A stretch of DNA of 36,763 nucleotides from a virus. The stretch spans positions 1-36,763 of the IMG/VR virus record IMGVR_UViG_3300001242_000009; one strand, written 5' to 3'. Positions 1 to 36,763 of this stretch are shown here, piece after piece. The notes under the pieces are model-generated. The model was not told the origin of the DNA. It was given only the letters and a program-made list of their open reading frames with translations, and searched no databases. The translations under genes were made by a program, and so were the position numbers. The first letter of the stretch is position 1. Each line of letters begins with the position of its first letter.

Positions 1-60
1 TACCCTGCAAGCCGTGCTTATTAACTATTGCAGTCGGCGTGTTGGTCTTAATGCTCCCGC
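1..60. repeat. Left copy of the 60-bp terminal direct repeat (circle closure)
   Basis: Bases 1-60 are identical to bases 36704-36763. The repeat lies inside the tape measure reading frame, which stays open across the join. It is therefore best read as assembly overlap of a circular or circularly permuted genome, not as a physical terminal repeat. Confidence 0.95.
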
Positions 61-2698
61 CGTTGGCGAACATCGGAACATCCAAGTCTGCACCGGCATC
101 CAAGCCCAACAATTCGTTAATCTCTTTTGCCAATCTGGTAGTGTTTAGTAATGTTTCCAGCGGCAATTCCTCTGCCGGACGAAGTAGATTTTCGTTCTGT
201 ACAATCAAATTTCTTAGTCCCTGGATTGTGCCTTGCAGCTCAACTATCTTTGCTTGCAGTCCCATTTCTCCATAGAGTATTTCATCCGCCGTGGAGTAGC
301 TTGTTCCATATTTTTCATTAAATGCCGCTAAGTCACCAGTATTTCTAGCAGTTTTATAATCTTTTTGTCGTTGAATACCGGCCTCAAGTTCCGGCTGTTT
401 TTGTGATATTTCCTTTTCAGCGTCGGCAATGGCTTTTTTATACGTATCGATATCTTTTATGTTTACTGACTGCAAGTCTTTTAATAATTTTTTCAATCCT
501 TGCTGTATCGTCGTTCCTGAAGACAGTTCTAACGCTGATAAAAATCTTTCAGGGATAACATAATCATTGCCAAATTGCGACTGTAATTCTTTCAATAAAT
601 CTATCTGCGTTTCTACCTTATCTCGTTCTTTGCCGATTTCATCTAGTGCTCTGTTTGTATTATCAACCATTTTCTGAAACGATTCTTGCGCAAAATCTGC
701 TACAGTTTTAGTCTTAGAATTGCCTAATATCCCTTGCACCAGGGAAGTAACCCCAGTTGTAATAAGACCCCCAACGGCTCCGGACACAAACGACCCCATA
801 GTATCCCCAAAAAGGCCCTTCATTCCTGAGTTAATATCCTTTAGAAATCCATCCGGCGACATAAAGGATGTATTGATTAACTCCTTGATACCATCCCGAT
901 AATCTACAGCAAACCGGTATCCGGTTTTGTACAAGTCTTCTTCAAGTTCTTTTTTCTTCTTCTGTGAATCTTCCCATGCTTTTAGCTGTTCTTCCTGAGA
1001 ATCAATTACAGCCTCGATTACATCTTTTTCGTGCTGCTCTCTTTGCTTTTCTGCATCTTCAAGAAACTTCTTCTCTTCCTTTTCCTGCTCGTCCCGGTGT
1101 TTTGCCAACAGATTATTTATTTCAGTTAAAAGTTTTTTTCTTTCATCTGCTGACAGCTTATATTTTTTGCTAAGTTTTTCCAGTAAGTCAGCTTCTTCTT
1201 TGGCATTAACATCCCGTGTCTTTTTAATTAGTGACAACTGGTAATCATATTCATCCTTCACTTTCTCATAAGTGTTTTTTGTATCATCCTGTATCTGTCC
1301 ATTTGTCTGCTCAGTACCGGTTATTATTTTTGTATTAGTTTCTTTGCTCTGTTTGACAACAAAATCATGGTATAACGTCTGCTCTTTTTTAAGCTTATCA
1401 AGGTTGTGCTGTGCGGTTTTTAATCTTTCTTCTGCTGCTTTTTTTGCATCCCCGGAAAATGTTTCTGCCTGTGCTTTCTGCCAGTTCACTTCTTCTAATG
1501 CAAGCTGTTTTCTTTCCTCCAGGTTAACTCCATACCGCTTCAAACTTTCTTCATCTTTTTTCGACAAATAATCATAGTATTCTTTTATTTTGGCAGTGGT
1601 AAAAACTTCCTTTTGCTGTGTACCGATAACAGCCATTAACCTATTCAATACATCAATAGCACCGTTAACAGCAGGGCTTAATTTTTCGATGAATTCTTTT
1701 GATAGCCTGCCAACATTGTTTTTAAATATCTGTATTTTTGCAGACATATTATCCATCTGCATCTGAAACGCTTCATCAGTAGCACCGAAAGACTCAGCAA
1801 CCCCGTTTTGTACTTCTTTTACTTTCTGGAATCCGTCTGCCGATAACGCAAGGACTCCGTTAAGAGCTTCTACCTGTCCGAACAGTTTTGCCATCTGCTC
1901 TTTATTCCCGCCAGTGGACCTGACCACATCTTCAAGTACACCGTTCAGCCCATTGGCTTGCAGTGACTGAGAGTTGAACTGTATTCCGAGTCCTGCCGCC
2001 AAGTCCTGCGCTTCCTTAGTCGGCTTAATTATCGACGATATTGCACCCCTGACAGCAGTAACAGCCTCCGCAGTACCTAATCCCTTAAGAGTTAAGGTTG
2101 AGACAGTGCCTAATAATTCATCAAGACTAATCCCTGCAGCTGATGCAATCGGCGCAACCTTACCAATCGCCCCGGACAACTCGGCAATGGTGGTTTTGCC
2201 GAATTTCTGGGCCATAAAGAATTTATCCGACACGTCGGTTACTTCATCGGCCCTCATACCATAAGCGTTAATTACACTGGTCAATCCATCAACTGCGGTC
2301 TTAGTATCCGTTACACCTGCCGTTGCCAGTTTTGCGGCTTCTTCCAAAAACATTGTCGCATCTTTAGCGTCCACTCCAGCCGATACCACATCAAACAACG
2401 CCGAAGACAAATCATCTACTGCCTGCGGTACTCTGGTTGATACATCAAGGACAGCATCACCATATTTTTTGATATCTTCCCGGGAACCGTTGAACAAATT
2501 AACAACGTCTGTTATTTTGGTTTCGAACCTGGCAAAATCCAATATTGCTACACCAACAGCAGCCGACAAAGCAGCAATCGACAGCCTCGATGTCAGCATG
2601 TTTTTTATAGACGTGCCAAACTTACCGCTAACGGTATCCATCTGCTTGGAGAACTTATCAACAAGCTCTACAATTATTGACGATTTTTGTTCTGCCAT
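1..2698 (-). CDS. Tail tape measure protein (N-terminal 899 residues; continues at 36704)
   Basis: The protein starts at the ATG at 2698 (MAEQKSSIIVELVDKFSK) and reads open to base 1, then continues at 36704 down to the TGA at 36537, giving 954 residues. Tape measure proteins set tail length and are ejected ahead of the DNA. The N-terminal third is Ala/Gly/Val-rich and resembles the TP901-type tape measure domain. The middle (about 380-560) is strongly charged, Lys/Glu-rich and likely coiled coil. A second coil region precedes the C-terminus. It lies downstream of the tail tube gene and a small membrane-protein gene and overlaps the latter by 25 bp. Size, composition and position make the call firm; no lytic domain was seen. 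Confidence 0.9.
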   Translation of the reverse strand, partial: MAEQKSSIIVELVDKFSKQMDTVSGKFGTSIKNMLTSRLSIAALSAAVGVAILDFARFETKITDVVNLFNGSREDIKKYGDAVLDVSTRVPQAVDDLSSALFDVVSAGVDAKDATMFLEEAAKLATAGVTDTKTAVDGLTSVINAYGMRADEVTDVSDKFFMAQKFGKTTIAELSGAIGKVAPIASAAGISLDELLGTVSTLTLKGLGTAEAVTAVRGAISSIIKPTKEAQDLAAGLGIQFNSQSLQANGLNGVLEDVVRSTGGNKEQMAKLFGQVEALNGVLALSADGFQKVKEVQNGVAESFGATDEAFQMQMDNMSAKIQIFKNNVGRLSKEFIEKLSPAVNGAIDVLNRLMAVIGTQQKEVFTTAKIKEYYDYLSKKDEESLKRYGVNLEERKQLALEEVNWQKAQAETFSGDAKKAAEERLKTAQHNLDKLKKEQTLYHDFVVKQSKETNTKIITGTEQTNGQIQDDTKNTYEKVKDEYDYQLSLIKKTRDVNAKEEADLLEKLSKKYKLSADERKKLLTEINNLLAKHRDEQEKEEKKFLEDAEKQREQHEKDVIEAVIDSQEEQLKAWEDSQKKKKELEEDLYKTGYRFAVDYRDGIKELINTSFMSPDGFLKDINSGMKGLFGDTMGSFVSGAVGGLITTGVTSLVQGILGNSKTKTVADFAQESFQKMVDNTNRALDEIGKERDKVETQIDLLKELQSQFGNDYVIPERFLSALELSSGTTIQQGLKKLLKDLQSVNIKDIDTYKKAIADAEKEISQKQPELEAGIQRQKDYKTARNTGDLAAFNEKYGTSYSTADEILYGEMGLQAKIVELQGTIQGLRNLIVQNENLLRPAEELPLETLLNTTRLAKEINELLGLDAGADLDVPMFANGGSIKTNTPTAIVNKHGLQG

Positions 2699-2892
2699 GA
2701 TTTATGCCATTTATCTTTCTTATATTTCCAAAACATAGATACATGCTGAACAGTGCGAATTTTCCACATGTTCCACAGAGTAAGAACTAACAGACATACC
2801 GCAAAATAGAGGATTCCCGGCACGAGTCCCTTACTCAGTGCCAGGACAAAAAATCCACCCCACAAAATAACCGGTTGCAATTTAGACGGCAT
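2674..2892 (-). CDS. Small two-helix membrane protein between tail tube and tape measure
   Basis: This 72-residue protein starts at the ATG at 2892 (MPSKLQPVILWGGFF), 11 bp inside the end of the tail tube gene. A longer frame exists but would start deep inside that gene. Two hydrophobic stretches (about residues 8-21 and 25-41) are followed by a very basic, aromatic C-terminus rich in Lys and Trp. In most siphophages this slot holds the tail assembly chaperones (gpG/GT), which are soluble; this protein looks membrane-bound or very hydrophobic. The function is unknown. A short chaperone or a membrane-targeted tail factor are possibilities I cannot separate. Confidence 0.65.
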   Translation of the reverse strand: MPSKLQPVILWGGFFVLALSKGLVPGILYFAVCLLVLTLWNMWKIRTVQHVSMFWKYKKDKWHKSWQNKNRQ

Positions 2893-3904
2893 AAACGCCA
2901 CTCTCGCTATTCTTTGATTTGATTGTGATTGTTTTACCTGCCGTAGCATTCCGGTACGCATGTACAGAACAATCCATTGTTAACCTGTTTGCTGAATTAA
3001 GCTCAGGAGGACCACTTTTAAACTCGACTTCATACAACCAGAATTCCGTTGAATGAACGCCGCTGTCAGTTCCAGCAAGAAGGGTATGCGTTAACTTGAT
3101 TTTCATAGCGGCCCGGGTTTTATTCAGCCAGTAGTTATACATGGTCAAATCGTTTTTCAGTGAAAACCGGAAATCAAAATCAACCATCAGGTCACCAAGT
3201 GTTCTACCGGAAAAATATTGTGTTGCTGATTGTCTGTCCGGGACCAGTTCGACGCCGTTCTGGATGTTCAAAGAACCGGAAATAAAATCGATTGCAGCAG
3301 TGTTATCTATATCAGCACCCAATTCCACGTTCACCATCCAGCCCTCATACGCCTGATCTTCTCCATAGGTTGGAGAACCCAGTGTTCCGCTAAGTTCCTG
3401 CTTGATACCAATGCCGGTATAATCAACAGTGCATTCCCCTGATTCTGGGAAAGTGAACACTGCACCAGTCATGAAATTACCTACAAACTTATGGTTAAGT
3501 GTGGCATCAGGACCGCCCAGAAACTTTTCCAGTGTAAAACCGTTTTCAGGGTACGGTGCTAATTCTGTCGGCTCATCAAACGTATGCAGAAAACCAACTC
3601 CGGCACTCCCTGTAACCGCGTTGTTGTTTCCCAACAGATAAGCAAACCCTATACCGCTGGTAAGCTCATTCGGAATCATTATTGCAGGAATAGAACCACC
3701 TGCCTGTCTTCTACCTCTTACACTTATCTGCTGCCCTCTGTTTTTTCTGATACCATCAGAAATATAATTGTAGTCAGGTTCCTGCAGCTTATAATCTACA
3801 CTCGGCCTAACTGTCATGAAATGAGTAGATGGAACCGCAGTCAATAATGCTGTCTGTTTCCCTACGCCGATAAATCCCTCTCTACCTTCAACATATCTGG
3901 TCAC
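2882..3904 (-). CDS. Major tail tube protein
   Basis: The 340-residue protein starts at GTG 3904, with AAAGGGGG 9 bases upstream. It is rich in Gly, Thr, Asn and Asp, with alternating beta-strand patterns and no signal peptide or membrane segment. It has the size and sequence character of siphophage tail tube proteins, which stack as hexamers around the tape measure. It lies two genes upstream of the tape measure gene and follows two small acidic-tailed genes. The assignment rests on position and composition. An immunoglobulin-like or receptor-contact C-terminal addition is possible at this length but was not recognised. Confidence 0.75.
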   Translation of the reverse strand: MTRYVEGREGFIGVGKQTALLTAVPSTHFMTVRPSVDYKLQEPDYNYISDGIRKNRGQQISVRGRRQAGGSIPAIMIPNELTSGIGFAYLLGNNNAVTGSAGVGFLHTFDEPTELAPYPENGFTLEKFLGGPDATLNHKFVGNFMTGAVFTFPESGECTVDYTGIGIKQELSGTLGSPTYGEDQAYEGWMVNVELGADIDNTAAIDFISGSLNIQNGVELVPDRQSATQYFSGRTLGDLMVDFDFRFSLKNDLTMYNYWLNKTRAAMKIKLTHTLLAGTDSGVHSTEFWLYEVEFKSGPPELNSANRLTMDCSVHAYRNATAGKTITIKSKNSESGVYAV

Positions 3905-3918
3905 GATAACAACCCCCT

Positions 3919-4128
3919 TTATTCCTCTTTTATTTCCGGTTCAACAACCGGTTCCGGCTTCTTTTCAGCCTGTTTCTGTGCTTCCTTTGCGGACTGTTCT
4001 GCCTGGAACTGGTCCAGTGTTAGCAGTTTAGCCAGTGCGCTTATCATCCAATTCGATGTTTTATATGGTAGCTCTTTTAAGTCTCCGTGCATTGCCTGAA
4101 CCAATTCGCCATCGATTACATACAACAT
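3919..4128 (-). CDS. Small acidic-tailed protein before the tail tube gene
   Basis: This 69-residue protein starts at ATG 4128 (MLYVIDGELVQAMHGDLKEL), with AAAGGGG about 9 bases upstream. A longer frame would overlap the preceding gene and lacks a ribosome site. The N-terminal half looks folded; from about residue 40 it becomes an Ala/Gln/Lys/Glu-rich helix ending in a Pro/Glu tail. It forms a pair with the next gene upstream (4142-4357), which also ends in a charged low-complexity tail. Function is unknown; minor head-tail or tube-associated factors, or displaced tail chaperones, would fit the position. Confidence 0.7.
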   Translation of the reverse strand: MLYVIDGELVQAMHGDLKELPYKTSNWMISALAKLLTLDQFQAEQSAKEAQKQAEKKPEPVVEPEIKEE

Positions 4129-4141
4129 ACTAATTACCCCT

Positions 4142-4357
4142 TTACGCTTTGCGTTTTTTCTTCGGAGATTCTTCCACAATCTCCGTTACTTCCTGCACCT
4201 CTGCCGGTGCGTCCTCTTTCACCAGTTCGAACCCCTGAGCAAGCAGGCTATGTACAATCCTTTCCGGTACATCTATCGGAATATTCGGGAATGCTTTTCG
4301 TCCTATGTCCTCTATCGTTCTCGGCTGACAATATTTTGTGAGAATAATTTTCACCAT
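4142..4357 (-). CDS. Small protein of the neck/tail region, unknown function
   Basis: The ATG at 4357 (MVKIILTKYCQPRTIEDIG) gives 71 residues; AGGTG lies 6 bases upstream, and a GTG three codons earlier is an alternative. The first 50 residues look globular. The tail is acidic, rich in Glu/Val/Ala, and ends in a basic cluster (PKKKRKA). It sits between the DUF115 gene and the 69-residue gene, in the same direction. The similar build of the two neighbours (short folded head, charged tail) suggests they work together, but I do not recognise the family. Confidence 0.7.
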   Translation of the reverse strand: MVKIILTKYCQPRTIEDIGRKAFPNIPIDVPERIVHSLLAQGFELVKEDAPAEVQEVTEIVEESPKKKRKA

Positions 4358-4373
4358 TGTTTTCACCTGCCTT

Positions 4374-5288
4374 TCAGTATTTGCTTAAAGAATCTTTCAG
4401 CGGGATATCAAAGATTCCCCCGCCAGTACAATTAACAATTTTGTCATGAGCCTGTTTATGGTTTACATAATCCGCTGCATACTGGGCATATTGATAGAGG
4501 TTGAAGGTTATCAAGGCATCATTGCCGTTAATGTCCTTTGTCGGCGTTGCGTTTTCTTGTGGCATTGCATCAGTATCCGGGTAGTACCGGTCACGATAAA
4601 AGCTGTAATCATACCCGGCAAGTAACAGTTTTCTTACTCCAAAAATATCCAGTGCAACGGTAATCAGGCAGTTGCCAACACACCCGCCAAAATTAATGAC
4701 ATCAATAATGCCGGTATGTTTGATAATAGCCAGATGGCTTTTGAACCGCTCGGCTGATACAAAGTAATATACTTTCTTCCCGCCCCGTTTCACAAATTCA
4801 CTTACGTATTCATGATTTGCTCCGACATGCGCTATCAGTATAGTGTTTTCGTTGACCACATCCGGTATATGCTGAGCAGATATATTCACATCACAGGTGC
4901 ATACCACGTCCGGAACTATCCCTTTTTCGTCCAGCCACCGATACCCACGGTCCACTGCAATGATTTTGTACTTATCCTTGACTCGTATCAGTTCATCAAT
5001 GTTGTTCCGGAGTGAGGGTCCAAAACTCACCGCTATAGCCGTTTTTGCTTTCCACCTGCCAAGCAAATCCTTAAGGTCACCATATTCAATTTCAATATTC
5101 TTTGACGCATTAACAAGCTGTTTTGGCAGTATCGCCTTGATAGTATCCAGGCTGTGTTTGTCGGCTACCAGTTTTTGTATGGTCCTCTGATACTGCCGGG
5201 GATATGACAGCCGTAAGGTTACATCATTCTGCAACCTGGTTATCTGCCTGTCATAGTATGTTTGCATCTGGTCAAGCGTCATTCGCAT
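4374..5288 (-). CDS. DUF115 / MptE- and Maf-like protein (possible glycosyltransferase) in the tail module
   Basis: 304 residues from ATG 5288, whose A overlaps the TAA of the upstream gene (TAATG). Residues 1-65 are helical and charged. The core has DUF115 hallmarks: AVSFGPSLRNNIDEL (86-100), IIAVDRGYRWL (109-119) and IVPDVVCTCDVN (124-135). The family includes the archaeal pterin kinase MptE and bacterial Maf proteins, which transfer pseudaminic or legionaminic acid to flagellin in the cytoplasm. The phage copy lies among connector and tail tube genes, so it may modify a virion protein. A pterin-related or purely structural role cannot be excluded. Family call is fairly sure; function is inference. 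Confidence 0.8.
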   Translation of the reverse strand: MRMTLDQMQTYYDRQITRLQNDVTLRLSYPRQYQRTIQKLVADKHSLDTIKAILPKQLVNASKNIEIEYGDLKDLLGRWKAKTAIAVSFGPSLRNNIDELIRVKDKYKIIAVDRGYRWLDEKGIVPDVVCTCDVNISAQHIPDVVNENTILIAHVGANHEYVSEFVKRGGKKVYYFVSAERFKSHLAIIKHTGIIDVINFGGCVGNCLITVALDIFGVRKLLLAGYDYSFYRDRYYPDTDAMPQENATPTKDINGNDALITFNLYQYAQYAADYVNHKQAHDKIVNCTGGGIFDIPLKDSLSKY

Positions 5289-5770
5289 TATGCGCCCTGC
5301 CTATTTCCGATAGTAAAATACGGCGCCGGTGCCGTAACGATAACCGGAGTTATCAGACTATCTTGATACTTTTCAGGATTTTCAACCCTGATTTTGATTG
5401 ATTCCCGGGCATATCCTGCCATCTGTGGGTCAATTTGGCCGGCAGTGTTTTTCTCCAGTACATCAAGGAATTTCTCCATCCAGTACAACCAGCCGGTTTC
5501 GGTATCGATATTGAAATACAGGTTGTTTTCGTCCGTGTCGGACAACCCGTATCTGGTATAAATAGTAAACGACACATCACCAGACTTTTGATTGTTTCTT
5601 GCCCGTTCGCCCAGTTCTTGTATGTCCAGTTCAATAACTACGGACTGGTAATCATCTATCTGGAGTATTTGAGTTCCCATGCCGAAATCAAGATGCTGAA
5701 TGTCCAGCGCTTCCCGTGCGGTATAGATTCGGTTATAAACTTCGTTAGCTAGATTAACGTATACGCCCAT
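5288..5770 (-). CDS. Head-tail connector / tail terminator-like protein
   Basis: This 160-residue protein starts at ATG 5770, overlapping the upstream TGA (TGATG); AAGG lies about 8 bases upstream. It is rich in beta-prone segments with a helix near residues 90-105. It follows the Gp6-like and Gp10-like genes, where siphophages encode the tail terminator that caps the tube before head joining. The translational coupling on both sides (TGATG before, TAATG after) supports a single assembly operon. The sequence itself is not diagnostic, so the call rests on order and size. Confidence 0.6.
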   Translation of the reverse strand: MGVYVNLANEVYNRIYTAREALDIQHLDFGMGTQILQIDDYQSVVIELDIQELGERARNNQKSGDVSFTIYTRYGLSDTDENNLYFNIDTETGWLYWMEKFLDVLEKNTAGQIDPQMAGYARESIKIRVENPEKYQDSLITPVIVTAPAPYFTIGNRQGA

Positions 5771-6351
5771 CACATAACCTTTCTAATAGACAATTCAACT
5801 TTGTTTTGTAGGTACTTTGACACACCAGGAACAACCCGCTTTGCAATGTCTTTTGTTCCCTTGAACCCGGGATGGTTTACTTTCTTTGCCATTGCAACAC
5901 CGGATTCCTGTGCTGCTATTTGGAAAGCTTCAAACGGTGAAAAATCGTCCTTCTGTGCCTGTTTGACTACCCGCCAAAACTTAGAAATTGCAGAGCGTTT
6001 TATCTGCGCTTTTGTGCTGGTTAATACGCTGTCATTAAGTGGTATTGTCAGGTATTTGCGTCCCGGCTTCGGTTTGATAACGTGAGGCTTGCTACCATCT
6101 TCCAACGCTTTCGCAGACGCCAGTGTGGAATATACTTCTTTTGACAACCTGCCAAGTTTCCTGTCACGGTAACTATTGGCAGTATTACCGCTGCGCCGTC
6201 TGACAGTTTCCTTGGTCCTGCGCAATGCAAAGATGGTTGTTTCGTTAATGTCCTTTTCCAGTAGTGGCAGCAACTTTGCCGGAGCCTGTGCCAGAAAAGC
6301 AGCCGTTTTCTCTGATTCTATAGATACTCTTAGCATATCCTGATTAGACAA
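5770..6351 (-). CDS. HK97 gp10-like head-tail joining protein
   Basis: 193 residues from a TTG at 6351, with AAGGA about 10 bases upstream; an internal ATG at 6336 is an alternative start. It carries the familiar signature of the HK97-gp10/minor tail Z-like group: an ALEDGSKPHVIKPK segment, a following strand with LTIPLND, and VNHPGFKGT near the C-terminus. These small basic proteins act at the head-tail neck. It overlaps the upstream Gp6-like gene by 8 bases and couples to the next gene through TGATG. Family membership is likely; the exact neck position is inferred from gene order. Confidence 0.8.
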   Translation of the reverse strand: MSNQDMLRVSIESEKTAAFLAQAPAKLLPLLEKDINETTIFALRRTKETVRRRSGNTANSYRDRKLGRLSKEVYSTLASAKALEDGSKPHVIKPKPGRKYLTIPLNDSVLTSTKAQIKRSAISKFWRVVKQAQKDDFSPFEAFQIAAQESGVAMAKKVNHPGFKGTKDIAKRVVPGVSKYLQNKVELSIRKVM

Positions 6352-6934
6352 TTTTCATCTTCCTTTTCCGTAATTCATAGGATACATATTTCGGGATATT
6401 GTCCCGGGTGACGTCTGTCTTCTGTCCCATAGCATCAATGTATGTTCTGGTTCCAAGGCCGCTCAAGACTTCTGCAATGGTGACACACAAAGCAACGATA
6501 TTATCAGGTACAGTTGCGTATCCAAATGAACCAGTGATAGCAACCCCGTACTGATAGTCGTCTGTGAAAGAGCTAACAGACTGAATGTAATTGTGTGCTA
6601 CGATGTAATCGATATTCTCGGTGATTGTTACATTATTGTTCTTAACTTCTGTTATGCTGATGATAGGCCCCGGGAACACGATTCGACGTCCAGTATAATC
6701 CATCTGAAGGCCGTTCGCTGACATTCCCATGCTGTATATCACTTTTTCTGCGTTAAGCGTTGTAACGTCATATACTGCGATATCTTCACGCCCAGTAATA
6801 GCAAAATCAATCATCCGGCTTGCCTGAGCCAGTGCTGATTCTATTGTCGCCTTTTTGGGGTCACTTGCCCCCTCTTTTGTCCGTCCGGTACGCTGCTGAA
6901 AATCTGTTAGTGTTGCATATACTTTGAGTGTCAT
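6344..6934 (-). CDS. Head-tail connector, HK97 gp6-like
   Basis: The 196-residue protein starts at ATG 6934 (MTLKVYATLTDFQQRTGR). A helical N-terminus with clustered Ala residues (ESALAQASRMIDFAITGRED) is followed by beta-rich segments containing FPGPIISITEV. The C-terminal helix lies in ALCVTIAEVLSG. This pattern matches gp6-type adaptor proteins that form a ring under the portal. It begins the neck gene run and directly follows the LamG protein gene (2-base gap). Assignment rests on pattern plus position. Confidence 0.75.
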   Translation of the reverse strand: MTLKVYATLTDFQQRTGRTKEGASDPKKATIESALAQASRMIDFAITGREDIAVYDVTTLNAEKVIYSMGMSANGLQMDYTGRRIVFPGPIISITEVKNNNVTITENIDYIVAHNYIQSVSSFTDDYQYGVAITGSFGYATVPDNIVALCVTIAEVLSGLGTRTYIDAMGQKTDVTRDNIPKYVSYELRKRKMKIV

Positions 6935-6936
6935 CC

Positions 6937-7983
6937 TTAGTTCCCTCCCCGCAAAAACTCGGTCATGTGCCTAATTTCCGCATCGCTCATGGCTCGGGGG
7001 TAGAGAAGGAAACTATATATTGTATCCAAATAATTTGTATTAGTTGCTCCTCCCCAGCCTAGATATAGATTATTAGAAGATTGGTTAATGTTACCAGTTG
7101 CTATTTTTGCAGATGTATCATACAGGACCCCATCACTATAGATGTGCATTTGTATATTTGCACCGTTATAAACAAAAACAAAAATGTAAACATCACCATC
7201 TACTAATGCTTTTGTTGAATCTAAATCATAAACTTGTGTACTTGTTCCTATTGATGCTCTTAGTTTCCCGGAAGTTAAGTGACTTAGCTTATACTGATTA
7301 TAAGAATTTTTTGCATACAAATACCTTTCAAGAACATCTTTTTTTGCTTTAAATTCAACGAATATAGTAATTTCGTTTCCAGAAAAATTTGCTATATTGC
7401 CACAATTAATATACTCACTCCCCGTTAACCTAATACCAATCCACCCAGCAGAGTACATATTCCACAGGGGCGTACCGTTTGTGGCGGTGTTGGTTACATT
7501 TGCAGTACTGGACAATGCGCCTGTTTTTGTGTTCTGGTATGCCAAAGACACAGGATTCCACAACCAAAGTATGCTGTCTGCCCTGCCGATTGCACTCCGG
7601 GGATTCGCCAGTAGTGCCTGTGCTGTGCTGTCGTCTGCGCTCGTTTCCAGGAAATAGTTAATATTCACTGCCGATGTAGGAGCAATCACCCAATTAGCAG
7701 CTACTTGTGAATAAGTTGGAGTAATCCCTCCCTGAAACACCAGCCTACCGTGCGTCTTCGGTATTGTTGAGGTAGAGGTCGTGCCGTTGAAGGCTCCGCT
7801 TTGTCCACCGGTGAAGGTAAGTGGTGTGCCGGTGCGGTCGTATAATGCGTTGCTGTTGCCGCTGTATCTCCACGCTGAATAGCCTAGCGATGCACCATCA
7901 AAAGGATACAGCTTTGTGTCAGCCATACCGGATACACTTAGCAACATAACGACTAACAATGATGTTAATAGCTTACTGGACAT
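6937..7983 (-). CDS. Exported LamG-domain (concanavalin-like lectin) protein in the head module
   Basis: 348 residues from ATG 7983, with GAGGTAA 7 bases upstream and an 11-base overlap with the preceding gene. Residues 1-21 form a Sec signal peptide: Lys4, a Leu/Val core, then SGMA before Asp22. Residues about 185-335 have a LamG/concanavalin A-like pattern ending in the typical IYSFLLYPRAMSDAEIRHM segment. LamG domains bind sugars or proteins. It is the last of three successive genes encoding signal peptides, placed where head decoration or head fibre proteins are normally encoded. It may decorate virions after export, or act on the host surface. The domain call is good; localisation is a prediction. 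Confidence 0.8.
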   Translation of the reverse strand: MSSKLLTSLLVVMLLSVSGMADTKLYPFDGASLGYSAWRYSGNSNALYDRTGTPLTFTGGQSGAFNGTTSTSTIPKTHGRLVFQGGITPTYSQVAANWVIAPTSAVNINYFLETSADDSTAQALLANPRSAIGRADSILWLWNPVSLAYQNTKTGALSSTANVTNTATNGTPLWNMYSAGWIGIRLTGSEYINCGNIANFSGNEITIFVEFKAKKDVLERYLYAKNSYNQYKLSHLTSGKLRASIGTSTQVYDLDSTKALVDGDVYIFVFVYNGANIQMHIYSDGVLYDTSAKIATGNINQSSNNLYLGWGGATNTNYLDTIYSFLLYPRAMSDAEIRHMTEFLRGGN

Positions 7984-8335
7984 ATTCTATTACCTCATAA
8001 TTGCCGGTTACGTCTGTTTTTATCCCGATTGATGTAACTCCTTTGAGATAAAAGCTGTCATTGTATCCTGCTAAACCGAACAGCTTGCGCCCCCCGTTTG
8101 CGGTTGGCACGGTCCAGTCACTGCCAACCTTAAAAGCTATTGCCCCGCTATATTGTGTGTATACCTCTGCATACACTGCATTTTTTGTTGGTGTGATGTA
8201 TATCCAGTTTGTATCTGTAGTTGCTCCCTTGGTAATCTTTTTAGGAGTCTGCGTCGGAAACGCCCCAAATGCCAGCCCATTAATTATTAGAGCCAGCACC
8301 GCCATAATCATTAATACGCTGGTAATTTTTTTCAT
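7973..8335 (-). CDS. Small exported beta-rich protein of the head module
   Basis: 120 residues from ATG 8335, with AAGGAG 10 bases upstream. Residues 1-24 are a clear Sec signal peptide: Lys2-Lys3, a long hydrophobic core and AFG before the mature part. There is no lipobox Cys. The mature part is about 95 residues of Thr/Gly/Tyr-rich beta strands (AIAFKVGSDW, KLFGLAGYNDSFYLKG), resembling a small beta-sandwich. It lies between two other genes with N-terminal export signals. A hairpin separates it from the upstream gene. Function is unknown; a surface or virion decoration protein is the best guess. Confidence 0.75.
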   Translation of the reverse strand: MKKITSVLMIMAVLALIINGLAFGAFPTQTPKKITKGATTDTNWIYITPTKNAVYAEVYTQYSGAIAFKVGSDWTVPTANGGRKLFGLAGYNDSFYLKGVTSIGIKTDVTGNYEVIEYVQ

Positions 8336-8358
8336 TGTGTTGTTCTCCTTGTTGATAA

Positions 8359-8382
8359 TAGGGGCCGGGAATCCAGCCCCTA
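8359..8382 (-). other. Intercistronic hairpin between two exported-protein genes
   Basis: A seven-base stem (TAGGGGC/GCCCCTA) with a ten-base loop lies between the stop of the 146-residue gene and the ribosome site of the 120-residue gene. There is no U-tract, so it is more likely an mRNA-stabilising or processing hairpin than a terminator. Confidence 0.5.
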
Positions 8383-8407
8383 CTTAAAATATATTCAATT
8401 ACTTATG

Positions 8408-8848
8408 TCATGGTAGATTTTCGTCATACGTCCAGTTAACAGCCAGTGCATTCCGGGTTGTAGAGTCAACAACTAACCGTGCCTGATACCCTTTAGGCAG
8501 CTTGTACAGATGCCTTTTTTCTGTAGCTGAATACTGCTTTGTAGCGTCACCGCAATCCAGTGTATGTATCTGCGTATAATTCGTAGTGGTCCCGGCTGCG
8601 GCTCCCTGATAGATTGCTATCTCACTGGTAGACAGGTCAGAATATGCCAGTATATCCAGTACCGAAACGCTCATTCCTGACCGTGCAGCGATATTCACTG
8701 TCGCCGCTGTTCCGGATGCGTTGAAATCCATTGTGGTATTTACCGCAGCAAATGAAGCGCAGAAACTACCCATAACAACCATCAGAGCCATTATCAGAAA
8801 TAGCTCTACAATCATTCCAAATCCTTTTTTAAATCCAAGTATGTTCAT
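8408..8848 (-). CDS. Exported or membrane-anchored small protein following the capsid genes
   Basis: 146 residues from ATG 8848, with AGGAAGGG about 8 bases upstream. The N-terminus (MNILGFKKGFGMIVELFLIM and on to about residue 34) is a long positively charged plus hydrophobic segment ending in ASFAA, a plausible signal peptidase site; it could also remain as an anchor. The remainder is Thr/Ser/Ala-rich with short beta strands and one Cys in the mature part. It is first in the run of three export-signal genes, two genes after the major capsid gene. Without the signal I would call it a decoration protein by position. Function is unknown. Confidence 0.7.
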   Translation of the reverse strand: MNILGFKKGFGMIVELFLIMALMVVMGSFCASFAAVNTTMDFNASGTAATVNIAARSGMSVSVLDILAYSDLSTSEIAIYQGAAAGTTTNYTQIHTLDCGDATKQYSATEKRHLYKLPKGYQARLVVDSTTRNALAVNWTYDENLP

Positions 8849-8885
8849 TGATTTATCCCTTCCTCAAGTAGTTAACCACCCTGCA

Positions 8886-9203
8886 TTATGCAGATGGCTT
8901 TTCAGCTTTCTTTTTTGCTTCCTTCACATCAGACTCAGCCTCTTTGACAGTTCTGACAGTTTCAAGAAAAACAAGATGCTTTGTTTCGTCAGTCACTGTT
9001 ATTTCAGTTCCTGCATCAATCATTTCCCCGGTGGACTGGTCCTGATAGGAATACTTCAGTACTGCTTTTTTCCCGACTGCATCTTCCTGCCTGTTCCGGA
9101 TTGTTTCAGCCTGTTCCTTTTTGGCATCAAGGTCAGCCTTGGCCTTTTCCTTCATCTCAATTTTCTTCTTCGCCATCTTTGTTATATTCTGGTCAAATGC
9201 CAT
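8886..9203 (-). CDS. Small coiled-coil protein downstream of the capsid gene
   Basis: 105 residues from ATG 9203, with AGGAAGGGG about 8 bases upstream. Residues 8-42 are a Lys/Glu/Ala coiled coil. A short beta-rich middle (about 46-83) follows, and the end is another charged helix (KEAESDVKEAKKKAEK). It lies directly after the major capsid gene. Such helix-strand-helix proteins are often head accessory or head-fibre-base proteins, but I do not recognise the family, so this remains a positional guess. Confidence 0.7.
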   Translation of the reverse strand: MAFDQNITKMAKKKIEMKEKAKADLDAKKEQAETIRNRQEDAVGKKAVLKYSYQDQSTGEMIDAGTEITVTDETKHLVFLETVRTVKEAESDVKEAKKKAEKPSA

Positions 9204-9230
9204 GTTAATAACCCCTTCCTGTTTCTTATA

Positions 9231-9253
9231 GGCCGCAATAAAACGTCACGGCC
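9231..9253 (-). other. Short hairpin after the major capsid gene
   Basis: GGCCG and CGGCC arms flank a 13-base loop in the 66-bp gap between the capsid gene and the 105-residue gene. No U-tract follows on the minus strand. It could act as a weak pause or protect capsid mRNA. Confidence 0.35.
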
Positions 9254-9269
9254 CTTACTTAATCAATAA

Positions 9270-10637
9270 CTACTGTGTGATTGCTGTGTTCTTTGCTCCG
9301 ATAGCCACAACAAAACTATCTCTGCTATTAGCCGGGATGCCTGCCTTGTTTCTGATAATTGCTCTGATACCAACCTGTGCAGATGTCCAATAGACTTCAT
9401 CAGACCGGGCAATATCCATGCCGCCGTATTCGTAGTATCTGTACCTTTTCAGGTTGCCAAATGCTACAAATACATCAGTACCGGTGCTGTGGTCAGTGGT
9501 GCTGTTCAGTGTCCTCGGCAGATTGTTAACTGAAATGATTCTCTTTCCAGTTGCCTTATGCTTCCATCCGTTGTTTTCCAGTACAAGGTTTTTCGGGTTT
9601 CCGTTAACATCCTTCACGGACGCCAGCAGCATGATTTCCCTTTCGTCCATCATGAATACACCCATTGCCCTTGTTTCCGGTGCTGCCTGCAAGTACATAT
9701 TTGTCAGGTCAGCGTCAGCGGTTGCGCCGTTGGCATCAATAATGTTGTAGGCAACAACACCGGTATGAAACCTGATACCGTCAAACGGATCTCCATCAAC
9801 ATCCACGCTGTAAGAACATACAAGCGGTTCAATCAGCCTGATTTTTGCATCCTTCATAAATTCCATAAGCTCAGAAATCAGGTTATACTCTGACCCTTCA
9901 AACAAATACTTGGAAACAGGGATAATCATGCCGGCTTCACGGTACAAAAGTTCCTGCTGTGCTGTGGTCAGCGTGTCAGTACCAAACGCTGTTTCCTGAT
10001 TAGCACGGTATGCAAATTCTAGAGGTCCGGTAATGGAGTTAATAAGAGTCTTGTCATCCCCAGGCCTGATTGTCATTTCATTAATCAGTTCAGAGTTAGC
10101 AAGTACTTTCTTGTCGATTTCCATATCGAACTCAGGACGGAGAAGATACCCGCCGTCAGTGTTGCTATCACCGCGCATACTGGCTTTAATTCCATACTTC
10201 TGTTCAGCAACCTTGTCATTTTTCTCTCTCTGGTCATTCAGAAAACGCTTATCATCTTCTGACAACTCTTTCTTTGTTCTGGTCCGAATAACATCAGCCG
10301 CATCCTTCATCCAGTAATGCTCTGACTCTTTTACGTTGCTGATAACGATATCGCCAGATTTCTTGAATTTCTCAAGCAGGCTCTTTTCATCCATGCTTTC
10401 CAGCATCTGTTCAGCCAGCTTTTTTGCCTGCTCTTCCAGTGCCTTTTTCTGCGCTTCTTCCTGTTCGCCTTTTTTCTGCTGTACTTCGATTTCATACGCT
10501 TTCTGTGCAAGTGCGCCCTGTTTAATAATGTCTTCTGACTTAGTATCCGGATATGCTTCCAGAATACCGGCTGTCACTTCGTCGCCTTTCTTTCCTGCTC
10601 TCAAAAGCTCAAGTGCTTTTTTGTAGATTTCGTTCAT
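9270..10637 (-). CDS. Major capsid protein, HK97 fold with N-terminal delta domain
   Basis: 455 residues from ATG 10637, overlapping the protease stop by ATGA. Residues about 1-150 are highly charged and helical, the expected scaffolding (delta) region removed by the prohead protease. From about 155 (GDSNTDGGYLLRPEFDMEID) the HK97 capsid pattern starts: the N-arm, then TTAQQELLYREAGMIIPVSK, and an A-domain-like end with EVYWTSAQVGIRAIIRNKAG. The order protease-capsid with overlapping codons is standard. No isopeptide cross-link residues can be assigned by eye. Call is firm. Confidence 0.93.
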   Translation of the reverse strand: MNEIYKKALELLRAGKKGDEVTAGILEAYPDTKSEDIIKQGALAQKAYEIEVQQKKGEQEEAQKKALEEQAKKLAEQMLESMDEKSLLEKFKKSGDIVISNVKESEHYWMKDAADVIRTRTKKELSEDDKRFLNDQREKNDKVAEQKYGIKASMRGDSNTDGGYLLRPEFDMEIDKKVLANSELINEMTIRPGDDKTLINSITGPLEFAYRANQETAFGTDTLTTAQQELLYREAGMIIPVSKYLFEGSEYNLISELMEFMKDAKIRLIEPLVCSYSVDVDGDPFDGIRFHTGVVAYNIIDANGATADADLTNMYLQAAPETRAMGVFMMDEREIMLLASVKDVNGNPKNLVLENNGWKHKATGKRIISVNNLPRTLNSTTDHSTGTDVFVAFGNLKRYRYYEYGGMDIARSDEVYWTSAQVGIRAIIRNKAGIPANSRDSFVVAIGAKNTAITQ

Positions 10638-11362
10638 TGTTTGAACACTCCTTTACATATTTGTATTTTTTCTTGTTTCTGCTCCTCCAGGCTCTTTTCT
10701 TCCGATACTTTTCCACTGTTCGGCACTTCGCCTACTTCATGGAATTTTTCACCGAGACTGAAAGATTTCATCGTGAACGTAGCTTTGGGGTTGCATGGAA
10801 TCGTCACTATTGACCCTTCCAGCAAAATAACTTTCAGGATGACATAGTTCCCCTGTTCATCCCGTTGATGGTCATATACAAAGATACCGCCCATACTGAG
10901 CGTGTTAAGAGCACCGGCTTTGATTAAGTTGACTTCGTGCCGGGATTCTTCATCGATAATGATGTAACCCTTTACCCACAGACCGACAGAATCAACCTTG
11001 AATTCTGTCCATGCCCCAAGCTGACATTCAGTAATAGGCCAATGGTTTTTTAGTAGCGGAAACATTCCCCTGCTTGATATATCAGTTAGCGTGTCGTTAA
11101 ATGCGTTCTCATGCACAACATCTGATGCCCGGTCCGAATTCTTGAATGTTGATAGATAGCCTTCAATCCAAATACGCTGCAGCCCGTCATTATCTTCCAT
11201 TCCCTTATACGACAGTGTGTTGAACTCCTGAACCACGGCTATCTTTTTCTGGTTGTACGCATCCATAAGATTGTTTTTCTGAATGTAATCGCCTGCTAAA
11301 TCCTTGATGTGTACGCTCATCTGCTCCAGAATCTTATTGTCTTGTATCGGTTTGTTTGGCAT
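10634..11362 (-). CDS. Prohead maturation protease (HK97 gp4 / S78 family)
   Basis: 242 residues from ATG 11362 (MPNKPIQDNKI), with AAAGGA 9 bases upstream. A longer frame would run through a terminator stem and was rejected. The serine protease signature is visible: His107 in LLKNHWPITECQLG, Ser156 in ALNTLSMGG, and EGSIVTIPCNP (182-192), the conserved acidic motif. It cleaves the capsid delta domain during head maturation. The last 40 residues are a Glu/Lys helix, common in these proteins. The stop overlaps the capsid start (ATGA). A two-hairpin RNA element lies just upstream. Confidence 0.92.
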   Translation of the reverse strand: MPNKPIQDNKILEQMSVHIKDLAGDYIQKNNLMDAYNQKKIAVVQEFNTLSYKGMEDNDGLQRIWIEGYLSTFKNSDRASDVVHENAFNDTLTDISSRGMFPLLKNHWPITECQLGAWTEFKVDSVGLWVKGYIIIDEESRHEVNLIKAGALNTLSMGGIFVYDHQRDEQGNYVILKVILLEGSIVTIPCNPKATFTMKSFSLGEKFHEVGEVPNSGKVSEEKSLEEQKQEKIQICKGVFKQ

Positions 11363-11386
11363 TATCCATATCCTTTCGGTTAAAAT

Positions 11387-11461
11387 AAAAAAGGCGACAT
11401 CCAAACCGTTACCAGTTAGAAAGTCGCCTCTATGCTTATGCTTATAGTCAGCGGTTATTTA
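11387..11461 (-). ncRNA. Two-hairpin structured RNA/terminator element, copy 1 (before the protease gene)
   Basis: On the minus strand the order is conserved AACCGCTGAC, a small hairpin (11430-11447; CUAU-AA-GC-AUAA-GC-AUAG), one A, then a terminator hairpin (GGCGAC/GTCGCC, 11393-11428) followed by TTTTTT. Two further copies are at 15220-15290 and 34450-34520. Stem bases differ among copies in a compensatory way, supporting a real RNA fold. It lies between the 55-residue gene and the protease ribosome site, so it may reduce or regulate transcription into the protease-capsid genes. Confidence 0.8.
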
Positions 11462-11462
11462 A

Positions 11463-11630
11463 TTATTTTTCTGTTTCCAAGTACTCCATCTGCTTGTGTA
11501 CTATTTTCCCGTTTTGGACCTTTACCTGCAGGTTAATGGTATAAAACTGCATTCCAAGTAAGTTACCTATCTTCCCGGCTTCCTGGTATGCTATGCTTTT
11601 CTGTTCGCTCAGTGCTTCAGTAAGGTTCAT
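11463..11630 (-). CDS. Small protein between portal and protease, unknown
   Basis: 55 residues from ATG 11630 (MNLTEALSEQKSIAYQEAGK) to TAA 11463, with AAAGGAG 6 bases upstream. It fills the gap between the portal-MuF gene and the RNA element. The sequence suggests a helix followed by two or three strands (FYTINLQVKV, GKIVHKQMEY). No motif is recognised. The strong ribosome site and the tight fit between neighbours support a real gene. Confidence 0.75.
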   Translation of the reverse strand: MNLTEALSEQKSIAYQEAGKIGNLLGMQFYTINLQVKVQNGKIVHKQMEYLETEK

Positions 11631-11641
11631 TATTCGCTCCT

Positions 11642-13711
11642 TTATGCCGGTACTCTGGTCCCGGTATGGTTAACATGAAATACAATCGTATCCCATTCAG
11701 CCATTGGAATATTCTTCCGGTTGCAGTTCTGTCCTTCCGGAGTATCTTCCACCGCTGTACAACCGATAACATCAAACTTTTTCACGCCCAATTCGGTATA
11801 ACCAATTTTTGCAGCTGCATCCCAAGCGTTAGACGATTCAGTACGGGCTATTCGCAAGACTCTCCAACCCTCGGATTTTGTCAGTGTTTCAAAGTGCGAT
11901 TCTATTGCCAACTTAACATCGTTCATAGACATTCCATCATCCATAGCCTGTTTCAGTATCTGCTTAATCTCGTTCTTTCTGGTGTTCAGGGTTTTATCAG
12001 TGTAGTTTCGGGCCAGCTTTTCAACCACCAAACGAAATTCTACGCTCTGCGTCCCTGTCTCCACGGTAGTTTCAAAAATCCCGTTAACATCGTCAATAGA
12101 TATTGTCAGCCCGGATGTAAAAAACTTAACTGCATTCTTTCGTGCCTGGCCAAGCTCCTCCGCATCATTAAACAAATCTCCAACATTCAGCCCCTTAGAC
12201 TGATATAGCCCGGCATCCTTTTCTAGTCCGGTCAGCACTCGTTCTTTCAGTGCTTTAAAATATTCGTTCAGCCCTTCAACAATCTTTGGCTGAATGCGTT
12301 TTGTCTTTGTCTTGTGCGCCCATTTGTGAATAAGCATTTTCTGGTCATCAGACTTTGTTCCGGTCACTTCCTCATGACTACATCCATATGCTGATTTCCC
12401 TGATTCAGTGCCGAGATTATTGCTTGTTTCTTCTATCGGGACGACGTTCATTATTGACCGGTACCCTTTCGGGCAGTTTTCATCAGGAGCCATACCGATG
12501 TTTTCCCGTGCTTCCGGCGGTGTCATGTACCCGTGCTTGATGCCTGACTCGTTCATCTTAATGGCCTTATCAGTATCAATCGTCTGGCGGCGTTTGAACA
12601 TGAAATATTTTCCCGAGCCATCAACCATTTCAACAACCTGGCTAAACGGTTCTTCAATGAACGAAAAAATTGTATCAAGTACGGATTCCCACTCAATCTG
12701 TTCCTGCTCTTTCGTTGCAAACCGTGTTTCAAGTCCTGCCTTGCTGCGTGGAATACGAAAAAACATTAGAATATCTTCTTTGGTACTCAGCAGCCGGTTA
12801 GCCATTTCCAATTCAGAATAATTAAGATTGATAGCTTCCGCTTTCAGCCCTGAAGGTAACATCATAATCTGGTTTTTTTCATTCCCGTATTCTTCCCTGA
12901 TTTCAGCTTTCACCCTTGGTCTATCACTCGACAACACTTCATCATTCGGGTCCGTGATAACCATCTTAACGATTGGTCCGGTAGAAAAAAAGCTTTTATC
13001 GAACAAATACTGAATCCGGTCAACTTCCAAACTCGGCGCATTCTTCTGTACTACTCCCATACCACGCAGCATATTGTACGGACTTCCGGCGTTAATATGC
13101 AGCATGTATTCAGTCGGTATATTAATTGTGCCACCTTCAAACCCATCCACCCGATACATGCTTATCCGCGTCCCGGCGTTTGTGTCGTATGCTCTAATTA
13201 CCCGCCCATCTTCGTCAATTACATCGACATTAGCAGGGTTAAACACAAGGAAATTTGATGGGGTATCCTTTCTCCGTGCCAGCTTGTTCCGTTGGTCCAG
13301 CAACGCAAAAAAATTACCATCTAAATCCAGATGGTTAACAACGGTCCTTATTAGATGCCTATACCGTACATTCTTCTGTGTCTTGCCATACGGATATTTA
13401 AACAGTTCAGCAGCTTTGGACCCGGTAATTTCCTTATCGTTCTGGTATATACCATAATCAACCCTGCTTATCTCGTCAGCCCGGAGAGTAGTGCAGAAAC
13501 CAACGTACCTAATGCCTCGGTAAGCATCAAGAAACTGTTTTGATGACCGAAGCTCATATGTGTTGGCTCTTGTGTCGCCAAACATTCTATTTTGGAATTG
13601 GACTGGTGTCTCAGATATGGTTGATTTTGTGCCGATGGGAACCTCTGTTTTTGTGGTTTGGATGTCCCGATATGCGGTTATTATATCTTTTATGTCGGAC
13701 AGTATTGCCAT
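11642..13711 (-). CDS. Portal protein fused to a MuF-like minor head domain
   Basis: 689 residues from ATG 13711, with GGGGA upstream. Residues 1 to about 420 match HK97/SPP1-type portals: MLHINAGSPYNMLRGMGVV, RLLSTKEDILMFFRIPRSKAG and the stem-like helix before YFMFKRRQ. The portal is the dodecameric DNA channel. From about 480 onwards there is a helical segment, then the MuF/SPP1 gp7 hallmark RIARTESSNAWDAAAKIGY. A Cys-containing end (CTAVEDTPEGQNC) precedes the C-terminus. Usual portals are 400-500 residues with a separate MuF gene; here both are in one frame. The stop lies 11 bases before the next gene. Confidence 0.9.
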   Translation of the reverse strand: MAILSDIKDIITAYRDIQTTKTEVPIGTKSTISETPVQFQNRMFGDTRANTYELRSSKQFLDAYRGIRYVGFCTTLRADEISRVDYGIYQNDKEITGSKAAELFKYPYGKTQKNVRYRHLIRTVVNHLDLDGNFFALLDQRNKLARRKDTPSNFLVFNPANVDVIDEDGRVIRAYDTNAGTRISMYRVDGFEGGTINIPTEYMLHINAGSPYNMLRGMGVVQKNAPSLEVDRIQYLFDKSFFSTGPIVKMVITDPNDEVLSSDRPRVKAEIREEYGNEKNQIMMLPSGLKAEAINLNYSELEMANRLLSTKEDILMFFRIPRSKAGLETRFATKEQEQIEWESVLDTIFSFIEEPFSQVVEMVDGSGKYFMFKRRQTIDTDKAIKMNESGIKHGYMTPPEARENIGMAPDENCPKGYRSIMNVVPIEETSNNLGTESGKSAYGCSHEEVTGTKSDDQKMLIHKWAHKTKTKRIQPKIVEGLNEYFKALKERVLTGLEKDAGLYQSKGLNVGDLFNDAEELGQARKNAVKFFTSGLTISIDDVNGIFETTVETGTQSVEFRLVVEKLARNYTDKTLNTRKNEIKQILKQAMDDGMSMNDVKLAIESHFETLTKSEGWRVLRIARTESSNAWDAAAKIGYTELGVKKFDVIGCTAVEDTPEGQNCNRKNIPMAEWDTIVFHVNHTGTRVPA

Positions 13712-13772
13712 GTTTTCCCCTTGTTATCTATTTTTATATTAACATCGAATTGAATTTTGATACAAATTTGCT

Positions 13773-15206
13773 CTATGCAGCATCATCGTCAAACTCATCG
13801 TCAATATCTTCCACGTATGCTATCAGCTTATTAATTTCTCTGCGAACTTTCTTGTTGCTCCATACCGCATACCTGAGAGCATCGGCAACGTCATTGTATT
13901 CATCCACCAGCTTTTCAGCGTTATATCCACCATCAGGCATTTCCTTGTACATGAAGTTATTGCAATCGTTGATTAGCTCTTTATGGCTGTATTTCAGTTT
14001 CATTCGTTCGGAATACAGCAGCCGGTTCACAAACTGGAATCCGGCAAGCACCTTAGAAGTTACTTGTTCTACACCCTCATTTTTTGTATATTCCGATTTC
14101 ATCCAGCTACGGGCCGGGATACCGACATCTTTCAGCGTCTTGATTGATTCCGGTCGTTCGTGGGACGTATACCACATATCACACTTATACTGCTTTTGCA
14201 GCTCCCTGATAATTGAAACCATTGTCCTTTTTTCTTTGTTCTCGGTCATGAACATCAGGCCGCTTTCGCCAATAGCCTCCAATACATGCACCTGCCAATC
14301 ATACGTTACGCCGACAACCACAATACCGGCTCTGTGAGTATGCCCGCTGTCAAACCCTCCGAATACAAACCGGTATGCAGTAGCGTCAAACTCTGTTACA
14401 AGATTGCTATCAGTGAACCCGGATAACACCCGTCCTGCATAGTTAGTCCACTCTGCCAGGAAGTTCCGTGCAAAATCTTCCGGCGGCATTATCTTTTCAA
14501 GGGCCTGAACCCGTTCTAAAAACCCCTTAATCATCGTTTGTTCTTTGAACGTCCAGTGGTAGTACACCCATGACCGCCGTGTATCGCATCTTTCATCATC
14601 AACCGGTTCTCTCGTGATACCGTCAATACACACTTTGTATATCTGGTGATATACCCAGTTGTTACCTTTCGGAGTAGTGGTCATAATGGCCCAACCGTCA
14701 TTATCCATTAGAGCCGCCTGCACATTATCAAACCATACAGATTGTTTCCAACGGGCCACCTCAGTACACAACGCACCGGCAACACCCTCCCCGACCAGTA
14801 GGTCAGGACGTTCGGAAGTTTTGAATTCGATTAATACATCCCAGTGCAGTAACCATAACTTTTTATTCGATGCGTCATAGGTGAAATCAACTCCACGGCG
14901 CATTCCCATCTTGAGCAGAATTTCGATGATATAACGTTTCAGAATATCTGCGTGCTTGTATGTCAGCCCGATTGCCCAGTAATGCAGCTTTGGGATATCA
15001 TCACGCCAGCTGTGGATTTCCCGGCCCTTTCCAGAGTCCAGGTCTTTGAATATATTTTTTACTGCTTTACGGGCAGCAACATAATCTTTGCCGCCACGCC
15101 TGGTTGCATTGATAAGAATATTGGGGCAGGTTTCCCGGTACACACGTTCCTGTTTATCGTGCCCGCCCATTTTCTTTTTAAACTCAACAGTAACCAGTTT
15201 TCCCAT
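13773..15206 (-). CDS. terL: Terminase large subunit
   Basis: 477 residues from ATG 15206 (MGKLVTVEFKKKMGG) with GGAGAAAAAT upstream; an upstream in-frame start would lie in a terminator stem. The ATPase domain has an unusual Walker A, ATRRGGKDY (34-42), where Asp41 replaces the expected Ser/Thr. A Walker B-like segment is AGALCTEVARW (143-153), and TTTPKG (176-181) is motif III. The nuclease domain shows FGGFDSG (282-288, Asp286) and NDVADALRYAVWS near the C-terminus. It packages DNA into the prohead with TerS. An RNA element lies directly upstream. The C-terminal acidic tail (DDEFDDDAA) may contact the portal. Confidence 0.93.
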   Translation of the reverse strand: MGKLVTVEFKKKMGGHDKQERVYRETCPNILINATRRGGKDYVAARKAVKNIFKDLDSGKGREIHSWRDDIPKLHYWAIGLTYKHADILKRYIIEILLKMGMRRGVDFTYDASNKKLWLLHWDVLIEFKTSERPDLLVGEGVAGALCTEVARWKQSVWFDNVQAALMDNDGWAIMTTTPKGNNWVYHQIYKVCIDGITREPVDDERCDTRRSWVYYHWTFKEQTMIKGFLERVQALEKIMPPEDFARNFLAEWTNYAGRVLSGFTDSNLVTEFDATAYRFVFGGFDSGHTHRAGIVVVGVTYDWQVHVLEAIGESGLMFMTENKEKRTMVSIIRELQKQYKCDMWYTSHERPESIKTLKDVGIPARSWMKSEYTKNEGVEQVTSKVLAGFQFVNRLLYSERMKLKYSHKELINDCNNFMYKEMPDGGYNAEKLVDEYNDVADALRYAVWSNKKVRREINKLIAYVEDIDDEFDDDAA

Positions 15207-15219
15207 ATTTTTCTCCAAT

Positions 15220-15290
15220 AAAAAAGGCACATACCCGGAGTTACCCGGCAATATGTGCCTCTGTGCGTTTCGCTAACAGTCAGCGGTTAT
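15220..15290 (-). ncRNA. Two-hairpin structured RNA/terminator element, copy 2 (before terL)
   Basis: Read on the minus strand: AACCGCTGAC, small hairpin CUGU-UA-GCG-AAA-CGC-ACAG (15261-15279), one A, then the terminator stem GGCACATA/TATGTGCC (15226-15259) and a T run. An inner CCGG/CCGG stem is possible inside the terminator loop. It directly follows the stop of the 81-residue gene and precedes the terL ribosome site. Confidence 0.8.
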
Positions 15291-15536
15291 TTAAGATTGT
15301 GGTTGTTTTTCAGGATACTGCTGTTCAAATCCTTTTGCATCTATTCCCCTGCTCATATAAGTTACAAAGCACTCATGGTGATAAAGATCGCCATGATACT
15401 CAACAAAAAGTCCAGTAATAGCAGCATTGCAAGCATGGCATATTCCTTTATTATTTGACCTACTATCCAAGACCACACCATATCCTGTATACTCTACGTT
15501 ATTCATAATCGCCTTATTGTTATATCCCTGTATCAT
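15291..15536 (-). CDS. Small zinc-binding-like protein between TerS and TerL
   Basis: 81 residues from ATG 15536, preceded by GGGGTGAGGAG. It carries CHACNAAITG (about 33-42) and YHHECF (about 52-57), a Cys/His arrangement like half a LIM or treble-clef zinc site. The C-terminus is Gln/Pro/Lys-rich. It sits between the 80-residue gene and the RNA element before terL. No family is recognised; a DNA- or RNA-binding helper is possible. Confidence 0.7.
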   Translation of the reverse strand: MIQGYNNKAIMNNVEYTGYGVVLDSRSNNKGICHACNAAITGLFVEYHGDLYHHECFVTYMSRGIDAKGFEQQYPEKQPQS

Positions 15537-15549
15537 GTCTCCTCACCCC

Positions 15550-15792
15550 CTATTCTTTAAATACCGGTTCTAATATTCCGATACCGGACGACATCACTTT
15601 TGGCGCTACTATACTTTCATGCGCCGGGGCAATATGTATTTCTGCCTCGATTTCACAATCACCGGTAACATAAAAACTACGTGCCTGTATCTTGCCAACC
15701 CCTACAACCGTATCTCCCAGCTTCACCGGGATATCATCATAAAACTGCTTTCTCGCTGTCTCCTGGTCAACCTTCAATACTACGTTATACAT
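15550..15792 (-). CDS. Small beta-rich protein, unknown function
   Basis: 80 residues from ATG 15792 (MYNVVLKVDQETARKQFYDD), with AAAGGATGATAAA upstream. A longer frame begins upstream without a ribosome site. The middle (PVKLGDTVVGVGKIQ, YVTGDCEIEAEIHIAP) suggests a compact beta-barrel. No catalytic motif is seen. It is the first of two small genes inserted between TerS and TerL. Function unknown. Confidence 0.7.
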   Translation of the reverse strand: MYNVVLKVDQETARKQFYDDIPVKLGDTVVGVGKIQARSFYVTGDCEIEAEIHIAPAHESIVAPKVMSSGIGILEPVFKE

Positions 15793-15881
15793 TTTATCAT
15801 CCTTTCTGGTTGTATTCCCCCGGTGGCGTACCCTCATTTTAACACCGGTTTTATTGCTCTATGCAATTATCATAATAAACT

Positions 15882-16235
15882 CTAGTCTTCCCCAAAAACA
15901 AACTTCTTTTCCGTGTCTGTCGGCGTATCATCAGGACGGCTGCGGAGACTTTCAATATATCCTCGCTTTTTACCTTTTGTTTTCAGATAAAATATTGTTG
16001 CTGCTGTATCTCCAGATTTAATTTTTTTATATAATTGAGTCTCCGCAAAATCTAGCGCTATATCCCCGATGCTTTCGACTTTTTCTTTGAATTTTATATC
16101 TTTTTTACAATACGCATAAAATGTATGGCGTGATATCCCAGCAAGTGAACATGCCGTGGTGACGACTCCTAGTGTTTTTTCAAGAGCATCGAGCAACTTT
16201 TTTTTATTAATGTTAGCTTTTGTGACTCTTGGCAT
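15882..16235 (-). CDS. Terminase small subunit-like, HTH protein (phBC6A51 type)
   Basis: 117 residues from ATG 16235, with GGAG 5 bases upstream. Residues about 11-45 form a helix-turn-helix (LLDALEKTLGVVTTACSLAG, ISRHTFYAYCKKD). A helical segment with DFAETQLYKKIKSGDTAATI and the terminal YLKTKGKKRGYIE motif follow, as seen in terminase small subunits of the phBC6A51 group. It would recognise the packaging site and regulate TerL. It lies after an HNH gene, as in cos-type packaging clusters, but two small genes separate it from terL. Confidence is good for family, moderate for role. Confidence 0.82.
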   Translation of the reverse strand: MPRVTKANINKKKLLDALEKTLGVVTTACSLAGISRHTFYAYCKKDIKFKEKVESIGDIALDFAETQLYKKIKSGDTAATIFYLKTKGKKRGYIESLRSRPDDTPTDTEKKFVFGED

Positions 16236-16236
16236 A

Positions 16237-16455
16237 TTAACTCCAATAATCCATATCGTCAGTAGCTGCTTTATTTTTTCCCTCTGTCTCCGTGTTCGGC
16301 GTCAATTCAGATCCTGGACTTAATGATTGTAACTTCAGTATGCAATTTATGATTGTCGATGTTTCCGGCACAACAATCCCTTTATCTTTCTCCCATTTTA
16401 AGGCTATTTCCAGCCGTTCTTTTTGAATATTTATCAGGTTTTGTATTTCATCCAT
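16237..16455 (-). CDS. Small helical protein between HNH and TerS
   Basis: 72 residues from ATG 16455 (MDEIQNLINIQKERLEIALK), with GAAAGGAAAATTT upstream. It overlaps the HNH gene end by 8 bases and stops one base before the TerS gene. The first half is amphipathic helix; the second half is Thr/Pro/Glu-rich and probably disordered. Small proteins in this position occur in many HNH-terminase clusters, but I cannot assign a function. Confidence 0.7.
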   Translation of the reverse strand: MDEIQNLINIQKERLEIALKWEKDKGIVVPETSTIINCILKLQSLSPGSELTPNTETEGKNKAATDDMDYWS

Positions 16456-16780
16456 AAATTTTCCTTTCAATTTTCCGTAGGGTTTGCATCACATAAGATG
16501 CTCCGGAATGCATTGGACCGCCGATGTTCTGTTTTTCTGCTATGAGTTTTGCTGTACCGGTATACCCATGCACAGCAGAATGGCATTCGTTGCAAAGTAT
16601 TTGAATGTTTTTTTCATCAAATATCATCTCCACATCATGCTTAATAATCTTCATAGGTATTATGTGATGGCAAACTATTTCTGACTTTTTGTGATATTTT
16701 TTTTTACATAGCTCACAAACCATCCCTCTCTTTTGTTTTAAGCTACTTGCAAACCTTATCCATCTTTGTGTTAATTTCAT
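16448..16780 (-). CDS. HNH endonuclease of the packaging cluster
   Basis: 110 residues from ATG 16780. It shows the full HNH pattern: Cys22-x2-Cys25, His38-His39 in IVCHHIIPM, Asn58 in DEKNIQILCNECH, and Cys63-x2-Cys66 with His67 and His71. In HK97-like phages such HNH proteins sit next to the terminase and are needed, with TerL and TerS, for cos cleavage. The gene opens the packaging cluster and is preceded by a repeat-containing non-coding stretch. The call is firm. Confidence 0.92.
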   Translation of the reverse strand: MKLTQRWIRFASSLKQKRGMVCELCKKKYHKKSEIVCHHIIPMKIIKHDVEMIFDEKNIQILCNECHSAVHGYTGTAKLIAEKQNIGGPMHSGASYVMQTLRKIERKIYG

Positions 16781-16947
16781 TTTATATTCCTATACTCAAT
16801 TCATACTGAAGCTAATTCTGATAATTCCGTAGCCTTGGAAGTTCATATCCATATATAGGATTTGTTGCAATTTATGGTTTGTGCTGTACATTTTTGGATA
16901 CCTGTTCATACTTCTATGATAACCCTTTATGGTTGTTTGTGCCTAAT
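16781..16947. promoter_or_regulatory. Non-coding stretch with repeated TTTATGG/TTTGTGC words upstream of the packaging genes
   Basis: No gene is seen in these 167 bases. On the plus strand TTTATGGTTTGTGC (16871-16884) and TTTATGGTTGTTTGTGC (16926-16942) are near-direct repeats, and another TTTATGG starts at 16947. On the minus strand TTGCAA, 17 bases, TATGAA could serve as a promoter for the HNH gene. The place, just before HNH-TerS, suits a cos/TerS-binding site or a late control region. Confidence 0.45.
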
Positions 16948-17259
16948 TTATGGCTTTTTGTAATACTTTTTCAGTCGGCTGTTATCGATTAATTTAATTA
17001 TTTTTTTCTTTTCCGGTTCTGATAGTTTCGATGTTGTGATTAAGTCCAGGAGTCGTTCTTTCTGCTTAATACTTAGGCCAAGTTCTGCATATATACTTAC
17101 CAGGTTGACGGTTGGACTTGATATGATGTTACGGATAACTATAACCCCGTATCTGGATATCGTGTTGTTTTCTATCAGGCGATCGGTCACATCTTCTTCA
17201 CGTTTTCTTTCGCACCGCTTAAATACACTCAATCCGTGGCCATCTATGCTAAAACTCAT
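16948..17259 (-). CDS. Unknown protein at the early/late boundary
   Basis: 103 residues from ATG 17259, with GGGGGTAGGAT directly upstream. The protein is Lys/Arg/Ile-rich, with a helical C-terminal half (LSIKQKERLLDLITTSKLSE, PEKKKIIKLIDNSRLKKYY). Its position, last early gene before the repeat region and the packaging genes, is where Gram-positive phages often encode a late transcription regulator (ArpU/RinA-like). No clear HTH is visible, so that role is only a positional guess. Confidence 0.65.
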   Translation of the reverse strand: MSFSIDGHGLSVFKRCERKREEDVTDRLIENNTISRYGVIVIRNIISSPTVNLVSIYAELGLSIKQKERLLDLITTSKLSEPEKKKIIKLIDNSRLKKYYKKP

Positions 17260-17319
17260 ATCCTACCCCCTATATTGAGATATTCGCTATTAATCTATTT
17301 ATAACAACCTTCATCCAAC

Positions 17320-17601
17320 CTACTCACCGCCTTTCAACAGAAACTTTTTGCTTTTGCACTTGTCCCATCCTCCTATATAACACTGGCTTGATTCTGGAAT
17401 ACCGTTTTTGCATCGTGTGCATAGCGGCAGAGATTCCGCATACGTTTCAATGGTTAGCACAATTTTGTTTATTCTGCATTCAGCGCAATCAATATTTTTC
17501 ATCAATAATTCAAGAACATCATTATCTTTTTTGTTTTTCACATGTTCACACGGAGACTTCATTATCGTTTTAATTTTGCTTATCAGTTCATCCCTGTTCA
17601 T
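17320..17601 (-). CDS. Cys-rich early protein, unknown
   Basis: 93 residues from ATG 17601, with AGGGAGAT upstream and a 4-base overlap with the previous stop. It has Cys pairs in CAECR and CTRCK plus Cys73 and Cys82, suggesting a zinc-bound fold. The N-terminal 30 residues are charged helix. It is one of a run of small Cys-containing early genes (17320-18540). No family recognised. Confidence 0.65.
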   Translation of the reverse strand: MNRDELISKIKTIMKSPCEHVKNKKDNDVLELLMKNIDCAECRINKIVLTIETYAESLPLCTRCKNGIPESSQCYIGGWDKCKSKKFLLKGGE

Positions 17602-17840
17602 CTATCTCCCTCGCTTTCTTTTTCAAATACCTCTAGACACTCTTCTACTGTTTTGCATGTCTTTGAAAACTCAGTGTAGTAACGTCCATCGATACGCATT
17701 TCTTCAATTGACGCAAGATATGGTACCCCGCCATTCATGGTAAATATTGTATATTTTTTATTACATGATTTTTTTTCGTATGAATAACAAAAATCAGGTC
17801 TTTGCCGGTTCTTAATTAATTTAAATTCAGATAATTTCAT
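17598..17840 (-). CDS. Small early protein, unknown
   Basis: 80 residues from ATG 17840, overlapping the preceding gene by ATGA-type coupling. The pattern KYTIFTMNGGVPYLASIEEM followed by a helix with KTCKTVEECLEVFEKES suggests a small alpha/beta fold like many phage DUFs. No motif is diagnostic. Confidence 0.6.
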   Translation of the reverse strand: MKLSEFKLIKNRQRPDFCYSYEKKSCNKKYTIFTMNGGVPYLASIEEMRIDGRYYTEFSKTCKTVEECLEVFEKESEGDR

Positions 17841-18013
17841 AATACATTCCCTCGCTTTCTTTTTATTTGCATAATCGTAAAATCTATATAATACTTAATA
17901 AATCCTATTGCCTGTTTCCGACAAAACTGCTTACAACTTCTAACATATGTATCCGACATCGAGTTATAATTGATAATCACACCCTTCTCGTTTTTCCAAG
18001 CTTTATAAAACAT
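17837..18013 (-). CDS. Small basic early protein, unknown
   Basis: 58 residues from ATG 18013 (MFYKAWKNEKGVIINYNSMS), with GAAGGTGAG upstream. It is Lys/Arg/Tyr-rich, with Cys residues in SCKQFCRKQ. A basic C-terminus (MQIKRKRGNVL) could contact nucleic acid. It couples to the next gene by a 4-base overlap. Function unknown. Confidence 0.55.
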   Translation of the reverse strand: MFYKAWKNEKGVIINYNSMSDTYVRSCKQFCRKQAIGFIKYYIDFTIMQIKRKRGNVL

Positions 18014-18032
18014 AATCACTCACCTTCTCTTT

Positions 18033-18377
18033 CTATCTTTTTCCCCTGTCGTAGTTGTGCGGGACGTTATCGGCACACCCGCTACAGAAATGGTTCCCTT
18101 TGCTTTCCCAGTAACCTCCCTCAGAATTACTATCATATAACCCTCCGCAATAATCACATCTTTCGATATTGTCAGGGAGAATACAAAAGTGTTCCTGAAG
18201 ATACCAGATTATCGCAAATGCTTTCTTCTGTGTAAGTTTTGGTTTGCTGTGACGTGCTAAATAAATGCCTTCCGGGATGTTTCCCTGCAAAAATTCATAA
18301 AATTCATCAACCCACTCAATGTCTTTTAGGTCTTTTTTTTGATTGTTTTTTAAAAGCTTGATTTCTTTTTCCCCCAT
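18033..18377 (-). CDS. Early protein with zinc-ribbon-like Cys pairs
   Basis: 114 residues from ATG 18377, with GGAGGTGAAGTGAT upstream. Residues about 19-70 are helical (WVDEFYEFLQGNIPEGIYLA, KKAFAIIWYLQEHF). The C-terminal part has CDYCGG and HFCSGCAD, a CxxC-x(n)-CxxC zinc ribbon. It lies after the 53-residue zinc-ribbon gene. Proteins of this build in phage early regions are often of unknown role. Confidence 0.7.
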   Translation of the reverse strand: MGEKEIKLLKNNQKKDLKDIEWVDEFYEFLQGNIPEGIYLARHSKPKLTQKKAFAIIWYLQEHFCILPDNIERCDYCGGLYDSNSEGGYWESKGNHFCSGCADNVPHNYDRGKR

Positions 18378-18378
18378 A

Positions 18379-18540
18379 TCACTTCACCTCCGCTTTCTGT
18401 TGTTTTACTTTATTAATAAACTCTTGTGATAGAGTCTCTGGAAGGTCTTCATATTGAGTCTCAAAGATATAAAGCTCTTCTTTGCAATTGGGGCAAATAC
18501 CGCTAGAAAATCTCGTTCCGCAATCATCACAGTAAATCAT
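18379..18540 (-). CDS. Small zinc-ribbon protein
   Basis: 53 residues from ATG 18540 (MIYCDDCGTRFSSGICPNCK), with AAAGGGG about 9 bases upstream. CDDC and CPNC form a zinc ribbon at the N-terminus; the rest is an acidic helix. The stop lies one base before the next gene's ATG. Too short for confident assignment, but the ribosome site and Cys pairs argue that it is real. Confidence 0.65.
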   Translation of the reverse strand: MIYCDDCGTRFSSGICPNCKEELYIFETQYEDLPETLSQEFINKVKQQKAEVK

Positions 18541-18598
18541 CCCACTATTCCCCTTTCATTGCGTATTTTGGCTATTTCAGTGGTCATTTTTGCTGATG

Positions 18599-18916
18599 CT
18601 AAACCACCTCCGCTTGTTGTAGGTATTTCTTCCAACACTCGTCACAATCTCCTCCATCGCAAAGCATGTAGTCAAACTGACTATTGCATTGCCCGGTCTC
18701 ACTTAAAAAATCGGCTACGGCTGATATACTCTCCCCCTGCATCTCCTGCCTGACACGTTGCTCTGTCTGCTGGATGGCTGCGGTGATTGCGGCAATCTTC
18801 TGGTCTGCTTCCCATGCTATTATTCCATCGTTACTACCTCCATTCCTTATTTCCCTTGCCAAATCTCCATTCATATATTTTTCTGCCTGTGGTTCTTCAT
18901 TATCTATCGTTATCAC
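18599..18916 (-). CDS. Early protein, unknown, with Cys-rich C-terminus
   Basis: 105 residues from GTG 18916; a TTG at 18934 is an alternative start inside the previous gene. The middle is a long polar helix (IAAITAAIQQTEQRVRQEMQ). The end contains CDGGDCDECWKK, a possible metal site. It immediately follows the truncated DUF5131 gene, so its start region may have been shaped by the same deletion. No family recognised. Confidence 0.6.
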   Translation of the reverse strand: MITIDNEEPQAEKYMNGDLAREIRNGGSNDGIIAWEADQKIAAITAAIQQTEQRVRQEMQGESISAVADFLSETGQCNSQFDYMLCDGGDCDECWKKYLQQAEVV

Positions 18917-18917
18917 T

Positions 18918-19445
18918 TTAAGTCCACAGTACAAATCTGACAGCAGCCGGTATCTGTAGCAATGTTGGTATCCTCTTGTCGGCTTGCTCTTGGTTCTCTG
19001 CTGTTACTCCCAGCCAGACATTTGGCAGTGGTACTCCGGTGATATCGTCAAAGTGTATGGGGTACTCACAGGGACTATTTTCAACCAACTGCCAGTACAT
19101 ATTTTCTGGCCGTTTGGTCAGGATAATGAATGTATGCTGTGGGCATTTCTCGATAACATCAAAAATTCGACAGATAAATTGATTGGGCACATCCTCGTGA
19201 AATAAATCACTCATACTACAGACAAATATCTTTCGTGGTTTCTTCCACTTCAACGGCTGCTGAAGTCGTTCCGGGAATGTTTGCACTTTACAGGATAGAT
19301 CAAGCCATCCTTTCAATCCCCGGTACCTGGATATCATATTCAGTGCATAACAGTTCATGCATCCATCCGAAACAGGAGAACAGCCCATAACAGGGTTCCA
19401 AGTCGACCCTCCTTCTAGCCATTCAATACTGCTTTTACTTCCCAT
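18918..19445 (-). pseudogene. C-terminally truncated DUF5131 (phage Gp37/Gp68) protein
   Basis: 175 residues from ATG 19445, with AGGGGGAAATTG upstream. The N-terminus is typical of phage Gp37/Gp68 (DUF5131): IEWLEGGSTWNPVMGCSPVS, DGCMNCYALN, FVCSMSDLFHE, FIILTKRPENM and WLGVTAENQEQADKRIP. Full-length members continue after the VRFV strand into a second half with an EPLL motif and a conserved VGGESG motif. Here VRFV is followed by LWT and a stop, so that half is missing. It may be a dead remnant or a shortened protein. The biochemical role of the family is unclear. Confidence 0.75.
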
Positions 19446-19536
19446 CAATTTCCCCCTCTCTTTCCATCCCCTGGAATCCATCTTCCTGGTGTGCTTCAAC
19501 CAGATGCGGAGTTTTATGCCTATCTATCCCTGACAT
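19435..19536 (-). CDS. 33-residue peptide upstream of the DUF5131 remnant
   Basis: ATG 19536 overlaps the preceding stop (TGATG) and has AAAGGGG 6 bases upstream. The peptide (MSGIDRHKTPHLVEAHQEDG and 13 more residues) is charged and overlaps the DUF5131 start by 11 bases. It may be a shortened gene or a coupling leader. Evidence is only the ribosome site and spacing. Confidence 0.4.
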   Translation of the reverse strand: MSGIDRHKTPHLVEAHQEDGFQGMEREGEIDGK

Positions 19537-19697
19537 CAATTTTCCCCTTTCTTTTCAAACGCTTCTTTGTAATGCACACAGCCATTACATTCTTTTCTGT
19601 TCCTGTCACATGCGACACAATACTCAATCCTTAGTTTCTTCCATGTCTCTTGTGTTGCGGTCTTCTCTCCGCTGTAATATCCGGTTGCCGTTATCAT
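19536..19697 (-). CDS. Small Cys-rich protein overlapping the VRR nuclease gene
   Basis: 53 residues from ATG 19697 (MITATGYYSGEKTATQETWK), with AAGGAGGG 4 bases upstream. It lies partly within the 3' end of the VRR-NUC gene (74-base overlap, different frame). Cys pairs in CVACDRNRKECNGC suggest a zinc knuckle. A real gene is likely given the strong ribosome site. Function unknown. Confidence 0.6.
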   Translation of the reverse strand: MITATGYYSGEKTATQETWKKLRIEYCVACDRNRKECNGCVHYKEAFEKKGEN

Positions 19698-20046
19698 TAT
19701 TCCCTCCTTGGTTGTTGAGCCACTTGATACAATCATCCAGTGACCTCCACAGCAAATATTCAAAACCTAATTTTTCTACTGTGCGTTGATACTCCTTTTG
19801 ATTTTCATTTTGCTTTCCCTTTTCAGTTTTCACCTCTGCAAATACTACTCTTTTCGGCAGAAGTATCACCAAATCACTTACTCCTGCCCGGAATCCTTCT
19901 TTTTTCAGTCTTGACATATAAGCAGCTGACTTGTTTTTAGATTCAGCGTTGAAAAACACTCCATTAGGCACTGCAAAATGCTCGATACGTTTCCAAGTCA
20001 TATACTCAACTATTGCTACCTGTATATTGTGTTCGTCTTTGCTCAT
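19624..20046 (-). CDS. VRR-NUC domain nuclease
   Basis: 140 residues from ATG 20046, coupled to the upstream gene by TAATG. It carries the VRR-NUC pattern: HFAVPNGVFF (23-32), RLKKEGFRAGVSDLVIL (46-62, Asp58), FAEVKTEKGKQNENQ (69-83, Glu71 and Lys73). The PD-(D/E)XK active site is complete. These phage nucleases are thought to process replication or recombination intermediates such as branched DNA. It sits in the recombination block with Sak4-like and DUF669 genes. Roughly the last 20 residues overlap the next gene and look unstructured. Confidence 0.9.
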   Translation of the reverse strand: MSKDEHNIQVAIVEYMTWKRIEHFAVPNGVFFNAESKNKSAAYMSRLKKEGFRAGVSDLVILLPKRVVFAEVKTEKGKQNENQKEYQRTVEKLGFEYLLWRSLDDCIKWLNNQGGNNDNGNRILQRREDRNTRDMEETKD

Positions 20047-20513
20047 TACGCCACCTCTTCTGGTTCAAAAAGAGACATTTGCGCTCTTTGACCTTTGCAA
20101 AACCTCTTTGCTTCTTCAAAAATCTGGTTGAGTACAAAAAGATACTTTGATGGATACTTAATATCCAAAGACTGATTATAATAATTGTCTGATGCATGAG
20201 AGGTGCCAAAAGATATCTCTATCAAGCCAAACTCACGAACAATACAGGCATCAATAGTTACAAGGACATTTTTACCCTCTTTAACAGAAACAGCCTCTAT
20301 CTTAATCCTTTCGGTTATTTCTTCTGGAAATTTACATATTACACCAGCTAATTTAGAAAGTTCCCCGAATGCCTTGTATAGCTCCGGGGCTGGCTGGTCT
20401 TCTGACGTTATTTTGTATGTGTCAAGTCCACCAGTAGTATTCGTCTTTTCAAATTCAATTGATATTTTGTCACCATTAATCTTTACTTTTTTAACATTAC
20501 TTATTTCTGACAT
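20046..20513 (-). CDS. Early protein with a C-terminal sliding-clamp-binding-like motif
   Basis: 155 residues from ATG 20513, with AAGGAG 7 bases upstream. The body is alpha/beta with strands KVKINGDKISIEFEKTN and ERIKIEAVSVKEGKNVLVTI. The final residues contain QMSLF (145-149), close to the bacterial beta-clamp-binding consensus QL[S/D]LF and placed in a flexible tail as such motifs usually are. It lies between the VRR nuclease and a zinc protein in the replication/recombination block. A clamp-linked repair or replication role is inferred only from the motif and neighbours. Confidence 0.65.
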   Translation of the reverse strand: MSEISNVKKVKINGDKISIEFEKTNTTGGLDTYKITSEDQPAPELYKAFGELSKLAGVICKFPEEITERIKIEAVSVKEGKNVLVTIDACIVREFGLIEISFGTSHASDNYYNQSLDIKYPSKYLFVLNQIFEEAKRFCKGQRAQMSLFEPEEVA

Positions 20514-20755
20514 TATTTTTTCTCCTTTATTCCATAATTTTCCAGTTTGCAACTTACTACTGGAGCAGTCAGCACACCGCCAACTTTCGATAACTCAATC
20601 AAAGGGTTTTCTACGCATTTGTATTTGTGGACCCTAATCAGCTGTGAGAGTTTCTTTTCCGTCTTTGTGTAAGCTACATCGATTTCGTAGGAATTCTCAC
20701 AGCCGGAACACGCAACAATCTTACTGTCAGAACATTCCATTGGATGTGCTTTCAT
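20513..20755 (-). CDS. Small zinc-binding-like protein of the recombination block
   Basis: 80 residues from ATG 20755, starting inside the end of the DUF669-like gene; no strong ribosome site is present, so coupling is likely, and ATG 20740 is possible. Cys residues at MECSDSKIVACSGCENSYEI plus Cys47 and Cys69 could bind metal. Its stop region overlaps the next gene's start. Function unknown. Confidence 0.6.
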   Translation of the reverse strand: MKAHPMECSDSKIVACSGCENSYEIDVAYTKTEKKLSQLIRVHKYKCVENPLIELSKVGGVLTAPVVSCKLENYGIKEKK

Positions 20756-21170
20756 GGTTTGTTTCTGCTAATCTGTTAATGTACGCGGACTGAAAATCTT
20801 TACCGGAATTTTCATTTCTTTTTGTCACCAAAGCAACGATGACATCTTTGTACAAAATTTCGCTAAGTCTGGTAGGCAGCGACTCAAGCACGAAATTTTC
20901 AATATCAAATCCAAGAATTTTCAAGTATTTTTTTGACATTCCAATGTACTGCCCTTCCAACGGAGCATTGGTGTACACCTTGCGTCCTGTATAATTCATG
21001 TCAGTAAGCGTAATTTCAAAATATAGCCTCAACACACCAAGCTTATCCTCATTAATGGTCACATTTGATATCATTCCAGGATACTCACCGTCAGGGATTC
21101 TTACAAAATCATCTTTCATTTCTGCTCCTTCAAAATCTTGTTGTGCCTGTCTTAATCTATCTCCTATCAT
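20727..21170 (-). CDS. DUF669 family protein
   Basis: 147 residues from ATG 21170, with AGGAGTG 6 bases upstream. It has the DUF669 build: FVRIPDGEYPGMISNVTINE, LRLYFEITLTDMNYTGRKVY and EGQYIGMSKKYLKILGFD. The family follows Sak/Erf-type recombination genes in many phages and has an OB-like, single-strand-binding flavour, though its function is unproven. It is directly downstream of the Sak4-like ATPase gene, which supports a joint role in annealing or replication. Confidence 0.75.
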   Translation of the reverse strand: MIGDRLRQAQQDFEGAEMKDDFVRIPDGEYPGMISNVTINEDKLGVLRLYFEITLTDMNYTGRKVYTNAPLEGQYIGMSKKYLKILGFDIENFVLESLPTRLSEILYKDVIVALVTKRNENSGKDFQSAYINRLAETNHESTSNGMF

Positions 21171-21195
21171 TTTTATCACTCCTGTTTATATTTTT

Positions 21196-22515
21196 TTAAG
21201 CAGCTGCATCAGCTTGCTTTTTTGCTACAATTGTCGAATACTTAACCATTAATACTTTTGCCTGTTCGAAAGTCAGGTCCTTAGGGTCAAACACTTTCAA
21301 CTTGTCCATTTCCGACTCCATTATTGCTTTGTGCTCCCCGAAAAGAGCTTCATCAATAGCAGCTAGTTGTCCCGGTATTGCTTTTTTTGGTTGGTCTATC
21401 GGCATTGGATTATTTACAAGTTTTGTAGATTCATCCTTGACTAATTTTTGTTGTTCTGGCTGTGCCTGTTTTTCTTTCATCTGGCGTTCAATTATGTCTT
21501 TTACCGGGTTTTTCTCCGAATAAGCTATGCACTTGCTCTTAATTTCTTCCATTTGTTTTTTTGTAACATTCTCAAGGTTGACCATGTCGGCTCCTACTTC
21601 AGAAAAATATATTTTTGCCTGCTCCCCGTAATAAGGATGACCAAGGGTGTCTTTCAGTAGCTTTATTTCGTTTTGTGTTAACTCGGATTCTTTTGTCTGA
21701 GTTAGTTCAGACTTAGTTACTGGTTTTTCTGTTTGTGCAGGAGCTTCTTGCTTCGGTTTCTCCGTAGTTACTGGCTTTGCAGTTGCAGACTTAGTTGCCG
21801 GAGGAGTTGTTTTTACTTCTGGCTGAGGTTTTACAGGTGTATTGTCAGTCCCGGAATTAAGCCACTCCAAAAGTTGTTTGCCAGTATCCCTGGTAACAAT
21901 AAAATCTTTCCCGTCAAACATGCTGGTACGGTCCTTACTGCATCCGGCATAATGGTTTTGATTCAAACTGAACACGACTGTCATTTCGTATTCAAACCCG
22001 TCCCTGGTAATCGGCTGTGTCCCGACTTTCTGAACGCCCATCTTTCCGTTACCCTGCATCCCCATGTCATACCCCATTTTTGAACGTACAGTTGATATCA
22101 CATGGATTTTACTATTCAGGATTGCCCCGACAAACTTATTATGACGGGGTGTAACCTTTGCCCAGTCCTGGTATCTACCCCCAAGGTTAGTCTGGATATC
22201 CAGACATCCACCTTCACCATTCCACTCATGGGTAATACTGTCGATTATCAACACTGCATATCCAGAGTCCTCCGCTGCCTTTATTGCTTCAATATATTTT
22301 TCTGGCGTAAATGGTGCATATAAGTCCAGGACATCAAACTTGAACCGGTCAGCATACAGAGATGCGGATCTATTCTCAGTATCTATGAGAGCAATCTTTC
22401 CACCCTCGGCAAGTCCTTCAGCCAGCATCAATGCTGAATAAGTTTTTCCGCTTCCAGAACCCCCATCAAGGAGGACTTTTGCTTTTAATTTTTCTTTTAC
22501 AGCTATTTTAAACAT
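21196..22515 (-). CDS. Sak4-like RecA-fold ATPase (single-strand annealing)
   Basis: 439 residues from ATG 22515. Walker A is GGSGSGKT (18-25); Walker B is AVLIIDS (87-93, Asp92). The core to about residue 220 matches phage Sak4/AAA_24-type ATPases that work with SSB in annealing-type recombination. A Pro/Thr/Lys linker (about 222-270) follows, then a helical C-terminal region. The extra tail makes it longer than typical Sak4 proteins (about 220-300 residues) and may recruit partners. Neighbours Gp157 and DUF669 are typical companions. Confidence 0.88.
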   Translation of the reverse strand: MFKIAVKEKLKAKVLLDGGSGSGKTYSALMLAEGLAEGGKIALIDTENRSASLYADRFKFDVLDLYAPFTPEKYIEAIKAAEDSGYAVLIIDSITHEWNGEGGCLDIQTNLGGRYQDWAKVTPRHNKFVGAILNSKIHVISTVRSKMGYDMGMQGNGKMGVQKVGTQPITRDGFEYEMTVVFSLNQNHYAGCSKDRTSMFDGKDFIVTRDTGKQLLEWLNSGTDNTPVKPQPEVKTTPPATKSATAKPVTTEKPKQEAPAQTEKPVTKSELTQTKESELTQNEIKLLKDTLGHPYYGEQAKIYFSEVGADMVNLENVTKKQMEEIKSKCIAYSEKNPVKDIIERQMKEKQAQPEQQKLVKDESTKLVNNPMPIDQPKKAIPGQLAAIDEALFGEHKAIMESEMDKLKVFDPKDLTFEQAKVLMVKYSTIVAKKQADAAA

Positions 22516-22531
22516 TGGTTTTTCCCTTTCT

Positions 22532-23215
22532 TTATCGAATCATTATGTAATTGGCATCAATCAACCTGACACCTGGTATATCCAGTTGCTCATTCTGCTC
22601 TTTTGCTGTTTTTAGGGTATTCAGCAGCAGGTCTTTATTCGGTTCTTTTGTTACTTGCCAATATGATGTAAGAATTTTCGGGATTCCATCTTCATCAGTA
22701 ACAACTATTTGAACACTTTCTCCGGACCTGACTGCCTTTATAATTTCTTCCGATTGAGATGCAGCAACAAAACTCAATCTGAAATCACAATAGTTATCAG
22801 GGATGCTATCAATCATTTCTTGTCCGGCTTCGTTTTTTACTATTTCTATGGCATCTTTTTCAGTAAGAGTAATATTAGCTGTTACCGCATTGAGCTTCTT
22901 TATTTTCGTGCATTCCATGAAATACTTTATGTAATTCCTGATATTTTTGATTGTGTTTTTTGCCGTACCTCTTTTGGCATCCATTCTCTTTTTTTCTGCC
23001 TCGTACATTTCCGCTAAAGCATCTGTGTACCGGATGAAAGAAACAATGTTTTTCAGCTTCTCAGGTACTTTTGCGTGCATCTCGATAAGTGCTTTTAGCT
23101 TTTCTTCCGGGATTTCTCCTTCATGCTCTTCTGCAATTTTTTCAAGTTCTAACTGCAATTCCGTAATTGATTCGTCCAACTTCATCAGACTCATTTTTGC
23201 TTTTTTCTCTGCCAT
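22532..23215 (-). CDS. Siphovirus Gp157 family protein
   Basis: 227 residues from ATG 23215, coupled to the previous stop by TAATG. The N-terminal half is long charged helix (about 10-105) including YEAEKKRMDAKRGTAKNTIK, the usual Gp157 signature. The second half has short strands and helices (QSEEIIKAVRSGESV). Gp157 was reported to lower sensitivity of Streptococcus thermophilus to phage when expressed from a plasmid; its role is unclear. It is commonly encoded beside Sak4-like or Erf recombinases, as here. Confidence 0.82.
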   Translation of the reverse strand: MAEKKAKMSLMKLDESITELQLELEKIAEEHEGEIPEEKLKALIEMHAKVPEKLKNIVSFIRYTDALAEMYEAEKKRMDAKRGTAKNTIKNIRNYIKYFMECTKIKKLNAVTANITLTEKDAIEIVKNEAGQEMIDSIPDNYCDFRLSFVAASQSEEIIKAVRSGESVQIVVTDEDGIPKILTSYWQVTKEPNKDLLLNTLKTAKEQNEQLDIPGVRLIDANYIMIR

Positions 23216-23379
23216 TATTCTTTTTCCTCCCTGTCCAAAATTTCTAATTCCTTTTCAAGTTCCCTACGCCTTGCTCTTCTTTCTTCGATTAGTTCATACA
23301 CAGTCTTGTATGTTTTGCATGCAAAATGCTCATTTTCAATCTTTTTTACCTCTTCCATAACTGCAATTTGCTGGCACAT
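23215..23379 (-). CDS. Small charged helical protein
   Basis: 54 residues from ATG 23379 (MCQQIAVMEEVKKIENEHFA), overlapping the upstream TAA (TAATG) with GGGAGG 9 bases before. The C-terminal half is an almost unbroken Arg/Glu coiled coil. It couples directly into Gp157, which is also coiled coil, so a complex is possible. Function unknown. Confidence 0.65.
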   Translation of the reverse strand: MCQQIAVMEEVKKIENEHFACKTYKTVYELIEERRARRRELEKELEILDREEKE

Positions 23380-23522
23380 TAGCGTAATACCTCCCATACT
23401 TTCTTTTCAGACCTAGCAATCTGTTCAGATATTAATTTCCGTTTCGATATATCTTCTCTATACCGTCTCCTTATCCTATCCGCCAAATCTCTAGCTCTTG
23501 CCTTACTGCGTGTACTTATCAT
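23379..23522 (-). CDS. Small basic protein
   Basis: 47 residues from ATG 23522, with GGAGGTGCAAAA upstream and ATGA overlap with the ArsR-like gene stop. The peptide begins MISTRSKARARDLADRIRRR and is rich in Arg and Lys, all helix. It may bind nucleic acid. The chain of overlapping starts and stops on both sides supports a real gene. Confidence 0.65.
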   Translation of the reverse strand: MISTRSKARARDLADRIRRRYREDISKRKLISEQIARSEKKVWEVLR

Positions 23523-23791
23523 TTTTGCACCTCCGTAATTATCTCCATGGCTTCCGGAGTCGCTTTGTAATACCGGAACACTCCTGACCTGCGCTCTGTA
23601 ACTAATCCTCTTGTCCTTAATACGCTAATATGTTGAGATACTGCCGACTGTGGGATACCGAGATATTTCTCAATTTCACCTACGCATTTCTCTTCCACGC
23701 AAAACTCCAATGCTGCCAACCTGTAAGGATGACCTACAGCCTTATACTTATTCGCCCTGCTAATATATTTTTGTATGTCTTTCTTACTCAT
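23519..23791 (-). CDS. ArsR-like winged-helix regulator
   Basis: 90 residues from ATG 23791, with AAAGGAAATGATA upstream. The winged helix is clear: HPYRLAALEFCVEEKCVGEI, then YLGIPQSAVSQHISVLRTRG (recognition helix) and a wing TERRSGVFRYYKA. The Cys pair in FCVEEKC resembles the metal-sensing site of ArsR/SmtB proteins but is spaced Cys-x4-Cys rather than Cys-x-Cys. It is the only regulator of this type seen and sits in mid early operon after a hairpin, so it may be a stage switch. Target unknown. Confidence 0.82.
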   Translation of the reverse strand: MSKKDIQKYISRANKYKAVGHPYRLAALEFCVEEKCVGEIEKYLGIPQSAVSQHISVLRTRGLVTERRSGVFRYYKATPEAMEIITEVQK

Positions 23792-23838
23792 TATCATTTC
23801 CTTTCTGATGTGTTATAATTTTGGTATCTTTTGTTTCT

Positions 23839-23859
23839 ACCCCTGTTACCAGCAGGGGT
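23839..23859. other. Intergenic hairpin upstream of the ArsR-like gene
   Basis: A perfect seven-base stem ACCCCTG/CAGGGGT with a seven-base loop lies in the gap between the 71-residue gene and the ArsR-like gene. On the minus strand no U-tract follows. It could be an operator with dyad symmetry for the downstream regulator, or an mRNA hairpin. Confidence 0.45.
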
Positions 23860-23862
23860 TTT

Positions 23863-24078
23863 CTATTCATCTTGCATTTTTATTTCTGCTATTTTGCTAT
23901 GAATCATTTGCTTTGCTGCTGAACCAATTTCGGAAACTAATAATTTAAGTTTTTTCCTGCATTCATAGCAGGCATCGTCAATCTCTATCCCAAATGCTTT
24001 CCACGTTTCAAGGTTACATTTATTGTCAACTTCTTTCATGCAAACGTCGCAAAAATAATGAGATTCATGTTTTTCCAC
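23863..24078 (-). CDS. Small zinc-finger-like early protein
   Basis: 71 residues from ATG 24078. FCDVCMKEVDNKCN and DACYECRKK give two CxxC-type pairs, a treble-clef-like zinc site, followed by a C-terminal amphipathic helix. The ribosome site is moderate (GAGTGG 6 bases upstream). Function unknown. Confidence 0.65.
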   Translation of the reverse strand: MEKHESHYFCDVCMKEVDNKCNLETWKAFGIEIDDACYECRKKLKLLVSEIGSAAKQMIHSKIAEIKMQDE

Positions 24079-24094
24079 TCTTTCACCGTCCCTT

Positions 24095-24208
24095 CTATTT
24101 CCCGGTACGCAGCACTACTCTATGCAATGCCTCTCTGCGCTTATTAATCTCAGCCACTTGTTTCTGTGCTTCTTTCACCATCCTTTCTATTTTACGTTTC
24201 TGTTCAAA
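24095..24208 (-). other. In-frame continuation of the 34-residue membrane peptide past a TAG codon
   Basis: Directly after the TAG at 24209-24211 the same frame stays open for 37 codons (FEQKRKIERMVKEAQKQVAE and on) to a second TAG at 24095. No start codon with a usable ribosome site precedes it; the only ATG (24181) has AGG touching it. Together the two parts look like one transmembrane plus coiled-coil protein split by an amber codon. It may be a mutation, a sequencing error or read-through. Confidence 0.5.
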
Positions 24209-24313
24209 CTACTCAATCGTGGTTACAACAATTCCTAAGAGCACACAAAACATAAACACATTAACAAGTGCAAATAATCCAAAAACAGACCATTCAAACA
24301 ATTCTATCAGCAT
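24209..24313 (-). CDS. 34-residue single-span membrane peptide
   Basis: ATG 24313 (MLIELFEWSVFGLFALVNVF) has AGGTG about 6 bases upstream and gives one hydrophobic helix to residue 31, ending at TAG 24209. It follows the stop of the 170-residue replication-block gene by 16 bases. The frame continues after the TAG into a charged helix (see 24095-24208), so the original protein was probably about 72 residues. Role unknown. Confidence 0.55.
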   Translation of the reverse strand: MLIELFEWSVFGLFALVNVFMFCVLLGIVVTTIE

Positions 24314-24329
24314 CCTTTTCACCTGCCTT

Positions 24330-24842
24330 TCATGCTGTTGCTTTGAACAGCGTATTTCCTTTCTGCATAGCTCCAAAAACGTAGTTATATAGTTCATCTT
24401 CGGTTGTAAGATTAATGTCCTTTGGGGTAGTCTCTACATACCTAACCAATATCTTTCGGAAATCAGGTGATTGCTGTTTGTATTCGTGCGAATTCATATA
24501 CCGAAACAAAAAGAAAAACTCTTTTGCTGCTGGTGACTTTGTATTGGGTTGCCCTGGTCCATGGTCCTGAGTAGTAACATTGGTTGTTTTTTTTGTCTCT
24601 TCGGCATCCCGGATATCAAAATACAGCTTTCTAATCGCATCAGAGCTCAGGTCTGACGGTTTCAGCATCATCCCCCTCAAAGCGTCTAGAGTCTGTAATA
24701 CATATTTTTTATTAAGGAACTGTATTTTTGCTTGTACAGATATCATTTCAGCTTTTTTCTTGGTCATTTTGATGTTTGACTCGCTAGCTACTTCAACCAA
24801 TCCATCAACAAAGATTTCCATGTATTCATTGTTCTTCTGCAT
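24330..24842 (-). CDS. Replication-block protein of unknown function
   Basis: 170 residues from ATG 24842, overlapping the initiator gene end by 17 bases. Residues 1-80 are helical (DGLVEVASESNIKMTKKKAE, YVLQTLDALRGMMLKPSDLS). A Thr/Pro/Asn linker (about 86-105) separates a second helical part with FFFLFRYMNSHEYKQQSPDF. No ATPase motif is present, so a helicase-loader call cannot be supported, although the place downstream of the initiator would suit one. Function unknown. Confidence 0.65.
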   Translation of the reverse strand: MQKNNEYMEIFVDGLVEVASESNIKMTKKKAEMISVQAKIQFLNKKYVLQTLDALRGMMLKPSDLSSDAIRKLYFDIRDAEETKKTTNVTTQDHGPGQPNTKSPAAKEFFFLFRYMNSHEYKQQSPDFRKILVRYVETTPKDINLTTEDELYNYVFGAMQKGNTLFKATA

Positions 24843-25557
24843 TGATTATTTCCTCCATTCTTTTCCTGATTTCATCGTATGATTTCCCTGTTTTTTCACT
24901 ATTTTTAGATAATTCCGATATAATCTGGTCACAGCGGATTAATGCAGCAGCCTTGTCGCTAGAAAACTCCCTATCAGATATTAGGCTAATCTGTTTGTTA
25001 ATATCCTGATGGTTTGGCAGTTGTCGTCTGGTTATTTCGTTTTGGATAGAAATCTTAGAAAACAACCCACCCAGCCATTCGTTTTCGAATTTGATAGGGT
25101 TGGGGGATATAGGGGGTTTTTCTTCATTCTTATCATTCTTATCATTCTTATCATTCTTATCATTCTTGTTTGTGGTTAGCTGCTGGTTACTTGCTGGTTG
25201 TTTGATGGTTGCTTGATGGTTAGTTTGTTGGTTTTCTTGCTGGTATTCGCTCCATTTATTTACTGTTATAAGGCTGAATTTAGAATGTGCTTTTATGGTT
25301 ATTTTGCTGGTTGATTCTAGGATATATAATGCCGTTCTAATATTTTGTTCAGACAAATTGCATATATCAGCTAATTTCTTGCGTCCAGTTATAATTTGCC
25401 CCTCTTTTATGGTCATTTCTTGCTTGTTCCAGATTATTTTTGTAGGCTTATGATTTACCCTGATAAGCAGGTTAATCCAAACAATTAGGGCATTGTTATT
25501 TGTTACAATTGGGTCGTCCAAAATCTTTCTCCAAAGTTTTATATATCCTCTATGCAT
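24826..25557 (-). CDS. Replication initiator-like protein (winged helix N-terminus)
   Basis: 243 residues from ATG 25557, coupled to the upstream gene by TAATG. The N-terminus (HRGYIKLWRKILDDPIV, then IWINLLIRVNHKPTKIIW) and the winged-helix segment GRKKLADICNLSEQNIRTAL match phage replisome-organiser proteins. A low-complexity middle follows: Gln/Thr/Asn-rich, then five KND-type repeats at about residues 130-145. The C-terminus is helical. Such genes often contain the phage origin, and the repeat DNA here fits that. No polymerase or helicase gene is present, so host replication proteins are presumably recruited. Confidence 0.75.
   Translation of the reverse strand: MHRGYIKLWRKILDDPIVTNNNALIVWINLLIRVNHKPTKIIWNKQEMTIKEGQIITGRKKLADICNLSEQNIRTALYILESTSKITIKAHSKFSLITVNKWSEYQQENQQTNHQATIKQPASNQQLTTNKNDKNDKNDKNDKNEEKPPISPNPIKFENEWLGGLFSKISIQNEITRRQLPNHQDINKQISLISDREFSSDKAAALIRCDQIISELSKNSEKTGKSYDEIRKRMEEIINAEEQ
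25125..25169. repeat. Tandem 9-bp iterons inside the initiator gene (candidate origin)
   Basis: Four exact copies of CATTCTTAT plus one CATTCTTGT run head to tail. They are followed by a stretch to about 25243 with repeated TGGTT words (about 10-12-base spacing), and AT-rich DNA is nearby. In lambda and several Gram-positive phages the origin is a set of iterons within the initiator gene, so this is a candidate replication origin. Confidence 0.55.
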
Positions 25558-26135
25558 TATCTTTTTACCTCTTTTGATTCTGGGAACCATACGGGCTTGT
25601 TGCGGTTTGTGTATGTGGCTATAAACTTACCAGCCTTGTTGTACTGCTTTTCGGCTTTGTAGTATGCTCGATACGATGCAACTGTATCTACCTTATTCAA
25701 ATCACAGTATTTGCATGGCCCAGGCTTACAGTTTGCAAATGTTTGTGCTGTGCATCGTGAAATATAGTAGTTATGTTCCCTGCCCTGCATTGCCATCGGA
25801 GGCTCAGTAAATGGTGTGTCTGGGAGGGACGGGCATATAGGAAGTGTCATTAATACTTCAAAACTGTAGTGGTTTTTACCGAACCTGTGCCGATGTTCAG
25901 TGTTGCAAGCTAAAACGTAAGCATATAGCCATTGATAATTAGCCAGCGAAACTAGTACCCATTTCACAAACCTTCCGGTAGGGTTATAAGATTTGTAACC
26001 GATATTCAACCCTATCCTTCTGAGTGCGGTTGATAGTATTTGCACTGCCTCTTTCGGCATAACTCCATTTAGATGCTTATCGTGTAAAGATTGTGCGCAT
26101 AGCCTTGGTTCACTGTCTAAGTACATTATGTTCAT
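25557..26135 (-). CDS. Phage protein of a widespread uncharacterised family with an added Cys cluster
   Basis: 192 residues from ATG 26135, with GGGGG about 7 bases upstream. The N-terminal part (MYLDSEPRLCAQSLHDKHLN, EAVQILSTALRRIG, LANYQWLYAYVLACNTEHRH) matches a family common in phages, sometimes loosely labelled pyrimidine-dimer glycosylase; I cannot confirm that activity. The C-terminal part has CTAQTFANCKPGPCKYC, a likely zinc site. It directly precedes the replication initiator and is translationally coupled to it. A DNA repair or modification role is possible. Confidence 0.6.
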   Translation of the reverse strand: MNIMYLDSEPRLCAQSLHDKHLNGVMPKEAVQILSTALRRIGLNIGYKSYNPTGRFVKWVLVSLANYQWLYAYVLACNTEHRHRFGKNHYSFEVLMTLPICPSLPDTPFTEPPMAMQGREHNYYISRCTAQTFANCKPGPCKYCDLNKVDTVASYRAYYKAEKQYNKAGKFIATYTNRNKPVWFPESKEVKR

Positions 26136-26172
26136 ATTCAACCCCCAATATTATTTTTATCTTCCAAATCCA

Positions 26173-26346
26173 TTAAGCGACCTCTTCTTTGAGCATGTGC
26201 TCAATATCATCACTGATAATTTCCCTGCGTTTTTGTATCAATCCGCATTTCTCTAAAAAGTCATCACCGCCAAGCATTAATAAAATGTAATCATGCTCAT
26301 TACAAAAATCAGTTAGCTCGTATGGGTCGATATGGCAATCAAACAT
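26173..26346 (-). CDS. Small acidic early protein
   Basis: 57 residues from ATG 26346 (MFDCHIDPYELTDFCNEHDY) to TAA 26173, with AAGGAAATATCTGT upstream. It is Asp/Glu-rich, with three Cys. It is the first gene after the Cro-like gene. An 11-codon reading frame follows with TAATG coupling into the next gene. Function unknown; early position and acidity fit a host-takeover factor, but this is speculation. Confidence 0.6.
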   Translation of the reverse strand: MFDCHIDPYELTDFCNEHDYILLMLGGDDFLEKCGLIQKRREIISDDIEHMLKEEVA

Positions 26347-26379
26347 ACAGATATTTCCTTATTGAAGAATTAAATATTT

Positions 26380-26571
26380 TTAAATTTCTATTTTTAGATT
26401 GTCTTTAAACCATTGTGAAAGTCTGGCGCTTTTCGATTTGCCTTGTATCAGGTGCGTAATCATCGTCGGGGAAACTTTGTTTATTCTGGCGACATCTTTC
26501 AGGTTCATGTTCTTTTTAATTAACGCTATCCTGATTTCCTTATCCAGATCATTTAGGTGCTTATTGCTCAA
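26380..26571 (-). CDS. Cro-like helix-turn-helix regulator
   Basis: 63 residues from TTG 26571, with GGGAGTGATAAAAA upstream. The HTH is NLKDVARINKVSPTMITHLI (about 22-41) in a lambda-repressor-like fold (XRE family, short). It is the first gene of the leftward early operon and faces the repressor gene across a 120-bp control region, the usual cro arrangement. It would shut off repressor transcription and early genes during lytic growth. Confidence 0.8.
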   Translation of the reverse strand: MSNKHLNDLDKEIRIALIKKNMNLKDVARINKVSPTMITHLIQGKSKSARLSQWFKDNLKIEI

Positions 26572-26646
26572 TTTTTATCACTCCCATTGCAAAAATTAAA
26601 AACAATTGATAAACTAATTTGGTTTTGCTTCATGTGCTTAACTAAA

Positions 26647-26675
26647 ATTATAGACAACTTTTTACCTATTTGCAA
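26647..26675 (-). promoter_or_regulatory. Early leftward promoter (Cro/early operon)
   Basis: On the minus strand TTGCAA (26670-26675), a 17-base spacer, and a perfect TATAAT (26647-26652) form a sigma-70-type promoter about 70 bases before the Cro-like TTG start. The spacer is exactly operator-like repeat 1 (26653-26669), so repressor binding there would block RNA polymerase. Confidence 0.75.
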
Positions 26676-26693
26676 GGACAATTTTTTATCTAT
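26653..26693. promoter_or_regulatory. Tandem operator-like direct repeats
   Basis: GACAACTTTTTACCTAT (26653-26669) and GACAATTTTTTATCTAT (26677-26693) match at 15 of 17 bases, 24 bases apart. A related CAATTTTTATCACT lies at 26569-26582. Repeat 1 fills the early promoter spacer; repeat 2 flanks its -35 box and covers the repressor ribosome site and start codon, so autoregulation is expected. Confidence 0.65.
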
Positions 26694-27363
26694 GGCTAGA
26701 AATATAAAAAAAGAAGATATTGAAAGAGGGCAGAGGCTGCGCGAAATACGGGAATATATGCATTTAACTCAGGACGAGGTAGCAAGTAGGATCGGGTTTC
26801 AAGCGAAGCAATGGTATCACATAAAAAACATGGAATCTGGGAATAAAAAAATCACTCCAGAACTTGCAAAACAAATAGGCAACTACTTGTCTATTAATGA
26901 TAATTGGTTATTGCATGGTGAGGGTAACATGCTCCAGCATGCCCAGGATAATGTGGAGATGGTAGAGATTCAACCGCCATCAATAAAGAAAATATTGCCG
27001 GTTTATGAATACCCCGTTGCCGCAGGATATGAGGGAAATTTTGAGGAAAACCAGGTTGAACAGCATCTGTCATGGTTCTCTGATGCTGACTTTGTGATGA
27101 AGATAACCGGGACCAGTATGCTGCCACTTATACCGGATGGAGCATACGCAGGGATTAAGCGCACGACTCAGATTATAGAATCAAAACCGCAGCTTGTTCG
27201 ATATCAGGATGAACAAGGCAACTACCACCATGCTATCAAGTACGTCAAAAACATTAATAATCATTGTGAGTTAATATCAGCCAACAAAGAATTCAGAAAT
27301 ATTGTCCCGTGCGGGTACCTGGAAATAATTGGTACAGTGGTTGATATCTTCAAAAAAATATAG
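26692..27363 (+). CDS. CI/LexA-like phage repressor (HTH + S24 peptidase)
   Basis: 223 residues from ATG 26692; AAGGA is about 13 bases upstream. Residues about 12-75 form an XRE helix-turn-helix (LREIREYMHLTQDEVASRIG). The C-terminal S24 domain has an Ala-Gly cleavage site in PVAAGYEG (Ala111-Gly112), catalytic Ser142 in ITGTSMLPLIPDG and Lys183 in HHAIKYVK. Such repressors hold the prophage silent and self-cleave when RecA is activated, so SOS induction is expected. It faces the Cro-like gene and is followed by immunity genes in the same direction. Confidence 0.93.
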   Translation: MARNIKKEDIERGQRLREIREYMHLTQDEVASRIGFQAKQWYHIKNMESGNKKITPELAKQIGNYLSINDNWLLHGEGNMLQHAQDNVEMVEIQPPSIKKILPVYEYPVAAGYEGNFEENQVEQHLSWFSDADFVMKITGTSMLPLIPDGAYAGIKRTTQIIESKPQLVRYQDEQGNYHHAIKYVKNINNHCELISANKEFRNIVPCGYLEIIGTVVDIFKKI

Positions 27364-27399
27364 ATTCAGTATCGGAAAAATTATACAAGGTGGTGCTGT

Positions 27400-27846
27400 A
27401 TGGAATTTCTTATTGTTGTTCTATTAATCATTTCAGTATTGATATATTTTTTACCTTCTCTTATTGGTCAACACAAAGAAAACTCACTCGGGATTTTTCT
27501 ACTAAACCTATTATTAGGGTGGACTTTTCTTGGTTGGGTAGTTTCTTTGTTGTGGGCTGTTGTATCTCCAAGGAAAATTGTACACCAGAACTCAGGATAT
27601 AACTTAAGGAAATGCCCTTATTGCGCTGAATACGTAAAAGAAGAAGCAAAAATATGTAAACATTGTCGAATGGAAATACCTGATAATTCAGTACGCGAAG
27701 AAATTATAAACGAGCTTGCTACTGAACTAATAGTTGATAATTTCAGCGGGAATAAAGAAATTGAATATACAGACAGATGCCCGCACTGCGGAGTAGCTAT
27801 CGCCAAAGGTGCTACACGATGTTTTAGCTGCTGGCGACAGGTTTAG
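27400..27846 (+). CDS. Superinfection immunity protein (T4 Imm-like) with zinc ribbons
   Basis: 148 residues from ATG 27400, with AAGGTGGTG upstream. Residues 2-17 and about 31-54 are membrane helices; LPSLIGQHKENSLGIFLLN and LLLGWTFLGWVVSLLWAV are the signature of the superinfection-immunity family that blocks entry of incoming phage DNA. Two zinc ribbons follow: Cys72/75/86/89 and Cys127/130/141/144. It lies directly after the repressor gene, so it would be made in lysogens and protect them beyond repressor immunity. The family call is strong. Confidence 0.9.
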   Translation: MEFLIVVLLIISVLIYFLPSLIGQHKENSLGIFLLNLLLGWTFLGWVVSLLWAVVSPRKIVHQNSGYNLRKCPYCAEYVKEEAKICKHCRMEIPDNSVREEIINELATELIVDNFSGNKEIEYTDRCPHCGVAIAKGATRCFSCWRQV

Positions 27847-27872
27847 TATCGAATCGACTCTGGAGGTGCTAT

Positions 27873-28241
27873 ATGAGAAAGATACTTATAATATTTATTT
27901 TTTTGTTTCTACTTTCTGGTTGCTCAGAAAAACCTCATAAAATAAAACTAGAAGTTCTTGGGGAAATAAACAAGGCTGATATTAAATTTTCAGTAAACGA
28001 GCTAGATCAAGTAATAGATTATGCACAATTGCCATGGACGTATTCTTTTAGTGCAGAAAGTGATGATTATATATTTATTATGGCCAATTCATCGTATTCT
28101 ACAGGAGGCGTTGAAAAACAATTAACCGTAAGAATATATGATAACGATGAAATTAAGGCAAAAAATACAGTATTTAGAAGTTTCCCTTCTATTTACACTT
28201 ATTATACTGTTGAAAAAATAACATCATTTATGGGGTTGTGA
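27873..28241 (+). CDS. Phage lipoprotein, likely superinfection exclusion or lysogenic conversion
   Basis: 122 residues from ATG 27873, with GGAGGTGCTAT upstream. The signal peptide ends in lipobox LLSGC with Cys17 as lipid anchor (FIFLFLLSGCSEK). The mature part is about 105 residues of polar alpha/beta sequence. Phage-encoded lipoproteins expressed from prophages (for example TP-J34 Ltp, T5 Llp) block DNA injection or receptors. Its place between the Imm-like gene and integrase, in the repressor direction, favours such a role. It could instead alter host fitness. Confidence 0.8.
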   Translation: MRKILIIFIFLFLLSGCSEKPHKIKLEVLGEINKADIKFSVNELDQVIDYAQLPWTYSFSAESDDYIFIMANSSYSTGGVEKQLTVRIYDNDEIKAKNTVFRSFPSIYTYYTVEKITSFMGL

Positions 28242-28254
28242 TTAATATATTATA

Positions 28255-29778
28255 ATGACAGAAAAAGCCGTTCTTTATTGCCGAGTCAGCACTCAGCGCC
28301 AGTTTGACACCGGAGTTTCAATCGACGAACAGATCTCCTATCTCCGTGATTATGCCAAACGCTCCGGGCTTACTGTAGTGCAGGAATTCATCACTCACGA
28401 ATCAGCAGCCAAAGCCGGACGCAAAATATTCAATGAAATGATTACAACTGTAAAAAAAGCAAAAATCAAACACATCGTTGTCGAACTGACTGACCGGCTT
28501 ATCCGGAACATGCACGACTATGTACTGATAGAAGACCTCATAAAAATACACGGCATCTGGATACACCGCGCTAAAGAAGGACTCCCGCTTCACAAAGATT
28601 CCAACAATAACGATCTTTTCCTGTTTGGGATCAAAGCGCTAATGGCTAAGAATTTTATCGACAACCACAGTCAACGTGTCAGGGACTGCATGATTACAGC
28701 AGCCTCCCAGGGCAAGAATATATTTCCGGTCCCTATGGGTTACAAGATAGACAAGAACACAAAGCAGGTTATCATTGACGACCTGAAAGCATTCACCGTT
28801 AAAAAGGTATTTGCTGATTATTTGCGCAACGTCCCTATTGCCTCTATATGCAAAGAAAACAAGCTAGGCCGAACGACAGTATTCAACACTCTGAAAAATC
28901 CATTCTATATTGGAAAACTCCGTGCGTTTGGGGAACTGTGGCCGCAGAATCACACCCCTATCATACCAGAGGAGATTTATTATGCAGCACAAAAGAAAAT
29001 GGAACTGTCCAGAACCAACAAAAAGCGCACTGTAAAAAAATTCAATTTCTCCGGGCTGATAAATTGCAGCTGTGGCCGGGTTATGGTTGGAGAAGAAAAA
29101 ACCAACCGGCACGGAAAAACGTATGTGTATTACCGGTGCTCCTCTAAGTTCGAAACACAGAAATGCAAAAACACAAAATACCTGTCTGAACGTGAAATAC
29201 TGGAATACTTTTTTACTGCCCTCGATGAACTACAGTTTGAAAAAGAAACACTTCGGATCCTGATGGACAATGTCAAACAGTTCATCAAACAACAAACGGA
29301 TATGAACAGGGCCGAATTATCGCATATACGGGCACATCTTAGCAGGATTGATACTCAGATTGAGAATACCGACGATCTGCTGACAGACGGGACAATCACC
29401 CCGGCTAAGTACAAAGAATTAAATATCAAATACCAGGCACTGAGAAAAGACCTGTTAAGCAGGCAAACTGCACTTATGGAAGCAAACACCGAAAGCAATA
29501 TGTCAGCGTACAACTTTATTGTGATGGTAGCAAACTATAAAACGGTATTTCTGAACATTGATAACAGGGTTGCGTTCTGTCAGTTAGGTGGTCAAATTAC
29601 GCGCAACCTTTTCTGGGACGGTGAAAACCTTATTCACACATGGTCTGACATCATAATTTCTATACTGAATATTAACAAGAATTGTAGAATGGTGAACCAT
29701 CCGGGACATTATGCGCAATTTATTAAACTATGGAAATCTTTCACTGATTTGTTCAATAAATGCCAGAATTCAGCATAA
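28255..29778 (+). CDS. Large serine recombinase (integrase)
   Basis: 507 residues from ATG 28255. The resolvase domain has catalytic Ser12 in YCRVSTQRQFDTGVSIDEQ and the Arg-rich strand VVELTDRLIRN. A recombinase domain follows, then a zinc ribbon (INCSCGRVMVGEE, YYRCSSKFETQKCKN, about 271-309) and a long coiled coil (about 330-410), all as in large serine integrases. It mediates attP x attB integration without host factors. It closes the rightward lysogeny module. attP could not be identified with certainty. Confidence 0.94.
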   Translation: MTEKAVLYCRVSTQRQFDTGVSIDEQISYLRDYAKRSGLTVVQEFITHESAAKAGRKIFNEMITTVKKAKIKHIVVELTDRLIRNMHDYVLIEDLIKIHGIWIHRAKEGLPLHKDSNNNDLFLFGIKALMAKNFIDNHSQRVRDCMITAASQGKNIFPVPMGYKIDKNTKQVIIDDLKAFTVKKVFADYLRNVPIASICKENKLGRTTVFNTLKNPFYIGKLRAFGELWPQNHTPIIPEEIYYAAQKKMELSRTNKKRTVKKFNFSGLINCSCGRVMVGEEKTNRHGKTYVYYRCSSKFETQKCKNTKYLSEREILEYFFTALDELQFEKETLRILMDNVKQFIKQQTDMNRAELSHIRAHLSRIDTQIENTDDLLTDGTITPAKYKELNIKYQALRKDLLSRQTALMEANTESNMSAYNFIVMVANYKTVFLNIDNRVAFCQLGGQITRNLFWDGENLIHTWSDIIISILNINKNCRMVNHPGHYAQFIKLWKSFTDLFNKCQNSA

Positions 29779-29807
29779 TAACATACCCCATTTTCTCGGT
29801 ATGTTAT
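29778..29807. terminator. Strong hairpin after the integrase gene
   Basis: ATAACATACC and GGTATGTTAT form a perfect ten-base stem with a ten-base loop, starting at the integrase stop codon. There is no U-tract, so termination may be Rho-dependent or bidirectional. A dyad in this position could alternatively be part of attP. Confidence 0.55.
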
Positions 29808-29866
29808 AGCCTTACTCCTGATTGACTTTCAGAAATACACTGTTTTATTATTTCTTTGAAATACTG

Positions 29867-29895
29867 TTTACTTTTTTTCAAAACGTGGTATAATT
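29867..29895 (+). promoter_or_regulatory. Strong promoter of the accessory plus-strand operon
   Basis: TTTACT (29867-29872), 17 bases, and TATAAT (29890-29895) with an extended -10 TG at 29887-29888. Transcription should begin near 29902. A GGGC/GCCC inverted repeat (29907-29923) lies just after the expected start and may be an operator or leader hairpin. No operator of the lytic repressor is seen here, so the operon may be active early or in lysogens. Confidence 0.8.
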
Positions 29896-29948
29896 ATAAG
29901 TATGAGGGCAAGAGAAAAGCCCAAAATAAAAAAACGGAGGTAAGGGAA

Positions 29949-30143
29949 ATGAATACAGCAATATTGGATATTAAAGTAACAGAGGATGGAACAAGCAAAT
30001 ATATTAATTACAACGAATGGGACGAAGAAATAAAAGATGAAATATATAACATAGAACTGGATGGCTACCATTACGTAGAAGACGAAAAGCACGGAAGCGT
30101 AGAGTCGGGATATACACATAGAATTACAATGCATAAGGATTAG
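29949..30143 (+). CDS. Small acidic protein, first gene of the accessory operon
   Basis: 64 residues from ATG 29949, with ACGGAGG 8 bases upstream. The sequence (MNTAILDIKVTEDGTSKYIN and on) is acidic and Tyr-rich, with no Cys or membrane segment. It is followed by a structured leader and further small genes. No family is recognised. Size, acidity and operon layout are like those of anti-CRISPR and other anti-defence proteins, but nothing in the sequence proves this. Confidence 0.75.
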   Translation: MNTAILDIKVTEDGTSKYINYNEWDEEIKDEIYNIELDGYHYVEDEKHGSVESGYTHRITMHKD

Positions 30144-30221
30144 TATGGAGCCCGGGAGCAATCCCGGTCTGCAATGAGCCGATGGCGGTTCCAAGCCCGC
30201 AGGAAGAATACAGAGGACAGA
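30144..30221 (+). ncRNA. Possible structured leader RNA within the accessory operon
   Basis: This 78-base stretch between two genes is GC-rich compared with its surroundings. It can form CCGGGA-GCAA-TCCCGG (30152-30167), a six-base stem with a GNRA-type loop. A second domain has CTGC/GCAG (30169-30172/30199-30202) enclosing GAGCC/GGTTC (30176-30180/30187-30191). An alternative GTCTG/CAGAC pairing could compete. It ends just before the next ribosome site. No known riboswitch class was recognised. Confidence 0.5.
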
Positions 30222-30240
30222 CTAAACGGAGGCAAGGAAA

Positions 30241-30384
30241 ATGTATATGATATACAATAACACAACTGATGAGGAAATACTAAACAGAATTGAAACAAGG
30301 GAAGAGGCAGAAAAAGAATTAAAGTATTACGCTTGTGAATATAGAAACCCAGAAAGGGACGACATCGTAATCGTAGAATACTAA
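30241..30384 (+). CDS. 47-residue acidic protein of the accessory operon
   Basis: ATG 30241 (MYMIYNNTTDEEILNRIETR) to TAA 30384, with ACGGAGGCAAGG upstream, the same leader type as its neighbours. The protein is acidic and Tyr-rich, mostly helix with a final strand (DDIVIVEY). No family recognised. The conserved ribosome-site leader is the main support for a real gene. Confidence 0.7.
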   Translation: MYMIYNNTTDEEILNRIETREEAEKELKYYACEYRNPERDDIVIVEY

Positions 30385-30413
30385 ATAAAACAAATAAAAC
30401 GGAGGGAACGAAA

Positions 30414-30722
30414 ATGAATGTTACGTATGAAGAATACAGAAAAGCAAAAGAAATAATGATTAGCTATATCCGTCAACAAATTGAAATACATCGAAGTGAA
30501 TTAGCAACAACAAAAATAAAAAACCCATGGGACAATAGCGAATATCCGGGATTCGAAAAAATGAATTATGGTGATATCGAAGAGTGGTCCATTGATTGTT
30601 TTGTTATCAAAAACCCTGATCCGTTAGAATTTGACCCAGAAGGCGATATAGAAGTTCTGCAAACAAAAATAAAAAACCTTAAAGTGTACCTAGAAACAAT
30701 AAAAAAAACTACAGTTTTGTAG
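30414..30722 (+). CDS. 102-residue accessory operon protein, unknown
   Basis: ATG 30414, with ACGGAGGGAACG upstream. The N-terminus is helical (MNVTYEEYRKAKEIMISYIR and on), the middle polar with several Trp/Asp/Pro (NPWDNSEYPGFEKMNYGDIE), and the end helical again. No Cys, membrane segment or catalytic motif is visible. Third gene of the operon; function unknown. Confidence 0.72.
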   Translation: MNVTYEEYRKAKEIMISYIRQQIEIHRSELATTKIKNPWDNSEYPGFEKMNYGDIEEWSIDCFVIKNPDPLEFDPEGDIEVLQTKIKNLKVYLETIKKTTVL

Positions 30723-30749
30723 GAGCAATAAAAAACGGAGGTAAGGGAA

Positions 30750-31280
30750 ATGGAATATAAAGGAATTAAATTAGGACAAATTGAGTTGCTAGAAAAAATA
30801 TGGCCAGTAGCGGTAATTAAGGAAATTAAGAAAACAAATAAAACAAGATTTATATCTCTTTCTAAAGAAAATCCAGGGGAAATATATACAACAGAGGATG
30901 AAATAACCAGTTTTTCCGGGAAAATTGAAAAATGGCAGGAAGATATAATAAATGATTACCTTAAAGAATGTAAAAGATTAGAAGAAATAGAAAAAAACAA
31001 AACAGAAAAAGAAAAAGAGATAGATAAAATAGTCAGAGAATTAAGAGTTAATGCAAAGTTTGGGAATAAAGTTTGTGTTAGGGATGAGTATTCAGCGAAA
31101 AAAGGAGAAATAATCCCTAGCAACCAGAAAGAGGAATATTTAAAGTTTTCTGGAGGATATAGGTATATATTAAATTCTAATCAAATTTTAGCGTGGGAAG
31201 GAACAGTTGTAATAAATGGTGAAAACTATCCAATAAATGACGTTGCTAAAGCAATATGGGAAATTAGGCATGGCTGTTAA
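30750..31280 (+). CDS. 176-residue accessory operon protein, unknown
   Basis: ATG 30750, with ACGGAGGTAAGG upstream, almost identical to the leader of the first gene. The middle is a highly charged coiled coil (about 66-100). The C-terminal third is beta/helix mix (FSGGYRYILNSNQILAWEGT). It is the largest gene in the operon and strongly AT-rich. No family is recognised. Confidence 0.72.
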   Translation: MEYKGIKLGQIELLEKIWPVAVIKEIKKTNKTRFISLSKENPGEIYTTEDEITSFSGKIEKWQEDIINDYLKECKRLEEIEKNKTEKEKEIDKIVRELRVNAKFGNKVCVRDEYSAKKGEIIPSNQKEEYLKFSGGYRYILNSNQILAWEGTVVINGENYPINDVAKAIWEIRHGC

Positions 31281-31309
31281 GCTGCGCTAAAATTAAGGAG
31301 TGATGGAGC

Positions 31310-31456
31310 ATGGCAAGAGGCGGAGCTAGAGAAGTAAAGCCAGAACACAAAAAAAGGGGACGCAAGCCGGACCCCACAAAATTGATAAGAATCCCGGTAA
31401 GATTAGAGCCGGAAATTAAGGAATATATCAACCAATTAAAACAGAAGCCCGGTTAA
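31310..31456 (+). CDS. Short ribbon-helix-helix-like protein ending the accessory operon
   Basis: 48 residues from ATG 31310, with AAGGAG 9 bases upstream; an earlier ATG (31303) hits a stop quickly. A basic N-terminus (MARGGAREVKPEHKKRGRKP) is followed by TKLIRIPVRLEPEIKEYINQ, a strand-plus-helix resembling ribbon-helix-helix proteins. It may bind DNA as a dimer and repress the operon promoter. The stop lies in the following hairpin. Confidence 0.65.
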   Translation: MARGGAREVKPEHKKRGRKPDPTKLIRIPVRLEPEIKEYINQLKQKPG

Positions 31457-31465
31457 ATTCCGGGC
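31447..31465. terminator. Bidirectional terminator hairpin at a convergent junction
   Basis: GCCCGG (31447-31452) pairs with CCGGGC (31460-31465) around a seven-base loop. It closes the plus-strand operon and lies just beyond the minus-strand lysis genes, where a T-rich stretch follows on the minus side. Confidence 0.65.
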
Positions 31466-31471
31466 ATTTGG

Positions 31472-31666
31472 TTATTCAAAAAACTGTTTAAGGCTATCCT
31501 TAGCAGGCTTCCCATTAATCAGAAACGGCTTATTATCAATCTGCTCCTGATAATCTGCTACCGCCTCGATAATCCCGCTCTCTATAGTATCCCAGCTTAT
31601 TATTGGCTGAGCTACAGTATTAGCCTTACATGCAATAGCATCGGCTACTATTCTTTCGATAAAGTT
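31472..31666 (-). other. Minus-one-frame extension of the holin gene (possible frameshift product)
   Basis: From the T8 run (31665-31672; A8 on the coding strand) the frame at minus one is open for 64 codons to TAA 31472. It has no ATG, GTG, TTG or CTG that could start it near its beginning. The translated stretch looks protein-like (NFIERIVADAIACK, ISWDTIESGIIEAVADYQEQ, FLINGKPAKDSLKQFFE). A slip at A_AAA_AAA would fuse it to 60 holin residues, giving 124 residues. A homopolymer length error or mutation would have the same effect. Confidence 0.55.
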
Positions 31667-31845
31667 TTTTTTAGCGCGCCGGCGAAATCTACCGCACCTT
31701 CAGCAGCCATATAAGCCAGTATAATACCTCCTATGTTCTGCACCGCTGTACCTGCATCAATCTGACCACCGATTGCAAGCAGTATATTCCCAGCAATACC
31801 AGCCAAAGTAAGCAGAAATTTCCTAGATTTTATTTTTTCAAACAT
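31648..31845 (-). CDS. Holin-like small membrane protein
   Basis: 65 residues from ATG 31845, with AGGAGG 9 bases upstream. A short basic start (MFEKIKSRKF) leads into one hydrophobic helix (about 10-27) and a second (about 37-52), then a polar tail. The pattern (KSRKFLLTLAGIAGNILLAI) is that of small phage holins and their relatives encoded after endolysin genes. The gene ends at TAG 31648 in the zero frame but contains an A8 slip site five codons before the stop (see 31472-31666). Confidence 0.72.
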   Translation of the reverse strand: MFEKIKSRKFLLTLAGIAGNILLAIGGQIDAGTAVQNIGGIILAYMAAEGAVDFAGALKKTLSKE

Positions 31846-31865
31846 GATTCAATCCTCCTAATTAA

Positions 31866-31961
31866 TTATTGCAAAAGGCTTACCAAACAAGCGCCTATAA
31901 CTATTACTTGTGGAACAGCCGGCACAAAAATAGAAACTGTTATTAATCCAAGCTCAAACAC
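31866..31961 (-). CDS. 31-residue hydrophobic peptide between endolysin and holin
   Basis: GTG 31961, with GGAGG 8 bases upstream, encodes a nearly wholly hydrophobic peptide (FELGLITVSIFVPAVPQVIV and on) ending at TAA 31866. It lies in the gap of the lysis block. It is too short to classify, but the ribosome site and hydrophobicity suggest a lysis accessory peptide. Confidence 0.45.
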   Translation of the reverse strand: MFELGLITVSIFVPAVPQVIVIGACLVSLLQ

Positions 31962-31981
31962 TACAGCCACCTCCTTTCATT

Positions 31982-32437
31982 TTACGCCCAGTACAAAAAA
32001 CCTTTTGTACCGAAAACACATATCGTTCCAGGCTTCTGACCAGCCCTCAGCATCACATCTACGTGGCTCCACCCATTAACAACCTCCACCCCTTTTACTT
32101 CGGGGAATTTAGCCTTGTTTTTGATTGTTTCCTTTGATACAAATTCTGAGTCCAGAAGCTTGCCTTGTTTGTACAGGTTGAAATCTGCTGCCATGCCTTT
32201 GTAATGCGCTCCGGTAGGGGTTCCGACGCCACAACCCGGATATCGATACCCCCGAAACTGCATATTACCTTCGGAAGCCCAATTGTTAATTACCATCGAG
32301 CAGCCGAAATAATCACGTATTTTATCAATTACTTTGAGTATCCTTTCATCGAACAAATTCCAAGAGTCATCACCATGTGTTTTATATGTCTTTTCCGGGA
32401 CTAATTCTTCTATTTTGAAATGTTTGCATTTGTACAT
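31982..32437 (-). CDS. Endolysin, M15-type peptidase
   Basis: 151 residues from ATG 32437, with AAAGGA about 8 bases upstream; a GTG one codon earlier is possible. The metallopeptidase site is visible: His78-x6-Asp85 in AHYKGMAADF and His125 in WSHVDVM. M15 enzymes cut peptide bonds in peptidoglycan stem or cross-bridge. There is no signal peptide or binding domain, so release depends on the holin. It sits between small membrane protein genes in the lysis block. Confidence 0.9.
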   Translation of the reverse strand: MYKCKHFKIEELVPEKTYKTHGDDSWNLFDERILKVIDKIRDYFGCSMVINNWASEGNMQFRGYRYPGCGVGTPTGAHYKGMAADFNLYKQGKLLDSEFVSKETIKNKAKFPEVKGVEVVNGWSHVDVMLRAGQKPGTICVFGTKGFLYWA

Positions 32438-32537
32438 CACATTTTCCTTTCATACGCTTAATTATCCGGTCAATAATTATCTTCATTTCCGCCGGAGACT
32501 TTGGCCTTATAGTCCTGCGCTCCTTATCATTTTCCAT
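32382..32537 (-). CDS. Possible 51-residue basic protein overlapping endolysin start
   Basis: ATG 32537 (MENDKERRTIRPKSPAEMKI) to TAA 32382. It overlaps the end of the upstream membrane-protein gene by 31 bases and the start of endolysin by 56 bases. The ribosome site is weak. The first 30 residues look protein-like and cover an otherwise unexplained 69-base gap. Doubtful. Confidence 0.3.
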   Translation of the reverse strand: MENDKERRTIRPKSPAEMKIIIDRIIKRMKGKCDVQMQTFQNRRISPGKDI

Positions 32538-32728
32538 ATCTCAATGCCTCTTTCCCCGAGTGCTATAATTACAAAAATGCTAAGCACTATAAGCCATGTC
32601 CTTACATAGCCTTGACGCTCTGTGCAGTGGTTCACGCATACAAATTCCGGCTTCATTTCCTGCATTACAATCCTTGCTATTTCCCGGACTTTCAACTGTT
32701 CCGCTTCCGTCAATACGTCTTCTCCCAC
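32507..32728 (-). CDS. Single-span membrane protein of the lysis block
   Basis: 73 residues from GTG 32728, with GGAG 8 bases upstream; a GTG at 32737 touches the ribosome site. The N-terminal half is soluble and has CVNHC; a membrane helix (about 44-60, TWLIVLSIFVIIALG) precedes a short C-terminal tail. The topology fits an accessory holin or a membrane anchor used with endolysin. Function unproven. Confidence 0.65.
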   Translation of the reverse strand: MGEDVLTEAEQLKVREIARIVMQEMKPEFVCVNHCTERQGYVRTWLIVLSIFVIIALGERGIEIWKMIRSAGL

Positions 32729-32749
32729 TGTTACCACTCCAATCTGTTA

Positions 32750-33151
32750 TTACAACTTAAATTCTTTTCGAATCGTAATAGTATCAATCGAATCATAATC
32801 AAACACATCTACCGGACTTGCACCCTCAAACCATCTACGTTCAGAATGTGTATATCCTATCTGGAAATCGTGCGGTAGTGCCCACAAAAACCCTATATCT
32901 AATCTAGTCCCAGCGTGGTTAAGAGAGTATGGAGCATTGCGAAACGCAGTATAGCCCTCTGAAACTCCTATTTTAATGTCAATGTCCTGGGATAGCTTGA
33001 TTGTTCCCTTAACGAGCATTTCAAGCCCTGCGTTGCCATTAACTTCTTTGCCATACGATGTTTCAGTTACAATCCTAACATCGGAATTTGTAATATCAGC
33101 AAGCCAAAGAAAATAGAACAGTATTAATAAGTATGCTATTATTGGTTTCAT
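32750..33151 (-). CDS. Small exported beta-barrel-like (outer membrane) protein
   Basis: 133 residues from ATG 33151, with GGAG 8 bases upstream and only 5 bases after the fibre gene stop. The N-terminus (MKPIIAYLLILFYFLWLADI) is a signal peptide. The mature part has alternating polar/hydrophobic strands (DIDIKIGVSEGYTAF, RLDIGFLWALPHDFQIGYTH) and ends DTITIRKEFKL, like the last strand of an outer-membrane barrel. A phage-encoded barrel would point to a host with an outer membrane and might block superinfection or aid lysis. The fold is inferred by eye. Confidence 0.6.
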   Translation of the reverse strand: MKPIIAYLLILFYFLWLADITNSDVRIVTETSYGKEVNGNAGLEMLVKGTIKLSQDIDIKIGVSEGYTAFRNAPYSLNHAGTRLDIGFLWALPHDFQIGYTHSERRWFEGASPVDVFDYDSIDTITIRKEFKL

Positions 33152-33156
33152 TACTT

Positions 33157-34428
33157 CTACTCCGTATACCATATTGTTACCCATCCACGATTATAAGATG
33201 TGGAATCGTAATATGTGCTATCAAACTCACCTGACGCTTTTCTGCGCAACCTAATACTTCCATCCGCTATCCAATATGTTCCTTGTACATCATATGACCC
33301 ATCTGATTCCATCGGGTAATCTAATGGACGCGAATATACAGATGCTCCTGTATCAGCATATATATGTACATATACAGTTCTTATAACATCACGATTAATG
33401 CCTGTTGTTACGTCCACAAACGCAGTACTGTCCATATCCCAGTCACCAATTTCTATTATCTTGCATTTTATCGCAACACCATTTCCCCCTGCATCAATCC
33501 CACCATTAGCCGTAACTATTCCAGAAAAGCTTGCTGTAGTTCCGGTTAATGACCCTCCCACCACCAAGCTATCATCCGTCTTGAGTACGTTGGCTGAGTC
33601 ACGGTATAGGTTAGTGTCTCTTGCAGCACTCCCTGAACCAAAGTCTATACCCGCCTTACCAGCACCACCAATATTTGTTTGAATTGATACATCAGAAGCT
33701 GCACCCCCAGCGTTCAGAATAAACCCCGTGGTAGAATATATATAACTACTTGTCTTAATCTGCCCTGCAGTTGCCCCCGTTGCTGTGCCGAGGTTAAGGC
33801 CATAATGGATGGTTGTGCCAAGTGAAGTATCTATAGTTAGTGCCCCTGTGCCGCCCATGGTTAGTTTTAAGGGTTTTAATGTGCCACCATCAAAAGCCCT
33901 ACTCCCAAACTCTATATGTGTACCTAAAATGCCTACCCTGGCAGCCCCCACTGGAGGAGTTCCCGCTTTAACATCTGTATCGCAAACATCAAGCCAAGCA
34001 AATCCATTTCCTGATATCTCTGGCGGACTTCCGTTAGGGCAAATATCTAGTACGCCTACATCTGCTTGGTTTGCTCTTATTACAGCTACAGGAAACGAAG
34101 TAACCCCTGACCTCTGAGACAATTGATATCCATTTATTCCTGATTGTTTGTCAATTATCAAATCTTCATTTGTAGTCAGCCCAGTTAGCGTTCCAACGCT
34201 GGTTATGTTCGGCTGCGCTGCTGTTGCGAGCGTGCCGGTTATGTTGCCGGAGAAATAACCGTGCCTCCATTTATATGTATTACTACCGATATCGTATGCA
34301 CTACCTGCATATTCCTTCGTCGTGCCGTTAATCGGTAATATGTGATTCTCACGTTCCTCTTTCCAGTCGTTCAAACTTGCTGCCGGTAGCACATCACCAT
34401 CACTAAAATTATTTGGAAATATTGGCAT
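33157..34428 (-). CDS. Tail fibre / receptor-binding protein
   Basis: 423 residues from ATG 34428, with AAAGGGGTG 6 bases upstream; an upstream GTG lies in the ribosome site. Gly/Thr/Ser/Ala-rich repeats (GNITGTLATAAQPNITSVGT, TGTTASFSGIVTANGGID) are typical of fibrous trimeric beta structures of tail fibres. The C-terminal 110 residues are more compact (VDVTTGINRDVIRTVYVHIY, and SYNRGWVTIWYTE) and could be the receptor-binding tip. It is preceded by RNA element copy 3. Confidence 0.8.
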   Translation of the reverse strand: MPIFPNNFSDGDVLPAASLNDWKEERENHILPINGTTKEYAGSAYDIGSNTYKWRHGYFSGNITGTLATAAQPNITSVGTLTGLTTNEDLIIDKQSGINGYQLSQRSGVTSFPVAVIRANQADVGVLDICPNGSPPEISGNGFAWLDVCDTDVKAGTPPVGAARVGILGTHIEFGSRAFDGGTLKPLKLTMGGTGALTIDTSLGTTIHYGLNLGTATGATAGQIKTSSYIYSTTGFILNAGGAASDVSIQTNIGGAGKAGIDFGSGSAARDTNLYRDSANVLKTDDSLVVGGSLTGTTASFSGIVTANGGIDAGGNGVAIKCKIIEIGDWDMDSTAFVDVTTGINRDVIRTVYVHIYADTGASVYSRPLDYPMESDGSYDVQGTYWIADGSIRLRRKASGEFDSTYYDSTSYNRGWVTIWYTE

Positions 34429-34449
34429 ATTAATCACCCCTTTATAAAA

Positions 34450-34520
34450 TAAAAAAAACGCATCGCCGGATTTATCCCGAGATATGCGCCTCTGTGTATT
34501 TACTAACAGTCAGCGATATA
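34450..34520 (-). ncRNA. Two-hairpin structured RNA/terminator element, copy 3 (before the tail fibre gene)
   Basis: Minus strand order: TCGCTGAC, small hairpin CUGU-UA-GUA-AA-UAC-ACAG (34492-34509), one A, then stem GCGCAT/ATGCGT (to 34458) and a run of eight T. It follows the stop of the 415-residue tail protein and precedes the fibre gene. Confidence 0.8.
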
Positions 34521-34521
34521 A

Positions 34522-35769
34522 TTAAATTTCTTTAAGCAAAAACCAGCTCTTCAGTCCGTCCAAATCAATCCTCTGGGCCACTATTTTTGCCGCCTGATTG
34601 CTGAGGTTAATAGAGTTCGTGTAACCGGCAAGCTGGTCAGTTCCACCCAGCTTACTTACCCCGATGATAAAAGGGTTTTTGACACTCAATTCCCCGACAA
34701 AATTTATTGTAACTTTATCCTTCTGTATCAAGTGCGGTATGTATCCTGCACTGATATCCCATTCCCTTTTGTTTCCTGCATAAATATCTGTTATTCGGTC
34801 GGCTACTTCCTGCGCTTCCGATTGCGTCAACTCAAAAAACCGCATTGCTGGCAAAGTCTTCTCGCCATAAATATCGATAAACGAACCATCGCCAGGCGTC
34901 CAATCCAATGCACTCTCAACAAATTGGTCCTGTGCGTACTCGATAACACACCGGGTAAATGTGTTCGGGATTCCTTCTGTTTCCCGGTCCACGCTCATTA
35001 TCGTAACCGCATAATCTGCATCGTTACTTCCGGCCCCATTAAATACCCACTGGACATCGTCAGTCGGTGACTTGCTATCCCACACAAAATAGCCGTTGTT
35101 ATCCACATACGCAAAATAGTCCTGATATATACTGTACTGAACAATCTTATCCCAGACAGATTGGTCTGCTGTTATCAGCGGACTCGATATAGTCATACAT
35201 GTCGCACTACTTGGATTAATCAAAAAGCCTTCGAAAAACTGGTTAAAAATTGATATTCCGTTCTGTGTCTTGTTAGCCAGCCGGTCAACCAGTTCGGCAG
35301 TTGTCCCGGATAAAGTACTAATACCTGTAGCTTTGTAGTACTGGAACATTTTCAGAGTTGATGCAAGCTGTATACTTATCTGCCCTTGGTCATTTGTTAC
35401 CGGGTCAGAAAACAAAACTCCGTACCATACCACTCCGGGAATTTCCGTGTCATCATCATCGTATACCCCTGATTCGATTTTGAATTTTGTCCGGTATCTA
35501 GTTTTGTATCCAAAAAATATACTATTGTAATCAGTTTCCTTGTTGAACGTCCGGCGTGAGTTTTCCAGTACTATGGTCATATCATCTATCTGGTAATTAG
35601 ATAGCAATACTTGGTCGCCAAAACTTTTCATTATAACCCCGAAACTTTTCACATATTCAGTAATTTCCAGCCACTCCGACTCATATGTACCGTCAAGCTG
35701 TAATCGTTTGATATACATCTTTCTATAAGCCCATATTGCACCACGGCATAGATAATCTTTTATTGTCAT
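34522..35769 (-). CDS. Tail tip / baseplate hub-like protein
   Basis: 415 residues from ATG 35769, directly after the TAG of the distal tail gene. It is rich in beta strands and aromatic residues; segments such as RLANKTQNGISIFNQFFEGF and KREWDISAGYIPHLIQKDKV recall the hub/tail-associated proteins that close the tail tube. There is no lytic domain. Its place after tape measure and Dit-like genes supports the call. An attachment site for the following fibre is likely. Confidence 0.7.
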   Translation of the reverse strand: MTIKDYLCRGAIWAYRKMYIKRLQLDGTYESEWLEITEYVKSFGVIMKSFGDQVLLSNYQIDDMTIVLENSRRTFNKETDYNSIFFGYKTRYRTKFKIESGVYDDDDTEIPGVVWYGVLFSDPVTNDQGQISIQLASTLKMFQYYKATGISTLSGTTAELVDRLANKTQNGISIFNQFFEGFLINPSSATCMTISSPLITADQSVWDKIVQYSIYQDYFAYVDNNGYFVWDSKSPTDDVQWVFNGAGSNDADYAVTIMSVDRETEGIPNTFTRCVIEYAQDQFVESALDWTPGDGSFIDIYGEKTLPAMRFFELTQSEAQEVADRITDIYAGNKREWDISAGYIPHLIQKDKVTINFVGELSVKNPFIIGVSKLGGTDQLAGYTNSINLSNQAAKIVAQRIDLDGLKSWFLLKEI

Positions 35770-36540
35770 CTATCCAACCCCGCACGCTTGCTGTAATACG
35801 ATATTGATGTCGTATCCGTTTTCCGGTAAGTCCCTTGTATAGTTGTCCATATCAGGAGCATTCACCCAATTGTAATGTCCTGCCCAACCGTTCCATGTAT
35901 CTGCACCAGTTGCCGGATATGGAACAAATACAACGGTGCCACGCCTGTTTTCATCATAGATTGTTTCGAAGTATTCCCGGTTAGATGTCGATACTTTCAC
36001 CAGTCCGAGTTCGTAATGCCGGAGCCTGCGCACATATACTTTCTGTGTGGTCTTATCGGACATTACATTAATAGTCTGCTGCACGTCCGGTACATGCCGA
36101 AGAGTACCGCCGATTGTGGTAGCTATTTCATACAGTTCTTTTCCAATATACATCTGCCCGATTCTCACGCCGCCTCCGTCTATTGTATCAGTCACTGTCA
36201 CGGTAACATCATCAACAGACTGGTCTGACATCTCAAAATATAGATTAGGTTTTTCATTACCGGAAACACTGATAGCTGGGGAAAAGTTGACAGCGTTCGA
36301 ATTATACTTAATAGTGCAGGCTTTAATATTGGTGTTCTGAAGAAATATCCGGTTAATCGTTTTGCTGCTCCCGGGGTTCCATGTGATAGTTAACCCCGTA
36401 CCTTCCCCGATGGCATAAAACTTGGTTTCTTCGTTCCGGTTAATTAGCTGTTTTCTGTTTGCCGTATTGCTGCTGACTGTCAGCTGGTCAATGCTGGTTA
36501 TATAATTCTTGTATAGAAATGTTGCAGACTTTACGGTCAT
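35770..36540 (-). CDS. Distal tail protein-like
   Basis: 256 residues from ATG 36540, overlapping the tape measure stop (ATGA). It looks all-beta with Thr/Val/Asn-rich strands and a carbohydrate-module-like stretch (ISVSGNEKPNLYFEMSDQSV, DVTVTVTDTIDGGGVRIG). The gene right after the tape measure usually encodes the distal tail (Dit) ring on which the tail tip assembles. Assignment is mainly positional. Confidence 0.65.
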   Translation of the reverse strand: MTVKSATFLYKNYITSIDQLTVSSNTANRKQLINRNEETKFYAIGEGTGLTITWNPGSSKTINRIFLQNTNIKACTIKYNSNAVNFSPAISVSGNEKPNLYFEMSDQSVDDVTVTVTDTIDGGGVRIGQMYIGKELYEIATTIGGTLRHVPDVQQTINVMSDKTTQKVYVRRLRHYELGLVKVSTSNREYFETIYDENRRGTVVFVPYPATGADTWNGWAGHYNWVNAPDMDNYTRDLPENGYDINIVLQQACGVG

Positions 36541-36763
36541 AATACTCCAGCCTCCTTGAGTGCCAGTGAATCAACAATTGCACGGGCAAACACCTGATTA
36601 TTAACAATAAGGTTAATCTGTACTGTTTTGGCTCCTGTAGCCATATTGTTCCCGCCATGAGGGATAATATTGATGGTCTCTGCTTGTCCGTACTCAGATA
36701 CAATACCCTGCAAGCCGTGCTTATTAACTATTGCAGTCGGCGTGTTGGTCTTAATGCTCCCGC
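36537..36763 (-). CDS. Tail tape measure protein, C-terminal end (residues 900-954 up to 36704; repeat beyond)
   Basis: This is the continuation of the gene starting at 2698. Bases 36704-36763 duplicate 1-60; from 36704 down to the TGA at 36537-36539 come the last 55 residues, including KTVQINLIVNNQVFARAIVD and the end LALKEAGVL. Its stop overlaps the start of the next gene as ATGA. The perfect continuity of frame is the evidence for circular closure. Confidence 0.88.
   Translation of the reverse strand, partial: GSIKTNTPTAIVNKHGLQGIVSEYGQAETINIIPHGGNNMATGAKTVQINLIVNNQVFARAIVDSLALKEAGVL
36704..36763. repeat. Right copy of the 60-bp terminal direct repeat
   Basis: Identical to bases 1-60. 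Removing one copy gives a 36,703-bp circle. Confidence 0.95.

What the first reader, a model, noticed from the sequence alone, without database searches (positions are those of the whole stretch)
11387..11461. A three-copy, covarying two-hairpin RNA element at late-module boundaries
Seen: minus-strand elements at 11387-11461, 15220-15290 and 34450-34520 share CGCTGACT, a small bulged hairpin, a single A, and a terminator hairpin with a T run. The small hairpin varies as CUAU-AA-GC-AUAA-GC-AUAG, CUGU-UA-GCG-AAA-CGC-ACAG and CUGU-UA-GUA-AA-UAC-ACAG: stem bases change in pairs while the two-base bulge and the A linker stay. Inference: a conserved RNA that sets read-through at three late boundaries (terL, protease-capsid, tail fibre), perhaps recognised by a phage or host protein. 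I know no named family for it.
Basis: partly seen in the sequence, partly recalled or inferred. Interest (0 to 1): 0.75.

Follow-up and report, generated by a model that had tools for sequence, protein, structure and literature searches.

The report
RNA attenuator paired with DUF2292 protein
Three look-alike RNA switches in front of this phage's late genes belong to an apparently undescribed RNA family, also found in front of bacterial sulfur-starvation genes, that travels with a tiny protein of unknown function (DUF2292) which probably binds the RNA and decides whether transcription stops or continues.

Summary
All three elements share GCUGA-[mini-hairpin]-AGGC, whose last four bases also open the 5' arm of an intrinsic terminator. 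They precede terL, the head protease/capsid genes and a fibre-like gene. The family is far wider than this phage: it occurs in many phages at head-module boundaries and in Bacillota (also Armatimonadota, Chloroflexota) before cysH, ssuD, sulfate permease, sulfate-binding and sulfonate-transport genes. It travels with DUF2292 (YezD/OscA-like), a roughly 50-residue protein of unknown mechanism. Of 57 DUF2292 genes picked by Pfam alone, 35 carry the element within 150 nt of their stop, against 1.1% after other genes. After dropping coding matches, 50 of 51 element-bearing Bacilli genomes have DUF2292, against 70 of 249 others. The upper stem shows compensatory changes. A covariance model built only from bacterial copies beside Pfam-picked genes ranks the window's three elements first. 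A 55-residue ORF just before e1 has the predicted DUF2292 architecture, but its sequence match is weak. Best explanation: DUF2292 binds the hairpin on nascent RNA and prevents terminator formation, in cis and in trans. Binding and direction of effect are inferred. No Rfam family matches, and no paper in the held library describes the pairing.

The parts
11426..11452 (-). e1 recognition hairpin GCTGA-CTAT(AA)GC-ATAA-GCATAG-AGGC; its AGGC is shared with the terminator
   Evidence: top CM hits; fold -4.8 kcal/mol with lower stem GCU/GGC
11385..11431 (-). e1 intrinsic terminator hairpin plus T run, directly upstream of the protease ribosome-binding site
   Evidence: -21.6 kcal/mol; sequence
11463..11630 (-). 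55-residue ORF with a good ribosome-binding site (AAAGGAGCGAATA-ATG), stop 10 nt before e1 GCTGA; candidate divergent DUF2292-like partner
   Evidence: coordinates; AlphaFold: helix 3-25, strands 30-39 and 42-52, pLDDT 72; as part of profile A3, probability 93.8 to DUF2292; alone, probability 3; no Pfam hit
10634..11362 (-). head maturation protease gene, downstream of e1 (capsid gene 9270-10637 follows)
   Evidence: phrog_80, 5.5e-23, for the ORF called from 11404; start 11362 read from the sequence; the capsid label for 9270-10637 is from position and sequence only (no PHROG hit)
15257..15284 (-). e2 recognition hairpin GCTGA-CTGT(TA)GCG-AAA-CGCACAG-AGGC
   Evidence: -7.8 kcal/mol
15218..15262 (-). 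e2 intrinsic terminator plus T run, directly upstream of the terL ribosome-binding site
   Evidence: -22.4 kcal/mol
13773..15206 (-). terminase large subunit, downstream of e2
   Evidence: phrog_2, 4.4e-27
34488..34514 (-). e3 recognition hairpin GCTGA-CTGT(TA)GTAAATACACAG-AGGC
   Evidence: -4.6 kcal/mol
34449..34493 (-). e3 intrinsic terminator plus T run, upstream of the fibre-like gene
   Evidence: -13.4 kcal/mol
33157..34428 (-). fibre-like structural gene, downstream of e3 (no PHROG hit; assignment from sequence character and position)

Best explanation
Each element is a protein-controlled transcription attenuator. The nascent RNA can fold in two mutually exclusive ways: (a) a small hairpin, GCYGA-N4-loop-N4'-AGGC, closed by a 3-bp lower stem GCY/RGC, or (b) an intrinsic terminator whose 5' arm begins with that same AGGC. 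Left alone, the much stronger terminator forms. A small DUF2292-family protein (YezD/OscA-like, helix plus beta-hairpin) binds the upper hairpin and its A-rich loop, holds AGGC out of the terminator and lets RNA polymerase read through. In this phage the 55-residue ORF between portal and protease would be the regulator. It would act on e1 just behind its own gene and in trans on e2 (before terL) and e3 (before the fibre-like gene), raising late structural expression once enough protein has been made. In Bacilli the same module appears to run a sulfur-starvation regulon. Shown: the element, its covariation, the mutually exclusive folds, the association with DUF2292, and copies placed away from the DUF2292 gene. 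Inferred: RNA binding by DUF2292, the antiterminating direction, and the role of the 55-residue ORF.
For: Element after DUF2292 genes picked by Pfam only: 35 of 57 within 150 nt, against 0.13 in shuffles and 23 of 2075 after other long ORFs. Genome co-occurrence: 52 of 54 against 68 of 246; 50 of 51 after discarding coding-region matches. Compensatory change: 38 of 45 distinct pattern matches fully paired although the pattern did not ask for it, shuffle mean 16.5, maximum 25; A5 100% paired with 60 two-sided changes against 19.8 shuffled; A6 19 against 5.2. Window copies are the top hits of window-free models. AGGC starts the terminator 5' arm in 114 of 136 copies. Trans copies: promoter-linked leaders without an adjacent DUF2292 gene in Bacilli, and a phage with four promoter-proximal copies and one DUF2292-like gene. 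Copies away from DUF2292 precede cysH, ssuD, sulfate-binding, sulfate permease and sulfonate-transport genes. Phage small ORFs match the DUF2292 profile as a group; the e1 ORF is predicted with the same architecture.
Against: No binding or read-through data. The e1 ORF is not recognised by Pfam and on its own gives only probability 3 by hhalign. 22 of 57 DUF2292 genes have no adjacent element, and Pseudomonas OscA genes have none. The association counts are not corrected for phylogeny. The lower-stem GG is constrained by the terminator as well, so its conservation does not prove the antiterminator. No solved structure resembles the model.
Confidence: 0.6

Rival explanations
1. DUF2292 binds the element but strengthens termination (negative feedback, PyrR- or TRAP-like), so in phages it damps expression across boundaries.
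For: In many loci the element sits directly behind the DUF2292 stop codon, a layout that also suits feedback.
Against: The recognition hairpin and the terminator use the same AGGC strand, so holding the hairpin should open the terminator. The regulated genes are scavenging genes wanted in starvation, and OscA is described as involved in the sulphur starvation response (title of Viti 2009, cited in PMC3596284), which fits an activator better.
Confidence: 0.17
2. The RNA is a small metabolite-sensing riboswitch or an attenuator bound by another host factor, and DUF2292 is merely a co-regulated neighbour.
For: Copies away from DUF2292 precede sulfur genes, as a sulfur-metabolite riboswitch would; no binding data exist for DUF2292.
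Against: The element is about 21 nt with 7 pairs and a variable stem, small for an aptamer. Phages carry it with a DUF2292-like gene but before capsid genes, not sulfur genes. 50 of 51 element genomes have DUF2292.
Confidence: 0.15
3. Ordinary intra-operon terminators of a fixed type that set gene ratios passively; the shared 5' hairpin is a duplicated remnant.
For: All copies are good terminators; three copies lie in one phage.
Against: The upstream hairpin is conserved by compensatory change across phyla and tracks one protein family; tandem copies without a terminator of their own exist in Sporosarcina.
Confidence: 0.04
4. Translation-coupled attenuation: a ribosome finishing the small ORF controls folding of the element, and the ORF acts as a leader peptide.
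For: In Bacillaceae the TGA of GCTGA is the stop codon itself, and elsewhere the stop is usually 2-36 nt upstream.
Against: Many copies lie behind promoters or behind unrelated genes with no small ORF; e2 and e3 follow unrelated ORFs. The ORF is conserved as a protein family over its length.
Confidence: 0.04

Closest known systems
RAT/LicT-SacY (BglG-family) antiterminators
   Same: A protein-bound hairpin overlaps the 5' arm of an intrinsic terminator (comparison from general knowledge).
   Different: The RNA motif differs (GCYGA-hairpin-AGGC). The protein is about 50 residues and falls in a different Pfam family (DUF2292), and one regulator appears to serve many operons.
HK022 put RNA (PMC9378689)
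   Same: A short structured phage RNA that affects termination.
   Different: The put transcript acts without a dedicated phage protein and suppresses pausing and termination during early transcription (abstract seen); here each hairpin is fused to its own terminator and a protein family co-occurs.
S-box (SAM-I) and T-box leaders of sulfur genes
   Same: Attenuators before sulfur assimilation genes in Bacilli.
   Different: A much smaller RNA. Rfam detects an S-box elsewhere in L060 but nothing at the element.
[quoted passage not shown]
   Same: A shared premature-terminator element linked to sulfonate metabolism; may be a partial sighting of this family.
   Different: No structure, protein partner, phage members or mechanism given in the main text; its alignment is in a supplement that could not be read here.
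OscA of Pseudomonas corrugata (NF033785) / YezD of Bacillus (DUF2292)
   Same: The protein family found beside the element; sulfur-starvation context.
   Different: No RNA target or mechanism found in the held library; the Pseudomonas copies seen here lack a recognisable element.

Membership tests
Intrinsic (Rho-independent) terminator | G+C-rich hairpin followed directly by a U run | tested here: met
   e1, e2 and e3 folds of -21.6, -22.4 and -13.4 kcal/mol with T runs
Known Rfam family | Match at or above a gathering score | tested here: not met
   None in the window nor at the elements of relatives
DUF2292-associated attenuator (family defined here) | GCYGA-hairpin-ARGC core recognised by a covariance model made from bacterial copies | tested here: met
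   Top three hits in the window with R1 and R2
DUF2292-associated attenuator (family defined here) | AGGC strand shared with a downstream terminator | tested here: met
   for e1-e3; 114 of 136 relatives
DUF2292-associated attenuator (family defined here) | DUF2292 gene in the same genome | tested here: inconclusive
   The 55-residue ORF before e1 has the predicted fold and position but no Pfam match
DUF2292 (PF10055), e1 ORF | Pfam gathering score 22 bits | tested here: not met
   No match; so not filed as a member, only as DUF2292-like
DUF2292 (PF10055), e1 ORF | N-terminal helix plus beta-hairpin (as predicted for the family) | tested here: met
   Predicted models of both, moderate confidence
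Protein-dependent antiterminator (RAT/LicT-like mechanism) | Antiterminator hairpin mutually exclusive with the terminator | tested here: met
   Folding of e1-e3
Protein-dependent antiterminator (RAT/LicT-like mechanism) | Protein binding raises read-through | not testable with these tools
   Needs biochemistry
HK022 put RNA | RNA alone modifies RNA polymerase to pass downstream terminators | not testable with these tools
   No resemblance in layout: each element is fused to its own terminator

The most novel reading that the evidence does not exclude
DUF2292 founds a new family of minimal (roughly 50-residue) RNA-binding antiterminators with its own 21-nt RNA target. It is used by Bacilli as a sulfur-starvation regulon and was taken up by phages as a late-gene switch, with several phages carrying multi-copy phage-wide regulons.
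Probability: 0.53. Interest if true: 0.9.

Novelty: new variant of a known kind. Interest (0 to 1): 0.8.

Why it matters
It would give a function and an RNA target to a widespread protein of unknown mechanism (DUF2292/YezD/OscA), add an RNA regulatory family missing from Rfam, explain how Bacilli may coordinate sulfur scavenging at the RNA level, and show phages reusing a bacterial attenuation module to gate capsid, packaging and fibre genes. The pair is tiny and can be tested directly in Bacillus laboratory strains.

Tried and rejected
TerL and capsid homology searches in viral, genome and phage collections found no close relatives of this phage. The L001, L005 and L008 pattern hits were judged to be chance (coding context or no fitting terminator). 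Rfam near-hits at e3 (trpB, rliH) are far below gathering scores. Sigma-70 promoters at the window elements: none listed just upstream of e1-e3 on the minus strand. tblastn for DUF2292 in cultured phages was not significant, so the phage members seen are from metagenomes. Foldseek against PDB gave no informative match. Removed from counts: a GCGG/CCGC pattern match that lies inside a Paenibacillus coding sequence (L291) and one in L293. The genome search first look with R1 misses the window's own copies, so it undercounts.

Full report
Observation. The three minus-strand elements are present as described. The word CGCTGACT occurs three times in the window, only at these places; by itself this is weak (2 of 100 shuffles also reach three). 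Each copy carries a small hairpin and then a terminator with a T run, directly upstream of the ribosome-binding sites of terL (e2), the head protease followed by the presumed capsid gene (e1) and a fibre-like gene (e3). TerL, portal, protease and TerS come from PHROGs; capsid and fibre-like labels are by position and sequence character only. GCU pairs with GGC across a GA/A internal loop, and that GGC is also the base of the terminator's 5' arm, so the two structures compete.

Relatives. A pattern with the terminator included gave two convincing phage relatives (L006, L007). A broader one gave dozens of phage contigs, mainly from metagenomes, and about fifty Bacillaceae chromosomes. In most of these a small ORF ends 2-36 nt before GCTGA; in many Bacillaceae the TGA of GCTGA is its stop codon. 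The Bacillaceae and Armatimonadota ORFs are DUF2292 (PF10055; 2e-19, 4e-17). Phage ORFs score weakly one by one, but as a profile they match DUF2292 with probability 93.8. In an annotated record the order is 'YezD family protein', then the element, then phosphoadenylyl-sulfate reductase.

Independent tests. (a) DUF2292 genes were picked by Pfam alone in 300 Bacilli genomes and 57 downstream regions were read. 35 carry a GCYRA-hairpin-ARGC element within 150 nt; shuffles give 0.13, and regions after 2075 other long ORFs give 23 (1.1%). These copies include forms never asked for, such as GCCGA-TTAG-ACGA-CTAA-AGGC and GCCGA-TCGG-ACCA-CCGA-AGGC. The structural filter applied here was, however, derived from the earlier hits. 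(b) A pattern that leaves the outer upper-stem pairs free found 101 places in the same 300 genomes. 85 have a fully paired upper stem; 38 of 45 distinct sequences are fully paired against a shuffle mean of 16.5 and maximum 25. 52 of 54 genomes with a paired copy have DUF2292 against 68 of 246 others. After dropping matches found to lie inside coding sequence (L291, L293) it is 50 of 51 against 70 of 249. Neither count corrects for phylogeny. (c) On 44 bacterial cores (A5) all cells pair, with 60 two-sided changes against 19.8 in shuffles. On 27 cores from Pfam-picked genes only (A6), 19 against 5.2. The requirement of at least three pairs during collection inflates the percentage paired and, to some degree, any covariation measure; test (b) did not use it. 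(d) Covariance models made from A5 and from A6, neither holding window sequence, place e1, e2 and e3 first in the window. R1's alignment includes copies first found with a window-derived pattern; R2's does not.

What it regulates. In Bacilli, copies away from DUF2292 precede cysH, a sulfate-binding protein, an alkanesulfonate monooxygenase, a CysP-type sulfate permease and sulfonate-type transporter genes. Several lie directly behind promoter-like sequences, so no leader peptide is needed. The Bacillus protein also matches NCBI's 'sulfur starvation response protein OscA' model below its cutoff. oscA is cited as involved in the sulphur starvation response of Pseudomonas corrugata (reference in PMC3596284), but the Pseudomonas loci read here show no element. 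In phages the cassette sits beside terminase, portal, head morphogenesis and head maturation protease genes. One phage (G019) has four copies, each behind a promoter-like sequence, and one DUF2292-like gene; another (G001) has two, before a protease-like and a fibre-like gene (labels by eye). The window, with three copies and one candidate regulator, fits this layout.

The candidate regulator in the window. ORF 11463-11630 (minus, 55 residues) has a good ribosome-binding site and ends 10 nt before e1. It fails Pfam and alone aligns only weakly to DUF2292. Its predicted fold, helix then beta-hairpin, matches the DUF2292 prediction. I call it DUF2292-like, not a DUF2292 member.

Mechanism. Shown: two mutually exclusive folds, conservation by compensatory change, and association with one protein family both adjacent and distant. 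Inferred: DUF2292 binds the upper hairpin and prevents the terminator. The strong terminator (median -21.8 kcal/mol) against the weak hairpin (median -5.2) implies default termination and a need for a stabilising factor. The opposite sign of regulation cannot be excluded.

Known or new. No Rfam family matches. The two papers holding the word DUF2292 came up only in passing, and the yezD papers that were read list it as unknown. A 2010 survey mentions an unnamed element before a sulfonate transporter operon and an unknown gene in bacilli, possibly a partial sighting. The kind (protein-controlled attenuator) is known; the RNA, the protein partner and the phage use appear to be new, within the limits of the library searched.

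Noticed in passing
window 1-60 and 36704-36763: Identical 60-bp direct repeats at the contig ends suggest a complete, circularly permuted genome.
   Followed up: no
window 29929, 30221, 30394, 30730 (+): Four near-identical leaders AAACGGAGGNAANGNAAATG before consecutive small ORFs: a repeated translation-start element.
   Followed up: no
L126 and L118, upstream of the main element: Sporosarcina cysH leaders carry a second tandem copy of the hairpin ending in AAGC (L126: GCTGA-CCGG-ATAA-CCGG-AAGC) without its own terminator, hinting at cooperative binding.
   Followed up: partly
L286 (G005:C60): A DUF2292 gene has an element with terminator upstream of it, so the regulator itself may be attenuated.
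   Followed up: no
L120:3202 (+): Element-like hairpin with terminator upstream of a gene whose product looks nitrogenase-like by eye, in a Paenibacillaceae MAG; possibly a sulfur-salvage relative.
   Followed up: no
window 4374-5288 (-): A 304-residue ORF in the tail module looks by eye like a DUF115/MptE-type protein, unusual among structural genes.
   Followed up: no
window 15291-15536 (-): 81-residue zinc-ribbon-like ORF (weak Pfam LIM, E 0.008) directly before e2.
   Followed up: no
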